Assembly (NCBI RefSeq): GCF_002797915.1
Contig: NZ_PGTY01000001.1
Location: 806,001-870,000 of the forward strand
Origin: Yoonia maricola
GTDB taxonomy: Bacteria; Pseudomonadota; Alphaproteobacteria; Rhodobacterales; Rhodobacteraceae
Direction: 5' to 3'
DNA length: 64,000 nucleotides
The position numbers and the translations under genes were made by a program. The notes beneath the pieces are model-generated. The model had not been told where the DNA came from and made no database searches. It saw nothing but the letters and a program-made list of their open reading frames with translations. This document shows, piece by piece, positions 1 to 64,000 of this stretch (positions are counted from its first letter, which is position 1; the number at the start of each line of letters is the position of its first letter).

Positions 1-632
1 TCCAAAGCAGGTTCCCCGAAAAGCGCGGTGCCACCTTGGTTTTCCAACACCAGCAACTGTCGCTGGATCGCACCGATCGAGGATGACGCCACATTGCCAT
101 ACCGCAAAGAAAGCTCCTTGGCATTCTGACCGACCCAGACCAGCAGGGCTTGCAAGTCTTTGAGGTCCAGCAGCGGCAGGCCGTCTTCGTCGGCCACGCG
201 GAAGGCGACGTTCAGCACGCCTTCCTGCACATCCGTCAGGTCCATCAGGCGCGACAAGAGCAACGGTCCCATTTCAGCCACCGTGGCGCGGATTGGGTGG
301 CCCTTTTCGCCAAAGAGGTCCCAAAAGGTGACAGGGAAGCTGTCGTATTGCAGATCAAGGCCGATCGTTTCGGCCCTAGACATAAAGGGCTCATGTAGTT
401 TGAAATCTGCTGATCCACTGACTGCCAAACCCGAAAGGTCACCCTTCACATCAGATAGAAACACCGGCACGCCCGCAGCCGAAAACCCTTCGGCCATGAT
501 CTGCAAAGTCACCGTCTTGCCTGTCCCTGTCGCCCCGGCGATCAGCCCATGGCGGTTTGCCTTATCCAGCAAAAGGGTCTGTGGTGCGCCATAGCTGTCA
601 CCGCCGCCGCCAATAAAGATACTCTCAGACAT
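1..632 (-). CDS. HerA-like helicase / DUF853 ATPase (partial, C-terminus off window)
   Basis: Reads leftward from ATG at 632 and runs off the left edge, so only about 210 N-terminal residues are present. The protein opens [11 protein letters not shown] and carries a Walker A motif GATGTGKT near residue 35, followed by [11 protein letters not shown], an arrangement typical of the DUF853 branch of HerA/FtsK-type P-loop ATPases. Family members are cytoplasmic and often annotated as helicases, but their role is poorly known. The Walker B and C-terminal half are not visible. It is divergent from the IalB gene across a 405-bp gap. The family call is firm; the function is not. Confidence 0.85.
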
Positions 633-1037
633 TCAAACCGTTCCCTACATGTATTCTTCAGCCAAAATACATTGTTAATCCTTTCATGCCACAACAAAGC
701 GCGCCGTTTCGCGGTCTTTGCTGCGAATTGGCATACTTCCTCCCTGTTAGACTTGCCGTGCCTTCGGGCACGGTTTTTTTCCGCGTGGTGTGACACTATT
801 GAACGATTTACCCAAGGTTTCAGGTTGACGCTTGGTTTGGCTTTGCGTAGCTTCCTGTGCAATTAGTCGGCAAAGTCCGGCAGGGAGAACATGAAGCAGG
901 GTCCTTTGGGGGGCCCTTCTTCTTTTCTGGGAGCCCCGCGAAAACGTGAGCGAAAGACAGCGCAAGGTCTTGCCTTTGACCCTGACACCTCGTGCTGCCC
1001 ATGTTAAGTCGCCGCAAAACAATCAAGGACCGGACTG
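633..1037. other. Divergent intergenic region with an orphan terminator
   Basis: The 405 bp between the leftward HerA-like gene and the rightward IalB gene hold no convincing ORF. A strong intrinsic terminator for the + strand lies at 756-780. Just upstream of IalB, AAGGA at 1024-1028 is a plausible ribosome binding site. No recognisable riboswitch or known operator was seen. Confidence 0.5.
756..780 (+). terminator. Intrinsic terminator without an upstream + strand gene
   Basis: The stem CCGTGCC (756-762) and GGCACGG (767-773), closed by a stable TTCG tetraloop, is followed by seven T residues (774-780). This is a textbook rho-independent terminator on the + strand. No + strand protein gene lies upstream; the nearest gene on that side is transcribed leftward and starts at 632. 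It may therefore end a small RNA or an antisense transcript. Confidence 0.75.
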
Positions 1038-1655
1038 ATGCGCAGTATTCTCAATACCCTCTTTCTCGCGGCTTTGCTGAGCCACCCCATGCTGGCCACA
1101 GCACAGGAAACGACGGACGATGCCAGTGCGGCAGAAGAGACCGAGGCCCCTGCAGACGACGGTCTGGCCTTGGGTCAGCCTGTCGGCCCGCAACCGGGTG
1201 AGCCATATGTGCGCGACGAATTCGGCGACTGGGCGCTGCGCTGCGTCAAGGCACAAGATGGCGCGCCGGACCCTTGCAACCTCTATCAGCTTCTCAGCAA
1301 TGAGGACGGCGTTGCCGTCGCTGAATTCAACGTATTTCCGCTACCTCAAGGACAACAGCGTGCAGCTGCAGGGGCAACAATTGTCGTCCCCCTCGAAACA
1401 CTTTTGACACAGCAACTGACGATCGCGGTCGATGGCCAGAACGCTCGCCGTTACCCATTCACGTTCTGTAACCGTGCCGGATGCGTAGCCCGCATTGGGT
1501 TTACACAAGAGGAAATCGATGAACTCAAACGCGGCAATGCTGCAAGCATACGTCTGGTGCCGGCAGCTGCCCCCACCGAAGAGGTCATTCTTGCTGTCTC
1601 GTTAACCGGATTTACTGCAGGTTTCACAGCGACCTCGGTATCAGAAGGTGAGTGA
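1038..1655 (+). CDS. Invasion-associated locus B (IalB) family protein
   Basis: This 205-residue protein starts with a Sec signal peptide (MRSILNTLFLAALLSHPM, predicted cleavage after ATA near residue 22). A short acidic linker follows, then the IalB domain: EFGDWALRC near residue 65, a CNLYQ segment, and FCNRAGCVARIGF near 145-158. The paired cysteines suggest periplasmic disulfides. IalB proteins are small secreted or periplasmic proteins first linked to erythrocyte invasion by Bartonella; in free-living Rhodobacterales their role is unknown, so the name implies no virulence. AAGGA about 10 nt upstream supports the start. The gene stands alone and converges with the ketoacyl-synthase operon. 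Confidence 0.88.
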   Translation: MRSILNTLFLAALLSHPMLATAQETTDDASAAEETEAPADDGLALGQPVGPQPGEPYVRDEFGDWALRCVKAQDGAPDPCNLYQLLSNEDGVAVAEFNVFPLPQGQQRAAAGATIVVPLETLLTQQLTIAVDGQNARRYPFTFCNRAGCVARIGFTQEEIDELKRGNAASIRLVPAAAPTEEVILAVSLTGFTAGFTATSVSEGE

Positions 1656-1683
1656 CCAAGGACGCTAGCTGCCTCTAAAGCTT

Positions 1684-1707
1684 ATTGCGTTTGATTTGAA
1701 ACGCAAT
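1684..1707. terminator. Inverted repeat between convergent genes
   Basis: ATTGCGTTT (1684-1692) and AAACGCAAT (1699-1707) form a perfect 9-bp stem with a 6-nt loop. It sits 29 nt after the IalB stop, between convergent genes. The T-tract is poor on the + strand, so terminator function is likely but not certain. Confidence 0.45.
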
Positions 1708-1760
1708 TCGTGACCTCGCCCTCCTGATAAATGCGTCTCGCGATAGGATTGTCTTAGGTA

Positions 1761-1775
1761 AAAGCGAAACGCTTT
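1761..1775 (-). terminator. Short hairpin at the end of the ketoacyl-synthase operon
   Basis: Reading leftward, AAAGCG-TTT-CGCTTT forms a 6-bp stem that begins inside the stop codon of the ketoacyl-synthase gene and is followed by TTTTACC. This is a compact candidate terminator for the LpxD-ACP-KS operon. Confidence 0.4.
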
Positions 1776-2982
1776 AATGCTTACGCAGGGCCAATACGGC
1801 ATTCAGCCCGCCAAAGGCGAAAGCGTTTGACAGCGCCACATCCACACTTGCTTCACGCGCCACATTTGGCACCACGTCCAGCGCACACTCCGGGTCCGGT
1901 TCCTCGTAACCGATGGTCGGGGCGATGATCCCGTCTTTCAGCGCCATGATGCATGCCAGCAACTCGACCGCACCAGTCCCCCCGATAAGGTGACCATGCA
2001 TGGATTTGGTCGAGGACAGCATCAGATTATCTGCATGCGCACCAAAGACATCGGCGACAGCGGCGCATTCGGTTTTGTCATTGGCCGCGGTGCCTGTACC
2101 GTGCGCGTTGATGTAACCAACCATATCTTTGGGTAACTTGGCGTCGGTGATGGCCCCTGCGATCGCCCGCGCCGCGCCCTGTTTTGACGGCATCACGATA
2201 TCAGAGGCGTCCGATGACATCGCAAAGCCCACGACTTCGCAAAGGATCTCGGCCCCACGTGCCTTCGCGTGCGCGTAATCCTCAAAGACAAATACCCCTG
2301 CCCCTTCGCCCTGTACCATGCCATTGCGCGTCGCCGAAAACGGACGGCAGGCGTCGCGTGACATCACGCGCAGCCCTTCCCACGCCTTGATCCCGCCAAA
2401 GCACAACATCGCCTCTGATCCCCCCGTCACCATGACCGATGCCATGCCACAGCGCACCATGTTGAATGCCTGTCCCATGGCGTGATTGGATGATGCACAG
2501 GCGGTTGCGACGGTAAAGGACGGCCCCCGCAGGTTCCATTCCATCGACACATGGCTGGCCGCGGCGTTATTCATCAGTTTGGGCACAATAAACGGATGCA
2601 CCCGGTTTTTGCCCGCCTCATAGACGGCGCGGTAGTTTTCATCCTGCGTATTCAGCCCACCACCTGAGGTGCCCAGCACCACACCTGATTTATCAGCAAG
2701 CGCGCCTGAAAACGTCAGTCCCGACTGCCCAATCGCTTCGCGTGCGGCCAGCAGGGTGAACTGCGTGAACCGATCATAGAGCGATATTTGCTGGCGATTG
2801 AAATGCGTGGTCTCGTCATAATCCTTGACCTGCCCACCGATCTGGATCGATAGGCGGTCCACATCCGCAATATCCAATGGGCCGATACCGCAACGCCCCT
2901 CTTGCATGGCAGCAAAGGTAGCAGGCACATCCGCACCAAGCGGATTGACCGTCCCTGCCCCGGTAATCACCACGCGGTTCAT
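1774..2982 (-). CDS. Beta-ketoacyl-ACP synthase (FabF/NodE type)
   Basis: This 402-residue condensing enzyme has the KAS II catalytic set. The nucleophile Cys is in VATACASSNHAMG, the first His in INAHGTGTAANDKTE, and the second His in SSTKSMHGHLIGGTGA, with a closing SNAFAFGGLN motif. It would extend an acyl chain on an acyl carrier protein by decarboxylative condensation with malonyl-ACP in the cytoplasm. Its ATG abuts the stop codon of the upstream ACP gene, and the operon begins with an LpxD-like acyltransferase. This context suggests a dedicated acyl chain for an envelope lipid rather than bulk fatty acid synthesis. That role is inferred; the family is clear. Confidence 0.9.
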   Translation of the reverse strand: MNRVVITGAGTVNPLGADVPATFAAMQEGRCGIGPLDIADVDRLSIQIGGQVKDYDETTHFNRQQISLYDRFTQFTLLAAREAIGQSGLTFSGALADKSGVVLGTSGGGLNTQDENYRAVYEAGKNRVHPFIVPKLMNNAAASHVSMEWNLRGPSFTVATACASSNHAMGQAFNMVRCGMASVMVTGGSEAMLCFGGIKAWEGLRVMSRDACRPFSATRNGMVQGEGAGVFVFEDYAHAKARGAEILCEVVGFAMSSDASDIVMPSKQGAARAIAGAITDAKLPKDMVGYINAHGTGTAANDKTECAAVADVFGAHADNLMLSSTKSMHGHLIGGTGAVELLACIMALKDGIIAPTIGYEEPDPECALDVVPNVAREASVDVALSNAFAFGGLNAVLALRKH

Positions 2983-3243
2983 CTATACAGCCTGTTCCGC
3001 TTTGAGCGTCTCGACCGCTGCCACAATGGCGGCAATGGATGAGATATCAAAGTCGCTCGCCTGCGGATCATTGGCGTTGAAAGGCACATCGATATCAAAG
3101 GCTTCTTCAATCGCGAAAATGCATTCGACCAGCCCCAGACTATCGATCCCGATATCTTCCAGACTGTTCTCCATGGCAACATCGCCAGGTTCCAGCATGG
3201 CCTGTTCGGCGACAATCGCGATGACCTGATCTTTGATGCTCAT
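2983..3243 (-). CDS. Acyl carrier protein (specialised paralogue)
   Basis: An 86-residue acidic helical protein with the phosphopantetheine attachment motif GIDSLGLVE; the modified Ser is about residue 35. After the motif comes FAIEEAFDIDVP, typical of helix II and III of ACP. Its sequence differs clearly from housekeeping AcpP (which has ADSLDTVE), so it is probably a dedicated carrier. Its stop directly abuts the start of the ketoacyl synthase, and the LpxD-like gene lies 63 nt upstream in the same direction. The operon suggests it carries the acyl chain built by that synthase and perhaps used by the N-acyltransferase. Confidence 0.9.
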   Translation of the reverse strand: MSIKDQVIAIVAEQAMLEPGDVAMENSLEDIGIDSLGLVECIFAIEEAFDIDVPFNANDPQASDFDISSIAAIVAAVETLKAEQAV

Positions 3244-3306
3244 CTCATGACACTCATGTTGTTTTGCGCCGATGTAGTCACTCTGACGGTAATTTGAAAC
3301 AGGCGA

Positions 3307-4368
3307 TTAACGCTTTGCGAGGTCACGCATCAGGCGCGGTAGCCGGCGCAACGCTTTATAGCTTTCAATATGGGTCTGCATCTTGGTCGCCGGATAACCC
3401 ATCATGACACGGCCTTTGGGCACATTCGACAACACGACACTGCCGCCACCCAGCACCACGTCATCCCCCACAATCAGATTGTCTGCAACGCCAGCTTTGC
3501 CCCCAACGACCACACGGTCGCCAATCACGGTGGAGCCTGCGACACCGGCCTGTGCACATAACAAGCAATGATCTCCTACGATCACATTGTGGCCTACCTG
3601 CACGAGGCTATCGATTTTTGTCCCCGCCCCGATGCGCGTCGCGCGGATCGTGCCTGCGTCAATGCAAGAATTCGCGCCGACCTCCACGTCATCACCGATT
3701 GTCACCCCACCCAGCGAATGAATACGATGCCATGTCGGATCATCAGGGATTTCCATATCCCCCTCGCCCAGTGTTTCGCGAGCCTTTTCGACGTTGGAGG
3801 GCTCAGCTGTCACAAAGGAAAACCCGTCGCCGCCAATGGCCACATTCGGTTGCAGGATCACCCGCGCAGCAAGCTGCACGCCACGCCGCAGCCGCGCACC
3901 GGAGTGGATCTGACAGTTCGGGCCGATTTCAACACCTTCTGCGATACTGACCTGATCTGCGATCCATGTATTGTCACCGATGGCGGCATCAGGTCCGACC
4001 ACAGTGAAGGCACCAATGGTCACATTCCGTCCAATCTGCACGGTAGGATCAACGAAAGCCTGCGGGCTGATCCCTGAGCCTGGCAGCGGTTGGTCAAGCA
4101 TCTGGGTCAAACCCGCCATCGCAAGGCGCGCGCGCGGTGCAACAATCGCGGCCTTCAACCCCAGCGCCCGCCAATCGGCACCCGGCCAGACCACGGCAGC
4201 GCATGCTTTGCCCTGCGCCAATGCATCGCCATAGGCAGGGGTCATTGCAAGTGCCAGATCATCCGGCCCTGCGGCCGCCGGTTCGGCTGCGCCATTTACA
4301 AAAATATCAACGGCGCCAAAGGCTTCTGCCCCCAGCGCCGCTGCGATATCTTTTATCGAATGTGCCAT
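3307..4368 (-). CDS. lpxD: UDP-3-O-acylglucosamine N-acyltransferase (LpxD)
   Basis: This 353-residue protein has the LpxD layout: an N-terminal uridine-binding domain (residues about 1-100), a left-handed beta-helix of hexapeptide repeats (about 105-315; for example [25 protein letters not shown]), and a C-terminal helix. The [14 protein letters not shown] segment aligns with the catalytic His region of the family. LpxD transfers a 3-hydroxyacyl chain from ACP to the 2-amino group of UDP-3-O-acylglucosamine in lipid A synthesis. It is not beside lpxA/fabZ/bamA here but heads an operon with a dedicated ACP and ketoacyl synthase, so it may be a second copy with a special acyl donor. Confidence 0.88.
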
Positions 4369-4400
4369 TTTGCCCCCCGGACTTCATCCCAGGGTCAGAT

Positions 4401-6011
4401 TTACCCGCGAACGGCGCGAAGGACCACCCCTTCGCGTGCCAGTGCGTTCCAGACCCGAGCATCACGACCATAGACGTCCCGGCGGTACTGGACATTGCCA
4501 TCAGCAGGCACGGTTGCTGTGCGGTAAACCAGATGCACTGGCACCGGTGCTTCCAGATCGACGCGGCGTTCACGTCCGGTGCGCAGATGCGCCTGGAAAA
4601 CCTCTTCTGGGTTGCCAACCTGTTTGGCCAGCAGGGCATAGGCAAAGTCAAACGGATCAGCAAGACGGACACAGCCATGGCTATAGGCGCGGGTTTCGCG
4701 GCCAAAGAGGCTCTTTGCAGGTGTGTCATGCAGATAGATGTTGTGGCGGTTCGGGAACATGAACTTCACAAGACCCAAGGCGTTGCCCTGACTTGGGGGT
4801 TCACGCATGGAATATGGAAAATTCGTCTCAGTATAGCCGCTGAAATCTGCAGTGCTACGGTCAACAACACGGCCCCGACGATCCGTAATCAGCAAATTGC
4901 GGACAGCATTGGGGTTTGCACGCAATTGCGGCAAGTATTCTTTGGTGATGATCGAACGCGGCACGTACCAGCTTGGGTTGATGACCATAAATTCCATCAC
5001 GTCCGAAAACTCTGGCGTCACCCGATCGCGATCGCGCGCACCGACAACCGAACGTGTCGAGAATGTCTCGACTCCATTGTCGATAATCTTGGCAGTAAAA
5101 TCAGTGATGTTTACCCAGATATGGCGCTCTCCGCGGGGTCGATTGATCCAGCGTTCACGCTCCATTGCGACAATGATGGATTGCAAGCGCGCCTCTGGTT
5201 GGATGTTGATTTGCTCCAGCGTGCCGGGCCCGACAGTGCCATCAATGGCCAGCCCATGCGCCTGTTGAAAACGCGTCACTGCACCATAAATATCATCGTC
5301 ATAGGTCTGCGTGTTCGTACGCGGCAAAAAGCCCAACACAATCAGACGATTGCGCAACGCGACCACACCTGCACCACTATCACCACGCTCATATTTCCGG
5401 CCAGGCACTGTTGGACCCCAGCCCCCATCACCGATCAACCGCTCCAACCGCATTTTTTCAGCCATCAGGCGGGTATATTCGGGCGCGCTTGGCGGCAGCG
5501 CACGTATGAAAGCAGCGGGGTCAGACTGCGCAAAGGCGCGCATCGTGCTTAGCGGTGATCGTACAGGCACCTGTCGGTGAATGGCAGAATCGACACGTGA
5601 CGGTGTCAAAAGACCGGTCTGAATGTCGCGGGCGTAATCAAGGAACTGACGCGAAACTGCGACCTCAAGACGCCCCTGTTCCTGCGGTGTTGATGCCGCC
5701 TGTAACTGCGCGATCAATCCTTCCGCGTCATAGCGATCACCCGGCAAACCGTGGTTAGCGGCTGTGTTGAACGCCTCAATCAGTGCATTGCGGCGGCTGC
5801 GATCATTGCGGGTGCTCCAGATACCGTCAAAACCACGTTCGCGGTAAAAGCTAAGAAGGTCTGGATCACCGGATGCCGCCTGCGCCACGGCCTGACGAAA
5901 TTCTGTGACTTGCGCGCGCGCCTGCGGGGCGACAAATAACAAAACAAAGGCCGCGAAGACGACTGGCAAAACACGGATAAAAAAAGTTTGACGTACTAAA
6001 TAAGCAGACAT
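4401..6011 (-). CDS. L,D-transpeptidase with peptidoglycan-binding domain (YcbB/LdtD-like)
   Basis: A 536-residue exported enzyme. An N-terminal hydrophobic signal segment (residues about 8-33, ending in ARAQ) is followed by a long scaffold and a PG_binding_1 domain (about 208-268, DSGAGVVALRNRL to IDGTVGPGT). The YkuD catalytic domain (about 295-465) has His428 in LHDTP and SHGCVRL with nucleophile Cys447. Such enzymes make 3-3 cross-links in peptidoglycan or attach proteins to it in the periplasm. The size matches the large YcbB class. It is divergent from the DUF882 peptidase-like gene, another probable murein enzyme, with a shared 341-bp promoter region. Confidence 0.93.
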   Translation of the reverse strand: MSAYLVRQTFFIRVLPVVFAAFVLLFVAPQARAQVTEFRQAVAQAASGDPDLLSFYRERGFDGIWSTRNDRSRRNALIEAFNTAANHGLPGDRYDAEGLIAQLQAASTPQEQGRLEVAVSRQFLDYARDIQTGLLTPSRVDSAIHRQVPVRSPLSTMRAFAQSDPAAFIRALPPSAPEYTRLMAEKMRLERLIGDGGWGPTVPGRKYERGDSGAGVVALRNRLIVLGFLPRTNTQTYDDDIYGAVTRFQQAHGLAIDGTVGPGTLEQINIQPEARLQSIIVAMERERWINRPRGERHIWVNITDFTAKIIDNGVETFSTRSVVGARDRDRVTPEFSDVMEFMVINPSWYVPRSIITKEYLPQLRANPNAVRNLLITDRRGRVVDRSTADFSGYTETNFPYSMREPPSQGNALGLVKFMFPNRHNIYLHDTPAKSLFGRETRAYSHGCVRLADPFDFAYALLAKQVGNPEEVFQAHLRTGRERRVDLEAPVPVHLVYRTATVPADGNVQYRRDVYGRDARVWNALAREGVVLRAVRG

Positions 6012-6352
6012 CGTTATCGTTCCCTAAATTCTTGGCAGACCATTAACTTCGCTATGATCTTTTGGCAGTATCAGTAGCGTTATCAAACAATAGTCTAATG
6101 ACAAAACCGCGATATGCGCAGGCAGCGCGAAAGTGTTGCACCAATGCAGCCTTCGTCATGCGACAAAGAGTCCAGATTGCAACATCTAAGCAAAATCTCG
6201 CCAGTTTCCGGTTTGTTAATGCGAAACTCTTAAACAGGTCTTGGTCAATGATTCGAAATGTGCCATATAACGCCTACATCTGGGGAGATGTGGGCACAAA
6301 ATCGCCGTAAGGCGGTGGAATTAAGTCGAGCGACGGGACAGGCGCGAAACAC
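6012..6352. other. Divergent promoter region between two cell-wall genes
   Basis: The 341 bp separate the L,D-transpeptidase and DUF882 genes. The stretch is AT-rich relative to its flanks. A TATAAC element near 6266 is a weak -10 candidate for the rightward gene. No hairpin terminator, known operator or ORF with coding character was recognised. Confidence 0.4.
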
Positions 6353-6922
6353 ATGACAGAAAAAAACTCCTCCGGGTTGACCCGGCGTGGATTGCTGGGG
6401 GCATTTGCCGCAACAGCAGTGGCCGCGGCACCAAGCTATTCAAATGCAGCAGGTTTCTTGCGCGGTGCCGGTGACATCCGCCGTATTGCAATGCATTCCG
6501 GTCGCACCGGCGAACGTCTTGAAACGATCTACTGGATCGAAGGCGAATACATCGCCGAAGCCGTCCGCGAGATCAACATCCACATGCGTGACTGGCGTAC
6601 CGGTGAAGCCGTCCAAATGGATCTGCGTACGATCGACATCATGTCCGCCGCATTGAACCTGATGGATACGACAGAGCCCTATCTGCTTTTGTCCGGTTAC
6701 CGGTCGCCACGTACCAATCAGATGCTGAGCGCGACCAATGGTGGCGTGGCACGCAACTCGCTGCACATGCGTGGCCAGGCGGCCGACTTGCGGCTGACCG
6801 GCCGTTCGACAACTCAGATGGCAAATGCCGCATTGGCCTGTCGTGCTGGTGGCGTTGGACGCTACAGCCGCTCAAACTTTGTCCATATGGATTGCGGTCA
6901 GGTGCGCAGCTGGCGCGGCTAG
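6353..6922 (+). CDS. DUF882 / YcbK-type Tat-exported murein peptidase-like protein
   Basis: 189 residues beginning with a Tat signal: TRRGLLGAFA at residues 10-19, a hydrophobic stretch, and predicted cleavage near SNAAG (about residue 33). The mature domain belongs to DUF882, a branch of the LAS/M15 peptidase fold. SGYRSPRTN near 114-122, SLHMRGQAADLRL (His138, Asp145) and FVHMDCG (His178) supply the usual zinc ligand pattern. The family is thought to act on peptidoglycan peptides; the exact bond is not known. It is divergent from an L,D-transpeptidase, which supports a cell-wall role. Confidence 0.9.
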   Translation: MTEKNSSGLTRRGLLGAFAATAVAAAPSYSNAAGFLRGAGDIRRIAMHSGRTGERLETIYWIEGEYIAEAVREINIHMRDWRTGEAVQMDLRTIDIMSAALNLMDTTEPYLLLSGYRSPRTNQMLSATNGGVARNSLHMRGQAADLRLTGRSTTQMANAALACRAGGVGRYSRSNFVHMDCGQVRSWRG

Positions 6923-6930
6923 GTCAATTT

Positions 6931-7869
6931 TTAATCTAGGATCACTGGCGATTGACCCGTTTGCAGGTTTGCGCGGGCAGCATCTTTGATAACATCTGAC
7001 AACCGCTCAAACATCCCCGCATTCGCTGCCTTGCGCCACACCAATCCAATGGACCGCATGACCGTACTGCGCCGAAACGGACGCACGATGACGTTGCTGG
7101 ACCGGCTATCAATCTCGGATCGTGCATAAAGCCGCGGCAGGAACGCCACCCCCATCCCCATCCCCACCATCTGACGGATCGCATCAAGGCTGGTGCCTTC
7201 ATAATCGCGCGCCATGATCCCGCCGTGCTGCTGGCACAGTGCGGCGATCTGGGCGTGCATCGCATAGTCTGGACCCAAGGACAGCACGTTTTGATCGGCA
7301 ATATCCGCCTCGGTCACCTCTGTCCTGGCGGCCAAAGCGTGATCATCTGGCATCGCCAGCAAGAGCGGTTCACGAAACAAAAGCTGCGACGTCAGATCGA
7401 CCCCGCCTTCGGGAAATTGTGTCAGGATCACATCCAGACTGCCCGCCAGTAAATCACCGCGCAAATCACGCGGCACGACCTCGCGAATGTAAAGCCGCAG
7501 ATCAGGGTATTTCGCATGAAGCCGCTCGACCACGAATGGCATCAGATAAGGACCAATAGTCGGCGTCGTACCCAACCGGATCGTCCCTGTCAGCCCGGTT
7601 TGCAAAGAGGCCGTCAAATCCACGATCCCATGCACCTCATCCATGATGCGGGCCGCACGCTTTACAACCTCACGTCCTTCTGGCGTGAGTGTGACAGGCC
7701 CTCGTCCCCGCTCAATCAAGCGGACACCCAACAGCGCCTCCAGATTACTCATTTGCAGGCTCAGCGACGGCTGGCTGATCCCCATCGCCTCGGCTGCCTT
7801 CCGAAAATGGCGGGCCTCGGACAGGGCCACGATGTAGCGTAACTGACGCAAGCTTGGCAGATTTGGCAT
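6931..7869 (-). CDS. LysR-family regulator, OxyR-like without the redox cysteine pair
   Basis: 312 residues. An N-terminal winged HTH (residues 5-65, LRQLRYIVALSEARHFRKAA, SQPSLSLQ) is followed by a periplasmic-binding-like effector domain. The segment DYEGTSLDAIRQMVGMGMG corresponds to ATSLETLRNMV of OxyR, so this is an OxyR-type protein. Only one Cys is present (Cys212, in ALCQQHGG, aligning with E. coli C208); the peroxide-sensing C199 position is occupied by a non-cysteine (about Ala203). Direct H2O2 sensing by disulfide formation is therefore unlikely. An ATAG-N7-CTAT palindrome 12 bp upstream of its start suggests autoregulation. No obvious target gene adjoins other than the divergent mrp operon. 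Confidence 0.87.
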   Translation of the reverse strand: MPNLPSLRQLRYIVALSEARHFRKAAEAMGISQPSLSLQMSNLEALLGVRLIERGRGPVTLTPEGREVVKRAARIMDEVHGIVDLTASLQTGLTGTIRLGTTPTIGPYLMPFVVERLHAKYPDLRLYIREVVPRDLRGDLLAGSLDVILTQFPEGGVDLTSQLLFREPLLLAMPDDHALAARTEVTEADIADQNVLSLGPDYAMHAQIAALCQQHGGIMARDYEGTSLDAIRQMVGMGMGVAFLPRLYARSEIDSRSSNVIVRPFRRSTVMRSIGLVWRKAANAGMFERLSDVIKDAARANLQTGQSPVILD

Positions 7870-7880
7870 CTCGTCCTCAC

Positions 7881-7901
7881 TTGATAGGTATTTCCTATCA
7901 A
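7881..7901. promoter_or_regulatory. OxyR-type palindrome at the LysR gene promoter
   Basis: TTGATAGG-N5-CCTATCAA is a perfect inverted repeat with 8-bp arms. It contains ATAG-N7-CTAT, the core of the OxyR consensus, and fits the LysR T-N11-A rule. It lies 12 bp before the regulator's start codon, a position suited to autorepression. The divergent mrpA gene starts 236 bp away, so control of mrp is possible but not shown. Confidence 0.7.
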
Positions 7902-8136
7902 AAGTTAATGTCTCATTGACTTCACTATATCAGATAAGGTGCTACATCCAGTCGCAGGCAGGTAAAGAAAGGCACGATCTGGCAATGACTTGCGCGATGC
8001 GCGTGATCACTGCGGGGTTGATGACAAGATGCGACGATGAATGACTGACCTTCGTAGATACAACATAATTTGTTTCTGCCCCCTACGGCGCTAATTCACC
8101 CTTAAACCCTTATGTTTTGCGGACCGGAATACCCAA

Positions 8137-10392
8137 TTGGATACCTCAACGCCTACTCGCTGGATCACACCCGCTGGCCTCATTCCAGTCGCTATCGCTG
8201 GGGGCCTGTTTATCTGGTTTGCACAGATGATCCCGGTGATCGGCGGCGGCGATACACTACGCTATGTCTGGGAATGGGTCCCCAGCCTTGGGGTAAACGT
8301 CAGCATTTATATTGACGGGCTCAGCCTGACCTTTGCGCTGCTGATCACCGGCATTGGTGCGCTCGTGATGCTCTATTCCGCGCGCTACCTTGCCGGGCAT
8401 GTGCATCAGGCCCGGTTTTCGCTTTATCTGACCAGCTTCATGCTTGCGATGATTGGATTAGTTATATCCGATAACCTATTGGCATTGTTCGTCTTCTGGG
8501 AATTAACGACGATCACGTCGTACCTGCTTATCGGGTTTAGCCATGACACCGCAAAAGCGCGCCGTTCGGCATTACAAGCGTTGATGATGACAGGTGTTGG
8601 CGGGCTGGCCCTACTTGCCGGCATCATCCTAATCGGCACGACCGCTGGCACGTTCGAGATGTCCGAGATCAACGCGATGGATGGCGTATTGAAAGACAGC
8701 GTGATGTACCTGCCGATCGTGCTGTTGGTGCTGGCCGGAGCGTTTACCAAGTCGGCGCAAATGCCGTTCCACTTCTGGCTGCCCAACGCGATGGCAGCCC
8801 CCACCCCGGTCAGCGCCTATCTGCACTCCGCCACAATGGTGAAAGCAGGCGTGTATCTGATGGCGCGCACGCATCCGTCATTGGCGGGCACCGATTTCTG
8901 GCTTTGGACACTGACGATTTTTGGTGCCGTGACAATGGTTTTTGCATCCATCATGGCACTACGCCAGACCGACCTCAAGCTCGCGCTGGCGTATACAACC
9001 TTGATGGCGCTTGGCGCGCTGACACTGCTTTTGGGGAATGAAAGCGGGTATACTATTACGGCCGCCGCGACGTTCCTCGTTGTGCACTCTCTCTATAAAG
9101 CGGCGTTGTTCCTTGTTGTCGGCATTCTGGATGCGCAAACGGGTACGCGCGACGCCAACAGCCTTTTTGGTTTGGCCCGCGCCTTGCCAATCACCGCGAC
9201 CGCAGCCGCGATTGCCGCATTCTCGATGGCCGGTTTCCCGCCCTTCCTTGGCTTTATCGGCAAAGAGCTGAAGTATGCGGGCGCGATCGCGGTTGCATCC
9301 GAGCCGATCTTTGTGGCCGGTGCAGTCTTGATCTCGAGCGCGCTGATGGTCGCCATCGCGGGCATCGTGTCCTTCCGCCCATTCTGGAGCAAATCGGGCA
9401 CGCCCATTCCAAACGTCAAAGAAGCGCCGTGGCCCATGCTTGTCGGCCCGGTCGTACTGGCCATTCTGGGCGCGTTCTTCGGCATCTTCCCCGAGACTTT
9501 GGCAACCACATTGGTCAACCCGACCGTCGCCGCGATCATCGGCAATGCAGAACCGGCCAAGGAACTCAAACTCTGGGCCGGGGTCAACCTGCCATTGTTC
9601 CTGAGCATTGCGACGTTCGTGCTGGGCTTCACGATCTACTACTACAAGCAGAAACTGCGCGGCATCCTGATTGGTATGACCACACGCGGCCCCAGCTTTG
9701 ACAATGGTTGGGACAAACTGATGGCCGGGATCGCATCTGGGTCCAAGGCGCTGACGCGGACGATCCAGACCGGGGTCCTCTATCACTATATGATCGTGAC
9801 CTTCGGCACAGCACTTGCAGTGCTTGCCGTGACCTTATGGTTCCGCAGCACAGGTATTCCGGCGATGGGCGTGCCGCAGGTGGAGCTATGGGACTGGCTG
9901 GTATTCCTGCTTGTTCTGCTGGGCGCGGTACTCACGCTGATCACCAATTCACGAATCACTGCCATTGCTGGCTTGGGTGTTGTTGGCATCGGCATGGCGA
10001 TGATCTTTATCCTTTACAGCGCGCCTGACGTGGCGATTACGCAGCTTTTGGTGGAAACGCTGGTGGTCGTCCTCTTTGCCGCTGCCGCTTTGAAGTTGCC
10101 GCATCTGACGCCCGAGCCGCTCAGCAGGCGCTGGCTTGATGCGCTGATCGCGATCGGGCTTGGCGTTGTCACAACCGTCATCTTGCTCAAGGTCACAACA
10201 GGTCCCATTGACCGCGAGCTGACCACTTTCTTTGAAACGTCCAGCTGGCCCGAGGCCTTTGGACAGAACATCGTCAACGTGATCCTCGTCGACTTCCGCG
10301 CGCTGGATACTTTTGGCGAAATCGCGGTCGTCCTGATCGCCGCCATCAGCATCTTTGCCCTGCTCAAGGCCAAGCCCGAGGAAGAGAAATAA
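8137..10392 (+). CDS. mrpA: Mrp Na+/H+ antiporter subunit A
   Basis: The 751-residue subunit is a polytopic membrane protein related to NADH dehydrogenase NuoL. The conserved core includes FWELTTITSYLLIG, a lysine in AGAFTKSAQMPFHFWLPNAM, and YLHSATMVKAGVYL. The C-terminal part (after about 600) is the MrpB-like extension fused in MrpA. Mrp complexes exchange Na+ (or K+) for H+ and support alkali and salt tolerance. The start appears to be TTG at 8137: the same frame is open only back to 8095 and holds no ATG or GTG. The N-terminus is shorter than many MrpA proteins. It is the first gene of the mrp operon, with a 1-nt overlap to mrpB. Confidence 0.93.
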   Translation: MDTSTPTRWITPAGLIPVAIAGGLFIWFAQMIPVIGGGDTLRYVWEWVPSLGVNVSIYIDGLSLTFALLITGIGALVMLYSARYLAGHVHQARFSLYLTSFMLAMIGLVISDNLLALFVFWELTTITSYLLIGFSHDTAKARRSALQALMMTGVGGLALLAGIILIGTTAGTFEMSEINAMDGVLKDSVMYLPIVLLVLAGAFTKSAQMPFHFWLPNAMAAPTPVSAYLHSATMVKAGVYLMARTHPSLAGTDFWLWTLTIFGAVTMVFASIMALRQTDLKLALAYTTLMALGALTLLLGNESGYTITAAATFLVVHSLYKAALFLVVGILDAQTGTRDANSLFGLARALPITATAAAIAAFSMAGFPPFLGFIGKELKYAGAIAVASEPIFVAGAVLISSALMVAIAGIVSFRPFWSKSGTPIPNVKEAPWPMLVGPVVLAILGAFFGIFPETLATTLVNPTVAAIIGNAEPAKELKLWAGVNLPLFLSIATFVLGFTIYYYKQKLRGILIGMTTRGPSFDNGWDKLMAGIASGSKALTRTIQTGVLYHYMIVTFGTALAVLAVTLWFRSTGIPAMGVPQVELWDWLVFLLVLLGAVLTLITNSRITAIAGLGVVGIGMAMIFILYSAPDVAITQLLVETLVVVLFAAAALKLPHLTPEPLSRRWLDALIAIGLGVVTTVILLKVTTGPIDRELTTFFETSSWPEAFGQNIVNVILVDFRALDTFGEIAVVLIAAISIFALLKAKPEEEK

Positions 10393-10811
10393 TGAACTCT
10401 GTCATTCTGATCGCAGGCGCACGCTTGCAGGCAGTACTGCTCTTGGTTTTCTCGGCCTATATGCTGCTGCGCGGTCATAATGCGCCCGGTGGTGGCTTCA
10501 TCGGTGGTCTGATCGCAGCAACCGGGTTCGTGGTCTACGCCATCGCCTGCGGCACGGCTGACGCGCGCAAGGCATTGCGGTTTGATCCCGGCAGTATTGC
10601 AGGTGCCGGGCTGGGCATCGCGCTCTTTGCAGGCCTGATGGCCGCACTTTGGGGCGATGCGCTATTCACCGGCCAATGGCTCTTCATCGGCGCGACAGAG
10701 GATGACAAGGGCATCCCCCTTTCAACCGTTCTGATCTTCGACATTGGCGTTTATCTGGTCGTCCTGGGTGCTGTCCTGTCGATTGCGTTTTCACTGGAAG
10801 AGGCTGTCTGA
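10392..10811 (+). CDS. mrpB: Mrp antiporter subunit B
   Basis: 139 residues with four predicted membrane helices. The N-terminal ARLQAVLLLVFSAYMLLRGHNAPGGGFIGGL is the MnhB-domain signature (GHNxPGGGFxGG). It forms part of the hetero-oligomeric Na+/H+ antiporter in the inner membrane. Its ATG overlaps the mrpA stop and its stop overlaps the mrpC start (TGATGG), indicating translational coupling. Confidence 0.95.
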   Translation: MNSVILIAGARLQAVLLLVFSAYMLLRGHNAPGGGFIGGLIAATGFVVYAIACGTADARKALRFDPGSIAGAGLGIALFAGLMAALWGDALFTGQWLFIGATEDDKGIPLSTVLIFDIGVYLVVLGAVLSIAFSLEEAV

Positions 10812-11167
10812 TGGAACAATTGCTGTCTGTCCTGATCGGCGTTTTGGTCGCTTCGTCTGTCTATCTGATGCTGGCGCGCAACCTGTTGCGTTTCCTATTT
10901 GGGCTTATCCTGCTGTCGAACGCGGCAAACCTGACAATCTTTGTCGCCGGTCGCCTGACGCCGGGCGCACCACCCTTGGTGCCTGACGGCCTTGATGCGC
11001 CCATCGGTGATGTGGCAAACGCCCTGCCCCAAGCCTTGGTGCTGACCGCCATCGTTATCGGCTTTGGCCTCTTCGCCTTCGCCCTCATCCTTGCCTTCCG
11101 CGCTTATCAAAGCCTTGGCACCCTGAACACCGACGAGATGCGCGTCGCCGAACCTAAAGAAAATTAA
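10811..11167 (+). CDS. mrpC: Mrp antiporter subunit C
   Basis: 118 residues with three predicted helices, homologous to NuoK. The LLRFLFGLILLSNAANLTIFVAG stretch holds the conserved second helix, and QALVLTAIVIGFGLFAFALIL is the third helix with the typical ALVLTAIVI motif. It is a membrane subunit of the Na+/H+ antiporter. A 1-nt overlap with mrpB and a 3-nt gap to mrpD place it in the same transcript. Confidence 0.95.
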   Translation: MEQLLSVLIGVLVASSVYLMLARNLLRFLFGLILLSNAANLTIFVAGRLTPGAPPLVPDGLDAPIGDVANALPQALVLTAIVIGFGLFAFALILAFRAYQSLGTLNTDEMRVAEPKEN

Positions 11168-11170
11168 TAC

Positions 11171-12664
11171 ATGAGTTGGTACCTCACCCTTCCACTGGTC
11201 ATCCCCTTCGTGGCCTCGATCATCGCATACCTGTTGCGGTCCTCGCCCCTTGGCGGCTGGGTGTCGATCATCGGATCGGGGCTGGGGCTGATTGCATCCA
11301 TCGCGCTTATGGCGGTGGTGCTGGATGCGGGCGTTGTGGCCGGGCAGATGGGCAATTGGCCTGCGCCCTTTGGGATCACGCTGGTTGCAGACCTATTGTC
11401 TGCGGTGATGGTGCTGATCACAGCGATTACAGGCTTTGCAGTGGCGATCTACGCCTTGGGCGACATTACTGAACGGCAGGCAAAGCTGGGCTATCATGCC
11501 TTGTTCCAGATCCTGCTCGCGGGCGTCACCGGGGCCTTCCTAACGGGCGATCTATTCAACCTATATGTATGGTTCGAGGTCATGCTGATTGCCTCTTTCG
11601 GGCTGCTGATCCTGAACGGAGGCAAAGAACAGATCGACGGCGGCGTCAAATACGTAGCCCTCAACCTGATCTCGACCATTCTGTTCCTAACTGGCATCGG
11701 CCTACTTTATGGCATGACTGGAACGCTCAACTTTGCGGACCTCGCACTGAAGGTCGAAGAGGTTGAAAACCAAGGCCTGCTCACCGTCGTCGCCATGATG
11801 TTCATGGTGGCCTTTGGGGTGAAAGCGGCTGTCTTCCCCCTCTTCTTCTGGCTGCCTGCGGCTTATCACACGCCCAGTTTTTCGGTCTCCGCCGTCTTTG
11901 CCGGACTGCTCACCAAGGTGGGCGTCTACGCCTTGATCCGCATGTTCACGATGGTTTTTGACCACGACATTGGGTTCACGCATACCGTGCTGCTCTGGGT
12001 CGCCTGTTTCACGATGGTAATCGGGGTCTTGGGTGCGGCAGCACAGTCTGATTTCCGCAAAATTCTGTCATTCCACATCATCAGCCAGATCGGCTACATG
12101 ATACTGGGCCTTGCACTCATGACTCCGCTCGCCATTGTCGGCGCTGTCTTCTATCTGGTTCACCATATCATTGTGAAAGCGAATCTGTTCCTGATCGCGG
12201 GCATCGCTAAACGACTGACAGGCGGCACAGATGTCTACCAGATCGGTGGCCTCTACAAATCCGCCCCATTCCTGGCCATCCTATTCCTGATCCCCGCATT
12301 CTCACTGGCAGGTTTTCCACCGCTGTCAGGGTTCTGGGCAAAATACATCATCGTGAAAGCAACTCTCGACCTTGAGATGTGGTTCGTGGCCTTCATTGCC
12401 CTCGCTGTGGGCCTGATGACCATCTATTCAATGACCAAAATCTGGGCCGAGGCCTTTTGGAAACCCCACCCCGGCGGGATCGAGCCGGAACTCAAGGCGC
12501 TGACCAACAAAGCCGCACAGATCATTCCCGTTGCTGGCCTCGCCGTGCTGACGATAATCATCGGCCTGAACCCCGAACCTTTCGTGATATTCGCCGAGCG
12601 GACAACAGAACAATTACTGGACCCCACCGCCTATATTGCTGCCGTATTGGGGGTGACATCATGA
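11171..12664 (+). CDS. mrpD: Mrp antiporter subunit D
   Basis: 497 residues with about 14 helices, related to NuoM/NuoN proton-pumping subunits. Conserved features include YVWFEVMLIASFGLL, the lysine in GVKAAVFPLFFWLPAAYHTPS, and KILSFHIISQIGYMILG, then PPLSGFWAKYIIVKA. MrpD together with MrpA is thought to form the ion path. It ends at an ATGA overlap with mrpE. Confidence 0.95.
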   Translation: MSWYLTLPLVIPFVASIIAYLLRSSPLGGWVSIIGSGLGLIASIALMAVVLDAGVVAGQMGNWPAPFGITLVADLLSAVMVLITAITGFAVAIYALGDITERQAKLGYHALFQILLAGVTGAFLTGDLFNLYVWFEVMLIASFGLLILNGGKEQIDGGVKYVALNLISTILFLTGIGLLYGMTGTLNFADLALKVEEVENQGLLTVVAMMFMVAFGVKAAVFPLFFWLPAAYHTPSFSVSAVFAGLLTKVGVYALIRMFTMVFDHDIGFTHTVLLWVACFTMVIGVLGAAAQSDFRKILSFHIISQIGYMILGLALMTPLAIVGAVFYLVHHIIVKANLFLIAGIAKRLTGGTDVYQIGGLYKSAPFLAILFLIPAFSLAGFPPLSGFWAKYIIVKATLDLEMWFVAFIALAVGLMTIYSMTKIWAEAFWKPHPGGIEPELKALTNKAAQIIPVAGLAVLTIIIGLNPEPFVIFAERTTEQLLDPTAYIAAVLGVTS

Positions 12665-13140
12665 ACCTGTTTCTTCTCAACCTCCTCCTCGCCGTCATCT
12701 GGGCGGGGCTTTGGGGTAGCTTCACGCTGACACAACTGGCATTCGGCTTTGTGATAGGGTTCTTGACGCTTTGGATCGCACAACCGCTTTTTGGCGGGCC
12801 AAACGGTTACTATCTACGCGCTTACCGGATCGTCCGGCTGATCCTGTTCTTCATCTACGATCTTTGCGTTTCCAGCATTCGCGTTGCTTATGATGTGCTG
12901 ACCCCGCAGGATCACAGCAACCCTGCGATCCTTGAGATGCCACTGGATGTTCAGTCTGACATGGAAATACTCTTGGTCACCAACTTGATCTCCCTCACCC
13001 CCGGCACACTCAGCCTTGATGTGACACCGGATCGCAAAACACTGATCGTGCATGCGATGTTTGCAGATGACCCCGATGAAGTAATCCGCAGTCTGAAATC
13101 TGGCATGGAACGTATGGTCAAAGAGGTATTCGAAGCATGA
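12661..13140 (+). CDS. mrpE: Mrp antiporter subunit E
   Basis: 159 residues. The start chosen is ATG 12661, overlapping the mrpD stop (ATGA); the frame is open further upstream but that part is antiparallel noise over mrpD. Two N-terminal helices precede the MnhE domain, with LVTNLISLTPGTLSLDV as the family signature and a small cytoplasmic C-terminal domain (residues about 95-159). It stabilises or assembles the antiporter. The stop overlaps the mrpF start (ATGA). Confidence 0.94.
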   Translation: MNLFLLNLLLAVIWAGLWGSFTLTQLAFGFVIGFLTLWIAQPLFGGPNGYYLRAYRIVRLILFFIYDLCVSSIRVAYDVLTPQDHSNPAILEMPLDVQSDMEILLVTNLISLTPGTLSLDVTPDRKTLIVHAMFADDPDEVIRSLKSGMERMVKEVFEA

Positions 13141-13436
13141 CACCCGCAGCGTTTCTTGATTGGTCTATCTATGCAACCTTTGTGATGGTGATGTTGTCTT
13201 TGGCCATCGCCTTTATCAGATTGGCAAAGGGCCCCACGCTTGCCGATCGTGTGGTCGCGCTGGACATGATGACAATGTCAATCATAGCCGTCTGCGGTGT
13301 CGTGGCCGTTGCCACCGGAGTCTTTGCCATGCTGGACGTGGCACTTGTGCTGGCGCTCGTGGGCTTTCTAGCGACAGTGGCCCTCGCCCGTTATGCAGAA
13401 CGCCGCGACTTGCGCCAGAACGGGGACTCGGAATGA
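13137..13436 (+). CDS. mrpF: Mrp antiporter subunit F
   Basis: 99 residues with three helices. The motif RLAKGPTLADRVVALDMMT after helix 1 is the MnhF signature (RGPTxxDRVxAxD). It is a small membrane subunit of the Na+/H+ antiporter. Both ends overlap neighbours by 4 nt. Confidence 0.95.
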   Translation: MTPAAFLDWSIYATFVMVMLSLAIAFIRLAKGPTLADRVVALDMMTMSIIAVCGVVAVATGVFAMLDVALVLALVGFLATVALARYAERRDLRQNGDSE

Positions 13437-13741
13437 TAGAAATTATCATCTCCATCTTCCTGCTTTTGGGTGGGTTCTTCGCACTGATCGCTGCTATCGG
13501 CGTACTACGCCTGCCAGATGTGCTGATGCGCATGCATGCGTCAACCAAGGCCGGCGTCCTTGGCAGTAGTCTGATTCTGATCGCCGGCGCGATCTTCCTG
13601 CAGGAGATCGAAATCACCGCCCGCGTCGTCGCGATCATCGTCTTCTTGATGCTCACGACACCAATTGGCGCGCATATGATCGGTCGCGCGTCGGTCGATA
13701 ATCTGAAAAAGAAGCACAACAAAGCAAACGACGACGCGTAA
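13433..13741 (+). CDS. mrpG: Mrp antiporter subunit G
   Basis: 102 residues, starting at ATG 13433 in an ATGA overlap with mrpF. Three helices; GVLRLPDVLMRMHASTKAGVLG is the MnhG signature, and TTPIGAHMIGRAS ends the last helix. A short charged tail follows. This completes the A-to-G order of a group 1 Mrp operon. No clear terminator was seen before the hydantoinase gene 67 bp downstream. Confidence 0.95.
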   Translation: MIEIIISIFLLLGGFFALIAAIGVLRLPDVLMRMHASTKAGVLGSSLILIAGAIFLQEIEITARVVAIIVFLMLTTPIGAHMIGRASVDNLKKKHNKANDDA

Positions 13742-13808
13742 CCCCCCTTGCGGATCAGCTATGGCGGCGGGCAACATGAGGTGACCCACTGTGAAGGAGC
13801 GTGCACGC

Positions 13809-15230
13809 ATGTCCAACCCATTCGATCTGTGTATCACCTGTGGTCAGATCGTGACGCCTGCAGGGGTCATCACTGGCGATCTAGGCGTGTGCGGTGATAC
13901 GATTGCTGCGATTGGTCCCAACCTGGGGCCTGCCAAGACCACCATTGACGCCACCGGCAAGTACGTCATGCCTGGCGGCGTCGATCCACATGCACATATC
14001 GAGCAGATGTCAGGCATGGGGGTGATGAACGCCGATACATTCGAAACCGCAACGCGCTCTGCTGCAATGGGCGGAACAACCAGCGTGATTTCCTTTGCCG
14101 CACAGGCCAAAGGTGCGCGGTTAGCCAAGACCGTGGCCGGTTATGAAAAATTGGCAAAGCGCGGCGCGATGATCGACCATGCCTTTCACATGATCGTCAG
14201 CGACACCGACGTGCCGGATTTCGAAAATGATCTGGCTGCGCTAATCGGCGCCGGGCACCGTTCAATCAAAGTCTTTACCACTTACAACATCCAGCTTTCT
14301 GACGCGCAAATCCTGCAAACCATGCAGATCGCCCGCGAATATGGCGCACTGGTCTGCGTCCATGCCGAAACCGATGCCATCATCGCAGAGGCCAAGGCCG
14401 CCCTCATAGCCGACGGCAAGACTGCACCACATCACCACGCCGCATCCCACCCGCGCATGGCCGAGATTGAGGCGATTGAGCGGATGTGCCGCTTTGCTGA
14501 ATACCTTGGGCAGCCAGTGATGATCTTTCACGTCTCGACCGCTGAAGGGGCCGCCGCTGTCCGCGCTGCGCGTGCGCGTGGTGCACCGATTTGGGCCGAA
14601 ACATGCCCGCATTATCTTTTCATGACTGAAAAGGTCCTGCACCGCGAAGGCCTGGAAGGTGCGAAATGGATGTGTTCGCCCCCGCAACGCGAGGTCGCTG
14701 ATCAAGAGGCGTTGTGGGACGCGCTGCATGAGGACGATCTACAAATTGTCTCCTCCGACCATGCGCCTTACCGCTACGATAAAACGGGCAAGCTGTCGGC
14801 AGGCGCAAACGCTGCATTCCAAGACATAGCGAACGGGTTGCCGGGATTGGAGACGCGCCTGCCGCTGATGTTCGACGCGATGGTCAACCAAGGACGCGGG
14901 GGGCCAGAGGCATTTGCGAGGCTCACTGCGACGGCCCCCGCGAAAATCTATGGGCTGCAAAACAAAGGCCGCCTTGCGGTTGGCATGCATGCAGATATCA
15001 CGCTGTGGGATCCTGACAAATCCGTCACCTATGGCGACAACGATCTGCATGACAATGTAGGCTACAATCCTTGGGTCGGCCGCAGGATCACCGGCTGGCC
15101 TACAGATGTCTGGCTGCGTGGCACCCATATTGTTCAAAACGGCGCCTTCGCCGCCGCACTTGGCTCCGGCGTATGGATTGACCGCCCTGCACTTGCGACC
15201 ACACCCACAAAACCCCAACGCCAAGGATAG
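13809..15230 (+). CDS. Dihydropyrimidinase / hydantoinase family cyclic amidohydrolase
   Basis: 473 residues from ATG 13809, chosen because AAGGAG lies about 10 nt upstream; a GTG at 13791 would place that site inside the gene. Metal ligands of the binuclear amidohydrolase fold are present: DPHAH (His61, His63), carbamylated Lys154 in SIKVFTTYN, His185 in VHAETD, His241 in FHVSTAEG, and Asp317 in SSDHAPY. Such enzymes open hydantoins, dihydropyrimidines or related cyclic amides. Fusion-free neighbours are a hydantoin-type racemase and a DapA-family lyase, so hydantoin-like or allantoin-like substrates are more likely than uracil. The precise substrate cannot be read from sequence. Confidence 0.88.
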   Translation: MSNPFDLCITCGQIVTPAGVITGDLGVCGDTIAAIGPNLGPAKTTIDATGKYVMPGGVDPHAHIEQMSGMGVMNADTFETATRSAAMGGTTSVISFAAQAKGARLAKTVAGYEKLAKRGAMIDHAFHMIVSDTDVPDFENDLAALIGAGHRSIKVFTTYNIQLSDAQILQTMQIAREYGALVCVHAETDAIIAEAKAALIADGKTAPHHHAASHPRMAEIEAIERMCRFAEYLGQPVMIFHVSTAEGAAAVRAARARGAPIWAETCPHYLFMTEKVLHREGLEGAKWMCSPPQREVADQEALWDALHEDDLQIVSSDHAPYRYDKTGKLSAGANAAFQDIANGLPGLETRLPLMFDAMVNQGRGGPEAFARLTATAPAKIYGLQNKGRLAVGMHADITLWDPDKSVTYGDNDLHDNVGYNPWVGRRITGWPTDVWLRGTHIVQNGAFAAALGSGVWIDRPALATTPTKPQRQG

Positions 15231-15288
15231 ACATGCACCGCCCCAATACACCGCTCATTCTCACAATCATCGCCAGACGAGCTGACGC

Positions 15289-15972
15289 ATGAGCGGCGAT
15301 ACCCTCATTGTCATCAACCCTAATTCTTCACAAACAGTGACGGATGGGATCAAACTGGCGCTCGACCCGTTGCGCCGATTTGGAACGCCAATCCGGTGTC
15401 TGACGCTGAAAGAAGGTCCGCACGGTATTGAAAACCAACGCCAAGCCGACCTGACCATCGGCCCCATGCTACGCCTCGCAGCTCGTCAAAAAGATGCCGC
15501 AGGCTATGTCATTGCCTGTTTCGGAGATCCGGGTCTGCATGCGCTACGTGATCAAACCGCCCTGCCCGCCTTGGGCATTCAGGAGGCGGGCGTCATGACA
15601 GCCCTCACCCTTGGCCAGCGCTTTGGTGTGATAGCGATCTTGCCACAATCAATCCCGCGCCATCTACGCGCATTCGGGTCGATGGGCGTGCTGGATCGGT
15701 TCGCGGGTGACAGGGCTTTGGGGCTATCGGTGACAGACCTTGCAGACCAGAACAAAAGCCTTGATGCGTTGATTGCAGCAGGCAAACGCCTACGCGACGA
15801 AGACAGCGCAGACGTCCTGATCATGGGCTGCGCTGGTATGGCTCAGTATCGCACCACGCTGGAGCATGAGACCGGGCTGCCGGTCGTGGAACCGTGTCAA
15901 GCAGCGGCAACGATGGCACTTGGTCAAATTGCCCTGAACCTAAGCCACAAAGGAACGTACGATGCTGGATGA
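15289..15972 (+). CDS. Asp/Glu/hydantoin racemase family protein
   Basis: 227 residues of the Asp/Glu racemase fold. The N-terminal LIVINPNSSQTVTD is the hydantoin racemase signature. The two catalytic cysteines expected for cofactor-free racemisation are at Cys77 (IACFGDPG) and Cys181 (MGCAGMA). It would interconvert enantiomers of a 5-substituted hydantoin or similar ring in the cytoplasm so that the neighbouring stereoselective hydrolase can use both. Its last 11 bp overlap the next gene, which indicates coupling. Confidence 0.87.
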   Translation: MSGDTLIVINPNSSQTVTDGIKLALDPLRRFGTPIRCLTLKEGPHGIENQRQADLTIGPMLRLAARQKDAAGYVIACFGDPGLHALRDQTALPALGIQEAGVMTALTLGQRFGVIAILPQSIPRHLRAFGSMGVLDRFAGDRALGLSVTDLADQNKSLDALIAAGKRLRDEDSADVLIMGCAGMAQYRTTLEHETGLPVVEPCQAAATMALGQIALNLSHKGTYDAG

Positions 15973-16879
15973 AACCGCCCAAGGGGTCTTTACCATCGCT
16001 GTCACACCCTTCCTATCGGATGGCGCTCTGGATTGGGACAGCATCGACCGCATGGTCGATTTCTATATCGAAAAAGGGGCAACGGGCCTGACAATCCTCG
16101 GCATGATGGGCGAGGCAGGCAAGCTGATGGCACAAGAATCCATCGCAGTGGTCAAGCGGGTCACGGCGCGCAGCACGGTCCCGATCGTTGTAGGTGTCTC
16201 AGCCCCCGGCTTTGCTGCGATGAAGACCCTCAGCGATGCGGCGATGGAACTCGGGGCGGCAGGCTTGATGGTCGCCCCACCCGGTAGCCTGAAAACCGAC
16301 GACCAGATCGTGGCCTACTACCACAACACCGCCGAGGTACTGGGAGACGCGCCTTTCGTGCTGCAGGACTTTCCGCTGGTCACAAATGTGGTGATCCCCA
16401 CCAAGGTCATCCTGCAAGTGGTAGAGGATTGCCCAACTTGTGTAATGCTCAAACACGAGGATTGGCCAGGGCTGGAGAAAATCAGCGCACTGCGCGCCGC
16501 CTCTGATGCTGGCGCGCGGCGCATTTCGATCCTTTGCGGCAATGGCGGGCTTTATCTGCTAGAAGAAATGCTGCGCGGGGCAGATGGGGCAATGACAGGT
16601 TTCGCTTATCCCGAAATGATGGCGCAGGTCGTGGCAGCACTTCGCGGCGGCGATCTGGATCGTGCACGCGATATCTTTGACGCCTACATGCCCATGGTCC
16701 GGTACGAGGCACAGCCGGGACTGGGGTTGGCCATCCGCAAATACACATTGGCACAGCGCGGTGTAATTGCGCATGATACGGTACGCAAACCGGGCACTGT
16801 TTTAAGTGCTGCAAGCAAAGCAGAAGTCAATGCATTGGCGGCACGACAATCCGTGAAACTAAAATCACTTGGTCTATAA
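15962..16879 (+). CDS. DapA-family (dihydrodipicolinate synthase-like) aldolase/lyase
   Basis: 305 residues of the class I aldolase NAL/DHDPS fold. Lys in CVMLKHEDWPG is the predicted Schiff-base residue, and LGMMGEAGKL replaces the usual GTTGE loop. In place of the catalytic YNxP Tyr segment it has LQDFPLVTNV, so chemistry differs from true DHDPS. It overlaps the racemase gene and ends the catabolic operon. Its likely role is to cleave or dehydrate a product of the ring-opening enzyme; the substrate is unknown. The gene ends exactly at the border of the tRNA-derived repeat that bounds the island. Confidence 0.82.
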   Translation: MLDETAQGVFTIAVTPFLSDGALDWDSIDRMVDFYIEKGATGLTILGMMGEAGKLMAQESIAVVKRVTARSTVPIVVGVSAPGFAAMKTLSDAAMELGAAGLMVAPPGSLKTDDQIVAYYHNTAEVLGDAPFVLQDFPLVTNVVIPTKVILQVVEDCPTCVMLKHEDWPGLEKISALRAASDAGARRISILCGNGGLYLLEEMLRGADGAMTGFAYPEMMAQVVAALRGGDLDRARDIFDAYMPMVRYEAQPGLGLAIRKYTLAQRGVIAHDTVRKPGTVLSAASKAEVNALAARQSVKLKSLGL

Positions 16880-16926
16880 AATGGCGCACCCGAGAGGATT
16901 CGAGCCTCTGGCCTCCGCCTTCGGAG
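16879..16926 (-). repeat. Distal attachment-site copy (3' part of tRNA-Arg)
   Basis: Matches 26693-26740 at 47 of 48 positions. The single difference (G16904 versus A26718) falls in the T-loop. Beyond 16926 the sequence no longer matches the tRNA, so there is no full tRNA here. It has the same orientation as the intact gene, as expected for attL/attR. Confidence 0.82.
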
Positions 16927-17104
16927 CTGGTTCAAGGAGCCATCCGAGTTATACGATAGAGCATGCTGGAGCACGATAACAGACTGAAATAAAATGCTTT
17001 TTAGAATCAAAACTCCGAAGTCCCTATCCCAGAACACGCCTTAATTTCCTTCCGCGTGCTTGCGTGGTGCTTACTCAAAATCGGGGCTTCCGAGGGATGG
17101 GAGC

Positions 17105-17545
17105 ATGACCAAACTGACCAAACGGTTTGTAGAGGCAGTCGAGCCGCAGAGCAAAGGTCACGTCGTCTGGGACGACGAGCTGCCGGGTTTCGGTCTTCGT
17201 GACTATTCCTCAGGAAAACGAAGCTACCTAATTCAGCATAGAGTGAAAGGTCGCTTGCCGCGCTACACGATCGGAATCTATGGCGTTTGGACACCCAAGA
17301 CCACTCTTCGCAAAGCGAAGGCATTGCTTGGCCAGGTTACTCAGGAAGAATATCCTGCTGCCGAAAGAGAAGAGGAACGCCGTGCGGTGACCGTGGGCGA
17401 AGTACATTGCCGACATGGAAGCAGGCCTTGTTCTCGGGAAAGGCGGCCACCGGACGAAAGCGGCTACCGTCGCGACCGACTTCGGTCGCAATCGCTGCCA
17501 AAGGGGGCGTTCAACCTACCGGATACGATCATGGGTTTTCGTTGA
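17105..17545 (+). pseudogene. Tyrosine-type phage integrase remnant (frameshifted, truncated)
   Basis: ATG 17105 follows a purine-rich ribosome site. The first roughly 95 residues (MTKLTKRFVEAVEP, VWDDELPGFGLR, GVWTPKTTLRKAKALLGQV) are the DUF4102 arm-binding N-terminus of P4-type integrases. After about TVGEV near 17400 the conserved reading moves to the next frame, which reads YIADMEAGLVLGKGG and KAATVATDFGR, again integrase-like, and then ends. The catalytic domain with the R-H-R-Y residues is missing. The gene is therefore a relic. Its place next to the distal attachment repeat supports an integration event at tRNA-Arg. Confidence 0.8.
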
Positions 17546-17554
17546 AAACGCCTG

Positions 17555-18169
17555 CTAGCTTTTCGGTTGGTTCAGGCTTCTGTCGGTCCTGAGCGCCGAT
17601 GTATCCAGCCGCCGCGAGGCCGGTGTTCCGGGCACCAGCAGTTCGGCCTTGCGGTAGTACGCACGCAATTCATGTTTAGACATGCCGAGGGCTTTGCGTG
17701 CTGCACCGACCGTCATGGACTGCCAAGGCTCATCCTCCAAAGGGATCAGATGCAGGTCTTTGCCCGCCAGATTATCGACGGCATATCCGACACCCAAACG
17801 GTAAGAGGCGATATGCGCCTCTTCAAAACGCCAGTGCTTCGGATAGTCGGTTGTCGAGACGCGAATAAAGGTATCGACATGTTCGTTCGTAATGTCCGAT
17901 GCAGCGCCCATCGTCACACCGATGATAAAAGCCTCGTCTTGGACATGAAGACCACGCCCCAGCAAGACATGAATGCAATCATGACGGTTCAGATGGATGG
18001 CACCGGGCAGTGCATCCGGGCTTTCGGGGTTCTCGTATTTCTTGATAATCTCTGGCACGTCTTCTGCGTTGGCTGCCGGCAAGGTGGCCAGAACCTCAGC
18101 GAGGGTCATGTCATCTGTATCAAGGCCGGGGTTCCATTCTTCCCAGTTCAGATCAATGCGACGTCCCAT
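17555..18169 (-). CDS. Coq4-like protein with HDxxH-x11-E motif
   Basis: 204 residues from ATG 18169. The segment HDCIH (His63, Asp64, His67) followed by Glu79 reproduces the HDxxH-x11-E metal site known in COQ4. Next come a hydrophobic FIIGVTMGAAS stretch and a mixed helical C-terminus. COQ4 acts in ubiquinone synthesis, but overall similarity here appears limited and no ubiquinone genes are nearby. It is the last gene of a five-gene leftward cluster, 1 nt after the vWA gene. No signal peptide is visible, so it is presumably cytoplasmic. Metal binding is a reasonable inference; the reaction is unknown. Confidence 0.6.
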   Translation of the reverse strand: MGRRIDLNWEEWNPGLDTDDMTLAEVLATLPAANAEDVPEIIKKYENPESPDALPGAIHLNRHDCIHVLLGRGLHVQDEAFIIGVTMGAASDITNEHVDTFIRVSTTDYPKHWRFEEAHIASYRLGVGYAVDNLAGKDLHLIPLEDEPWQSMTVGAARKALGMSKHELRAYYRKAELLVPGTPASRRLDTSALRTDRSLNQPKS

Positions 18170-18170
18170 G

Positions 18171-18917
18171 TTACTCGTCTCCGAATGCTGTAATGGCAGA
18201 AAAGCTCTGTTCTTCGGCGATTGCATTGCGCAGAGCGTCAGCCAGACCTGTAATGTCGTTGACCGAAACGAAGGCCGCCAGATCGGGGCGCGCCAACACA
18301 TGCCCACCGTCGATCCCCACGCCAATTGTAGCAATCTGGATTGGTGTCTGACGCGCAATATCTTCGATTTCGGACCGCAGGCGATCCCCATCGTCCGCAG
18401 CCCCGTCCGTTGTAACCAATATGCGGTAGGTGCCAAAACTTCCCACGCGTGCTGCTTCGCCCGCCAAACCCTCACGCGCGGTTTGCAACGCCTTGGTCAA
18501 CGGGGTAGAGCCATCGCTGAAAACACGCGACAAAGGTTCGGGCAACGCGCTGCGCGCCTCGGCCACAGGCATAAACGGCAGGATCAGACCATCGTTGAGT
18601 GCAATAACAGCAACCTGATCTTGCGGGTCCATTGCATCAATGGCCGTGAGCACGGCTGCTTTCGCAGGCGTGATGTCATCACCCATTGAACCGGAATCGT
18701 CCAGAACGATGGCTGTATATACTCTGTTGGGGTCTGGCTGCGCCTCAATCTCATCGGCCTGGCTGCCCGGCCATGCGGAAATCGCGGTCCAGTCAGGGGC
18801 CACTGGTTGGTTGCCCCCACCATTGGACGTGTCGTCAAGAAGGCCAAACTGGCTAAGGACCACAAGGCCGATCGCGCCAAATATGACAAGGTTCGCTGTC
18901 TTGTTCAGTCGTGCCAT
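18171..18917 (-). CDS. Membrane-anchored von Willebrand factor A domain protein
   Basis: 248 residues. One N-terminal helix (about residues 8-26, LVIFGAIGLVVLSQFGLL) anchors it, leaving the vWA domain (about 65-240) outside the cytoplasm. The metal-ion-dependent adhesion site is intact: Asp73, Ser75 and Ser77 in DDSGSMGDD, a Thr in STPLTKAL, and an Asp in VTTDGAADDG. vWA domains bind partner proteins through Mg2+. It lies 9 bp after the SBP/OmpA gene in the same direction, so its ligand may be a product of this cluster. The exact role is not known. Confidence 0.88.
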   Translation of the reverse strand: MARLNKTANLVIFGAIGLVVLSQFGLLDDTSNGGGNQPVAPDWTAISAWPGSQADEIEAQPDPNRVYTAIVLDDSGSMGDDITPAKAAVLTAIDAMDPQDQVAVIALNDGLILPFMPVAEARSALPEPLSRVFSDGSTPLTKALQTAREGLAGEAARVGSFGTYRILVTTDGAADDGDRLRSEIEDIARQTPIQIATIGVGIDGGHVLARPDLAAFVSVNDITGLADALRNAIAEEQSFSAITAFGDE

Positions 18918-18926
18918 TGCAGCCCC

Positions 18927-20615
18927 CTACTGGAGTGGCGCGAAGGTTGTGGCCTCCGCTTGTACGGTCAGAACACGGAAAACAACGCGCATGTTTTCAC
19001 GCCACTGCGCTTCGGTCTGGGGCGGGTCATGGCGCGGGCTGGTGATGCCAACACCGTCCACCGTGAACTGGTCGCGGTTCATCCGTAGATCTGTGTCGCC
19101 TGCATAACTATTGAGTGCATCAACAACGGCGATCGCCCGGTCAAGCGACAGGTTTTGCGCCGATGTGCGGATTGCGCGCAACTCGGTGTTATCGGCCCCG
19201 TCCTGCTCTCGCTGCAAAAAGTAAAGCGGGTCGGAATGCCCTTCCACAGTGATGATCGCGCCCGAGTAGGTTGAGGCCAATCGCAGAATTTCCTGAAAGT
19301 CAGCCTCATAAAGAGCGACTGGGAATTCAGTCGAATCCGGTGCAAAGAACACCTCAAAGTCGATCCGGGTGTTTGCGTCCAACTGACCTGTCCGCCGCAA
19401 GGTGCGCACCGCAGCGGCGGCAGCCTCTGGATCGAAGGCTGCAATCTGGCGTGCATCCAGATTGCTCAACCCGTCTGTCAGCGCGGTATAATCCCAACCG
19501 GCGGTTGCCAACCGGGCCGGTGCATTGATACGGCCCGCCCCGCGCAAGGCGATGTTGACCTCTTCCAGCAAGACATCAAAGCGACGCGCCTCATTGGGGT
19601 CTGCAAAGTGCTGCGCATTGCCTGACCAACCATCGGTGATCGCATCCTGCCACAGAAAGACACCTTCCTCATCGGGCAGACCGCCCAAGAACTCTTGCGC
19701 CATCAGTGCCGCCATTTGCGCGCGGCGCGGGTCGCCTTCGTTGGCCATAAAGCCGCGCATTTCCTCTTCGGCGCGGAAGAGGATGTTCACCATTTCAGCG
19801 ATCTGATCGCGATTGGCGTCAAAGTAATCTGCGCGCACCGCGATATAATCACCGATGACCGAAGCAGCCTCTTGGGTGGAAATCAGGATGGATGCACCGC
19901 GCACAGACCCTTCTGCACCGGTACCCACCGTGCCGTCTGAGGTCAGGAAACGGGCATCAGGCAGGATGACGGCCGCGGCATCTGCGCGCCCATCGGCCAA
20001 AGCAGCCGAGGGCGTATCCCCGTCGCCGGTCAGATCAGCGGTCCAGACAATTTCGACGTCCTCAAAGCTCAAGCCGCCGTCTGCCAGAATACGTCCGACG
20101 AAATCAACATGCGGACCGTTGGCTTGGATCGCGATACGCTGACCAGCGAGATCACCGATCTGGCGAACGCCTTCGCCACCAACGATGCCGTCACCAGCGG
20201 AAAACGAATGCTTGTAAATCACGATCTGTTCGGTGCGTGGATCATCCTCGGTCACTGGCGCGGCTGCGGCCAGCATCCCAAGCGTACCGCGCAGATAAGG
20301 TGTTTCGCACGCGAGATAGGCTTCTAACTGTGCCTCAAAGTTGTCCTCAACCTGCAATGCAAGCGACAGACCGGCATCGCCCAGCAACCCGCCATTGGGC
20401 GACAGCGACGCACCATTTGCCCATGCAACCACACCATCAGCGCCCCATGCGATCAAAGGCATGTCCGCGTTCCAGCCGGACCGGCACTCCCGCACATCGG
20501 AGGTGACGGTTTGAACCAAAGGATCACCGGGGTTCGCCTGCACCGCAACAGGCAGCCCGAGCACAGTCAAAATGGCAATTGATAAAGCTCTTCCAAGCAT
20601 GAGTGATCCTTTCAA
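18927..20615 (-). CDS. Periplasmic substrate-binding-like protein fused to an OmpA peptidoglycan-binding domain
   Basis: 562 residues. A signal peptide (MLGRALSIAILTVLGLPVAVQA, after a short leader) is followed by a two-lobed solute-binding-like region (residues about 30-400; RIAIQANGPHVDFVGRIL and DGRADAAAVILPD resemble the NMT1/PstS class). The C-terminal OmpA-like domain (about 420-545) has VEGHSDP, NLSLDRAIAVVDAL and a final RVVFRVLTV strand. Such a protein could bind a small ligand while held on peptidoglycan. No ABC transporter genes are adjacent, so signalling rather than uptake is possible. It lies centrally in the five-gene envelope cluster. Confidence 0.82.
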   Translation of the reverse strand: MKGSLMLGRALSIAILTVLGLPVAVQANPGDPLVQTVTSDVRECRSGWNADMPLIAWGADGVVAWANGASLSPNGGLLGDAGLSLALQVEDNFEAQLEAYLACETPYLRGTLGMLAAAAPVTEDDPRTEQIVIYKHSFSAGDGIVGGEGVRQIGDLAGQRIAIQANGPHVDFVGRILADGGLSFEDVEIVWTADLTGDGDTPSAALADGRADAAAVILPDARFLTSDGTVGTGAEGSVRGASILISTQEAASVIGDYIAVRADYFDANRDQIAEMVNILFRAEEEMRGFMANEGDPRRAQMAALMAQEFLGGLPDEEGVFLWQDAITDGWSGNAQHFADPNEARRFDVLLEEVNIALRGAGRINAPARLATAGWDYTALTDGLSNLDARQIAAFDPEAAAAAVRTLRRTGQLDANTRIDFEVFFAPDSTEFPVALYEADFQEILRLASTYSGAIITVEGHSDPLYFLQREQDGADNTELRAIRTSAQNLSLDRAIAVVDALNSYAGDTDLRMNRDQFTVDGVGITSPRHDPPQTEAQWRENMRVVFRVLTVQAEATTFAPLQ

Positions 20616-20618
20616 GAC

Positions 20619-21278
20619 TTAAGCACTGCGTCGTTTCAGTAGCATTTCTGCGGTCGCAGAGGAGACATCCACCTGCCGCACCAACCGGTCTGCAAGCCGA
20701 TTTTCGTTATGATCAAAGGCGTCTTCAAGTGCGCTCAACGCCGCATCTACCCTGTCCCTGCTTTGCGCAATCTGTGGGGCGTTTATGTCGTCCTGCCCAC
20801 GTTTGCGCAGGCTGGCATGGCTGAGCACCGCCTCTTCTATCAGTTCAGACCGCACTAAAGCCTGCCGATGCACATCAAGCGCATCAGGATGATAAAACAA
20901 ATCACGTGCAATGTCGTCCAGCCGGTCGGCCATGTCTCTCGTGCGTCGATCCAAGGGAGCCGCAAACAATGCAGCGCCATTGCGCAATCGGTCTGCGCGC
21001 GCATGTGCAGAGGTCATCGCATCAAGCACATTTTCGCTTCTAAGCTCTGACATCTTGTGCCGCTGCGCGAAGGCATGGCGTAACCGCTCCGCGTCGGTCC
21101 AGATCCAACCAGCCGGGGCCATCATGGTTAATGATAAGGTCAACGTGCCCGCAATCAGCGCTGCCGCAACCGCTGCAAATCCGTCAAATGGCAACGGCAG
21201 GCGCATGAAGATGCCAAAAATCACAGCCAAAACAGCCACAATCGTTGCAACCACCCAAGGGAACCGCACAGGCTTCAA
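20619..21278 (-). CDS. Two-TM coiled-coil protein, possibly XpaC-like
   Basis: 219 residues starting at TTG 21278 in a TTGA overlap with the upstream OmpA-like gene. Two hydrophobic helices (about residues 8-26 and 30-55) are followed by a charged helical cytoplasmic region with DRLDDIARDLFYHPDALDVHR and heptad-like Leu spacing. The layout recalls XpaC proteins, which are often near TelA and vWA genes, but no decisive motif was recognised and TelA is absent here. Role unknown; the coupled position suggests it works with the OmpA-like and vWA proteins. Confidence 0.6.
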   Translation of the reverse strand: MKPVRFPWVVATIVAVLAVIFGIFMRLPLPFDGFAAVAAALIAGTLTLSLTMMAPAGWIWTDAERLRHAFAQRHKMSELRSENVLDAMTSAHARADRLRNGAALFAAPLDRRTRDMADRLDDIARDLFYHPDALDVHRQALVRSELIEEAVLSHASLRKRGQDDINAPQIAQSRDRVDAALSALEDAFDHNENRLADRLVRQVDVSSATAEMLLKRRSA

Positions 21279-21742
21279 CGACGCACCTGTATCGTAATTT
21301 CCACCCGCGCAAGCTCCGCTTGCCAGGCGCGTTCGGCCACCCCTTCGGACCGCGCCAGCGGTGCAAAGCCCCCAACGCCTGCAAAATCAACGCGCGCCGG
21401 ATCAATGCCAATATCTGTCGCGATATCTGCGGCAAACATCGCCCGCGCCTCGCTGAGTTGCTGATTTGCGGTCGCGTCACCAGAGGTGCCACTATGCCCG
21501 ACAATAACCACACGCATCCGGTCATCGCGCAGCGCATTCAGAAGATATGCCCGCAAACGTTGCTCCTCACCTGTGGCAAGGCTGACGCCTCTGACAAAGC
21601 GAAAGATTTGCGTCTCGGGTGCGGTGACTTGACCGACGGTGGCCAAATAGACCGCTCCACCAGCGACACAGGCACTGCACATCGCAGCCAACAGCGTGCG
21701 GCGCGGTATGCTCGGCGATATGTCATTGGTCTTTTCAGGCAT
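21275..21742 (-). CDS. Small exported OmpA-like domain protein
   Basis: 155 residues from ATG 21742 (an in-frame GTG lies one codon upstream). The N-terminus has an RR pair followed by a hydrophobic stretch (PRRTLLAAMCSACVAGGAV), which fits a Tat or membrane-anchor signal. The rest is one OmpA-like domain: VVIVGHSGTSGD, NQQLSEARAMFAADI and a final EITIQVRR strand. It would bind peptidoglycan in the periplasm. It is the first gene of the five-gene leftward cluster, preceded by a 360-bp gap that must hold the promoter. Confidence 0.75.
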   Translation of the reverse strand: MPEKTNDISPSIPRRTLLAAMCSACVAGGAVYLATVGQVTAPETQIFRFVRGVSLATGEEQRLRAYLLNALRDDRMRVVIVGHSGTSGDATANQQLSEARAMFAADIATDIGIDPARVDFAGVGGFAPLARSEGVAERAWQAELARVEITIQVRR

Positions 21743-21745
21743 CAC

Positions 21746-22102
21746 TGGCTGATCCTACATAGTCTTTGCAATAACTTAGCGAGTTAGAACTAAATGTCAT
21801 AGCCGATAACGTGGCATCGTCCTGAGATTTTGTTGACAGGACATCGACATGCGTATCGAAACACGATTACCCCAATGCTTTCTCGGAAGCTGCCATTCAA
21901 TTAGAGTTAATGGATGGTCGAAAAGTCCGGCTGATCGGCCAAACCGCCGCAAAACCCAATGTCCGGTTCGGGCTGGCACCAGTCATCCGACCAAAACCGT
22001 CAGATGTCGGCAGCGCGCCCATTTTGCATGATGCTGCGGCTTGCTTGAACGACGGCTAACATGACATGAGATCGAAGTCCCCGCCCGAGTCGAATTGCAA
22101 CT
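21746..22102. other. Intergenic region inside the island
   Basis: The 357 bp between two leftward genes contain a short + strand open stretch near 21850-22050 with no clear start, no ribosome site and no recognisable similarity; it may be a gene relic. The promoter of the envelope cluster should lie in 21746-21860, but no confident -35/-10 pair was identified. Confidence 0.4.
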
Positions 22103-23020
22103 TCATTCGAAGAAGCTTGGTTTTGTCGGGTGTAATCGCCGAAGCACCGCCTTGCGCATCGAAATCGCGAGTCGGTCGTGAAAGATCTCAATAGCGCGGC
22201 TTGCCTCTTTATCCGAAAGCCATCCATCATCAATTCTCCAGCGGCGGAAAAACAACCAATCCAATTCGTTTCTCCGTGAGAACTCCAGCGATCGCTGGGC
22301 TTGTTCATGTGATGGGATCTCGCCTAGACGCGCCTTTGGCCCGTACTTTTCGCGGGCTTGGTCGATCATCTCCGCATGCCGGTTTATGAGCGCATCGATG
22401 TCATCATCGGTGATAACAATCAGCTTTGATATCTCGGAGGCAAACTCATCAGGCACAGAGGCGACCGCCTTTTGAACTGAATCCAGAAAACGCTTATCGC
22501 TCGTATAATCTAAAGCCCAACTCTTGGGTGACGTTCGCCATAAGACGAAAACGGCTTCCTTGGTCCACGCACCATCTGCGACTAGACCTAGTTGATCGAG
22601 TAGTCTTTCAACTTCAGATTGGGCTAGCGCAGGACCCAATCCGAAACGCGCAGCAATATTGGGCGTAGCTGGTGGTGGAGCGTCCTTCCTTACCATCACA
22701 AACCCATTACCAATACGACGTGGTAGGACACTTCCATCCTGCAACCTGTATGACAGCTTGTTCTGTTGTGCCGCCAGCCAAAGAACAGAAATGCAGATAT
22801 CGTCCCATCGCGGCAGCGTTTCTGGCCGCTCTGGGTGGTCCTTTGGTATTGCGCCCCACTCAGTTGTGTCCGCAAAGCCTAACTTGACCAAGCTCATGCA
22901 ACCTATCTGATACGCCGTTGAAGCCATATCGTTCCAGCCAGGACGGTCCATAGCTCTAGGCAAATTTCTCGAGAGAAACTCCGCGGCTGCGGATGCCCAT
23001 TCAGGGTAATTATTACCCAT
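22103..23020 (-). CDS. Unrecognised 305-residue cytoplasmic protein
   Basis: I do not recognise the family. The protein is soluble, with no signal peptide or membrane segment. It starts MGNNYPEWASAAAEF, has a Trp-rich segment around residues 170-180 (VLWRTSPKSWALD), a basic helical patch DQAREKYGPKARLGEIPSHEQ, and ends with RKAVLRRLHPTKP. Codon use and lower GC differ from the core genes around the island, consistent with transfer. It is a single gene with no coupled neighbour. A defence-related role is conceivable from its location but nothing in the sequence shows one. Confidence 0.7.
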   Translation of the reverse strand: MGNNYPEWASAAAEFLSRNLPRAMDRPGWNDMASTAYQIGCMSLVKLGFADTTEWGAIPKDHPERPETLPRWDDICISVLWLAAQQNKLSYRLQDGSVLPRRIGNGFVMVRKDAPPPATPNIAARFGLGPALAQSEVERLLDQLGLVADGAWTKEAVFVLWRTSPKSWALDYTSDKRFLDSVQKAVASVPDEFASEISKLIVITDDDIDALINRHAEMIDQAREKYGPKARLGEIPSHEQAQRSLEFSRRNELDWLFFRRWRIDDGWLSDKEASRAIEIFHDRLAISMRKAVLRRLHPTKPSFFE

Positions 23021-23287
23021 ACTGCGTTTAATACTCCGATTGGATCATGCTAAGCTAACGTAAGAGCATCATGAGGGGCAAAAAGGCAAGTTACAACAAA
23101 GCCGCCATTGGCGCAGCCGCAGCAAAAGCGGGCTTCGTCCCATACCGCCGACATTGAGGGCAGATCAGCGCCGCATGATCTTGACTGAATCTTTCAGATG
23201 ATCGGTTGGAACCCAATCTGACCAATGCTGCACATTGCGCGAATGTCCGCGTTACGTCAGTGAAATTAGATTTCGCCGTAACCCCGA
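23021..23287. other. Intergenic region, no gene seen
   Basis: This 267-bp stretch between the orphan gene and arsR shows no ORF with coding character in any frame. It has fragments resembling decayed sequence and no recognised regulatory motif or strong hairpin. Confidence 0.35.
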
Positions 23288-23602
23288 TCATAAATTGCAG
23301 CACTTTTTGAGGCTAGGGCTTCCGTTGCAACAGTCCTCTAACAAGAACGAAACCAATCCTCCAACACGCGGGAAGTTTACGCGATAGATGAGACTGCGTG
23401 ATCGCCGTTCCTTAATAACAAGCTTAGCTTCGGCCAACGCCGCCAAGTGAAACGATGCACGCGACGGGCTTGCTCCGATCCTTTGCGCAATTTCTCCAGC
23501 GTTCATGCCATCTGGCCCCGCTTCGACTAAAGTCCGGATAACTTTTAGTCGATCTGCATTCGCGAGGGCTCCAAACAATATAGCGGCTTCTGCTTCGATC
23601 AT
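23288..23602 (-). CDS. ArsR/SmtB-family repressor with C-terminal vicinal cysteines
   Basis: 104 residues. The winged HTH spans residues about 5-80 (LFGALANADRLKVIRTLVEAGP, GEIAQRIGASPSRASFHLAAL). It lacks the classic CVCDL site of E. coli ArsR in the recognition helix; instead four Cys lie at the end as two CC pairs (91-92 and 101-102), a plausible As(III) or other thiophilic metalloid site. Its start codon abuts a palindromic operator that also covers its ribosome binding site. It is divergent from the DUF6428 gene, with a second identical operator there. Confidence 0.88.
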   Translation of the reverse strand: MIEAEAAILFGALANADRLKVIRTLVEAGPDGMNAGEIAQRIGASPSRASFHLAALAEAKLVIKERRSRSLIYRVNFPRVGGLVSFLLEDCCNGSPSLKKCCNL

Positions 23603-23622
23603 ATTTCAACACCTCTTGAAAT
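23603..23622. promoter_or_regulatory. Predicted ArsR operator 1
   Basis: ATTTCAA-N6-TTGAAAT, perfect 7-bp arms. It lies immediately upstream of the arsR start codon and contains that gene's GAGGTG ribosome site. The right arm supplies TTGAAA, the -35 element (23616-23621) of the rightward promoter whose TATAAT -10 is at 23638-23643, 16 nt away. Confidence 0.75.
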
Positions 23623-23637
23623 AAATAGTGTTGTTCG

Positions 23638-23643
23638 TATAAT
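23638..23643 (+). promoter_or_regulatory. -10 box of the DUF6428 promoter
   Basis: A perfect TATAAT, 16 nt after TTGAAA (23616-23621). Both elements touch or flank the two palindromes, so a bound ArsR repressor would block polymerase. Confidence 0.65.
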
Positions 23644-23663
23644 ATTTCAAGAATCGTTGAAAT
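23644..23663. promoter_or_regulatory. Predicted ArsR operator 2
   Basis: The same ATTTCAA-N6-TTGAAAT palindrome as operator 1 with a different 6-nt centre. It starts directly after the TATAAT -10 box and ends 13 nt before the DUF6428 start codon. Centre-to-centre distance to operator 1 is 41 bp, close to four helical turns. Confidence 0.75.
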
Positions 23664-23676
23664 GAAAGGTTTCGAA

Positions 23677-24207
23677 ATGATTACCTTTGATGAGTTGCTG
23701 AAGCGCCTGCAGAGCCAAGACCCGATTAAGCCCTTGGTTTTTATAACTGCCGATGGCGAAATTGGGGCGGGATATCATGTCACAGAGCTACGGCACTCGA
23801 TATCAAAAGGGATCGATTGTGGAGGAAGTATCGAGACTTGGGAGGACGCAAAGTTGCAACTCCTTGATGGGCCAGGGTCGACGCATATGACCGTGGGCAA
23901 GTTCACAAACATCATTCAGAAAAGCCTGTCCGCTCTGCCTGAGTTGAGAAACACACCCCTCATGGTCGAGTTTGGCCACAATAATGAACAGCTGGTCCTC
24001 ATGTCTTTGCATGGACCGGAAGTTTCGGATGAGACGGTTGCGTTATCTCTTGGCGATGTTCGTGCGGTTTGTAAGCCAGCAGTACGACGCAAACGAGATG
24101 TGGAAGATCAAGGTGGCTGTTGCGGCACTGCTATTCCTTCACCACAAAAATCTTCATGTTGCGACGCGGTGACCGCAACGCAAGATGCGACCGCCTGTTG
24201 CACATAA
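23677..24207 (+). CDS. DUF6428 family protein with periodic CC pairs
   Basis: 176 residues. ATG 23677 is preferred over ATG 23662 because AAAGG (23665-23669) is well placed upstream and because 23662 lies inside operator 2. The N-terminal DUF6428 domain spans about 1-132 (MITFDELLKRLQSQ, ITADGEIGAGYHVTELRH, LVLMSLHGPEVS). The C-terminal tail has three CC pairs at 148-149, 161-162 and 174-175, each 13 residues apart. The family is often found in ars loci of Rhodobacterales; the tail could bind As(III) or a soft metal. No efflux or reductase gene accompanies it. Confidence 0.78.
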   Translation: MITFDELLKRLQSQDPIKPLVFITADGEIGAGYHVTELRHSISKGIDCGGSIETWEDAKLQLLDGPGSTHMTVGKFTNIIQKSLSALPELRNTPLMVEFGHNNEQLVLMSLHGPEVSDETVALSLGDVRAVCKPAVRRKRDVEDQGGCCGTAIPSPQKSSCCDAVTATQDATACCT

Positions 24208-24352
24208 AAGTTCAATTGCCACGTCAACAGACGTTTGTAGGCGACGGCACGACGACAACTTTGTCCCGCCCAGAGGTCGTCGCGGCCGCATGCAGCTTAA
24301 GCCAGGTTTGGGCCCGAAGTGTCTGCTGCCTGTTGTGCTTCCGGCAGATGAG

Positions 24353-24718
24353 CTAAGATGGCTCAAACAGCTCCAATACATTTCCTGATGGATCTTCGCA
24401 GAGTATTTGCTTGCCGCCCGGGCCCTCAGTGACCTCGTTGCGGAATGTTTTTCCTTCTGTTCGCAGCGATGCAACCAGTCCATCGAGATTATCAACGACG
24501 AGAACACATCGATTCCAGCCACCCGGTTCGGGTTTAGTACCATCCGGCATTGGTTTAGCGGCAGACGCTAGTGGGCCAGCCAACCAAAGATCAAGGTCTC
24601 CCCTTCTTACGATGGCCATCGCTGGTCCATATTGTTCGATCAGTTCAAACCCCAGCTGTTCGCAGTAAAAAGACACTGCCTGATCGACATCTGAGACAAT
24701 GTAGCGGAATTGAGACAT
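24353..24718 (-). CDS. VOC (glyoxalase/bleomycin-resistance) family protein
   Basis: 121 residues with the beta-alpha-beta-beta-beta metalloprotein pattern: SQFRYIVSDVDQAVSFYCEQLGFEL in the first module, CVLVVDNLDGLVASLRTEG in the second, and a terminal PGGKQILCEDPSGNVLELFEP. The Glu in VLELFE is a typical metal ligand; the first-module ligand is not a clear His. Activities in the family range from glyoxalase and dioxygenase to drug binding, so none is assigned. It stands alone beside the ArsR locus. Confidence 0.85.
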   Translation of the reverse strand: MSQFRYIVSDVDQAVSFYCEQLGFELIEQYGPAMAIVRRGDLDLWLAGPLASAAKPMPDGTKPEPGGWNRCVLVVDNLDGLVASLRTEGKTFRNEVTEGPGGKQILCEDPSGNVLELFEPS

Positions 24719-25094
24719 AGGTTCTCTTCCTTTGATGCCGTAACCTTAGCACGAACGGCAGCACATGTCCGCGTTGCAGGCTTTGGCCCACCGTTTTGCC
24801 GTGAAAACCTGACAGAAACCTTCAGATTTCCGGTCTAAGCCCAGACTTGCGGGTGCTGCATGATGCGCCAATGTCGGCTTTTCAGGAACAGGCGCATACT
24901 GGCCGGCGTCTGCGACAGACTTGATGAAGGTCTTTGAAACAGCCGACGGAAACTTTGCGCAGTCACGTAGAACACCCAAACAGCGCTTCGGGCAAATAGT
25001 TGATGACGTGTGTGGCAGCACTTGCGGCGACGCCATCGACCGGAGCGGTCGCTCAAACCAAACCATCTCACGTGCATTGAGGAAGGGATTGGAA
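24719..25094. other. Divergent intergenic region, no gene seen
   Basis: These 376 bp separate the leftward VOC gene from the rightward DUF1566 gene. The DUF1566 frame is open upstream to 24921 but the extension (Cys- and Arg-rich, no signal peptide) is unlikely to be translated. Leftward open stretches have no ribosome site or recognisable similarity. A purine-rich ribosome site GGAAGGGA lies at 25081. Confidence 0.4.
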
Positions 25095-26453
25095 ATGATT
25101 GAATCGAAACTGCGAATTCACTTTCCGGCACTGTGTGCTCTGTCGATGTTCTTGTGCGCTCTTGTGCCCTTATCAGCGCAGGCTGAAGCGCAGACACAAG
25201 TTGAAACTCTTCAACTTCGGCTTGCACAGATTTCTGGTGACGTTCAAAGCACCTTTGACATTCCCGACTCGGGACAGACCAGATGCTATTCGAATACAGA
25301 TGAGATCGCCTGCCCAGAGGAAGGCGATGCATTTTTTGGACAAGATGCTCAATACTCAACAAATCCAATGTCATTCACCGACAATGGTGACGGCACCATA
25401 ACGGATAACGTCACGCGCTTAATGTGGGAGCAAGGTATCAACAGCGGAAAGCTACCCTTGGATGGCGCGGTTGAATATTGTGAAAACAGCATGCACGCTG
25501 GGTATGACGATTGGCGTCTGCCAAACATCAAGGAACTATTTTCAATTGATAAATTCGAGACAGGCTGGCCGTACGCCGATCTTGAAAATTTTATTCTTAC
25601 AAGCGATACGCCTGATAAGTCAGAGCAATATTGGTCAAACAACTACTACTTGGCTGGCAGCAACGCACTGGTCAATCGTGACGATATCGCGTTTGGCGTG
25701 AATTTCATATCGGGCCACATCAAGGCTTATCCTGCCTGGTCTGCCGGTGAGCGTGCAAAATACGCCAAATGTGTCAGGGGAGACGAATACGGCATTAATC
25801 GACTTGAGGATAACGGTGATGGAACTGTATCCGATCTTGCCTCTGGGCTGATGTGGCAACAGGCGGACAGCAATGGGATGGACTGGGAAGATGCCCTCGC
25901 CTACTGCGAATCTGCTGACACAGCCGGTTACGATGATTGGCGGCTGCCTGGCATTAAAGAACTCCAGATTCTTGTGGATTATTCAGGATATTTCCCCGCA
26001 ATCGATCCGATGTTCAGCTTCGCAGAGATGATCAATGAAGGCGGAACCACAGACTATGGGTATTACTGGTCCAGTACCACGCATGTCGGCCAAGATGAAT
26101 ATTACGCCGGATGGTATGTCGCATTCGGTATGGCCGTTGGTAAGGACGGGTTAGAATCTCATGGTGCCGGGGCTGTCAGATACGATCAGAAATATGTGGG
26201 CCATCCCGACGCGGAAGAAGTCGATGCAAGTGCAAGAATCCATAATTTCGTCAGATGTACCCGGAGTGAAACTGCCGACACTGCATTGGTAGAGCGACCC
26301 GATTCAGGAAACGGCATTCCTTTTGTTTACGATCTGGCGCTTCCGACCCGGACCTTTGGCCCTAGTGCGGACCTGCCTGGTAACTCTGAAAATCCCCTGC
26401 CTGAAGAGTTTGAAATTGAGGAACCGGTTATTCCGCTTGAACGGATCGAGTAA
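25095..26453 (+). CDS. Secreted DUF1566 (Lcl C-terminal domain) protein with two repeats
   Basis: 452 residues from ATG 25095, supported by a GGAAGG site and a classical signal peptide (residues 1-30, LCALSMFLCALVPLSAQA). Two DUF1566 units follow: about 96-230 (DNGDGTITDN, LMWEQ, GYDDWRLPNIKEL) and about 239-390 (DNGDGTVSDL, LMWQQ, GYDDWRLPGIKEL), each ending with a Cys near an RC or KC. These domains occur in secreted or surface proteins, often with fibrobacter-like or lectin-like folds; their ligand is unknown. It has no coupled partner gene and is the last gene inside the right border of the island. Confidence 0.85.
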   Translation: MIESKLRIHFPALCALSMFLCALVPLSAQAEAQTQVETLQLRLAQISGDVQSTFDIPDSGQTRCYSNTDEIACPEEGDAFFGQDAQYSTNPMSFTDNGDGTITDNVTRLMWEQGINSGKLPLDGAVEYCENSMHAGYDDWRLPNIKELFSIDKFETGWPYADLENFILTSDTPDKSEQYWSNNYYLAGSNALVNRDDIAFGVNFISGHIKAYPAWSAGERAKYAKCVRGDEYGINRLEDNGDGTVSDLASGLMWQQADSNGMDWEDALAYCESADTAGYDDWRLPGIKELQILVDYSGYFPAIDPMFSFAEMINEGGTTDYGYYWSSTTHVGQDEYYAGWYVAFGMAVGKDGLESHGAGAVRYDQKYVGHPDAEEVDASARIHNFVRCTRSETADTALVERPDSGNGIPFVYDLALPTRTFGPSADLPGNSENPLPEEFEIEEPVIPLERIE

Positions 26454-26692
26454 CCCTGGTCGGAGAAATATAGGACCAGTTCTGTGTCAGTCTTTCCTGA
26501 ACTTTTGATGAAGACATCTTCTTACTCTCCGCAGGAGATAACTTTCATGGTGATTGCGCGCGACCGTACGGCGACCGAAATCCGTGGGACGTCACCATGA
26601 TGACCATTTGGGCAGTGAGGCGATCACATAAGCAGCGCGTAAGCACTGGTCCCAAAATCGCTTTGATGCATAAGATACTGATTTATAGATAT

Positions 26693-26740
26693 AAATGGCG
26701 CACCCGAGAGGATTCGAACCTCTGGCCTCCGCCTTCGGAG
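26693..26740 (-). repeat. Proximal attachment-site copy inside tRNA-Arg
   Basis: The tRNA part of the 48-bp direct repeat with 16879-16926. It covers the tRNA from the anticodon loop to the CCA end plus three A residues beyond it, so integration restored a full tRNA gene. Confidence 0.82.
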
Positions 26741-26772
26741 GGCGGCGCTCTATCCAGCTGAGCTACGGGTGC
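26696..26772 (-). tRNA. tRNA-Arg (anticodon CCG)
   Basis: 77 nt read leftward: acceptor GCACCCG/CGGGTGC with G discriminator and encoded CCA, a D-arm with GAGC stem, an anticodon stem CCGCC/GGCGG around the loop CTCCGAA (anticodon CCG, reading CGG), and a T-arm AGAGG-TTCGAAT-CCTCT. All arms pair. Its 3' half is duplicated at the far end of the island, so it served as the integration target. Confidence 0.96.
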
Positions 26773-26841
26773 GTTTATTCCCTATAAACCGGGCCTTGAC
26801 GCGCTGCAACGGGCAATCAACCAGACTAGCTTTGAAACGTC

Positions 26842-27393
26842 CTAAGGCGTATCGCTTCCAATGCGCAATTTGTTCACCGTACCATCTGGCCCGACCTCGA
26901 TATGAAACGAGGAGCCAAGATCAAACAATTCTCCGCCATTGCAAAAATAGATGTCGTAAACTGTCTTTTCAGACGTCGACCACCGGGGGTTTGGCCGCGC
27001 AGCTGCACCAAATACGTCAAAAAGTTCTGCCTCAGTCATGCCAAGGCGCAGACCGGACGGCGTGGTTAAGCGGGGATCTTTGACCGTGATATCCACAACG
27101 CGGTCTTGGAACACCAAGATATCCAAACCCGGATAGGTCAGACGCAAATCGACGTAGTCAAGCATCAAACTCTGACCCGTCTGCCGCATGTCCGGTGCGC
27201 CCAGAACGTCAATCACGTCTTGTTCCGACGCACCAATCGGCACGCCGCCAATCGCAAATTCGCTATCCTTGATGCATTGAGGTTCAATAGGCGACGACGA
27301 GCCCGTCACCAAAATCGGGGCTTTCGACGTCTCAATAGCGACCTCTGCGCAGGCTGCCAGCGCCAGTAATCCGAAGCCCACCAGCACCCTCAT
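26842..27393 (-). CDS. Lipoprotein with BamE/SmpA-like repeats
   Basis: 183 residues. A signal II peptide with lipobox LAAC (Cys15, MRVLVGFGLLALAAC) predicts a lipid anchor. Two short GxSEQDVIDVLGAPD / GMTEAELFDVFGA segments resemble the helix-turn motif of SmpA/OmlA folds, though the family is not certain. Its start overlaps the sufS stop (ATGA), so it is the last gene of the suf operon. Any link to Fe-S assembly is unclear. Confidence 0.75.
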   Translation of the reverse strand: MRVLVGFGLLALAACAEVAIETSKAPILVTGSSSPIEPQCIKDSEFAIGGVPIGASEQDVIDVLGAPDMRQTGQSLMLDYVDLRLTYPGLDILVFQDRVVDITVKDPRLTTPSGLRLGMTEAELFDVFGAAARPNPRWSTSEKTVYDIYFCNGGELFDLGSSFHIEVGPDGTVNKLRIGSDTP

Positions 27394-28613
27394 GCGAACA
27401 AATCGTGGCAGAGCTCCAATGCGTCGATCAGCACGTCAACCTCATCAGTAGTGTTATACACCCCAAAAGATGCACGGCAGGTAGCCCCGACGCCCATATG
27501 TTCCATCAAGGGCATTGCACAATGGGTGCCAGCGCGCACAGCGACACCCTTTTTATCAAGCACGGTCGAGATGTCGTGGGCATGTGCCGCCCCTTCCAGT
27601 GTGAATGAGAAAATCGCACCCTTCGTGGCCGACTGCCCCTGCACGCTGAGCCAGTTCAACCCATCCAGCCGGTCACGTGCATAGTCACGCAAGCCCTGTT
27701 CATGCTGCGCAATCTGGTCCATGCCAATGTCCATCATGTATTCCAGCGCCACGCCTAGGCCGATGGTCTGCACAATCCCCGGTGTGCCTGCCTCAAACTT
27801 CATTGGCGGATCGTTCCATGTCACCGCATCGCGGCTGACGTCACGGATCATATCGCCACCGCCCATGAAGGGGCGCATCTCGGCCATCCGTTCCTTGCGC
27901 ACATAGATCGCGCCAGAGCCGGACGGGCCGTAAAGTTTGTGTCCGGTGATAGCGTAGAAATCGCAACCAATATCGGCCACATCGACCGGCATATGTACGG
28001 CAGACTGGCTGCCATCAACCAATACAGGAACGCCTTTGGCATGGGCACCTGCCGTGATCGCTTTTACATCGACCACAGTGCCCAGCACGTTCGACATATG
28101 CGTGACCCCAACGAGCTTGGTCTTCGGCCCAATCGCATCAATCACCTTTTGCGGGTCCAGATCACCGTTGGCATCCACATCGACCCATTTGATCACGACA
28201 CCCATGCGTTCGCGCAGAAAATGCCATGGGACGATATTGGCGTGATGCTCCATGATCGACAGGACGATTTCATCGCCTGCCTCCATGCGCGGCATGGCCC
28301 ACCCATAGGCCACCATATTGATGCCCTCGGTTGTGCCGGAATTGATGATGATCTCATCCTCGGACGGCGCATTCAGAAAGCGCGCAATGATCCCGCGCAC
28401 GCCTTCATAGCGTTCGGTCGAGAGATTGCTGAGGTAGTGTAAACCGCGATGCACATTGGCGTATTCCTCTGCATAGCCACGGGTGACTGCATCAATCACC
28501 ACCTGTGGTTTCTGGGCCGATGCCCCATTGTCGAGGTAGGTCAATGGCTTGCCATTCACCTCGCGTGACAAGATCGGGAAGTCACTGCGAATTTTTGCGA
28601 TATCGAAACTCAT
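27390..28613 (-). CDS. sufS: Cysteine desulfurase SufS
   Basis: 407 residues, fold-type I PLP enzyme. PLP-binding Lys is in AITGHKLYGPSG, and the reactive Cys in RAGTHCAMPLM lies on the short SufS-type loop. The N-terminus IRSDFPILSREVNGKPLTYLDN is typical of group II desulfurases. It mobilises sulfur from cysteine as persulfide for the SufBCD scaffold. It is coupled by 4-nt overlaps to a YIP1 gene upstream and a lipoprotein gene downstream. A SufE/SufU partner is not in this window. Confidence 0.95.
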   Translation of the reverse strand: MSFDIAKIRSDFPILSREVNGKPLTYLDNGASAQKPQVVIDAVTRGYAEEYANVHRGLHYLSNLSTERYEGVRGIIARFLNAPSEDEIIINSGTTEGINMVAYGWAMPRMEAGDEIVLSIMEHHANIVPWHFLRERMGVVIKWVDVDANGDLDPQKVIDAIGPKTKLVGVTHMSNVLGTVVDVKAITAGAHAKGVPVLVDGSQSAVHMPVDVADIGCDFYAITGHKLYGPSGSGAIYVRKERMAEMRPFMGGGDMIRDVSRDAVTWNDPPMKFEAGTPGIVQTIGLGVALEYMMDIGMDQIAQHEQGLRDYARDRLDGLNWLSVQGQSATKGAIFSFTLEGAAHAHDISTVLDKKGVAVRAGTHCAMPLMEHMGVGATCRASFGVYNTTDEVDVLIDALELCHDLFA

Positions 28614-29206
28614 GCCAGACCCTCCGTTGGGACAACGCCAAGGATGGTGGCGACAATGCCAGCGATAATGGCTGTGCCGACGAAAGCGAGAAGGATTGCG
28701 ACAAAGGCTTTGCCCAAATTATTGAACGCATGCAGGATGTTAACAAAATTCAGAAAACACCAGATCAGCGCGCCAAAAGACAACAGACCGAAAATCGATG
28801 CAATCGCCGGGCTGATCAACATCAAGACGAGTTGGATTGCTTCCAGCGTAAGGCTAACGGATTGAAACCAGACAACAATAGCCAGGCTGGCGGTCAGCGT
28901 ACCAACCCCGCCCAGCATTTTTCCTGCATAGAACGTCCCAAAAACGAACAGCACAAGAAACGTCCCCATGATGACAGTAAACCCAAAGGGCGAAAACGCG
29001 ATGGCGCGGTCCTCAAACGCCACCGGAATAGGCGATATCAACTGCAAAAGTACCACAAGGATGACATTCAACACAGCGACAAGCGCCAATGCCGTCCACA
29101 ACGCATCGCGCGGGACATCCATGTTGATGACTTTGCGCGCGCTGTCTGACGGCTCCATGATGCTGGTCCAGACGGCGCGCATCCATGTTTGAAAATCAAT
29201 AGTCAT
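28610..29206 (-). CDS. YIP1-family membrane protein
   Basis: 198 residues with about five predicted helices. A cytoplasmic N-terminal part (FQTWMRAVWTSIMEPSDSARKVI) precedes a polytopic core rich in Val, Ile and Leu, typical of the Yip1 domain. It overlaps the neighbouring genes by 4 nt at both ends. Bacterial Yip1 proteins have no established role. The position between sufD and sufS suggests conserved genomic linkage rather than proven function in Fe-S synthesis. Confidence 0.75.
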   Translation of the reverse strand: MTIDFQTWMRAVWTSIMEPSDSARKVINMDVPRDALWTALALVAVLNVILVVLLQLISPIPVAFEDRAIAFSPFGFTVIMGTFLVLFVFGTFYAGKMLGGVGTLTASLAIVVWFQSVSLTLEAIQLVLMLISPAIASIFGLLSFGALIWCFLNFVNILHAFNNLGKAFVAILLAFVGTAIIAGIVATILGVVPTEGLA

Positions 29207-29706
29207 GGTCTGCTTTCAGCCTCGCGCAAGGTTTGAACCCATATCAAAAGAAACACAAGCGCCCCGATCACGCCGACAAGTGCGGCCTGAGATCCCGGCC
29301 CGATCAGGCCACGCACTAACCCATAGAACAAAAACAACGGTGAGGTCGCCAACAGCGTCCAAAACAGCGCAAGCCTTGCTCCAAACCAACTTCCCTTACC
29401 GCCCAAGACCTTGGCAATCAAATGCGACAGGGCTGCAACGCCATACATAAACAGGGGCAGGATGATGACCGCGCTAAAGAACGTATATGTCATCATCCCT
29501 TCAAAGTTCATATCTGCGGGCCAAGGCGACGGTTCATACCCATCGGCCACACGGCGCAGACGCGGCCATTGCGCCACGAAGATCAGAAAGCAACTGACCA
29601 TCAAATAGACAATTGCGCGATCCTCGCGTCGCCCCTGCCCCAGAAGGTCGCGCATCACCGCACGTGGCCTACGCCAGGTCCGCACTATATCGTTGGTGAC
29701 GGGCAT
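29203..29706 (-). CDS. YIP1-related membrane protein
   Basis: 167 residues with four predicted helices. The N-terminal TWRRPRAVMRDLLGQGRREDRAI is cytoplasmic and basic. It shares general architecture with the adjacent 198-residue protein, so the two are probably distant paralogues. It overlaps sufD by 1 nt and the next gene by 4 nt. Function unknown. Confidence 0.7.
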   Translation of the reverse strand: MPVTNDIVRTWRRPRAVMRDLLGQGRREDRAIVYLMVSCFLIFVAQWPRLRRVADGYEPSPWPADMNFEGMMTYTFFSAVIILPLFMYGVAALSHLIAKVLGGKGSWFGARLALFWTLLATSPLFLFYGLVRGLIGPGSQAALVGVIGALVFLLIWVQTLREAESRP

Positions 29707-30992
29707 TAGCGATGCCGCGACAGCCAGCCTTCCAGCCGGTCCCGCAGTTCTTCTGCCAATCCTTCGTCCGCAATCTCTTCCAATGCCTCCGCCAGAAATG
29801 ACAGCGTCAACAAATTACGTGCATCATCATGCGACACACCGCGCGAGCGCAAATAAAACAGTGCCGTTTCATCAATCGCGCCGGATGTGGACCCATGCGA
29901 ACAAGCAACATCATCGGCGTAGATTTCAAGCTCTGGTTTGGCCAGGAAAACGCTGTCGTCATCAAGCAAAAGCGATTGGCTGATCTGATAGCCATCGGTC
30001 TTTTGCGCGCCTTCCTTGACCAAGATCTTGCCTTGAAACACACCCGTCGCGCCGTTGCGCAGCACTTTTTTGAACACCTGTCGGCTTTCGCAATTCACTG
30101 CGTCATGGGTGATGAAAACCGTGTCGTCATGGTGGAAATCGGTACCATCGCCAACGCAAACCCCGGCAACATGGGCTGTCGCCTCATCGCCGACAATCTC
30201 GAGCACGCATTCATTGCGCGTCAGCACGCCGTTGAATGTCAATGTGAAAGACTTGAAGGTTGAGTTAGACGCAATCCTTGCAAAACAATGCGTTACAGCG
30301 CGACGTTCATGATCTCGCCCCTGCGAACGCACATGGTGGAAAGTGCCACCTTCGGCGACCTCAACCTCCAACTGCTTCGAAAACCGCGCGGCGGCTGGAC
30401 CTGTCTCCAATAAAGTGAATTCTGCCCCGGCCTCAACCTTCACCAGATTATGCAAGACAGCATCAGACGCCGTGTTCTTGTGCAGGTAGACAAAATTGAC
30501 CGGCTTGCTGGCCTTGCCTGTGACGCGGATCACCACACCATCGGTGGCCAACGCGGTATTGAGAGCCGCCAAAGGACGCTCAACCGGTTTTTGTCCGCGC
30601 GCTTCCAGAACACCGTAAAGGTCTTTCGCCCAGTGAATGTCCGTGTCCATCGCATCGGCCAATCGTTCGATTTCAACACCTTCTGCGGTCAGATCGTCAG
30701 ACGCATCGGCATCGAAAACACCATCGACAAAAACAATTTTCACACGGTCCACTGCATTAAAAAGCGGCACTTCATCATTGTGAAACAACGCCGCCTCTGG
30801 CGCAGCAACCGCGGTAAGCGACGTTGGGTCGGTATATTTCCAATACTCATCGCGCTTGGTGGGCAGGCCCATCTGGCGCAGCCGCGCCATCGCATCGGCG
30901 CGCGCCGCATTGCCCCAAGCCGCCCCTTGCGGGACCTCCACATCGGCCAATCGCGCCTCTGTGGTGTCTATTTTCAACTGTGCCAGCGCCAT
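29706..30992 (-). CDS. sufD: Fe-S assembly scaffold subunit SufD
   Basis: 428 residues. The C-terminal SufBD core has right-handed parallel beta-helix sequence, with HHDDTVFITHDAVNCESRQVFKKVLRNG and the conserved ACSHGSTSG segment where His is implicated in cluster assembly, then LYFLRSRG-like FYLRSRGVSHDDARNLL. SufD with SufB and SufC forms the scaffold on which clusters are built. Gene overlap with sufC indicates coupled expression. Confidence 0.95.
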   Translation of the reverse strand: MALAQLKIDTTEARLADVEVPQGAAWGNAARADAMARLRQMGLPTKRDEYWKYTDPTSLTAVAAPEAALFHNDEVPLFNAVDRVKIVFVDGVFDADASDDLTAEGVEIERLADAMDTDIHWAKDLYGVLEARGQKPVERPLAALNTALATDGVVIRVTGKASKPVNFVYLHKNTASDAVLHNLVKVEAGAEFTLLETGPAAARFSKQLEVEVAEGGTFHHVRSQGRDHERRAVTHCFARIASNSTFKSFTLTFNGVLTRNECVLEIVGDEATAHVAGVCVGDGTDFHHDDTVFITHDAVNCESRQVFKKVLRNGATGVFQGKILVKEGAQKTDGYQISQSLLLDDDSVFLAKPELEIYADDVACSHGSTSGAIDETALFYLRSRGVSHDDARNLLTLSFLAEALEEIADEGLAEELRDRLEGWLSRHR

Positions 30993-31747
30993 CAGGCGAC
31001 CTCCGCCAGAATGTCGGCATATCCGTTGTTTTCCACTTCCAGCGCCAGTTCAGGACCGCCAGATTTCACGATACGCCCGTCAGCCATGATATGCACAATG
31101 TCCGGTTTGATGTGATCGAGCAGGCGTTGATAGTGCGTGATCACAAGGAAAGACCGGCCCTCGGACCGTAGCGCGTTCACGCCTTCCGACACCAATTTCA
31201 TGGCATCGACATCAAGGCCCGAATCCGTTTCATCCAGAATGCACATCTTCGGCTCAAGCATCGCCATCTGCAGGATTTCATTGCGCTTTTTCTCACCACC
31301 CGAAAAGCCAACGTTGACCGGACGCTTAAGCATCTCTGCGTCAATCTTCAGGCTTTTTGCCTTGGCGCGCACCTCTTTAAGAAAATCAGCAGCGCTTAAT
31401 TCCTCTTCCCCGCGTTCTTTGCGCTGCGCATTCACAGCGGTGCGCAAGAAGGTCATGTTGCCAACACCGGGGATTTCAACAGGGTATTGAAAGGCCAGAA
31501 ACAGGCCAGCGGCGGCCCGCTCTTCCGGTTCCATGTCAAGCAAATCTGCGCCTTCGAGTGCTGCTGACCCGGCCGTCACCTCATAACCATCCTTACCGGA
31601 CAGGACATAAGACAGGGTTGATTTCCCCGACCCATTCGGCCCCATGATCGCATGCACCTTTCCGGGTTCAATCGACAAATCGACGCCCTTCAGGATTTGC
31701 TTGTCTTCCTCTTCCAGTTTGACCTCTAGGCCTTTGATTTCCAGCAT
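30992..31747 (-). CDS. sufC: Fe-S assembly ATPase SufC
   Basis: 251 residues, an ABC-type ATPase. Walker A GPNGSGKST, ABC signature NVGFSGGEKKRNE, and Walker B CILDETDSGLD are all present. SufC drives conformational change of SufB-SufD. It overlaps sufD by 1 nt. Unusually, a hairpin terminator lies 36 nt upstream of its start, separating it from sufB and the small membrane gene. Confidence 0.96.
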   Translation of the reverse strand: MLEIKGLEVKLEEEDKQILKGVDLSIEPGKVHAIMGPNGSGKSTLSYVLSGKDGYEVTAGSAALEGADLLDMEPEERAAAGLFLAFQYPVEIPGVGNMTFLRTAVNAQRKERGEEELSAADFLKEVRAKAKSLKIDAEMLKRPVNVGFSGGEKKRNEILQMAMLEPKMCILDETDSGLDVDAMKLVSEGVNALRSEGRSFLVITHYQRLLDHIKPDIVHIMADGRIVKSGGPELALEVENNGYADILAEVA

Positions 31748-31782
31748 AAGTTTCTCCTAAAGATAAGTGTCGGCGACAACGC

Positions 31783-31815
31783 AAAAAGCCCCAGAGCGGG
31801 GTGTCCCGCCGGGGC
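31783..31815 (-). terminator. Intrinsic terminator inside the suf operon
   Basis: Reading leftward, GCCCC...GGGGC (31811-31815 with 31788-31792) encloses a second stem GCGGG/CCCGC and is followed by TTTTT (31787-31783). It lies between the membrane-protein gene (stop 31840) and sufC (start 31747). It would reduce, not abolish, read-through from the iscR promoter. Confidence 0.7.
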
Positions 31816-31839
31816 AATTGTCGCGAATTGAGTGAAAGG

Positions 31840-32361
31840 TTAGAGGCCGTAAATGGTCCCGCGATACACGATTGAGTGCTGCGTCGTCACTTCCAGCACC
31901 TGTTCTACATGCTCTGCGGTGTAAATATAGGCCATCTGCTCGGGCCAGCGCCAGATCAGGTTGTGCCCGGCCACCAGCATGGCAGCGATCCCCACAATTT
32001 GACCGACCTTGTCGAACATGGTGCGCTTTTTCAGCAAGGCCGAAATCACAAGCATGGCCCAAAATGCCATGAACAGATCGAGAAACATCACCAGATTGCT
32101 GCCGTCGGGCAGGCCGAAGTACCGGATGCGCACCACTTGGGCGCAAACCAGCGCGACGGCGCCCAGCACCAACGCAACGACGAATGCGCCGACAAAAGCG
32201 TCCTCGCCGTGTTGGACCTTCTGCTTTCTGAGCTTGTTGCGCGGCACGCGCTTGGGAATATGCATCCCCAGATCGGGATCGTAATACGAGTTGTTGCGCG
32301 GATTGTTGATATTCTTCACCCGCGCACGAAAGTCGTTGATATCCTGCTTTGCCATCCCCAT
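31840..32361 (-). CDS. Small membrane protein of the suf operon
   Basis: 173 residues (an alternative ATG at 32355 would shorten it by two). A charged N-terminal part of about 50 residues (NNPRNNSYYDPDLGMHIPKRVPRNKLRKQK) precedes three hydrophobic helices (about 58-78, 90-110, 120-140). No enzyme motif is seen. It lies between sufB and sufC in the same direction, upstream of the internal terminator. I do not recognise a named family; it is probably a conserved Rhodobacterales protein of unknown function. Confidence 0.72.
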   Translation of the reverse strand: MGMAKQDINDFRARVKNINNPRNNSYYDPDLGMHIPKRVPRNKLRKQKVQHGEDAFVGAFVVALVLGAVALVCAQVVRIRYFGLPDGSNLVMFLDLFMAFWAMLVISALLKKRTMFDKVGQIVGIAAMLVAGHNLIWRWPEQMAYIYTAEHVEQVLEVTTQHSIVYRGTIYGL

Positions 32362-32475
32362 GCTTCAAGATCCCATAAATTGCTTGTCCAATGCTTAATT
32401 GCATCGAACTAGGGCAAGAAAGGGGCCGCGACGTGACAGAGACGCGACAAATATCTTGGTAAAACACTGGCATGG

Positions 32476-33999
32476 TCAGCCAACAGAGCCTTCCAGCGAA
32501 ATAGCAACCAACGCCTGCGCTTCCATAGCGAATTCCATCGGCAGCGCTTGCAGCACTTCCTTACAGAACCCGTTTACGACCAGCGCGACCGCCTCCTCCT
32601 CGTCCATCCCGCGTGAGCGGCAATAGAAGAGTTGATCATCATCAACCTTGGATGTCGTTGCCTCATGCTCCACTCGGGACGAGTTATTCTTGACCTCGAT
32701 GTAAGGCACCGTATGTGCCCCGCATTTATCACCAATCAGCAGGCTGTCGCACTGGGTATAGTTCCGCGAAGCTTTCGCCTTGGGATGCATCGACACAAGC
32801 CCGCGATAGGTGTTCTGCGCCTTACCCGCAGAAATCCCCTTGGACACAATCCGCGACTTCGTGTTCTTGCCCAGATGCACCATCTTTGTGCCGGTGTCGG
32901 CCTGCTGCATGTTGTTGGCAATCGCGATGGAATAGAATTCCCCCTGGCTGTCGTCGCCGCGCAGGATACAGCTTGGGTATTTCCATGTGACGGCAGAGCC
33001 GGTTTCGACCTGCGTCCACATCACCTTGGACCGGTCACCACGGCAATCGGCACGCTTGGTCACAAAATTATAGATGCCGCCGTTGCCATCCTCATCACCG
33101 GGGTACCAGTTCTGCACGGTGGAGTATTTTACCTCGGCGTCTTCCTCGACGATAATCTCAACCACAGCCGCGTGCAGTTGCGCCGTATCGCGCTTGGGCG
33201 CCGTGCAGCCTTCGAGGTAGGACACGTATGATCCCTTATCAGCAATGATCAGCGTCCGCTCAAACTGCCCCGTATTCTCGGCATTGATGCGGAAATAGGT
33301 AGACAGCTCCATCGGGCAGCGCACGCCCGGTGGAATGTAGACGAAGGACCCATCCGAAAAGACGGCCGAGTTCAGCGTCGCATAGAAATTGTCAGATGGC
33401 GGGACGACCGTACCAAGGTATTTTTTTACCAGTTCAGGGTGGTTCTCAATCGCCTCAGAGATAGAGCAGAAGATCACGCCAGCTTTCTTCAGCTCGGCCT
33501 GAAAGGTTGTCCCGACCGACACACTATCAAACACAGCATCAACAGCAACCTTACGGCCTTCTGCGGGCATGTCCTCGGCACCTTCGACACCGGCCAAAAT
33601 AGCCTGCTCTTTCAATGGGATACCCAGCTTGGCGTAGGTCGCCAGCAGTTTCGGGTCCACATCATCCAAGGACTTTGGCTTTTCTTCCATGCTCTTGGGG
33701 CGAGCGTAGTAATAGATATCCTGAAAATCGATGTCAGGGTAGTTGACCATCGCCCATGTCGGCTCTTCAATCTTTTCCCAGCGTTCAAAGGCTGACAGAC
33801 GCCAATCTGTCATCCATTGCGGCTCTTTGTTCTTGCTGGAAATCAGCTTGACGATATCGGTGTTCACGCCCTTTGGCGCGTACTCCATTTCAATCTCGGT
33901 TTCCCAGCCGTATTTGTAATTGCCCGAGAGTTCCTTGACCGCATCCACGGTCTCCTGATCAACGCCTTCTTTGACCTCAACGGTATCCAAAGCTGTCAT
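32476..33999 (-). CDS. sufB: Fe-S assembly scaffold subunit SufB
   Basis: 507 residues from ATG 33999 (the frame runs further upstream into the preceding desulfurase gene, which is not coding for SufB). Typical elements: [54 protein letters not shown] with the conserved Cys, and [13 protein letters not shown] near the end. SufB is the main scaffold protein that receives persulfide from SufS. It lies 13 nt after the upstream desulfurase gene. Confidence 0.96.
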
Positions 34000-34012
34000 C
34001 TTTTCTATCCTC

Positions 34013-35044
34013 TCAAGCGGCCCTGCGCCGCGCTCTTTTTTCGCTCCAGGCCTGCACAAAACGCATGACCTCATCTTCTGTCGTGTCGATGCCCAGTGAC
34101 ACGCGGATCGCGCTTGATGCCACCTCATCGTTCAGTCCCAGTGTCTGCAACACCCGGCTGGTTTTCACCTTGCCGCTGGAACAGGCAGAGCCTGCAGAGA
34201 CAGCAAAACCAGCCAGATCCATCGCCATCACCTGTGTCTCACCCTTCCACCCCGGCGAGGAGAAACAGCTGGTGTTCGGCAGGCGATCAAACCCTTTCCT
34301 GATAAAAATAGTACTCTTTTCGGCGTCCTCAATGGCTGTTTCTAGAATATTTCTAAGTTTAGCAACCCGGTCCCATTTCCCCGCCGCCAAATCGGCCTGA
34401 GCCGCCACGGCGGCCGCACCCATACCAGCAATCGCAACCACGTTTTCGGTGCCAGAACGGCGGCCCATTTCCTGCCCACCACCTTTGATCTGCGCCAAAA
34501 CATCAGTACCCTGCGGAAAGATCAGCGCACCAACACCTTTGGGCCCGCCAAACTTATGGGCCGATAAAAACACCATCCCCACCCCGGACCATGAAAAAGC
34601 GAAGGGAACCTTGCCAAACCCTTGTGTGATATCACTTACCGCCAAACCCTGCGGCAGGTCTTGCACGATGCCTGTCTCGGAATTCGCCAGTTGCATGGTC
34701 GACGCAGCGGGATCATCAACCTCCACAGCGCCATCAACCACAGTCAAAGACGGCTCAATCCATGCATGCACCGCATCATGTTCAATCGGGGCCGCCTTCA
34801 ACGCACGGCCAGCCAAAGCTAGTGCCGCAGCCTCAGTCGCACCAGAGGTAAACACAACATCCGCACCAGAGGCCCCCACAGCATCCGCAATCTGCGCCCG
34901 CGCCGTCTCAACAATGCCCTTCGCCGCGCGACCCTCCGCATGCACAGAAGATGGATTGCCCACGACATCCATCGCCGCAATCATCACAGCACGGGCTTCT
35001 GCCCGCAAAGGCGTGGTCGCATTATGATCCAGATAGGCTCTCAT
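34013..35044 (-). CDS. IscS/NifS-type cysteine desulfurase
   Basis: 343 residues. The PLP Lys is in [14 protein letters not shown], and the reactive Cys is in [11 protein letters not shown], on the extended loop of group I desulfurases. N-terminal [12 protein letters not shown] and [11 protein letters not shown] are typical. It is shorter than E. coli IscS (about 400), which is usual for this Rhodobacterales gene. It follows iscR and precedes sufB, so the operon carries two different desulfurases (this one and SufS). Confidence 0.9.
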
Positions 35045-35099
35045 ATCTTCTCATGTTCCAAAATACCTCCGGGGAGCTGAAGGCGAGGGCAAAGCTCCA

Positions 35100-35564
35100 T
35101 TAAGAGGTTTCATCAACCACTTCGAACAAGGCAGGCACCGCAGGGCACGGGGCCAATTCATTGCTCACGACGTCAGACAGCCGGGCCTGATGCAGAAACA
35201 CATAAACATGCGCGCTTAGCCCTTCCCACAAACGGTTCGTCATCGACTGGGCACGCGACCCCGAGGCGGCACCAGATGCCCCTGCCCCTTTGTGCATCGC
35301 CGAAACGGTCTCATCCACTGCACCCAAGATCTCGGCCACGCGAATATCCGAGGCAGGACGTGCCAAGCGATAACCACCGCCCGGGCCACGCACAGAATCG
35401 ACCAGCCCTGCACGACGCAGTTTTACAAAAAGCTGCTCAAGGTAGGGCAACGAGACATCCTGACGTTTGGAAATCTCCGTCAAATTGACCAGCGCGTCGC
35501 CCTCTTGCAGGGCCAGATCAGCCAAAGCAACCATCGCATAGCGGCCCTTGGTGCTTAATTTCAT
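35100..35564 (-). CDS. iscR: Rrf2-family regulator IscR, single-cysteine type
   Basis: 154 residues from ATG 35564 (MKLSTKGRYAMVALADLAL). The winged HTH spans about 1-75. The three-cysteine cluster site of E. coli IscR is replaced by HKGAGASGAASGSRAQSMTNRLW, without any Cys. Only Cys140 (APCPAV) remains. IscR of Rhodobacter sphaeroides is reported to bind a cluster through an unusual single Cys, so this is probably the same subtype, although Cys position may differ. It heads the iscR-suf operon and would repress it when cluster-loaded. Confidence 0.9.
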   Translation of the reverse strand: MKLSTKGRYAMVALADLALQEGDALVNLTEISKRQDVSLPYLEQLFVKLRRAGLVDSVRGPGGGYRLARPASDIRVAEILGAVDETVSAMHKGAGASGAASGSRAQSMTNRLWEGLSAHVYVFLHQARLSDVVSNELAPCPAVPALFEVVDETS

Positions 35565-35659
35565 CGGCGTCCCCCCGCACACTGGTGCAATTTCATTGAC
35601 TGCACGGTGCTGCATCATTACTTCACCGTGACCATCACAATTCAGGGCTCAGCCCTAGT

Positions 35660-35674
35660 TTAGAATCTTTCTAA
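35660..35674. promoter_or_regulatory. Irr/ICE-type box over the iscR promoter
   Basis: TTAGAA-TCT-TTCTAA, a perfect palindrome with the TTAGAA-N3-TTCTAA form reported for the iron control element bound by Irr in alphaproteobacteria. It overlaps the predicted -10 of the iscR promoter: TTGACG (35691-35696, leftward strand) and TAGAAA (35668-35673) are 17 nt apart. A second palindrome, AGGGCT-C-AGCCCT, lies just downstream at 35644-35656. Confidence 0.65.
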
Positions 35675-35734
35675 GGTGTCCAAGCGTTTTCGTCAAGAAT
35701 GCGACAGCCACCAACAGCAGTAACGGAAATACGC

Positions 35735-36388
35735 ATGCCTGAAGTCATCTTTCCCGGACCCGAAGGTCGCCTTGAAGGGCGCTACCACCCACAAAAGGAC
35801 CGGGACGCGCCAATTGCCATCGTACTGCACCCACATCCGCAATTTGGCGGGACCATGAATAATCGGGTCGTCTACAACCTGCACTACGCATTTTACAACA
35901 TGGGTTTCACCGTACTGCGGTTCAACTTCCGTGGTGTCGGGCGTTCACAGGGCGAATATGACCAAGGCGTGGGGGAGCTGTCAGATGCAGCCTCTGCACT
36001 CGATTACCTGCAATCAATGAACAATAACGCCAAACACTGCTGGGTTGCTGGTTTCTCTTTTGGCGCGTGGATCGGGATGCAGCTTTTGATGCGGCGTCCG
36101 GAAATCACTGGCTTTATCTCAGTCAGCCCACCGGCGAATATGTATGACTTCAGCTTTCTGGCACCCTGCCCGTCCTCTGGTCTGATCATCAACGGTTCCA
36201 ACGACCGCGTGGCGCCTCCTGCCGATACAGTCAGCCTTGTAAACAAATTACACGAGCAAAAAGGCATCACGATCACACACGATGAAATGGAAGGTGCTGG
36301 TCATTTCTTTGAAGACCCACACATGGACCCCATGATCGACACCGTACGCACCTACGTGCGCCGCCGCCTGACAGAGAACACGCGGTAG
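35735..36388 (+). CDS. Alpha/beta hydrolase
   Basis: 217 residues from ATG 35735 (GGAA is nearby upstream; the 12 residues before it are not supported). Catalytic triad: Ser in GFSFGAW, Asp in SNDRVAPP, His in GAGHFFED. N-terminal HPHPQFGG is a typical oxyanion-loop strand. This subgroup is close to the YheT/DUF3530-like small hydrolases; substrate unknown. It is divergent from iscR, so the promoter region may be shared. Confidence 0.88.
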   Translation: MPEVIFPGPEGRLEGRYHPQKDRDAPIAIVLHPHPQFGGTMNNRVVYNLHYAFYNMGFTVLRFNFRGVGRSQGEYDQGVGELSDAASALDYLQSMNNNAKHCWVAGFSFGAWIGMQLLMRRPEITGFISVSPPANMYDFSFLAPCPSSGLIINGSNDRVAPPADTVSLVNKLHEQKGITITHDEMEGAGHFFEDPHMDPMIDTVRTYVRRRLTENTR

Positions 36389-36394
36389 TGAACC

Positions 36395-36829
36395 ATGGCT
36401 GATAGTTACGTCGAACGCGTTGCAGGTGAATTGGCTGATCTCGCGCTGGCAGACGCCGCAGCCTCTGGTGATCAAAACATCGTCGACACGATTGGCGAAA
36501 TCCTTGGGTCGTCTTCGCAAACGCTGCAAGAGGCGTTCCTGACAGCCGTACGCGTGCGCCGCGCCGAAGCCCGCGCGCGCGAACTTTTGGCCACACGTGC
36601 AGGCAAGCCTGCCAAGGTCAAATCGCGGATGATCACAACTGACGCCGCAGAAGACGCCATCGCAATGCCAGATAGCACGGAAGAACCCGCACCAGAGCCG
36701 GAACCACAAAGCGAAGAAGACGCCGCATTCGCAGACGTGCTTAGCACGCTCGATGAATTCTTGCAGACAGACGATGCCGACAGCGACGACAAGCCAAACA
36801 TCTCCCCTAAAAAACCCTCCCGCGGCTGA
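36395..36829 (+). CDS. Hypothetical acidic protein
   Basis: 144 residues. The first 60 residues are predicted helical (YVERVAGELADLALADAAASG); the rest is acidic and low complexity (EEPAPEPEPQSEED). No known domain. Its stop overlaps the following HD gene by 1 nt (TGATGG) and it starts 7 nt after the hydrolase, so it is probably co-transcribed with both. Function unknown. Confidence 0.75.
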   Translation: MADSYVERVAGELADLALADAAASGDQNIVDTIGEILGSSSQTLQEAFLTAVRVRRAEARARELLATRAGKPAKVKSRMITTDAAEDAIAMPDSTEEPAPEPEPQSEEDAAFADVLSTLDEFLQTDDADSDDKPNISPKKPSRG

Positions 36830-37425
36830 TGGCAAGTGTAGTGACGCGGATCGACGCGCAACTCGCCTTCCTGACCGAGGCTGACAAACTTAAGTCCGTT
36901 GTGCGCGGCACAACACTTTGCGATGGATCGCGGCGCGAGAATTCGGGCGAACATAGCTGGCACATCGCCCTTTATGCGATGGTGTTGGCCGAACATGCCA
37001 ATCGACCCATCAACATCGACCGGGTGATCAAGATGCTGTTGATCCATGACATCGTGGAAATTGACGCAGGCGACAACCCGATCCACGGGGGCCATGACCC
37101 CGCCAAGATGGAGGCGATTGAACAAGCCGCCGCCGACCGCATCTTTGGCCTGCTGCCCCCCGATCAAGCGCAGGCCTTCCGCGCGCTTTGGGATGAATTC
37201 GAAGCGGCGCAGAGTAACGACGCCATCTTCGCCAAATCCATCGACAGGGTGCAGCCCGTGGTTTCAAACCTTGAAACAGACGGCGGGACCTGGCCAGAGT
37301 ACAATGTGACTGCTGAGCAGCTGCAGACACGGGTCGGCGTCAAAGTACAAAAAGGCGCACCAGCCATCTGGGCGGCGCTCAAGGCGCGCATTGACGACTG
37401 GTTTGTGCGTAACACTGCAAACTGA
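36829..37425 (+). CDS. HD-domain phosphohydrolase (YfbR/HDDC2-like)
   Basis: 198 residues. GEHSWHIALYAM provides the first His, and LLIHDIVEIDAGD the HD pair, matching the HD_3 group that includes YfbR 5'-nucleotidase. Members cleave deoxyribonucleoside 5'-monophosphates; this exact activity is inferred. Length is in the family range. It is overlapped with the hypothetical gene and followed 12 nt later by a GFA gene. Confidence 0.88.
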   Translation: MASVVTRIDAQLAFLTEADKLKSVVRGTTLCDGSRRENSGEHSWHIALYAMVLAEHANRPINIDRVIKMLLIHDIVEIDAGDNPIHGGHDPAKMEAIEQAAADRIFGLLPPDQAQAFRALWDEFEAAQSNDAIFAKSIDRVQPVVSNLETDGGTWPEYNVTAEQLQTRVGVKVQKGAPAIWAALKARIDDWFVRNTAN

Positions 37426-37437
37426 GGGAGGCCTGCC

Positions 37438-37815
37438 ATGACAAAGCATATCGGCGGATGCCTTTGTGGTGCGATCCGCTTTGTTGCCCGCGGCAAACCT
37501 CTCCGTGTCGGTATCTGTCACTGTATGGATTGCCGCAAACACCATGGTGCTGTTTTCTTTGCTGCCGCGATCTTTCAACGCGACGCCGTCACCATCACCG
37601 GAAAAACCCGCCATTATGACGGGCGGCATTTCTGCCCCAAATGCGGGGCGTCCGTCTTTGCCGAGAGTGGTGTCGAGATCGAATTGCATCTGGGCGCTTT
37701 TGATGCGCCCAACCAATTTGTGCCCACCTATGAAATCTGGACCGAGCGCCGCGAGGACTGGCTGCCACCGTTCTCCGGAATGACGTCGCTTCCTAATGAT
37801 AACATCGACACATGA
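37438..37815 (+). CDS. GFA (glutathione-dependent formaldehyde-activating-like) family protein
   Basis: 125 residues with the zinc-binding cysteines of the GFA fold: GGCLCGAIRF, CHCMDCRKHHG, FCPKCGASVF. Despite the family name, most members have no proven formaldehyde-binding role. It lies 12 nt after the HD gene. Function beyond zinc binding is unknown. Confidence 0.9.
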   Translation: MTKHIGGCLCGAIRFVARGKPLRVGICHCMDCRKHHGAVFFAAAIFQRDAVTITGKTRHYDGRHFCPKCGASVFAESGVEIELHLGAFDAPNQFVPTYEIWTERREDWLPPFSGMTSLPNDNIDT

Positions 37816-37912
37816 CCCGGCGTCCCGGCAACCGTTTTGCGTGATTGCCCCTATACAAACACCAATCACAGGCGTAGGGCGCAGGTCTGACGCCGCCAGA
37901 AAGCCCTGACCC

Positions 37913-39991
37913 ATGATCACGACCCTCGCCGATGCCCTTGCCAAACAAGGCTATACTGACCTGACACCCGTGCAAGAGGCTGTCACTGATGAGGCACTTG
38001 TCGGTCAGGACTTGTTGGTATCTGCGCAAACCGGATCTGGTAAAACCGTGGGCTTTGGTCTGGCGATTGGCCCGACGATCCTGGCCGAAGACGGCACATT
38101 TGGCCCCGCAGGTCGCCCCCACGCACTGATCATCGCGCCCACGCGTGAGCTGGCCTTGCAGGTCAAGCGCGAGTTGCAGTGGCTCTATGCTGGTGCTGGC
38201 GCCACACTTGCTTCTTGTGTCGGGGGCATGGATTTCCGCGATGAACGGCGCAGCCTTGAACGTGGCGCGCATATCGTTGTGGCCACACCGGGCCGTCTGC
38301 GCGACCATATCATGCGCGGCACGATTGATCTGTCTGATATCAAAGCCGTGGTGCTGGATGAAGCAGATGAAATGCTTGATCTGGGGTTCCGCGAAGACCT
38401 CGAATTCATCCTTGGCGAAGCACCAGCGACACGCCGCACCTTGATGTTCTCGGCTACCGTGCCGCCAATGATCGCTACCCTGGCAAAATCATACCAGCGC
38501 GACGCTGTGCGCATCGCCACGGCCACCAAAGAAAAACAACACAGCGATATCGAATACCGCGCGTTGTCTGTCGCCAACCACGACATCGACGCCGCCATCA
38601 TCAATGTCTTACGCTATTACGACGCCCCCAACGCTATCGTTTTCGCCAACACCCGCGCGATGGTGACACGTTTGACGACGCGGCTGTCGAACCGGGGGTT
38701 CTCCGTTGTGGCTCTGTCCGGCGAACTCACCCAATCAGAACGCTCCAACGCGTTGCAAGCCATGCGCGACGGGCGTGCCAAGGTTTGTGTGGCAACAGAT
38801 GTGGCCGCACGCGGCATTGACCTGCCCAACCTCGAACTGGTGATCCACGCCGAACTGCCCACCAATGCCGAAACGCTGCTGCACCGCTCAGGCCGTACCG
38901 GTCGTGCCGGGCGCAAGGGCATCTCGGCCATGATTGTGCCTGCAAAGATGAAACGGCGCGGTGAAAACCTGCTCAAATGGGGCAAGCTAACGGCCACTTG
39001 GGCGACACCACCCACAGCCGAGGACGTCAGCGCCAAGGACGAAGAACGCCTGCTGACCGACGAAGTATGGTCCGCCGACTTCACCGAAGACGAACACGCC
39101 TTCGCTAAGCGTCTGTTGGAACAACACGACGCAGAAAAAATAGCCGCGGCCTATCTGCGGCTTTATGCGGGCAAGCAATCCGCCCCCGAGTTCATCTCAG
39201 AATACAAAGACGGCTCTGCCGCCAAAGAACGCAAGCCGCGCGAGGCGAAATCCTTTGGCCCCTCCAAATGGTTCAGTGTCGACATTGGCCGCGAAGGTAA
39301 GGCCGAGGCGCGCTGGCTGCTCCCTATGATCTGTAAGGCGGGTGGGATCACGAAGAACGAAATCGGCGCGATCCGCATTCAACCTAATGAGACCTTCATC
39401 GAAATCTCTGCCCCTGCGGTCCCCGGTTTTCTGAAATCCGTTGGCAGCGACATGAAGCTGGAAAACCAAGGCACGTTAAAAGCGCTCGACGGCGCGCCGC
39501 AACTGGGCGAACGCGGGCCGCGCAAGACCAAGCGCGACTATGATGATAGGCCCAAACAAAGCGGCAAACCGAAACGGGACTACGGCGACAAGCCCAAGCG
39601 CCACGCACCGCGCGATCAGGCTGCCCCGCCGCCATCGCAGCAGAAAGATGTCGCGGCAATCCAACCCATTCCCGGTGCCGCCGATGACTATAAAGGCCGT
39701 AAGCCGCGCCATAAACCAGCCCGCCGTGACCATGGCGAAGCGCTGACTGAAAAGCGTGGCAAGCCGCCGCACAAGGGCAAATCCGATGGGAAAAAACCTG
39801 CCGGTAAGGGTAAATCAGGTTACAACTCTGACACAAAACCGCGCAGCGGTGGCGGTGGCAAGCCGGGTGGAAAGCCTGCCGGTAACGCCAAAGACACCTC
39901 TAAACGGTTCGTCCCACCGGGCGGAAAATCTAAGCCTCGTAAGGGTTTAGGTAAAGGTGGGAATGCTGCACCCCGGCGCGGTAAATCGTAA
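37913..39991 (+). CDS. DEAD-box RNA helicase with long basic tail
   Basis: 692 residues. Helicase core: Q-motif GYTDLTPVQ, Walker A AQTGSGKT, DEADEML (motif II), SAT (III), and HRSGRTGRAGR (VI). Residues about 445-525 form a DbpA-like RNA-binding domain (WFSVDIGREGKAEARWLLPMI). The last about 170 residues are Lys/Arg/Gly/Pro-rich repeats. It probably acts in ribosome assembly or RNA decay, as DbpA/DeaD members do. Single-gene transcription unit with a preceding 97-bp gap. Confidence 0.94.
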   Translation: MITTLADALAKQGYTDLTPVQEAVTDEALVGQDLLVSAQTGSGKTVGFGLAIGPTILAEDGTFGPAGRPHALIIAPTRELALQVKRELQWLYAGAGATLASCVGGMDFRDERRSLERGAHIVVATPGRLRDHIMRGTIDLSDIKAVVLDEADEMLDLGFREDLEFILGEAPATRRTLMFSATVPPMIATLAKSYQRDAVRIATATKEKQHSDIEYRALSVANHDIDAAIINVLRYYDAPNAIVFANTRAMVTRLTTRLSNRGFSVVALSGELTQSERSNALQAMRDGRAKVCVATDVAARGIDLPNLELVIHAELPTNAETLLHRSGRTGRAGRKGISAMIVPAKMKRRGENLLKWGKLTATWATPPTAEDVSAKDEERLLTDEVWSADFTEDEHAFAKRLLEQHDAEKIAAAYLRLYAGKQSAPEFISEYKDGSAAKERKPREAKSFGPSKWFSVDIGREGKAEARWLLPMICKAGGITKNEIGAIRIQPNETFIEISAPAVPGFLKSVGSDMKLENQGTLKALDGAPQLGERGPRKTKRDYDDRPKQSGKPKRDYGDKPKRHAPRDQAAPPPSQQKDVAAIQPIPGAADDYKGRKPRHKPARRDHGEALTEKRGKPPHKGKSDGKKPAGKGKSGYNSDTKPRSGGGGKPGGKPAGNAKDTSKRFVPPGGKSKPRKGLGKGGNAAPRRGKS

Positions 39992-40111
39992 AACCCGACC
40001 CATTGGTCACATTTTTGTCACGTCACAAGCATGTTGAGGGCACACCCCTCTCGTCAGATTGGCGCTACGTTCAGTAGTGTAAAGTCACGAGCAAGCTAAA
40101 GGACCAGACAA

Positions 40112-40231
40112 ATGGCCACAGCAAAACCCAATACCCCACCTGCCCCTGCAGCGCCAAAACCTGCGACGCCGGCACCGCAAGCGCAGACCAAACCGCAGAC
40201 ACCCGTTTATACTGATTTTGCGAGTATCTAA
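40112..40231 (+). CDS. Small Pro/Ala-rich ORF (39 residues)
   Basis: ATG at 40112 has a well placed AAAGGA site about 9 nt upstream and a TAA at 40229. The product is almost entirely Pro, Ala, Thr and Lys (MATAKPNTPPAPAA) ending in VYTDFASI. It is followed 20 nt later by a strong terminator, which gives a complete transcription unit. No similarity recognised. The composition could be noise, so coding is moderately likely. Confidence 0.45.
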   Translation: MATAKPNTPPAPAAPKPATPAPQAQTKPQTPVYTDFASI

Positions 40232-40250
40232 GGGTTACAAGACGTCTATT

Positions 40251-40316
40251 GGCCAGTGAGGCCGCTGCCGTAGGGTCGCCCTCCCAGATCCGCCACTGAC
40301 CTCACTGGCCTTTTTT
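40251..40316 (+). terminator. Long-loop intrinsic terminator
   Basis: GGCCAGTGAGG (40251-40261) pairs perfectly with CCTCACTGGCC (40300-40310) and is followed by TTTTTT (40311-40316). The 38-nt loop is unusually long and could hold its own fold. It ends transcription of the 39-residue ORF or a small RNA. Confidence 0.8.
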
Positions 40317-40339
40317 CTGCGTTCCCGTAAAATCGGGAT

Positions 40340-40672
40340 ATGGCAGAGCTGACATCCATCAAAAACATCGGCCCCGCGTTTGAGGCATCGTTGAAATCCG
40401 TGGGGATAAGCACCGCCGAAGAGCTACGCGCGCTTGGCGCTGATGCCGCCTATGCGAAACTGCTCGAAGGCGGCTCTAAACCTCATTTCATCGGCTACTA
40501 CGTGCTGCACATGGCGCTTCAAGGTCGCCCTTGGAACGACTGCAAGGGCGAAGAAAAGAAGGCCCTGCGCAGAAGCTTTGACAAGATCAAAGCAAGTAGT
40601 TTTGACGAAAATCGCTCCGAACTGGAACGGTTTCTGAACCAGATTGGCGTAATCGAAGCACCACAAAAGTGA
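40340..40672 (+). CDS. TfoX C-terminal domain protein
   Basis: 110 residues. ELTSIKNIGPAFEASLKSVGISTAEELRALG is a helix-hairpin-helix TfoX_C signature, followed by a WNDCKGEEKKALRRSFDK helical segment. The N-terminal TfoX domain is missing, as in many alphaproteobacterial stand-alone proteins. It may bind nucleic acid; competence roles are not implied. It slightly overlaps the frame of the next gene. Confidence 0.85.
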   Translation: MAELTSIKNIGPAFEASLKSVGISTAEELRALGADAAYAKLLEGGSKPHFIGYYVLHMALQGRPWNDCKGEEKKALRRSFDKIKASSFDENRSELERFLNQIGVIEAPQK

Positions 40673-40713
40673 ATACCCTTTACATTGACACATTACCCCG
40701 CTATGTTAATGGT

Positions 40714-41109
40714 ATGAACATAGAGCAAAACATTGATTTAGAACTCGCACGGCTGCGCAACGTCGCGTGGCGCATGGACGCCCTTTTCTACGTCCCCCGC
40801 ACCAATATTTCTGTGGGTCTGGATAACATCGTGGGTCTTGTCCCTGTCATAGGTGATGCACTAACAGCCCTGCCATCGCTTTGGCTGATCAACGAGGCGC
40901 GTAAACTGGGCGCATCGCCCGGCACGCTGGCCTATATGACGCTAAACACAGTGCTCGACTTCTTTGTCGGTATGGTCCCGGTGGTCGGGGATATCTTCGA
41001 TGTCATCTACAACGCAAATATCCGCAATTACCGTGCGTTAGAGCGCAATCTTAACAAAAAAGCCGCCCACGCCAAAACGGTGCAGACGGCTCAAATTGCA
41101 TATGCATAG
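40714..41109 (+). CDS. DUF4112 domain membrane protein
   Basis: 131 residues from ATG 40714; an in-frame GTG at 40669 overlapping the TfoX_C stop is an alternative start. The DUF4112 motif spans most of the chain: NISVGLDNIVGLVPVIGDALTALPS and FFVGMVPVVGDIFDVIYNAN, with G-x-V-P-x-x-GD repeats, and two membrane segments. Role unknown. It ends at the first of two GC-rich hairpins and converges with ndk. Confidence 0.82.
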   Translation: MNIEQNIDLELARLRNVAWRMDALFYVPRTNISVGLDNIVGLVPVIGDALTALPSLWLINEARKLGASPGTLAYMTLNTVLDFFVGMVPVVGDIFDVIYNANIRNYRALERNLNKKAAHAKTVQTAQIAYA

Positions 41110-41153
41110 GTCGGGGCAGGCCCCGACCTACGTAGGCCGGGGCCTGCCCCGGC
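41107..41153. repeat. Two adjacent GC-rich hairpins (REP-like)
   Basis: TAGGTCGGGGC-AG-GCCCCGACCTA (41107-41130) and GCCGGGGC-CT-GCCCCGGC (41136-41153). Both are nearly perfect palindromes and related to each other. They lie between the convergent DUF4112 and ndk genes and may end both transcripts or represent a repeat family. Confidence 0.7.
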
Positions 41154-41160
41154 GTATCGC

Positions 41161-41583
41161 TTAACCGACCAGCTCAAGCCCTGAGAAGAAGAACGCGATC
41201 TCTTCTGCGGCTGTCTCCGGCGCGTCGGATCCGTGGACTGAGTTTTCACCGATGGACAGCGCAAATTCCTTACGGATCGTGCCGGGTGCGGCGTCTTCGG
41301 GGTTTGTTGCCCCCATGACTTCACGGTTCTTCGCAATCGCGTCTTCGCCTTCCAGCACCTGCACAACAATCGGCTCAGAGATCATGAATTCACACAATTC
41401 GTCAAAGAACGGGCGCTCGGAGTGTACGCCATAAAACTGCTGCGCCTGTGCCAACGTCAGCTGGATACGCTTGGAGGCCACGATGCGCAGACCTGCTTCT
41501 TCGAACTTGGCCACGATCTGGCCTGTCAGATTACGCTTTGTCGCGTCGGGTTTGATGATAGAAAAAGTACGCTGAATAGCCAT
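41161..41583 (-). CDS. ndk: Nucleoside diphosphate kinase
   Basis: 140 residues from ATG 41583 ([18 protein letters not shown]). The catalytic His is in [12 protein letters not shown] and the nucleotide-binding residues in KPDATKRN and [18 protein letters not shown]. It transfers the gamma phosphate among nucleoside triphosphates. Upstream of the start there is AGAGGC/GAAGCC-like spacing suitable for translation. Single gene, convergent with DUF4112. Confidence 0.97.
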
Positions 41584-41707
41584 GTGAAGCCTCTTGGTTT
41601 TGACGGACGGATTGGCCCGGTGAAATGATGGCTGCGCCCTACCATGCACATCTGGACATGAAAAGCCGTCATTTACGCCAACCCTTTGGCTGGGCTAGCC
41701 TTGGTAC

Positions 41708-43016
41708 ATGTGGGCCCTTTTAAAACATCAGGTCTTTGGCCGCCTTTTTGCAGCGCAAGTCGTCGCGCTCCTCGGCACAGGGCTGTTGACCGTGGCACTT
41801 GGCCTCTTGGCTTTCGATCTGGCCGGTGCCACCGCCGGTGCTGTTCTCGGGATCGCCTACACAATCAAAATGGTGGCCTATGTCGGCCTTTCCCCAGTAG
41901 CAGTGGCGTTGGTGGCAAACCTGCCCCGTCGTCCCATTCTGATTACCGCTGATCTGGCGCGCGCTACCGTTGCCCTCTCACTCCCCTTCATCACTGAGGT
42001 CTGGCAAGTCTATGTTGCGATCTTCCTGCTGCAGGCCGCCTCGGCAACCTTCACACCGACGTTTCAGGCAACAATTCCCGATGTGCTGCCCGATGAGGAC
42101 GACTATTCGCGCGCGCTATCGCTGTCGCGGCTTGCCTATGACATCGAAAACCTGATCAGCCCCGCCTTTGCTGGGGTCCTTTTGTTGATCATCAACTATC
42201 ATTGGCTCTTTGGTGGCACGGTCATCGGTTTTCTCTTCTCCGCCCTGTTAATCCTCGGTACTGCCCTACCCGTGCGCAAACCAAGCAAGGAACTCCCGTT
42301 TCGCAGCCGTCTGACGCGTGGCATCCGCATATATCTGGCAACACCGCGCCTTCGCGGCTTGCTTGCGCTGACGCTCACCGGCGCAGCTGCCAGCGCCTTT
42401 GTTATCGTAAACACGGTGGTCGTTGTCCGTAGCGGCTTTAGTGGCACGGACCGAGATGTCGCTTGCACTGGCCTGTTTTGGTGCAGGCTCCATGCTCGCG
42501 GCACTCGCCCTGCCCGGCCTGCTCAAACGGCTCAGCGACAGGCCGGTAATGCTGTTTGGTGCATCACTACTGACCGTGCTGATGCTCGGACAGGCGTTCC
42601 TTACGCCAAGTTGGCCTATCTTTCTGATACTCTGGGCGTTGACCGGCATCGGCTACTCAACCACCTTGACACCGCAGGGTCGCCTGTTGCGCAGGTCTGC
42701 GCATGTTGATGACCGCCCCGCGGTCTTTACGGCGCAATTTGCCTTATCTCACGCATGTTGGCTGGTAACATACCCATTGGCTGGACACGCCATGACCGCA
42801 TGGGGCATGGGGCCAGCGCTGGGTCTTCTTGGCGTTTTGGGCGCTGTTGGCGTCACGCTTGCGCTCAAACTCTGGCCCGAAGGCGATCCGGTTGTGGTGC
42901 CCCATACGCACACCGACCTGCCGGACGATCACCCACATGTCAAAGAACACGGGCGCAAACATGCGCATGCCTACGTTATTGATGACGCGCACCACGTCTG
43001 GCCGACAAACGGCTAG
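41708..43016 (+). pseudogene. MFS transporter, apparently frameshifted
   Basis: Two overlapping frames together give a full MFS transporter of about 430 residues. The first part (from ATG 41708, LLKHQVFGRLFAAQVVALLGTG, about six helices) is intact to NTVVVVRSGFSGTD near 42450. The second part resumes in the next frame with MSLALACFGAGSMLAALALPGLL and ends with a His-rich tail (HTHTDLPDDHPHVKEH, HAHAYVIDDAHHVW). One extra base near 42440-42455 would explain this. It may be a real pseudogene or a sequencing error. The substrate is unknown. Its end overlaps the convergent EamA gene by 41 bp. Confidence 0.82.
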
Positions 43017-43890
43017 CGTCAGGCAAGAATTCAAGCACGCCAGCAATCAACACCAACGCCCCACCGATCAGTTCAACACCCGATAGGTGTTCCCCAGCAA
43101 TCATAGCTGCGGAGAGTACGCTCACGACCACCTCTGACATCAACAGGATACCCACCCGTGCCGGTTCAAGTTTTGTGGTCGCCCAAAGCAACCCGATGAT
43201 TGACACAACCCACCATAAGACTCCGGTGAAAACCACCCAGGACACAATAGCAAATGGATCAGCCAGCCTCTCAAAATCGGGGATCGGCGCAAGCATGGGT
43301 GCCAAGATCAACCCTCCCACAAGAGCGCCGACAGCGAAAAGGAAAGTGCTCTCTGCTGGTCCAGCCGCAGACTTAACCTTGATGCCGATAGAGGCGACAG
43401 CCCAGGCAAACCCACTGGCAAGCCCCAACCATTCGCCCAAACCACGCGGGACCGGCACTTCACCATCCGCACCCAAAATAAGCACCAAACCCACGATGCC
43501 TGCGAGCAAGGCCGCGACACGCGACCGGGTGATTGGCCAACCCAACAGGTAGCGCCCGATGATCGTGCTCCAAACCGGCGTCAGGTAGAATAGGATAACA
43601 ATGATAGCGACGCGGCCATAAAGCAGTCCGAGCGAATAAAACATCAACGAACACCCGCCCAGAATGAGTGAGGCGATTGCCATCGGGTGCGACGCAAATA
43701 ACACCTTACGCCGCCGCCATCCCCAAGGTGCCAGGCAAATGGCGCCCACGACCATGATCGCGACAGTACCCCACGGCCCCGTGAACCCAAGCGCATCAAT
43801 CTGGCGCAATGGTAACCAGTAAAAGCCCCAAAGAACGCCAAAACCAATCACGATCAAGCTCGCCAGAATAACGGTCCGATTGCTGTCCAT
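42976..43890 (-). CDS. EamA/DMT-family transporter
   Basis: 304 residues with ten predicted helices in two EamA repeats. The second repeat begins around residue 150 (LGEWLGLASGFAWAVASIGIK). The final helix ends in ALVLIAGVLEFLPD. Drug/metabolite transporters export small compounds; the substrate cannot be read from sequence. It is divergent from the ABC-F gene, with about 83 bp between starts. Confidence 0.9.
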   Translation of the reverse strand: MDSNRTVILASLIVIGFGVLWGFYWLPLRQIDALGFTGPWGTVAIMVVGAICLAPWGWRRRKVLFASHPMAIASLILGGCSLMFYSLGLLYGRVAIIVILFYLTPVWSTIIGRYLLGWPITRSRVAALLAGIVGLVLILGADGEVPVPRGLGEWLGLASGFAWAVASIGIKVKSAAGPAESTFLFAVGALVGGLILAPMLAPIPDFERLADPFAIVSWVVFTGVLWWVVSIIGLLWATTKLEPARVGILLMSEVVVSVLSAAMIAGEHLSGVELIGGALVLIAGVLEFLPDASRLSARRGARHQ

Positions 43891-43973
43891 TCTGCGTGCT
43901 TAAACACAGCAAAACCAAAGCGCCACAAAAACAGCCAATTGACCCCGCACAAAGGATCAAGCATAGCCGCCTC

Positions 43974-45827
43974 ATGCTCAAGATTTCAGACATCACATAC
44001 TCCGTCGAAGGCCGCACGCTGGTCGAACATGCGACCGTGACCATTCCCGCCGGGCACAAGGTGGGGCTTGTAGGCCGCAACGGTTCCGGCAAGACAACGC
44101 TGTTCCGCGTGATCCGGGGCGAGATGGTGCTGGACACGGGCAATGTGAGTATCCCCAAGGGGTGGAAAATCGGCGGCGTCAGCCAAGAGGTGCCGGGCAA
44201 CGAAGTCTCGCTTATCAACACCGTCCTGCGCGCCGACACTGAACGTGAAGCGCTGCTGGCAGAGGCCGAAACCGCCACTGACCCTGCCCGCATCGCAGAA
44301 GTCCAGACGCGTCTGGCAGATATCGAGGCATGGTCGGCCGAGGCCCGCGCGGCCACCATCCTGCGCGGCCTTGGCTTTACCCATGAAGAACAGCAAATGC
44401 CCTGCTCTGCCTTCTCCGGCGGTTGGCGCATGCGTGTGGCTTTGGCGGCTGTTCTCTTCTCCGAACCCGACCTTTTGCTGTTGGACGAGCCGACAAACTA
44501 TCTCGACCTCGAAGGCGCGCTTTGGCTCGAGGCTTATCTCGTCAAATACCCCCATACCGTGCTGATCGTCAGCCACGATCGCGAGCTGCTCAACCGTTCC
44601 GTCGGCGGCATCTTGCACCTCGAAGACAAGGGGCTGATCTACTACACCGGACCCTACGACACATTCGCCAAACAACGCGCGGCGAACCGGGCTGTGCAAG
44701 CGGCAGCGGCCAAGAAACAAGATGCACAACGCCAACATCTGCAAGCCTTTGTGGATCGGTTCAAAGCCAAGGCGTCCAAGGCGAAACAAGCGCAGTCCCG
44801 CGTCAAGATGCTGGAAAAAATGGAAACCATCCGCGCGCCCGAGGACGCCGCACGGACCGTTTTCACCTTCCCCGAACCCGAAGAACTCTCGCCACCCATC
44901 ATCGCAACCGAAGGTGCTGCTGTCGGCTATGGCAACAATATCGTCCTGCATGACCTGAACCTGCGCATCGATCAGGACGACCGCATCGCCCTTCTGGGCC
45001 GCAACGGCGAAGGCAAATCAACGCTGTCGAAAATGCTGTCGGACCGACTGCCCATCGCACGCGGCAAGATGGTGACATCGAACAAACTGCGCATCGGCTT
45101 TTTCGCGCAACACCAGGTGGATGAGCTGCGGATCGAGGAAACCCCGCTCGACCACCTGTTCCGCGAACGCCCGGGCGAAGGCCAAGCCAAACTGCGCGCC
45201 CGCCTTGCCGGTTTCGGGCTGGGGGCAGACCAAGCCGATACCGCAGTGGGTCGCCTCTCTGGCGGCCAAAAAGCACGCCTCTCTTTGTTGCTGGCCACCC
45301 TGCCCGCGCCGCATCTGCTAATCCTGGACGAGCCGACAAACCACCTCGACATTGAGTCCCGCGAAGCGCTGGTCGAGGCGCTGACGGCCTATTCCGGCGC
45401 CGTCATTCTGGTCAGCCATGACATGCACCTTCTCAGCATGGTCGCCGACCGGCTGTGGCTGGTCAAAGACGGGCACGTGAACCCTTATGACGAAGACCTT
45501 CAAGCCTATCGCAAGATGCTGCTGACACCAGAAAAGCCGCGCGAAAAAGACAAGCCTGCTCCGGTCAAGACGGCCAAGCCCTCACGCGAAGCACTTATGG
45601 CGCTGCGATCCGACGTGCGCAAAAACGAAGAGCGGGTCAAAAAGATCAATGACATGCGCGACAAGCTGGCCAAAAAGCTTGCCGATCCTGTCCTCTACGA
45701 AGATGGCAAAGCAGGCGAGTTGGCGACATGGAACAAGAAATACGCCGAAGTCATGGACGGCCTCGAACGCGCTGAAACCATGTGGATGGCAGCGCTTGAA
45801 AAGCTCGAGAAAGCGGAGAAAAGCTGA
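43974..45827 (+). CDS. ABC-F family ATPase (Uup/YheS-like)
   Basis: 617 residues from ATG 43974. Two ABC domains: Walker A GRNGSGKTT and GRNGEGKST, signatures FSGGWRMRVALA and LSGGQKARLSLL, Walker B LLLLDEPTNYLDL and LLILDEPTNHLDI. The EQ2-type linker (about 235-300) with KQAQSRVKMLEKME separates them, and a C-terminal coiled coil (about 530-617, rich in Lys and Glu) follows. No membrane domain. ABC-F proteins act on the ribosome or DNA repair; Uup-like architecture is most similar. Followed by the dispersed 34-bp repeat. Confidence 0.93.
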   Translation: MLKISDITYSVEGRTLVEHATVTIPAGHKVGLVGRNGSGKTTLFRVIRGEMVLDTGNVSIPKGWKIGGVSQEVPGNEVSLINTVLRADTEREALLAEAETATDPARIAEVQTRLADIEAWSAEARAATILRGLGFTHEEQQMPCSAFSGGWRMRVALAAVLFSEPDLLLLDEPTNYLDLEGALWLEAYLVKYPHTVLIVSHDRELLNRSVGGILHLEDKGLIYYTGPYDTFAKQRAANRAVQAAAAKKQDAQRQHLQAFVDRFKAKASKAKQAQSRVKMLEKMETIRAPEDAARTVFTFPEPEELSPPIIATEGAAVGYGNNIVLHDLNLRIDQDDRIALLGRNGEGKSTLSKMLSDRLPIARGKMVTSNKLRIGFFAQHQVDELRIEETPLDHLFRERPGEGQAKLRARLAGFGLGADQADTAVGRLSGGQKARLSLLLATLPAPHLLILDEPTNHLDIESREALVEALTAYSGAVILVSHDMHLLSMVADRLWLVKDGHVNPYDEDLQAYRKMLLTPEKPREKDKPAPVKTAKPSREALMALRSDVRKNEERVKKINDMRDKLAKKLADPVLYEDGKAGELATWNKKYAEVMDGLERAETMWMAALEKLEKAEKS

Positions 45828-45833
45828 CCCCCC

Positions 45834-45867
45834 TCTTTCTTCGTCCAATCAAACTTCCGCCGGAGGC
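45834..45867. repeat. 34-bp dispersed repeat, copy A
   Basis: Begins TCTTTCTTCG, has AATCAAACTTCCGCC in the middle and ends CGGAGGC. It lies 6 bp after the ABC-F stop codon. Identical copies are at 57161-57194 and 62288-62321, all in the same orientation. Confidence 0.9.
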
Positions 45868-45914
45868 ATCACAGCGCTTGCGTCCAAGCGCCAGCATCTG
45901 TCAGACAGAATACC

Positions 45915-46544
45915 ATGACCGAACTTCCAGCCCTGATCGCGGCCTTCACCACGCTTTTCATCATCATTGATCCGCCAGGTCTGGCACCCGTGTTCATCGC
46001 GCTGACCCAAGGCATGGATGCCGCGCAAAGGCGTGCCATCGCGATCCGGGCGTTCATGGTGGCTGCAGGCCTCATGATGGTGTTCCTGCTGCTGGGCGAG
46101 GCCGTGCTGGGCTTTGTCGGCATCTCAATGGATGCATTCCGCATTGCAGGCGGAATCCTGTTGTTTCTCACAGCACTCGACATGCTCTTCCAACGCAGAC
46201 AAGCACGGCGCGAAGATCAAGCCAGCGAAGGACAAGCCGAACACGAAGATGACCCTTCTGTCTTTCCCCTTGCTTTGCCCCTCATCGTCGGGCCCGGCGC
46301 GATCACGACCGTGATCCTACTGGCGGGCGAAGCACAAGGCGCCGCTGATATAGCCGCTATCGCTGGTATCATTGTCGCAGTGCTGTTTATTGTGCTTCTG
46401 GCCTTCCTCGCCGCCCCGGCGATTGAACGGGCCTTGGGCAAAACCGGGCTCAACATCGTGACCCGCGTGCTGGGCATGTTGCTGGCCGCCTTGGCCGTGC
46501 AATTCGTGCTTGATGGTTTACGGGGTTTTGGGATCGGCGGCTAA
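45915..46544 (+). CDS. MarC family integral membrane protein
   Basis: 209 residues with six predicted helices. IDPPGLAPVFIALTQGM near the start and PLIVGPGAITTVILLAG in the fourth helix are MarC (UPF0056) signatures. The old multiple-antibiotic-resistance link has been discounted, and the role is unknown. It lies 16 nt before the start of the protease gene. Confidence 0.93.
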   Translation: MTELPALIAAFTTLFIIIDPPGLAPVFIALTQGMDAAQRRAIAIRAFMVAAGLMMVFLLLGEAVLGFVGISMDAFRIAGGILLFLTALDMLFQRRQARREDQASEGQAEHEDDPSVFPLALPLIVGPGAITTVILLAGEAQGAADIAAIAGIIVAVLFIVLLAFLAAPAIERALGKTGLNIVTRVLGMLLAALAVQFVLDGLRGFGIGG

Positions 46545-46560
46545 GGCCTATATAGACACC

Positions 46561-47139
46561 ATGAGCACAGACCAAATCATGCAATTGACCTATCTTGTCC
46601 TGCTGGGGGCCGCCATTGCCGGTTCTGCTATCGTGGCGGGCCGCAAGAACATGGGTAAAATGGCACAACAAGCCGCAGTCTGGGCGCTGATCTTTATCGG
46701 CGCCATCGGCGCATATGGGCTTTGGGAGGACATCAGCAACGATGTAAACCCGCGTCAGGCTATTATTGACAGCAGCACAGTCGCTGTCCCACGCGGCAAC
46801 GACGGGCACTATCACCTGACGCTTGAAATCAACAACGTGCCAATCGCATTCGTCATAGATACCGGGGCCAGTCAGGTTGTTCTGACAGAGCAAGATGCAG
46901 CTCTGATTGGAATTGACCCTGCGTCCTTGACCTATTCGAGCTTTGCCAACACCGCCAATGGCGTCGTATCGACTGCCCCCGTGACATTGGATGAAGTTGT
47001 GCTCGGTGACATCACAGATCGCAGCGTCCCCGCGGTCGTCAACGGTGGGGAAATGGATGTGTCCTTGCTGGGCATGACATATCTGGGACTTTATAACCGG
47101 ATCGAGATTTCAAACGGACAATTGGTGCTGAACCGATGA
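46561..47139 (+). CDS. Membrane-anchored retropepsin-like aspartic protease (TIGR02281 type)
   Basis: 192 residues from ATG 46561. Two N-terminal hydrophobic segments (about 8-24 and 36-56) anchor it. The clan AA domain holds the catalytic FVIDTGASQVVL motif near residue 98-110 and LLGMTYLG near the end, as in retropepsin-like dimers. The protease would face the periplasm. Its stop overlaps the start of a tiny lipoprotein gene (ATGA). Confidence 0.9.
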   Translation: MSTDQIMQLTYLVLLGAAIAGSAIVAGRKNMGKMAQQAAVWALIFIGAIGAYGLWEDISNDVNPRQAIIDSSTVAVPRGNDGHYHLTLEINNVPIAFVIDTGASQVVLTEQDAALIGIDPASLTYSSFANTANGVVSTAPVTLDEVVLGDITDRSVPAVVNGGEMDVSLLGMTYLGLYNRIEISNGQLVLNR

Positions 47140-47231
47140 TCCGCACCTTCGCCCTCCTCATCCTGCTCGCCGCCTGCGAGGCGCAACCGGCGCAACTGCC
47201 CGAAGGTTTCGACTCCAGCTTCGCGTTCTAG
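47136..47231 (+). CDS. Tiny lipoprotein (31 residues)
   Basis: MIRTFALLILLAACEAQPAQ: a signal II peptide with lipobox LAAC (Cys14) and only 17 residues after it. The ATGA overlap with the protease gene and intact lipobox support translation. Function unknown; a short secreted peptide or a regulatory peptide are possible. No terminator seen before the convergent holC gene. Confidence 0.6.
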   Translation: MIRTFALLILLAACEAQPAQLPEGFDSSFAF

Positions 47232-47271
47232 GCCTTAGCCGTACCACAGGTAAGGTGGATCATGATCCACC

Positions 47272-47724
47272 TTACTTTTCCGCCTTCTTCGTCCACCGTC
47301 CGCCCTCTTGGGCCCAGTATTGCGCCGTGCACCCAGCCTCGGTTAGCGCTTTCCACTGCCCGCGCGCCGTCTCAAGCGCGACCTCGTCATGTCCGTCGAA
47401 CAGAATACACGTCCGCTCCAACGTCTGCACCTCATCCGCGGCCACCGCGGCGCCACCCACGCTCATCACGCAACCGAAACCATCAATGGGCCCATCACCT
47501 AACAGAACCGGTTGGTCTGCATCATGCGGCCCACCGGCCAGACCATGCGGCTGAAACTGATCCTCCGGCCCCTGCCACAGCACATCATCCAACCGCTTCA
47601 ATAGTGCCGCATCCTGCCCCCGCACCAGAACACGCCAGCCCGCGCCGCGGGCCTTGCCGATCAGCATCGGCAAGGTTGCCTCCAACGGGCTATCGGTCAG
47701 GTGATAAAAGAACGCAGCGCCCAA
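47272..47724 (-). CDS. holC: DNA polymerase III chi subunit
   Basis: 150 residues. MGAAFFYHLTDSPLEATLPMLIGKARGAGWRVLVRGQD, the acidic DVLWQGPEDQFQPHG and the C-terminal ARGQWKALTEAG match HolC. Chi links the clamp loader with SSB at the replication fork. It follows pepA with a 2-nt gap, a common linkage (pepA-holC) in proteobacteria. Confidence 0.94.
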   Translation of the reverse strand: MGAAFFYHLTDSPLEATLPMLIGKARGAGWRVLVRGQDAALLKRLDDVLWQGPEDQFQPHGLAGGPHDADQPVLLGDGPIDGFGCVMSVGGAAVAADEVQTLERTCILFDGHDEVALETARGQWKALTEAGCTAQYWAQEGGRWTKKAEK

Positions 47725-47726
47725 GT

Positions 47727-49193
47727 TTAGCCCTCGTATTTATCCGCGATCAACCGGTTCAGCGCCATCACACCCCAGCCCGTCGCCCCCGCAGGTGCCA
47801 GTCCGGTTTCCTTTTTCACACTGGCGGTCCCAGCAATATCCAAATGCGCCCAAGGTACATCGTCTTTCACAAAGCGCTGCAAGAACTGTGCCGCTGTAAT
47901 GGAGCCGGCCATGCGGCCACCGACATTCTTCATGTCGGCGATCCGCGACTTCAGCAAGTCATCGTAAGCAGGCGCCATAGGCATGCGCCAAGCACCCTCG
48001 CCTTCAGCCTTGGCAGCCTTCAGAAACGCATCGCTCAATTCATCGGAGTTCGAAAACAGCCCCGCATTTTCATGCCCCAAAGCCACGAGGATCGCCCCCG
48101 TCAAGGTCGCCAGATTGATCATGCCAACCGGTTTGAACCGCTCTTGCGCGTACCACAGTACATCAGCCAGCACCAAACGGCCCTCGGCGTCAGTGTTGAT
48201 GATCTCGACCGTGTCACCCTTCATCGACTTGACCACATCGCCCGGACGCGTCGCATTGCCCGACGGCATATTCTCGACCAGCCCGACAAGCCCCACGACA
48301 TTGGCCTTGGCTTTGCGCAGCGCCAATGTGCGCATCACACCGGCCACAACACCCGCGCCGCCCATATCCATGGTCATATCTTCCATGCCGCCTGCCGGTT
48401 TCAGGCTGATCCCGCCCGTATCAAAAACGACACCTTTACCGACCAGCGCAAAGGGTGCTTCCTTACCGCCGCCATTCCATGACATGACAACAACCTTGGA
48501 TGGGCTGACCGAGCCTTGGCCCACGCTCAACAGCGTACGCATCCCCAGCTTGGCAAGTTCATCCTCTTCGAGGATTTCAACATCGAGACCCAATTCCTGC
48601 ATCGCCGCGAGGCGGGCTGCAAAGTCATCTGTTGTCAGCACATTCGCGGGTTCGTTGGTCAGATCGCGGGTGAAGAAGACACCTTCCGCGATCGCCGCCA
48701 TCGGAGCAGCTGATTTCGCCACGTCTTCCGGCTTGGACACCATAAAGCTCACACTCCCAGCGGGCTTGCTGTCGCCTGTTTTATGCGCATCGAACTTATA
48801 TCCACGCAGCGCCAATCCCAGTGCGATCTCGTCCGCGCGCATAATTGTACCTGCCAGAACCAACAGATCCTTGCCGCCCTGTGCCTTGGCCAGTTGCGCG
48901 CCAGCCTTGCGCGCCTCTTGGCTGCTCGGCCTGCGGCCCAGTTTGACCACGCAAACCGCAGCTGCCGCCATACCGCCGGGATAGCCCAGCGATGATACAT
49001 CCCCGGCTGCCATCTTCTCAAAAGCCGCACTCTCCAAAAACCGTGCCAGCGCTTTGCGCGTCAGCGTGTTCACCTTGCGCGCACCGGCGTCCAGCTTGCC
49101 ATCGGTATCGACAAAAACGACCACCTTGCCGGGGGCGTCAGCCACCGCATCTAAATCAACCTCTTTGAACTGAATTTCGGCGGGTGTGGTCAT
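47727..49193 (-). CDS. pepA: Leucyl aminopeptidase
   Basis: 488 residues, M17 peptidase. The signature NTDAEGRLVLAD and metal/substrate residues VGKGVVFDTGGISLKP are present; the N-terminal macro-like domain occupies about 1-170. It releases N-terminal amino acids from peptides in the cytoplasm. It is paired with holC and divergent from lptF, with 142 bp between starts. Confidence 0.96.
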   Translation of the reverse strand: MTTPAEIQFKEVDLDAVADAPGKVVVFVDTDGKLDAGARKVNTLTRKALARFLESAAFEKMAAGDVSSLGYPGGMAAAAVCVVKLGRRPSSQEARKAGAQLAKAQGGKDLLVLAGTIMRADEIALGLALRGYKFDAHKTGDSKPAGSVSFMVSKPEDVAKSAAPMAAIAEGVFFTRDLTNEPANVLTTDDFAARLAAMQELGLDVEILEEDELAKLGMRTLLSVGQGSVSPSKVVVMSWNGGGKEAPFALVGKGVVFDTGGISLKPAGGMEDMTMDMGGAGVVAGVMRTLALRKAKANVVGLVGLVENMPSGNATRPGDVVKSMKGDTVEIINTDAEGRLVLADVLWYAQERFKPVGMINLATLTGAILVALGHENAGLFSNSDELSDAFLKAAKAEGEGAWRMPMAPAYDDLLKSRIADMKNVGGRMAGSITAAQFLQRFVKDDVPWAHLDIAGTASVKKETGLAPAGATGWGVMALNRLIADKYEG

Positions 49194-49335
49194 GGTAGCT
49201 CCTGTCGGAATAAGTGTCTGTCCGCCAATAGGTAGCCCGCACCCACCCTATTGACCAGATAGCTGTTGGGTCCGCTGCATGGTTAGGCTAGTTTGCATAC
49301 AAAGAAACGTACGGGCACCACAAAGGACATCCTAT

Positions 49336-50466
49336 TTGGCGCGGTTTGACAGATATATGTTGTCGCAACTGATGGTGTTGTTTGGCTTCTTCAGCCTTGT
49401 GCTGATCCTAATCTACTGGATCAACCGGGCAGTTGTGTTGTTTGATCAGTTGATCGCTGACGGACAGTCTGCCGGTGTTTTTCTTGAATTCACGGCGCTA
49501 TCACTCCCGTCCGTCATGCGGCTGGCCCTACCGCTGGCAGCCTTTGCTGCGGCTGTTTACGTCACCAACCGCATGTCAACAGAATCAGAACTGACTGTCG
49601 TGCAGGCTACAGGTTACTCCCCGTTTCGTCTGGCCCGCCCGGTCCTCTTCTTTGGGATCATCGTGGCCCTCATGATGTCAGCGCTGATGCATTTTCTAGT
49701 GCCCATGAGCAGCGCGCGCTTAGCCGAACGACAAGCAGAGATCGCGCAAAACATCACCACACGCCTGTTGACGGAAGGGCAGTTTCTGGAACCCGTCAAA
49801 GGGATCACCTTCTATATTCGCGAAATTACCCCAGGGGGCGAGTTGCAGGATATCTTCTTGTCTGACAGCCGTTCTGAAAGCGAACAGCTTACCTATACAG
49901 CGTCCAAGGCCTTTTTGGTGCGCGACAATGATACAACCCAGTTGGTGATGCTGGACGGGATGGTCCAAACACTGCGCACAGAAAACCAACGCTTGTTCAC
50001 GACCACCTTTGATGACTTTGCCTATAACATCAGCAACCTGATCGTTGACGATCAAGGCGGGGGGCGCCGCGACTCGCATCTGTTTACATGGGAGCTGTTA
50101 AACCCCACCCCTGCACTTGAAGAGGAAACGGGACGCGACGCCGCGCGCCTGATTGCGCGCGGACATGACAGGTTCAGTCAATCGATCCTGGGTATCGTGG
50201 CCGCACTCTTGGGGTTTTCTGCGCTGATGGTCGGCGGTTACAGCCGCTTTGGTGTGTGGAAACAGATCATCGGCGCTATTTTTCTGATCATCGTGGTGAA
50301 GGCCGTCGAAACCACCGGCCTGCGCATCGCCCGCAGCGACCCGCAGCTTTGGATGGTAACCTATCTGCAAAGTGCGGTCGGCTTTGTGATAATCTGGTTC
50401 CTGTTGTTCTGGGCCAGCCGCCCCTATCTGTTCAAACGTCGGATCAAAGAGATGGCCGCGTCATGA
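49336..50466 (+). CDS. lptF: LPS export permease LptF
   Basis: 376 residues from TTG 49336, chosen because AAAGGA lies 8 nt upstream and the resulting N-terminus (MARFDRYMLSQLMVLFGFF) is typical. Six helices in two bundles flank a periplasmic beta-jellyroll (about 130-260). With LptG and LptB it extracts LPS from the inner membrane. ATGA overlap with lptG. Confidence 0.94.
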   Translation: MARFDRYMLSQLMVLFGFFSLVLILIYWINRAVVLFDQLIADGQSAGVFLEFTALSLPSVMRLALPLAAFAAAVYVTNRMSTESELTVVQATGYSPFRLARPVLFFGIIVALMMSALMHFLVPMSSARLAERQAEIAQNITTRLLTEGQFLEPVKGITFYIREITPGGELQDIFLSDSRSESEQLTYTASKAFLVRDNDTTQLVMLDGMVQTLRTENQRLFTTTFDDFAYNISNLIVDDQGGGRRDSHLFTWELLNPTPALEEETGRDAARLIARGHDRFSQSILGIVAALLGFSALMVGGYSRFGVWKQIIGAIFLIIVVKAVETTGLRIARSDPQLWMVTYLQSAVGFVIIWFLLFWASRPYLFKRRIKEMAAS

Positions 50467-51557
50467 TCCTGCATCGTTACTTTGCGCGCCGTTTTCTGCG
50501 CACGTTTCTGGGCGTGGGCATGGTGTTTTTTCTGATCATGCTTTTTGTTGATCTGGTCGATCAACTGCGGCGCTTTGGCGGCGATGATGCGAGCTTTGCC
50601 GATCTTTTGATGTTGAGCTTGCTGAATATTCCCCAGGCCTTCTACGCGATCCTGCCATTGATCATGATCCTTGCAACAATTGCACTCTTTCTCAGCTTGT
50701 CGCGGTCGTCCGAAATGGTCGTGACACGGGCCGCAGGCCGCTCTGCGCTTCACTCGCTACTGGCCCCGCTGACGGTGGCTTTGCTGCTGGGCATTTTTGC
50801 GGTCGGGGTCATGAACCCCATCGTCGCAGGCACATCGAAAGAGTACGAGGCGCGCAGCGACGCATTGCGCGGCAGTAGCTCTGTGCTGTCTTTTGGCTCA
50901 TCGGGTCTATGGTTGCGTCAGGGCAACGAGACCGGTCAGGCCGTTATTCGCGCGCAAAGCGCCAATCTTGACGGCACGCGCCTGACAGATGTGACCTTTC
51001 TGACATTCGCGCCCGATGGCAGCCCCACCGCGCGGATCAACGCGGCCTCAGCCGAATTGATTACAGGCGCATGGGTCTTGCGCGATACAAAATCGTGGCA
51101 GCTTGCCGGTGTCACCACGCCAGAGGCAAGCGCTGTCGCAGAACCTGAGCGCACGATCCAATCCACATTGACCCCTGACCAGATCAGAGACAGCTTTGGC
51201 ACCCCATCGTCCATTCCTATCTGGGAATTGCCCGCCTTCATTGACCGGCTGCAAACGGCAGGCTTTTCGGCACAGCGCCATTTGGTCTGGTTTCATACTG
51301 AACTGGCCTTGCCCATTTTTCTGGTCTCCATGGTGCTGATCGGTGCGAGCTTCACCCTGCGCCACCAACGTGGCGGGCGCACGGGGCTGATGGTGATGTT
51401 TGCCGTTATATTGGCCTTTGTCACCTATTTCATCCGCAACTTCGCGCTGGTTCTGGGCGAAAATGGTCAATTGCCCGCGCTTTTAGCAGCGTGGGCGCCA
51501 CCCTTTGCAGCCATCGGGATTTCGATGGGGTTTCTGCTCCACAATGAGGATGGATAA
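50463..51557 (+). CDS. lptG: LPS export permease LptG
   Basis: 364 residues from ATG 50463, overlapping lptF by 4 nt. N-terminal MILHRYFARRFLRTFLGVGMVFF, ESSMxV-like SRSSEMVVTRAAG coupling helix, the periplasmic jellyroll, and C-terminal helices are present. It pairs with LptF. Its stop overlaps the lptD start by 1 nt (TAATG). Confidence 0.95.
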   Translation: MILHRYFARRFLRTFLGVGMVFFLIMLFVDLVDQLRRFGGDDASFADLLMLSLLNIPQAFYAILPLIMILATIALFLSLSRSSEMVVTRAAGRSALHSLLAPLTVALLLGIFAVGVMNPIVAGTSKEYEARSDALRGSSSVLSFGSSGLWLRQGNETGQAVIRAQSANLDGTRLTDVTFLTFAPDGSPTARINAASAELITGAWVLRDTKSWQLAGVTTPEASAVAEPERTIQSTLTPDQIRDSFGTPSSIPIWELPAFIDRLQTAGFSAQRHLVWFHTELALPIFLVSMVLIGASFTLRHQRGGRTGLMVMFAVILAFVTYFIRNFALVLGENGQLPALLAAWAPPFAAIGISMGFLLHNEDG

Positions 51558-53656
51558 TGCGCGTCCTCTCGATGTTGTTTTTACTATTGGCACCAGTGGT
51601 GGCCAGCGCCCAAGGTGCGGCCACTTTGGTGGCCGACAGGGTTGAACTGAATGGGGAAGATCAACTGATCGCCAGCGGCAATGTCGAAGTACTGTTTGAC
51701 GGCAACCGCCTGACAGCCAGCCAGATCACCTATGATGAGCCAAGCGACACGCTGCGGATTTTGGGCCCGATTGTTATTCAGGCCAATGACGGCACCATTT
51801 TAACAGCAGATAGCGCGACATTGGACCCACGGCTTGAAAACGGGATACTGCAAAGCGCGCGGATCGTTTTGGATCAACAACTGCAATTGGCCGCCTACCA
51901 GATTGATCAACGCGATGGCCGGTTTTCACAGCTTTATAAAACCACCGCTACATCCTGCCGGGTTTGCGGCACGGCCCCCCCACTATGGGATATCCGCGCC
52001 GAACGAGTCGTTTATGACGAGCAAGAGCAACAAATCTACTTCAGCAACGCCACCCTGCGGGTAAAAGGTACGCCAATCCTTTGGTTGCCGCAAATGCGCC
52101 TGCCCGACCCTGACCTTGAACGATCCACTGGACTGCTGGTGCCCGAACAGCGCAACACCACACAACTGGGTTTCGGTGTAAAGCTGCCGTATTTCATCAC
52201 GCTCGGTGATCATCGGGATCTGACCATCACACCCTATCTATCGTCCGAGACCACCACACTGGAGTTGCGCTACAGACAGGCTTTCGCCACAGGCGATATC
52301 ACAGTTGAGGGGGCGATCAGTGACGATACCGTTGTGGACGGAAACCGCTCTTATCTGTTTGCAGAAGGGACATTTTATCTTGGCGACAGCTATCAGCTGA
52401 TCTTTGACCTCGAAACGGTCAGCGACAAGGCGTATCTGGTTGACTATGATTATGCAGACAAAGACCGGCTGGACAGTGCGGTTCAACTGCTGCGGGTCGA
52501 TGATGACACTCTCTATAATGCACGCCTGACCTATTATCAGACCTTGCTTGATGACGAAGACAATGCATCGTTGCCCCCGATTGTTGCAGATATATCCTAT
52601 GAAACCAGTTGGGAGCCAACCTTTGGCGGTATTCTACGCTATGGGACAAGCTTTGATCTGGCCTACCGGACCGATGACACGGACGGCGACGACGGACGCG
52701 ATGTCAGCCGGATCGGAGCGGATGGTAGCTGGTCTGACAGCTGGGTTCTGCCCCACGGCGTGCTGGCCGAAGCACAGATCGGTTTGCGCGCGGACGTTTA
52801 TGTTGTTGATGATGACGATGACTTCGCTGACGAAGACCTACGTGTCGCCCCCACCACGGGGTTTACTTTGCGTTGGCCGCTGGCACGGTTGGGCAACAAT
52901 GGGACATCGCACCTGCTTGAACCCGTGGTAAGCCTGAGTTGGTCTGACAGCTATGGCGCTACGCCCCCCAACGAAGACAGCCTGCGCACCGAACTGGATT
53001 GGGCGAACCTGACCGCAGCATCGCGTTTTGCAGGGGAAGACCGCATTGAAACAGGCGCGCAGGCCGCCGCAGGGCTGCAATGGACACGGTTTGGCGCTGG
53101 CGGCGTGACATCAACCGTCAGCTTTGGACGCATCATCAGGCAGGAAACGCAGGACGGATTTACAGCAACATCAGGGTTGGACGGGAAAAACTCTGACTGG
53201 CTTGTCGCCGGCCAAATTACGGCGCCCGGCGGGTTCCTGATCGATGCGCGCAGCCTGTGGGACGACGATGACGGGCTTACCGTAGCTGACAGCAGGGTTG
53301 CATGGCAAAATGACCGGGTATCGCTTGGGGCCAACTATGTATGGTTAGGCCCCGATGCCGACGAAGACCGCACGAGCACAATTTCAGAATGGGAGGTTGA
53401 CGCTGCCTTTGATCTGAACACGACATGGACGCTAGAGGTTGACGGACGCTATGATGTCGCCGCAGATGAGCCAATAAGCGCCGGAATGGGCCTTGAATGG
53501 CAAAACGAATGCGTGACCGTGACCGTTTCGGCCTCGCGCCGCTTCACGTCTTCCAGTACGGTTGATGCAACAACGACTTATGGGATAAGCGGCACTATCG
53601 GGAGCTTTGATGCAGGGCAAACAACCGGTAGCACGGCAACAGGATGCGGATACTAG
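51557..53656 (+). CDS. lptD: LPS assembly protein LptD
   Basis: 699 residues. Signal peptide (about 1-19, MRVLSMLFLLLAPVVASAQ), then an OstA domain (about 22-150, VADRVELNGEDQLIASGNVE) and a C-terminal beta-barrel. Cysteines include SCRVCG near 138 and others at the C-terminus, consistent with disulfides. It inserts LPS into the outer leaflet. No LptE gene nearby. Ends 5 nt before surA. Confidence 0.95.
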   Translation: MRVLSMLFLLLAPVVASAQGAATLVADRVELNGEDQLIASGNVEVLFDGNRLTASQITYDEPSDTLRILGPIVIQANDGTILTADSATLDPRLENGILQSARIVLDQQLQLAAYQIDQRDGRFSQLYKTTATSCRVCGTAPPLWDIRAERVVYDEQEQQIYFSNATLRVKGTPILWLPQMRLPDPDLERSTGLLVPEQRNTTQLGFGVKLPYFITLGDHRDLTITPYLSSETTTLELRYRQAFATGDITVEGAISDDTVVDGNRSYLFAEGTFYLGDSYQLIFDLETVSDKAYLVDYDYADKDRLDSAVQLLRVDDDTLYNARLTYYQTLLDDEDNASLPPIVADISYETSWEPTFGGILRYGTSFDLAYRTDDTDGDDGRDVSRIGADGSWSDSWVLPHGVLAEAQIGLRADVYVVDDDDDFADEDLRVAPTTGFTLRWPLARLGNNGTSHLLEPVVSLSWSDSYGATPPNEDSLRTELDWANLTAASRFAGEDRIETGAQAAAGLQWTRFGAGGVTSTVSFGRIIRQETQDGFTATSGLDGKNSDWLVAGQITAPGGFLIDARSLWDDDDGLTVADSRVAWQNDRVSLGANYVWLGPDADEDRTSTISEWEVDAAFDLNTTWTLEVDGRYDVAADEPISAGMGLEWQNECVTVTVSASRRFTSSSTVDATTTYGISGTIGSFDAGQTTGSTATGCGY

Positions 53657-53660
53657 ACGA

Positions 53661-54884
53661 ATGAAGAGTTTCAGGATGCTTAAAGGACAGATAGCTGCCG
53701 TGATAGCGGCACTTTGCATGTGTACAGGCGCGCTCGCTCAAGGCCAGTTGACCCCGGTGATCACCGTCAATGACAGGGTAATCACCCAATATGAGCTGAC
53801 ACAGCGGATCCGCCTGCTTGAGGTGTTCCGCACCCCCGGCGATCTGAACGAAGCAGCCCGCACCGCCCTGATCGAAGATCGCTTAAAGCAGCAGGAAATG
53901 GCGCGCTTTGGGGTCGCAGTGTCCGAAGCTGCACTGCAGCAAGCGATGGAAGAATTTGCCGGACGGGCCAATATGAACTTGCCGCAGTTCACTCAGGTCT
54001 TGGCGCAAAATAACATTGATATCAGCACCTTGCGTGACTTTGTCGAAGTGGGAATCCTTTGGCGCGATTTTGTAAGGTCGCGGTTTAACCGCGAGGTCAA
54101 CATCACCGATGCCGATATCGAACGGGCCATTGCCCAGCAGGGCAATACGTCATCACAACTTGAAGTGCTGTTGAGCGAAATTATCATTGCGCCGCCAGCA
54201 GGCCGCGAGGCGGACGCACGCCAAGCCGCTGAGCAAATCTCGCGGATGCGGTCGTTTGCAGATTTCGAGGCGGCGGCACGTCAGGTATCGGCACTGCCCT
54301 CACGTGAAAATGGCGGGAGACTGGACTGGACGCCGGTGAATAACTTCCCGCCGCAGATTCGCAGCATTGTGCTTGATTTGGAACCAGGCGAGGTCACCGA
54401 CCCCATCGAAATCCCAAATGCCATCGCGTTGTTCCAGTTGCGCGGCACGCGTGAGGCCGTTCAGGCCGCCCCAACACCGGTCAGCATCGAATATGCCGCA
54501 TACTATATCCCCGGCGGGCGCAGCGATGCGGGGCTGACACAGGCAGCTACTGTGCGTGATCAGGTCGATACCTGTGATGATCTCTATGGCGTAGCGCGCA
54601 ACCAACCTGTCGAGGTATTAGACCGCCTGACCGAGGCACCTGCAGCCATCTCAAATGACGTCGCCCTTGAACTAGCCCGGCTTGATCCCGGCGAAGTGTC
54701 CTATAATCTGACCCGCGACAATGGTGAAACACTGGTGTTCCTGATGCTATGCGCGCGCAACAATGCAGGTGCGGATGGCATTAATCGGGAGGGCATCCGC
54801 AACCAAATCCGCGGTCAGCGACTGACCGCACTTGCCGACGCTCTACTTGAGGATCTGCGGGCCTCTGCCGTCATCCGCCCCTGA
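53661..54884 (+). CDS. surA: SurA-like periplasmic chaperone / PpiC-type peptidyl-prolyl isomerase
   Basis: 407 residues from ATG 53661 (a second ATG at 53676 is an alternative). Signal peptide ends near ALAQ. SurA N-domain (ITVNDRVITQYELTQRIRLLE), a PpiC domain (about 150-260, ending PGEVTDPIEIPNAIALFQLRG) and a second similar domain follow. It assists folding of outer-membrane proteins including LptD. The gene directly follows lptD and precedes pdxA by 1-nt overlap. Confidence 0.9.
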   Translation: MKSFRMLKGQIAAVIAALCMCTGALAQGQLTPVITVNDRVITQYELTQRIRLLEVFRTPGDLNEAARTALIEDRLKQQEMARFGVAVSEAALQQAMEEFAGRANMNLPQFTQVLAQNNIDISTLRDFVEVGILWRDFVRSRFNREVNITDADIERAIAQQGNTSSQLEVLLSEIIIAPPAGREADARQAAEQISRMRSFADFEAAARQVSALPSRENGGRLDWTPVNNFPPQIRSIVLDLEPGEVTDPIEIPNAIALFQLRGTREAVQAAPTPVSIEYAAYYIPGGRSDAGLTQAATVRDQVDTCDDLYGVARNQPVEVLDRLTEAPAAISNDVALELARLDPGEVSYNLTRDNGETLVFLMLCARNNAGADGINREGIRNQIRGQRLTALADALLEDLRASAVIRP

Positions 54885-55840
54885 TGCAACCTATTGCGAT
54901 CAGTTGCGGTGAACCGGCGGGGATCGGGCCTGAAATCGCTGTTATGGCCTGGCAGGCTCTTAAAAACGAAGTGCCCCTGCTCTGGCTAGGTGATCCACAA
55001 CATCTGCCTGAGGGCACGGATTACCACGCCGCCACGGACCCGGCTGATATCCACCCGTTCAAACTGACCGTTCTGGCACGCGACTTCGGCAGCCTCGCCA
55101 CGCCCGGACGCCCTAATCCCGCCCATGCCAGTGGCGTAATCAGTGCGATCGCAGATAGTGTGGCCTTGGTGCAATCAGGAGCGGCCCGCGCCCTTTGCAC
55201 GGCGCCGATCCACAAGGCCGCGCTGATTGATGGTGCTGACTTCGCATACCCCGGACATACTGAATATCTTGCCGCATTGGCAGGCACCGATCAGGTGGTG
55301 ATGATGTTGGCTTGCGACGCACTCCGGGTGGTGCCCACCACCATCCACATCGCGCTGGCAGAGGTCCGCAACGCACTGACCGCCAGCTTGCTCACTGATA
55401 CATTGCTGATCACACACGCAGCCCTGCGCCGCGACTTTGGCATCACCAAGCCGCGCATCGCCGTTGCAGGCCTCAACCCGCACGCAGGCGAAGACGGCAA
55501 GATGGGCTGTGAGGAGATCGAGATGATCACGCCCGTGCTAAACGCACTGCGTGCGCAAGGCATGGACATCGCCGGGCCGATGTCAGCCGATACAATGTTC
55601 TACGCCGGTGCTCGCAAAAACTATGACGTCGCCGTCTGCATGTATCACGATCAGGCACTGATCCCGATCAAGACACTCGATTTTTCCGGCGGCGTGAACG
55701 TCACCCTTGGCCTGCCCTTCATCCGCACATCGCCCGACCACGGCACAGCATTTGATATCGCGGGACAAGGCCGCGCCGACGCCACCTCCATGATCGCCGC
55801 CATCCGCATGGCCGCACAAATGGCCGACGCCCGTGATTGA
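54884..55840 (+). CDS. pdxA: 4-hydroxythreonine-4-phosphate dehydrogenase
   Basis: 318 residues. Metal-binding His residues occur in [15 protein letters not shown] and [13 protein letters not shown], with [10 protein letters not shown] and SADTMFY. It catalyses the oxidation step in pyridoxal phosphate synthesis. Sits between surA and rsmA, a typical proteobacterial order (surA-pdxA-ksgA). Its stop is inside the first codons of rsmA. Confidence 0.96.
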
Positions 55841-56669
55841 CGACCTGCCACCCCTGCGCGAGGTGATCGCGACCCATGATCTTGCCGCAAAGAAATCGCT
55901 CGGTCAGAACTTTCTGCTGGACCTCAACCTCACCGCCAAGATTGCACGGCTTGCAGGCGACCTGTCGGGCGCGGATGTTCTCGAAATCGGGCCCGGTCCG
56001 GGCGGCCTGACCCGCGGTCTACTGGCGGAAGGCGCGCGCCGGGTACTGGCGATCGAGAAAGACCCACGCTGTATGCCTGCCTTGGCAGAAATCGCCGCCG
56101 CCTACCCCGACAGGCTGCAAGCCATCAACGGCGACGCGCTCACGGTAAACCCGCTTGAACACCTGACACAACCTATCAAAATTGCAGCCAACCTGCCCTA
56201 TAACGTCGGCACCGAACTGCTGGTGCGTTGGCTGACACCACCAGACTGGCCGCCCTTCTGGCACAGCCTGACGCTGATGTTTCAACGCGAGGTCGCCCAA
56301 AGGATAGTCGCAGCACCCGGTAGCAAGGCATACGGTCGGCTGGCGCTGCTGGCCCAATGGCGCAGTGATCCAAAAATCGTGATGGACCTACCACCAGAGG
56401 CGTTCAGCCCGCCGCCCAAAGTCAACTCAGCCGTGGTACACCTGACGGCCCTACCCACACCACGATACCCCGCAGACCCTGGCACATTGAACAAAGTGGT
56501 CGCAGCGGCGTTCAACCAGCGGCGCAAAATGCTGCGCTCAGCACTTAAATCCGTCAGCCCCGATATCGAAGACCACTTGATCGCCGCCGGGATCAAACCC
56601 ACCGAACGGGCCGAACAGGTGGGGCTAGAAGCCTTCTGCGCCTTGGCACGCAGCCTTCAGAAAGCCTGA
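55833..56669 (+). CDS. rsmA: 16S rRNA (adenine1518/1519-N6)-dimethyltransferase
   Basis: 278 residues from GTG 55833. SAM motif [16 protein letters not shown], motif [12 protein letters not shown], and [11 protein letters not shown] at the N-terminus are characteristic. It dimethylates two adenines in the 3' end of 16S rRNA (KsgA). The 3' end overlaps the convergent P-loop gene by 45 bp. Confidence 0.96.
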
Positions 56670-57155
56670 TACTGCGGCCTTGGTTCTCAACCTGACCACT
56701 GGTCCGCCATACCCAGACAAAGCCGCCTCTATTGCGGCCTCAAAACGCGCGCCGCCCATCAGGGCGCGTGTAAAGAACCGCAATTGGCGCGGACCGGGCC
56801 AATCCCGGTTGCCATCAGGATGTTCCGGCCGGTTGCGCCCCAAATAATACATACTGCGACGAAAGATACGCCACGCCCGCAATCCCGGTGACGTGTCACA
56901 CCAGACCACCAGCGTTGCACTGTTCAGTACCTCATTTGACAAAATCGACGGCCCCCCTTCGAGGACCCAACGATCACCAGCCAAAGCCATCTTACGCCGT
57001 GACGCGACCTCAGCCTGCGGGCGGTGCTGCCAACGGGTCAAAAGCGCCAACGCGTCGTTATGAATAACGGGGATGTCATATTGTTCCGCAATCTGCCTTG
57101 CCAACCATGTCTTGCCAGCACCATTCGCACCAACCACAATGGCCCGCTCAAACAC
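56625..57155 (-). CDS. P-loop kinase-like protein (adenylate-kinase-related)
   Basis: 176 residues from GTG 57155, which gives a normal start [18 protein letters not shown]; an upstream ATG at 57248 would translate the dispersed repeat and is unlikely. Walker A GANGAGKT near 9-16; DxD-like IHNDALALL and the Arg-rich lid-like [18 protein letters not shown] follow. It resembles topology-modulation/AAA-type small kinases found as single genes; substrate unknown. Convergent overlap with rsmA by 45 bp. Confidence 0.8.
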
Positions 57156-57160
57156 CTCTG

Positions 57161-57194
57161 TCTTTCTTCGTCCAATCAAACTTCCGCCGGAGGC
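57161..57194. repeat. 34-bp dispersed repeat, copy B
   Basis: Identical to 45834-45867 and 62288-62321. Read on the leftward strand it lies directly upstream of the P-loop gene's GTG start, with its GAAGAAAGA end next to the ribosome site. Confidence 0.9.
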
Positions 57195-57212
57195 ATCCCC
57201 ATCTGTCCAAAG

Positions 57213-57240
57213 AAAAAGCCCCCCGAAATCGGAGGGCTTT
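57213..57240 (-). terminator. Intrinsic terminator of the DUF4167 gene
   Basis: Reading leftward, AGCCCTCCG and CGGGGGGCT form a stem around ATTT and are followed by five T residues (57217-57213). It begins just 5 nt after the DUF4167 stop. Confidence 0.85.
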
Positions 57241-57244
57241 ATCA

Positions 57245-57751
57245 TCACTCTGCAGCCTCAGGCGCATTGCCCTCATCAGGCACGTTGCGCGGCTTGCGTG
57301 GCCTGCGCGGTTTGCGCGGTTTTTCTTCGGGCGTCTCAACCAACCCGCTCTCGCCTGCGTCAGCCGCCACATCGGGCTGATCCATGATGGCCGGATCGCC
57401 TGCGGCAGCCTCTTGCGCTTTCAAACGCTCTTGGCGTTCGCGGTCACGCTCGGCCTGACGCTGGCGGTTTTGCTCTTCCTGCTCTTCGCGTTTGGCCTCG
57501 ACCTCGCGCTGCGCTTCGGCCAGCATGCGGGTGTAGTGTTCTGCGTGTTGGGCAAAGTTCTCGGCATCCACCCGGTCGCCAGATAAAACGGCGTCGCGGT
57601 GAAGCTGATTGTATTTTTCAATAATCTGCTGCGGGGTGCCGCGCACCTTGCCGTCTGGGCCAGAGCTGTCAAACACCCGGTTAATGATGTTTCCGCCCGA
57701 GGGCCGGTTATTGCGGTTCTTATTCCGCGACCGTGACTTCGATGATCTCAT
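57245..57751 (-). CDS. DUF4167 domain protein
   Basis: 168 residues. N-terminal basic RSRNKNRNNRPSGGN, then the DUF4167 core (NRVFDSSGPDGKVRGTPQQIIEKYNQLHRDA, NFAQHAEHYTRML), a Gln/Arg/Glu coiled coil and an acidic tail. Conserved in alphaproteobacteria; probably RNA- or ribosome-associated, but no function is proven. Single gene with its own terminator. Confidence 0.92.
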   Translation of the reverse strand: MRSSKSRSRNKNRNNRPSGGNIINRVFDSSGPDGKVRGTPQQIIEKYNQLHRDAVLSGDRVDAENFAQHAEHYTRMLAEAQREVEAKREEQEEQNRQRQAERDRERQERLKAQEAAAGDPAIMDQPDVAADAGESGLVETPEEKPRKPRRPRKPRNVPDEGNAPEAAE

Positions 57752-57795
57752 GTAAGTGCTTTCAAGCCTTTGGCTGTCGTTACGCTAAACCACAT

Positions 57796-57819
57796 CGCGC
57801 TCTCTATGCGCGTTTTTTT
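57796..57819 (+). terminator. Orphan + strand terminator upstream of DUF4167
   Basis: CGCGC (57796-57800), a 7-nt loop, GCGCG (57808-57812) and seven T residues. There is no + strand gene upstream other than sequence antisense to DUF4167. It may stop antisense or leftover transcription, or end a small RNA. Confidence 0.65.
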
Positions 57820-57982
57820 CTCGGAGCCTTGCAAAAATGTCTGGCAACTCATCGGGGGGAGGTCAGTGGCGAGCCTCGTCCCATCCAATGGCTACTGAAT
57901 AAACATGTGGGTGGGGCCAAGACAAGGCTAAAGTGAAAAAAAGGCGCTATTTGCCGCTTGTTGGGCGGGTCTTGGCCTGAAT

Positions 57983-58813
57983 TTACGGCTTTCGCGCCTC
58001 TACAACCCGGTCGCGATGATCAAGGTCCGGGATCACGCGAATCTGCTGCAACTCTGCGTCTCGCATCATCTCAGACACAGCCTCAGCCTGCGTCGCCCCG
58101 ATCTCGACAATCAGGCGCCCGCCCGGTGTCAGGTAGTCGGGCGCTCCGGCGATGATCTTATTATAAGCGGTCAGGCCGTCGGCTTCGTCGGTGAGTGCTA
58201 TGCGGGGTTCATGCAAGCAGACCTCTGGTTGCAGATCGTCCATTTCATCAGCCGCAATGTAGGGCGGGTTGGCGACAATCAGATCAAATGGATCTCTGAT
58301 CGCCGCCATCCAATCGCTTTGTACAAATCTGACGCGCGCTTGCACGCCATGCCGTTGGGCATTGCACGAGGCAATCGTTAATGCAGCAGATGATGCATCT
58401 CCACCGATGCCCGTGGCCTTTGGGTTCTCGGCCAGCAATGTAACCAAGATACACCCTGACCCTGTTCCCAAGTCCAAAACCCGCTCAAACGGGTCGCGCA
58501 ACGCCACCTCAATCAGCGTCTCGGTCTCAGGCCGCGGATCCAGCACATCCTTGGTAACCTGAAAACTGCGGCCATAGAAATCACGCGTTCCTATCAAATG
58601 CGACACAGGTTCAAACTGCGCACGCCGGGCAATCAGCGCGTCAAAACGGGTGGCAACCTCCTCTGTCACATCCTCAGACAGGATCAAGGTCACGCGGCTG
58701 GCATCCACACCGGATGCATAAGCGAAAAGCTTGCGCGCATCCCGCGCGCTGTCGGACACACCGGCAGCGGCCAATTGCTTAACAGCCATGGCCAGCATCT
58801 GGCTGCCTGTCAC
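57983..58813 (-). CDS. prmC: Release factor glutamine methyltransferase
   Basis: 276 residues. SAM motif [17 protein letters not shown] and the substrate-binding [10 protein letters not shown] motif are diagnostic. It methylates the Gln of the GGQ motif in RF1/RF2. Its start overlaps the prfA stop (ATGA), so both are produced together. Confidence 0.96.
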
Positions 58814-59865
58814 GCGCCCATTTCCGCCAGCAACGTCGCTTGCGCATCGGCTTGCAAGGCGCTCACGATTTCTTCCAGATCGCCCTGCATCACCTGCCCC
58901 AGCGAATAAAGCGTCAGGTTAATGCGGTGGTCCGTCATCCGCCCCTGCGGAAAATTATAGGTCCTGATCCGCTCGGATCGATCCCCCGACCCCACCTGGG
59001 CCTTACGATCAGCAGAGCGTTCATCATCAACCTTCTGCCGTTCCAGATCAAACAGCCTGGTCTTGAGCACCTGCATCGCGATCTCGCGGTTGCGGTGCTG
59101 CGATTTCTCGGAGCTCACGACGATAATCCCGGTCGGCTCATGCAAAATCCGCACAGCAGAATCCGTCGTATTCACGTGCTGCCCGCCGGACCCCGACGCG
59201 CGCATCGTATCAATCCGAATATCGCTTGGATTGATTTCAATATCCACATCCTCGGCCTCTGGCAGCACCGCGACGGTGGCGGCGGAGGTATGGATGCGCC
59301 CCCCGCTTTCTGTCTCGGGCACACGCTGCACGCGGTGCACGCCGCTCTCGTATTTCATCTTGGCAAAGACGCCGTCGCCCACGATACGGGCGACAACCTC
59401 TTTCACGCCGCCCAATTCGCTCAGACTTTCTTCCAATATCTCAAACCGCCACCCCTGCTTTTCAGCATAGCGCTGGTACATGCGCAGCAGATCGGCAGCA
59501 AAAAGACCCGCCTCATCGCCCCCCGTCCCCGGTCTGATCTCCAACAGCGCAGGGCGCGCATCCGCGGCATCTTTCGGCAAAAGCGCAAGCTGCACATCAT
59601 GCTCAGACGCCGCCAAAGCCGCCTTCAGGTCTGGCAGTTCGGCCTCGGCCAATTCCTTCATCTCGGGGTCCGCCAGCATCGCTTCAGCATCTTCAATCTG
59701 CTGAACCAGCGCTTTATAGGCCGTCACCGTCTCAACCACAGGGCGTAGTTCAGCATATTCCTTGCCCAAGGCTGCAATCTCATTGCCAGCCGAACCATCA
59801 GCCATCTTCGCCTCCAGAAACTGGAACCGGTCGATCAGCTGTTCAATTCTATCCGAGGCAATCAT
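58810..59865 (-). CDS. prfA: Peptide chain release factor 1
   Basis: 351 residues. [16 protein letters not shown] contains the GGQ hydrolysis motif; the stop-recognition region and RF1-specific sequence [13 protein letters not shown] are intact. It ends translation at UAA/UAG. It is coupled with prmC by a 4-nt overlap. Confidence 0.97.
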
Positions 59866-59883
59866 GGTTAACCGCTTGGCTGA

Positions 59884-60315
59884 TCACAACGGCGCGGTCA
59901 AGGGGCCAAGCGTTTCCAGCCAACCCGCAATCCGGGCCTTGTTCACACCCAGATCCGAACGGCCAAACCGCAATCGGCCATAGATTACCAAGAGATCACC
60001 CTGCACCGCTACGGTTGTGTGATCGGGAAAGCCCCACAGGGCCGAACGCGTTTGAAAGGTAATCATGCCTTCGCCAACGCTGCCTGCGATCAGTTTGGTG
60101 CGCGGCGTCGCCAGCGCGCGTTGTTCGATGGCAGTCAAAACCTCGGCTGCGGGGGCCGTGATCCGGCGGACCGCACGAAAGGACCCTTCGCCGACATGAT
60201 CACCGGGCTCTGCCGCATCGGGCATCTGGTGCCATCGCGCCGCATCTGTCGGCGCAAACCGGACATAGGCCATCAACCCAAGGATCAGGACCACAAGTAG
60301 GATCAGGATGCGCAA
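59884..60315 (-). CDS. DUF1499 protein
   Basis: 143 residues. An N-terminal hydrophobic segment (LILLVVLILGLMAYV) anchors the protein; the remainder is DUF1499 (PRTKLIAGSVGEGMITFQTRSALWGFPDHTTV). Function unknown. Upstream of its start is a 12-bp perfect palindrome within a short repeat array. Confidence 0.88.
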   Translation of the reverse strand: MRILILLVVLILGLMAYVRFAPTDAARWHQMPDAAEPGDHVGEGSFRAVRRITAPAAEVLTAIEQRALATPRTKLIAGSVGEGMITFQTRSALWGFPDHTTVAVQGDLLVIYGRLRFGRSDLGVNKARIAGWLETLGPLTAPL

Positions 60316-60335
60316 GATATCTCTCCGTCTGTCAA

Positions 60336-60379
60336 CTGTACGTACAGCATCTGTACGCTGTCTGTACGCTATCTGTACG
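60336..60379. repeat. CTGTACG repeat array with a perfect palindrome
   Basis: CTGTACG occurs at 60336, 60351, 60362 and 60373; the last three are spaced 11 bp, about one helical turn. CTGTACGTACAG (60336-60347) is a perfect 12-bp palindrome. The array lies 21 bp before the DUF1499 start and extends into the last codons of the agmatinase gene. Confidence 0.75.
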
Positions 60380-61310
60380 GCACGCCCGGCAGGATCGACA
60401 GCATCTCGAACATCAGGTTCGCCCCGGTCAGCGCCGTATTGCCCGAGGTATCATAAGGCGGCGAGACTTCAACCAAATCGCAGCCTACGATGTTCAAACC
60501 GCGCAGGCCGCGGATCAGTTCCATCGCTTGCGGGGTCGTCAGACCGCCGATTTCCGGCGTACCGGTGCCGGGGGCATAGGCCGGATCGAGACTGTCGATG
60601 TCGTAGGTGATGTAACACGGTTGATCACCAATTTTCGCTTTGATATCAGTGGCCAAGGGTGTCAGCGACTTATGCCATAGGTCCGGCGCCAGGTATTGAT
60701 TGAAGCCCCAACCAGCAGCTTCGGTAAAGTCATCTGCCGTGTAGCCTGTGCCACGTAACCCGATCTGAAACACCTTGTCCGGCGTGATAAGCTTTTCTTC
60801 ATAGGCGCGACGGAAAACAGTGCCGTGCGTTTCACGTTCACCAAACATCTCATCGTTCACATCGGCATGAGCATCTACATGCACCAAGGCCAGCGGCCCG
60901 TGCTTTTCAGCCACCGCACGAAGCACCGGCAAGGTCAACGTATGGTCCCCACCAAGGGTCATAGGAATGAAATTACACTTTAAATATGCGGTGTAAGTTT
61001 CTGTAATAATGCGGATACTCTCACTCAGAGAAAAGGTATTAATCGCCACATCACCTAGGTCTGCACATTGCAATGCATCGAATGGTGCCGCCCCCGTTTG
61101 GATGTTGTAAGGTCGGATCATCGCCGATTGCTCACGCAGCTGCTTTGGCCCCATCCGCGTGCCAGAGCGCCATGACGTGCCGATATCCATGGGGATACCA
61201 ATGAAGCCCACGTCAAGCCCCTCTGCCGTCTCGGCCTCAGGCAAGCGCATAAAGGTCTGCGGCCCGGAAAAGCGTGCCAAGTCATTGCCGGATATAGGCT
61301 GGTTCGGCAT
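60369..61310 (-). CDS. Agmatinase-family ureohydrolase
   Basis: 313 residues from ATG 61310 (a GTG one codon earlier is possible). Mn-binding motifs: GGDHTLTLP, VHVDAHADV, and SLDPAYAPGTGTPE. It hydrolyses a guanidino compound (agmatine or an analogue) to urea plus an amine. The second copy lies immediately upstream with a TGATG overlap. Tandem copies may differ in substrate (for example guanidinobutyrate). Confidence 0.88.
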   Translation of the reverse strand: MPNQPISGNDLARFSGPQTFMRLPEAETAEGLDVGFIGIPMDIGTSWRSGTRMGPKQLREQSAMIRPYNIQTGAAPFDALQCADLGDVAINTFSLSESIRIITETYTAYLKCNFIPMTLGGDHTLTLPVLRAVAEKHGPLALVHVDAHADVNDEMFGERETHGTVFRRAYEEKLITPDKVFQIGLRGTGYTADDFTEAAGWGFNQYLAPDLWHKSLTPLATDIKAKIGDQPCYITYDIDSLDPAYAPGTGTPEIGGLTTPQAMELIRGLRGLNIVGCDLVEVSPPYDTSGNTALTGANLMFEMLSILPGVPYR

Positions 61311-62278
61311 CACTTTTTCCTTCTATTCCAAAGCGCAAGACAGCACAGCTCCATCGCGACATGAGCGCCTGCAATGGCGGTCGCACCGGTGGTGTCATAA
61401 GGCGGCGATACCTCAACCACATCGCCACCCACCATATTGATGCCCGCTATGTCACGCAGCATCGCTGCGGCCTGCCAAGAGGCCAGACCACCCCAAACGG
61501 GCGTTCCCGTACCCGGTGCAAAGGCCGGGTCCAGCGCATCAATATCGAAGCTCACGTAAGCCGGATGATCCCCCACCCGCGCCTTGATCTGATCGGCCAC
61601 CCAGGCACTGCCCTTTTCATGACAGGTGCGGGCATCGATGTAAGGCATGCCCAGATAATCCTCACATTCTGTGCGAATACCAATCTGGATCGAGCGGGTC
61701 ACATCCACAACGCCCAGCTTCACGGCCTTGTACATCATCGTGCCGTGATCAATGCGGGCCATGTCATCGTCGGGCCATAGGTCAGAATGGGCATCAAACT
61801 GCACCACAGACAGGGGGCCATATTTCTCAGCATAAGCGCGCAAAATCGGCAACGTGATAAAGTGATCGCCACCCAAAGTGATCGTCCCGCACCCTTGCGC
61901 CAGAATGCCCGCGATATGGGCCTGCAACAGGTCCGGCACGCCCGGCACATCGGCATAATCAAAGGGCATATCGCCATAATCCGCGATGGCAAATTCGCTC
62001 AACGGATCAAACCCATCCCAGCCATAAGGCGGATCAAAGGGTTGCAGGCTGGACGCTTCCCGGATCGCGCGCGGACCAAACCGGGTGCCGGGGCGGTGTG
62101 TCACCGCCTGATCAAACGGCACGCCCGTCACAGCCAGATCAAACCCGGTCAAATCCTTGGTGTAGGCGCGGCGCAAGAACGACGTCGCTCCGCCAAAGGC
62201 GTTCTCATAGGCCAGCCCGCGGGGATCGCCGCCTGCAAACGCCCGATCAGCCGTATCTCTCGCTTTACTTAATGTCAC
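61310..62278 (-). CDS. Second agmatinase-family ureohydrolase
   Basis: 322 residues from GTG 62278, supported by an upstream GGTGG-like site; a TTG at 62302 falls inside the dispersed repeat and is less likely. GGDHFITLP, VQFDAHSDLW and ALDPAFAPGTGTP give the binuclear Mn site. It overlaps the following gene by 1 nt. It resembles the first copy but not closely, so the two genes probably act on different guanidino substrates. Confidence 0.87.
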   Translation of the reverse strand: MTLSKARDTADRAFAGGDPRGLAYENAFGGATSFLRRAYTKDLTGFDLAVTGVPFDQAVTHRPGTRFGPRAIREASSLQPFDPPYGWDGFDPLSEFAIADYGDMPFDYADVPGVPDLLQAHIAGILAQGCGTITLGGDHFITLPILRAYAEKYGPLSVVQFDAHSDLWPDDDMARIDHGTMMYKAVKLGVVDVTRSIQIGIRTECEDYLGMPYIDARTCHEKGSAWVADQIKARVGDHPAYVSFDIDALDPAFAPGTGTPVWGGLASWQAAAMLRDIAGINMVGGDVVEVSPPYDTTGATAIAGAHVAMELCCLALWNRRKK

Positions 62279-62287
62279 CGCCCCACC

Positions 62288-62321
62288 TCTTTCTTCGTCC
62301 AATCAAACTTCCGCCGGAGGC
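62288..62321. repeat. 34-bp dispersed repeat, copy C
   Basis: Identical to copies A and B. On the leftward strand it lies just upstream of the second agmatinase start codon (GTG 62278), between it and the M20 gene. Confidence 0.9.
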
Positions 62322-62343
62322 TCCGACGCCTGTAAGGCAAAAC

Positions 62344-63501
62344 CTATCCAACGGGTAACGCGCGCTCCACCAAACGCGCAAAATATGACGCCCCAGCAGG
62401 CGCTGCCGCATCGGCAAAATCATAGGCAGGATGATGCAAACCCGCGCTGTCACCATTGCCAATAAAAAGATAAGCGCCGGGGCGTTGTTCAAGGAAATAG
62501 GCAAAATCCTCCGCCCCCATTTCATATTGGCGCGTATCATCAACATCGGGTGAAACTTCGCGTGCGACATCGGCTGCAAATGCAGTTTTCGCGGCATCAT
62601 TGATCGTCGCCGGATAGCCGTATTCATAAACCAGTTCTGCCTGCACGTTATAGGCAGCAGCATGCCCATTCACGATCTCGGTCAGGCGCTTATGCACCAT
62701 CGCTCGTGTCTCTTTTGACATCGTGCGGATCGTGGCGTTGATATAGGCCTTATCGGGAATGATATTGTCCGCAGTGCCGGTATGGATCTGTGTGACGGAA
62801 ATCACCAAATCCTCATAGGCTTTGTTGTTGCGGCTCACGATGGTCTGGATTGCATTTACCATGCCAACTGCGGCCACAACGGGGTCAGCAGTCTCGTAAG
62901 GATAAGCGCCATGTCCACCTATGCCTGTGATGTGGATATGCACAGTGTCAACGGCCGCCAAAATCGGGCCGGGGGTCGTATAAAAGGTCCCGACCGCGTC
63001 ACCGGGGCCACTGTGCAGCGCGTAGACTTCCTGAACATCAAACCGATCAAGAACGCCCTCTTGCACCATCACCTGACCGCCACCACCGCCCTCTTCGGCG
63101 GGTTGAAAAATCAGCGCAACACTGCCTGCAAAATTGCGGGTTTCAGCCAGATAGCGCGCCGCGCCCAACAACATGGTTGTATGCCCATCATGACCGCAGG
63201 CGTGCATCTTGCCATGAACGGTTGAGGCATAGGGCAACCCTGTTTCTTCTTGCATCGGCAGCGCATCCATATCGGCACGCAATCCAATCGTCGGGCCAGC
63301 CGCCTTGCCGTTGATAATCGCGACCACACCAGAGGTGGCGATCCCCTCATGGATTTCATCCACGCCAAAGTCCTGTAATCTTTCCACGACGAATTTGGCG
63401 GTTTCAAAACATGCGAACTGCAACTCCGGGTGCATGTGTAAATGCCTGCGCCACGCAGTCATGTCTTCGGCAAAATCGGCGATACGATTGATAATAGGCA
63501 T
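62344..63501 (-). CDS. M20 family amidohydrolase (hippurate hydrolase-like)
   Basis: 385 residues from ATG 63501 (MPIINRIADFAEDM). Metal-binding residues are visible in MHACGHDGHTTMLLG, EEGGGGGQVMVQEG and LHSGPG; the last His is near the C-terminus. Members hydrolyse N-acyl amino acids or hippurate. It is followed by two ureohydrolases on the same strand. An N-terminal extension in the same frame up to 63654 is not supported. Confidence 0.92.
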   Translation of the reverse strand: MPIINRIADFAEDMTAWRRHLHMHPELQFACFETAKFVVERLQDFGVDEIHEGIATSGVVAIINGKAAGPTIGLRADMDALPMQEETGLPYASTVHGKMHACGHDGHTTMLLGAARYLAETRNFAGSVALIFQPAEEGGGGGQVMVQEGVLDRFDVQEVYALHSGPGDAVGTFYTTPGPILAAVDTVHIHITGIGGHGAYPYETADPVVAAVGMVNAIQTIVSRNNKAYEDLVISVTQIHTGTADNIIPDKAYINATIRTMSKETRAMVHKRLTEIVNGHAAAYNVQAELVYEYGYPATINDAAKTAFAADVAREVSPDVDDTRQYEMGAEDFAYFLEQRPGAYLFIGNGDSAGLHHPAYDFADAAAPAGASYFARLVERALPVG

Positions 63502-63691
63502 GGCGGGTCCGTTGGTCTCTTTGGTTGCCCGCACAGTTGACCGCAACATAACTGCCTGCGCAATGGCCGATCCGCAGCTACGCCCCGAAAATAAAATCGT
63601 CTGTCGCGGGAATAGATCTGACAGCCCGCGCGTATTGCCTTCTAAGGACGGCATTTTCGCGGTCCTGCATCACATATAACAGGAATGAAGC

Positions 63692-64000
63692 ATGCTCAAA
63701 CGTACAAAGGCTCGCGCCACCTTTCGCACAGCGCTCAAACAAACAGCGCTGGCCGCTGTTTTTCTTTCACCTACGGTCGCCTCGGCTGACTGGAGCGGCG
63801 GTTACGCTGGTCTGCAATTGGATGCATTGGTTGGTGACGATGTTTTCGTTACAACCATTTTCGAAGGCATCGCTGTGCCGGAAGACTCTCTCGAAGTAGA
63901 CACCGTCTTTTCCGGTTTTGCTGGCTATCAGCTTCAGCAAGGCGACTTTGTCATCGGCGGCGAACTCGCGATCGGACAAGCCAACGGCCTGACAGCTGAT
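63692..64000 (+). CDS. Outer-membrane beta-barrel protein (partial)
   Basis: 103 residues are visible before the window ends. A signal peptide (about 1-32, ending TVASA) is followed by WSGGYAGLQLDALVGDD, a typical first strand of OmpA-like or OMP_b-brl porins in Rhodobacterales, and GYQLQQGDFVIGGELAIG. The ribosome site AGGA precedes ATG 63692. The C-terminus is unseen. Confidence 0.85.
   Translation, partial: MLKRTKARATFRTALKQTALAAVFLSPTVASADWSGGYAGLQLDALVGDDVFVTTIFEGIAVPEDSLEVDTVFSGFAGYQLQQGDFVIGGELAIGQANGLTAD

Follow-up and report, generated by a model that had tools for sequence, protein, structure and literature searches.

Introduction

Among the closest described relatives of the locus studied here are the TelA-XpaC gene pairs and the Ter systems. 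TelA and XpaC are widespread yet poorly understood. TelA-XpaC pairs are known as lmo1966-lmo1967 in Listeria and as XpaC and TelA/YaaN in Bacillus, and PMC12791056 reports that telA disruption in Listeria increases susceptibility to nisin and tellurite. For jumbo phages, Iyer et al. 2021 (PMC7824862) proposed that TelA forms sub-membrane structures and that Ter/TelA proteins act in superinfection exclusion or against other phages. The Ter systems treated there have TelA at the membrane together with TerF, a vWA protein, and are carried by jumbo phages; the text of that paper makes no mention of OmpA, XpaC or Coq4.

The window, i.e. the whole 64,000-nt stretch of Yoonia maricola DNA analysed, carries five adjacent genes that share an XpaC-like two-transmembrane (TM) protein with the TelA-XpaC pairs, and relatives of the cluster on two viral contigs (L034, L035) have the order XpaC-TelA. 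Unlike these pairs, the window cluster lacks TelA and encodes in addition a solute-binding protein (SBP)/OmpA fusion, a vWA protein, a small OmpA protein and a Coq4-like protein. Clusters on the Vibrio plasmids pSEA2 and pIFO15640 (two of six matching records compared) likewise encode an SBP-OmpA protein (34.8% identity over 97% of the query) followed by a vWA protein. They differ by adding a second SBP-OmpA protein, TelA, a TIGR03427 binding protein, a permease and an ATPase, by a TM protein without detectable XpaC similarity and by having no Coq4-like gene. Solute-binding proteins of the SsuA/NMT1 type (3e4r, 2x26) resemble part of the fusion's binding domain in sequence, but the window protein is fused to OmpA and has no cognate transporter in its cluster. 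Coq4 and its Nostoc relatives Alr8543 (6e12) and Npun02000094 (3msq) differ from the fifth gene product, which falls below the PF05019 cut-off and is encoded in an envelope cluster without quinone pathway genes. XpaC is linked here with a binding protein anchored to peptidoglycan, with a vWA protein carrying a MIDAS and with a Coq4-like protein, and sister clusters occur both with and without TelA. The five genes probably constitute a little-known envelope-guarding machine, and such a compact mobile set offers defined partners for tests of TelA and XpaC. No description of the cluster was found in the literature; most subscription papers lay outside the search, so its novelty is provisional.

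The five-gene cluster

An initial annotation, made from sequence alone, had noted five tightly coupled leftward genes, and all five are indeed in place, separated from gene 1 to gene 5 by -4, 18, 9 and 1 nt:

21275..21745, minus strand: gene 1, 156 aa, small protein with an OmpA domain and a single hydrophobic segment (19-37) near the N-terminus
20619..21278, minus strand: gene 2, 219 aa, divergent XpaC resembling PF10112, with hydrophobic segments at 9-27 and 34-52
18927..20600, minus strand: gene 3, NMT1/SsuA-type solute-binding domain and C-terminal OmpA domain (domain matches), 557 aa
18171..18917, minus strand: gene 4, vWA protein, 248 aa, DxSxS (D73, S75, S77) and D171
17555..18169, minus strand: gene 5, 204 aa, Coq4-like protein with the metal motif HDxxHx11E (63-79)

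The products comprise three exported or anchored proteins and one two-TM protein; gene 5 has no hydrophobic segment, and its product is probably cytosolic. Gene 3 starts at an ATG at 20600 and has a hydrophobic, signal-like N-terminus. Its solute-binding domain matches NMT1 PF09084 at 22.9 bits (cut-off 20.5), in agreement with the solute-binding-like domain first noticed, and matches 3e4r over 84 residues (E=3.5e-5). The MIDAS vWA assignment of gene 4 also holds, with VWA_2 PF13519 at 37.9 bits (cut-off 27) and the DxSxS and D171 residues in place behind a hydrophobic N-terminal anchor. DxSxS is kept in all 12 vWA rows and D171 in 7/7 close rows, while a strict TTDG-type pattern occurs in 3/12 rows. 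A crude lipobox pattern fits seven of the 12 rows; gene 4 of the window does not fit.

The OmpA domains of genes 1 and 3 fare differently. Gene 1 matches PF00691 at 34.4 bits (cut-off 27.2), and the C-terminal domain of gene 3 reaches 22.4 bits, under that cut-off. Gene 3 keeps the GHSD and NLSxxR motifs, the Asp and Arg of which belong to the usual peptidoglycan site. Among the fusion homologues listed, GHSD or GHAD occurs in 120/120 and an NLSxxR-type motif in 119/120; for fusions encoded in clusters, GHSD or GHAD is found in 11 of 12 rows, the exception being L022. The small OmpA protein has GHSG instead, with Gly at the Asp position in all eight family members compared. The initial label of peptidoglycan-binding modules fits the fusion, and the small OmpA protein may not bind peptidoglycan. 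Transporter-type clusters encode two SBP-OmpA fusions, and gene 1 compares better with the OmpA domain of the second (hhalign 99.3%) than with that of the first (86.2%); it thus looks like a stripped-down second fusion.

No permease, ATPase or TelA (PF05816) gene was found inside the window cluster, as the initial annotation had stated. Pfam searches of the five genes also revealed no metal pump or reductase domain and no nuclease or other killing domain. Several simpler identities were rejected: chance ORFs because of domains and conservation, a known defence system because PADLOC matches to the cluster are weak (best 14.2 bits), a sortase-linked or Pal-type locus because matches to NCBIfam vWA/OmpA models fall far under their cut-offs, and a plain TelA locus because the cluster holds no TelA.

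XpaC and TelA

Gene 2 begins with a TTG, and beyond its hydrophobic segments the remainder looks helical. It scores 13.7 bits against PF10112, under the cut-off of 29.8; relatives pass at 86.0 (L034) and 39.1 bits (L027), and L022 remains under it at 27.9. An XpaC profile built from four rows (L034, L035, L027 and L004, a locus of the window's own genome) detects gene 2 with E=1.4e-5 (80% in hhalign, over 194 columns) and its orthologues in L026 (7.8e-14) and L020 (7.8e-10), with no significant match to the orthologues in L006-L010. Judged by these profile matches, gene 2 is a divergent XpaC. The resemblance to TelA/XpaC loci that had been noticed at the outset is strengthened by this, one of the five genes itself being of the XpaC type.

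The only TelA match in the window genome lies on another contig (C3), in a separate XpaC-TelA locus. The gene run there (L004 8472-15147) is XpaC-TelA-DUF2927-unknown-SPFH/GYF-unknown-zinc-ribbon-like. TelA likewise occurs elsewhere in the genome in all six TelA-less carriers searched, which weighs little, TelA being present in 133 of 149 family genomes. The TelA on C3 might act in trans on the window cluster, a role with which the data are compatible.

Coq4-like motif and fold of gene 5

The annotation of gene 5 as a Coq4-like metal-binding protein is supported by its HDxxHx11E motif and by its predicted structure, which has a Coq4-type fold. The motif is present in 6/6 cluster rows and in all 119 homologues among those listed of 1952. 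PF05019 gave no match in gene 5 or in the L034 copy, and 16.1 bits in the L027 copy, under the cut-off of 22.9. Profile searches of solved structures with Coq4-like alignments returned no Coq4 entry; fold comparison alone gave Coq4.

Conservation of the five genes

The five genes are a real, repeatedly inherited unit. Genome contigs were scanned, and of 36 matches to the pattern, six contain a gene for a fusion relative. Each of these six loci has all five genes in the order seen in the window, which supports the conserved co-occurrence named as a check in the initial annotation. Identity to the window in these six loci is 74-89% for the fusion and the Coq4-like protein and 39-70% for the other three proteins. 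Together with the window and one further genome (G063, L020), they make up eight distinct same-order loci (judged by length, L021 and L023 are the contigs of L006 and L005, respectively). Another genome (G420, L027) has all five genes in a different order.

The unit is patchily distributed. The Coq4-like gene occurs in 3/149 genomes of the family sample, the same three that encode a close full-length fusion, and in 2/56 genomes of the genus sample. Fusion matches in the family sample number 19, namely the three close ones, one diverged (G025) and 15 partial. The fusion was found in three of 385 class-sample genomes (E up to 1e-20) and two of 398 phylum-sample genomes (E up to 1e-15), the window genome included in both. 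At least 667 relatives of the fusion (8000 candidates scored) are present in the protein database.

Chance or lineage-restricted neighbourhood, with no shared function among the genes, might produce such loci, and the close loci are up to 89% identical and thus not fully independent. However, L027 keeps all five genes in shuffled order, the five genes together with TelA are found on viral contigs, the flanks are hardly shared (antisense ORFs aside, the six loci have one neighbour in common, between L007 and L008) and the genes are patchily present as a block. These observations largely refute a chance neighbourhood, which we regard as hardly credible.

Probable arrival on a genomic island

The cluster is embedded in an island at a tRNA gene, with a repeat at either end:

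16879..26692: genomic island of 9.8 kb that carries genes 1 to 5
16879..16926: attL-like repeat of 48 nt that partly duplicates (98%) the end of the tRNA-Arg gene
17060..17545, plus strand: integrase remnant adjoining attL, Arm-DNA-bind_3 domain alone (30.8 bits, cut-off 27)
26693..26740: attR-like repeat, at the edge of and within tRNA-Arg
26696..26772, minus strand: tRNA-Arg (CCG), the island integration site

A probe made of the two island flanks joined together aligned without interruption (1-380 or 2-380, 77-81% identity), spanning the whole tRNA, in at least five of 55 other genus genomes (G150, G156, G158, G160, G162). The tRNA-end repeats, the integrase remnant and the empty site in relatives indicate that the cluster most likely arrived in the window on the 9.8-kb island. 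No complete TelA locus was found at this place in close relatives; at least five genus relatives have the empty site there. Among the other alphaproteobacterial loci scanned, only L010 has a tRNA nearby.

Other island cargo consists of an ArsR-type regulator, DUF6428 and a glyoxalase-family gene (23288-24718) and an Lcl_C protein. A 305-aa ORF at 22103-23020, also on the island, has no Pfam match. The regulator, DUF6428 and the glyoxalase-family gene, as well as the link to TelA, could point to a cassette for metal, metalloid or oxyanion resistance of the tellurite or arsenic type. Such a cassette appears improbable, given that the other loci lack these neighbours and that the five genes encode neither metal pump nor reductase domains.

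Related clusters on plasmids and large phages

Relatives of the cluster fall into six variants, classified with HMMs built here whose seeds include many of the rows they classify:

Variant (a), window and seven others: OmpA-XpaC-fusion-vWA-Coq4, without TelA
Variant (b), L027: fusion-vWA-OmpA-Coq4-XpaC, without TelA
Variant (c), IMG/VR contigs L034 and L035: fusion-vWA-OmpA-Coq4-XpaC, then TelA
Variant (d), L022 and L026: OmpA-XpaC-fusion-vWA-OpuAC binding protein
Variant (e), L028, L029, L033 and L036: fusion-vWA-second SBP-OmpA-TM protein-TelA-TIGR03427-type binding protein-permease-ATPase, order varying
Variant (f), L037 and the 595-kb phage record LR756511 (L038): as (e), with a coiled-coil protein replacing TelA

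The members of variant (e) are Vibrio plasmids (L028, L029), a same-phylum genome (G592, L033) and a 359-kb viral contig (L036). The OpuAC proteins of variant (d) score 187 (L022) and 226 bits (L026), and the TelA of L034 scores 268 bits. The TIGR03427 binding protein reaches 413.9 bits in Vibrio (cut-off 333.9), with L036 (331.0) and L038 (132.4) under the cut-off. The fusion of L036 (9881-11634) is split across two frames, which might be real or a sequencing error. The coiled-coil protein occupies TelA's place at 15540-16331 in L037 and 18822-19655 in L038 and shows no similarity to TelA. PspA was dropped as its identity, with no match for the L037 protein in Pfam, NCBIfam or PHROGs and none for the L038 protein in NCBIfam or PHROGs. 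The TM protein of these clusters, labelled XpaC2, was rejected as an XpaC homologue for want of sequence support, so the name is a label only. Since neither protein has significant similarity to XpaC or TelA, the analogy within transporter-type clusters is positional.

The lack of TelA noted in the initial annotation does not apply to all of these variants. No TelA was found in the sequence covered around the eight same-order loci, several stretches of which end at contig ends, and TelA is present in the homologous clusters L034, L035, L028, L029, L033 and L036. In trees of the fusion, TelA-less forms group with L034 and L035 (and L036) inside TelA-bearing or coiled-coil forms, with several forks open and the root not fixed. 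TelA was likely lost from the TelA-less clusters, as far as these trees indicate.

The absence of a transporter holds for the window cluster and does not extend to the cluster type as a whole. Variants (e) and (f) make transport the main rival to a guarding role. The fusion could serve an ABC uptake system as its binding protein, tethered to peptidoglycan, and the window copy could be a reduced form that borrows another transporter or only scavenges its ligand. Transporter-type clusters do contain a permease, an ATPase and a third binding protein of the TIGR03427 type, and phage G, Lak-B1 and a 735-kb phage retain the fusion with permease and ATPase. Further support comes from the two diverged clusters with an OpuAC binding protein as fifth gene and from an ABC ATPase about 3 kb beyond the L020 cluster, on the opposite strand. 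Against this, the clusters of the eight same-order loci, L027, L034 and L035 contain no permease or ATPase, and we know of no transport role for vWA, XpaC or Coq4-like proteins. We consider solute capture rather unlikely.

Carriage by viruses varies in how it is documented. Used as query against the phage collection, the window fusion found LR756511 alone; its relatives as queries reached Lak, phage G and 735-kb records at 21-29% identity. Bacillus phage G encodes weaker fusion relatives, gp249 and gp250, near the permease gp243 and the ATPase gp245; the stretch gp243-gp250 (L059 5923-13008) thus holds two NMT1-OmpA fusions, though the phage host is Gram-positive. No vWA or TelA was found in the phage G, Lak-B1 and 735-kb phage stretches, and the Lak paper PMC11165621 was rejected as a TelA source, "TelA" there being an author's name. 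A terminase match exists for two of six viral records (L038, L041) and for none of the records of L034, L035, L036 and L037. For L034 and L035, PHROG matches for three of five proteins tried and tRNA clusters fit a phage. These tRNA clusters, beside the TelA-bearing clusters, comprise two genes in L034 and six in L035, with tRNA-Arg(CCG) directly upstream. The viral nature of L036 and L037 rests on IMG/VR because none of four proteins tried had a PHROG match.

An anti-phage or superinfection-exclusion module of large phages and islands, blocking the entry of rivals at the envelope, would fit the relatives on the 595-kb phage record with its terminase match, on IMG/VR contigs and on phage G, Lak and 735-kb phages, as well as the proposal for Ter/TelA in jumbo phages (PMC7824862). 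The weak PADLOC matches and the lack of nuclease or killing domains in the five genes render it distinctly improbable.

A possible trans-envelope guard

We suggest that the five genes encode a mobile, trans-envelope guard related to TelA/XpaC systems, with a probability of about 0.4. Supporting this reading are the conserved five-gene unit, the same genes with TelA on L034 and L035 (and in L034's order in the TelA-less L027), the XpaC homology, the Coq4-type motif and fold, and the peptidoglycan-site residues kept in the fusion homologues listed. The position of TelA outside the window cluster and the related clusters with permease and ATPase, which point to transport, count against it, as do the purely positional analogy in transporter-type clusters and the lack of a significant XpaC profile match for the orthologues in L006-L010. 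The reports on nisin in Listeria (PMC12791056) and on jumbo phages (PMC7824862) fit a function in envelope protection, and the envelope sensing or repair role first put forward for the cluster is plausible.

For the guard module, we infer complex formation, ligand sensing, membrane protection and a lipid as target of the Coq4-like protein. In the periplasm, the solute-binding domain of the fusion would bind a small ligand, either a signal or a damage product, while its OmpA end would grip peptidoglycan. The anchored vWA protein might join the fusion in a complex by means of a metal-dependent site, and the small OmpA protein might join them. The two-TM XpaC-like protein of the inner membrane could relay the state of this complex to the cytosol, where a TelA-type protein would strengthen or remodel the membrane. 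For the window cluster, TelA might come from the chromosomal XpaC-TelA locus or be dispensable. The Coq4-like metalloprotein may bind or alter a lipid in the cytosol, e.g. a quinone or another polyprenyl, a target carried over by analogy from distant homologues.

The clusters might also represent a hitherto undescribed family of trans-envelope machines. These would be built around SBP/OmpA fusions, with vWA and TelA in fuller forms, and combine interchangeable modules (ABC transporter, Coq4-like protein, OpuAC protein, TelA or coiled-coil protein). Plasmids, a tRNA island and some of the largest bacterial viruses known (phage G, Lak and the 595- and 735-kb phages) would share them. Their task would be to preserve the integrity of the host envelope, which phages would need while a long infection lasts. 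We consider this broader proposal tentative and rather doubtful. The occurrence of relatives on very large phages suggests that envelope machinery has been overlooked in these viruses.

Coq4-like genes outside the cluster

The protein database contains 1952 relatives of the Coq4-like protein, and a tree of these proteins does not separate stand-alone from cluster-linked forms. Gene 5 of the window had no match in the phage collection. Stand-alone Coq4-like genes occur on viral contigs L041-L047, and in L041 and L044 a 947-aa ORF follows them. On a Streptomycetaceae plasmid (L030 5980-8979), a Coq4-like gene is located two genes from an annotated AarF/ABC1/UbiB kinase.
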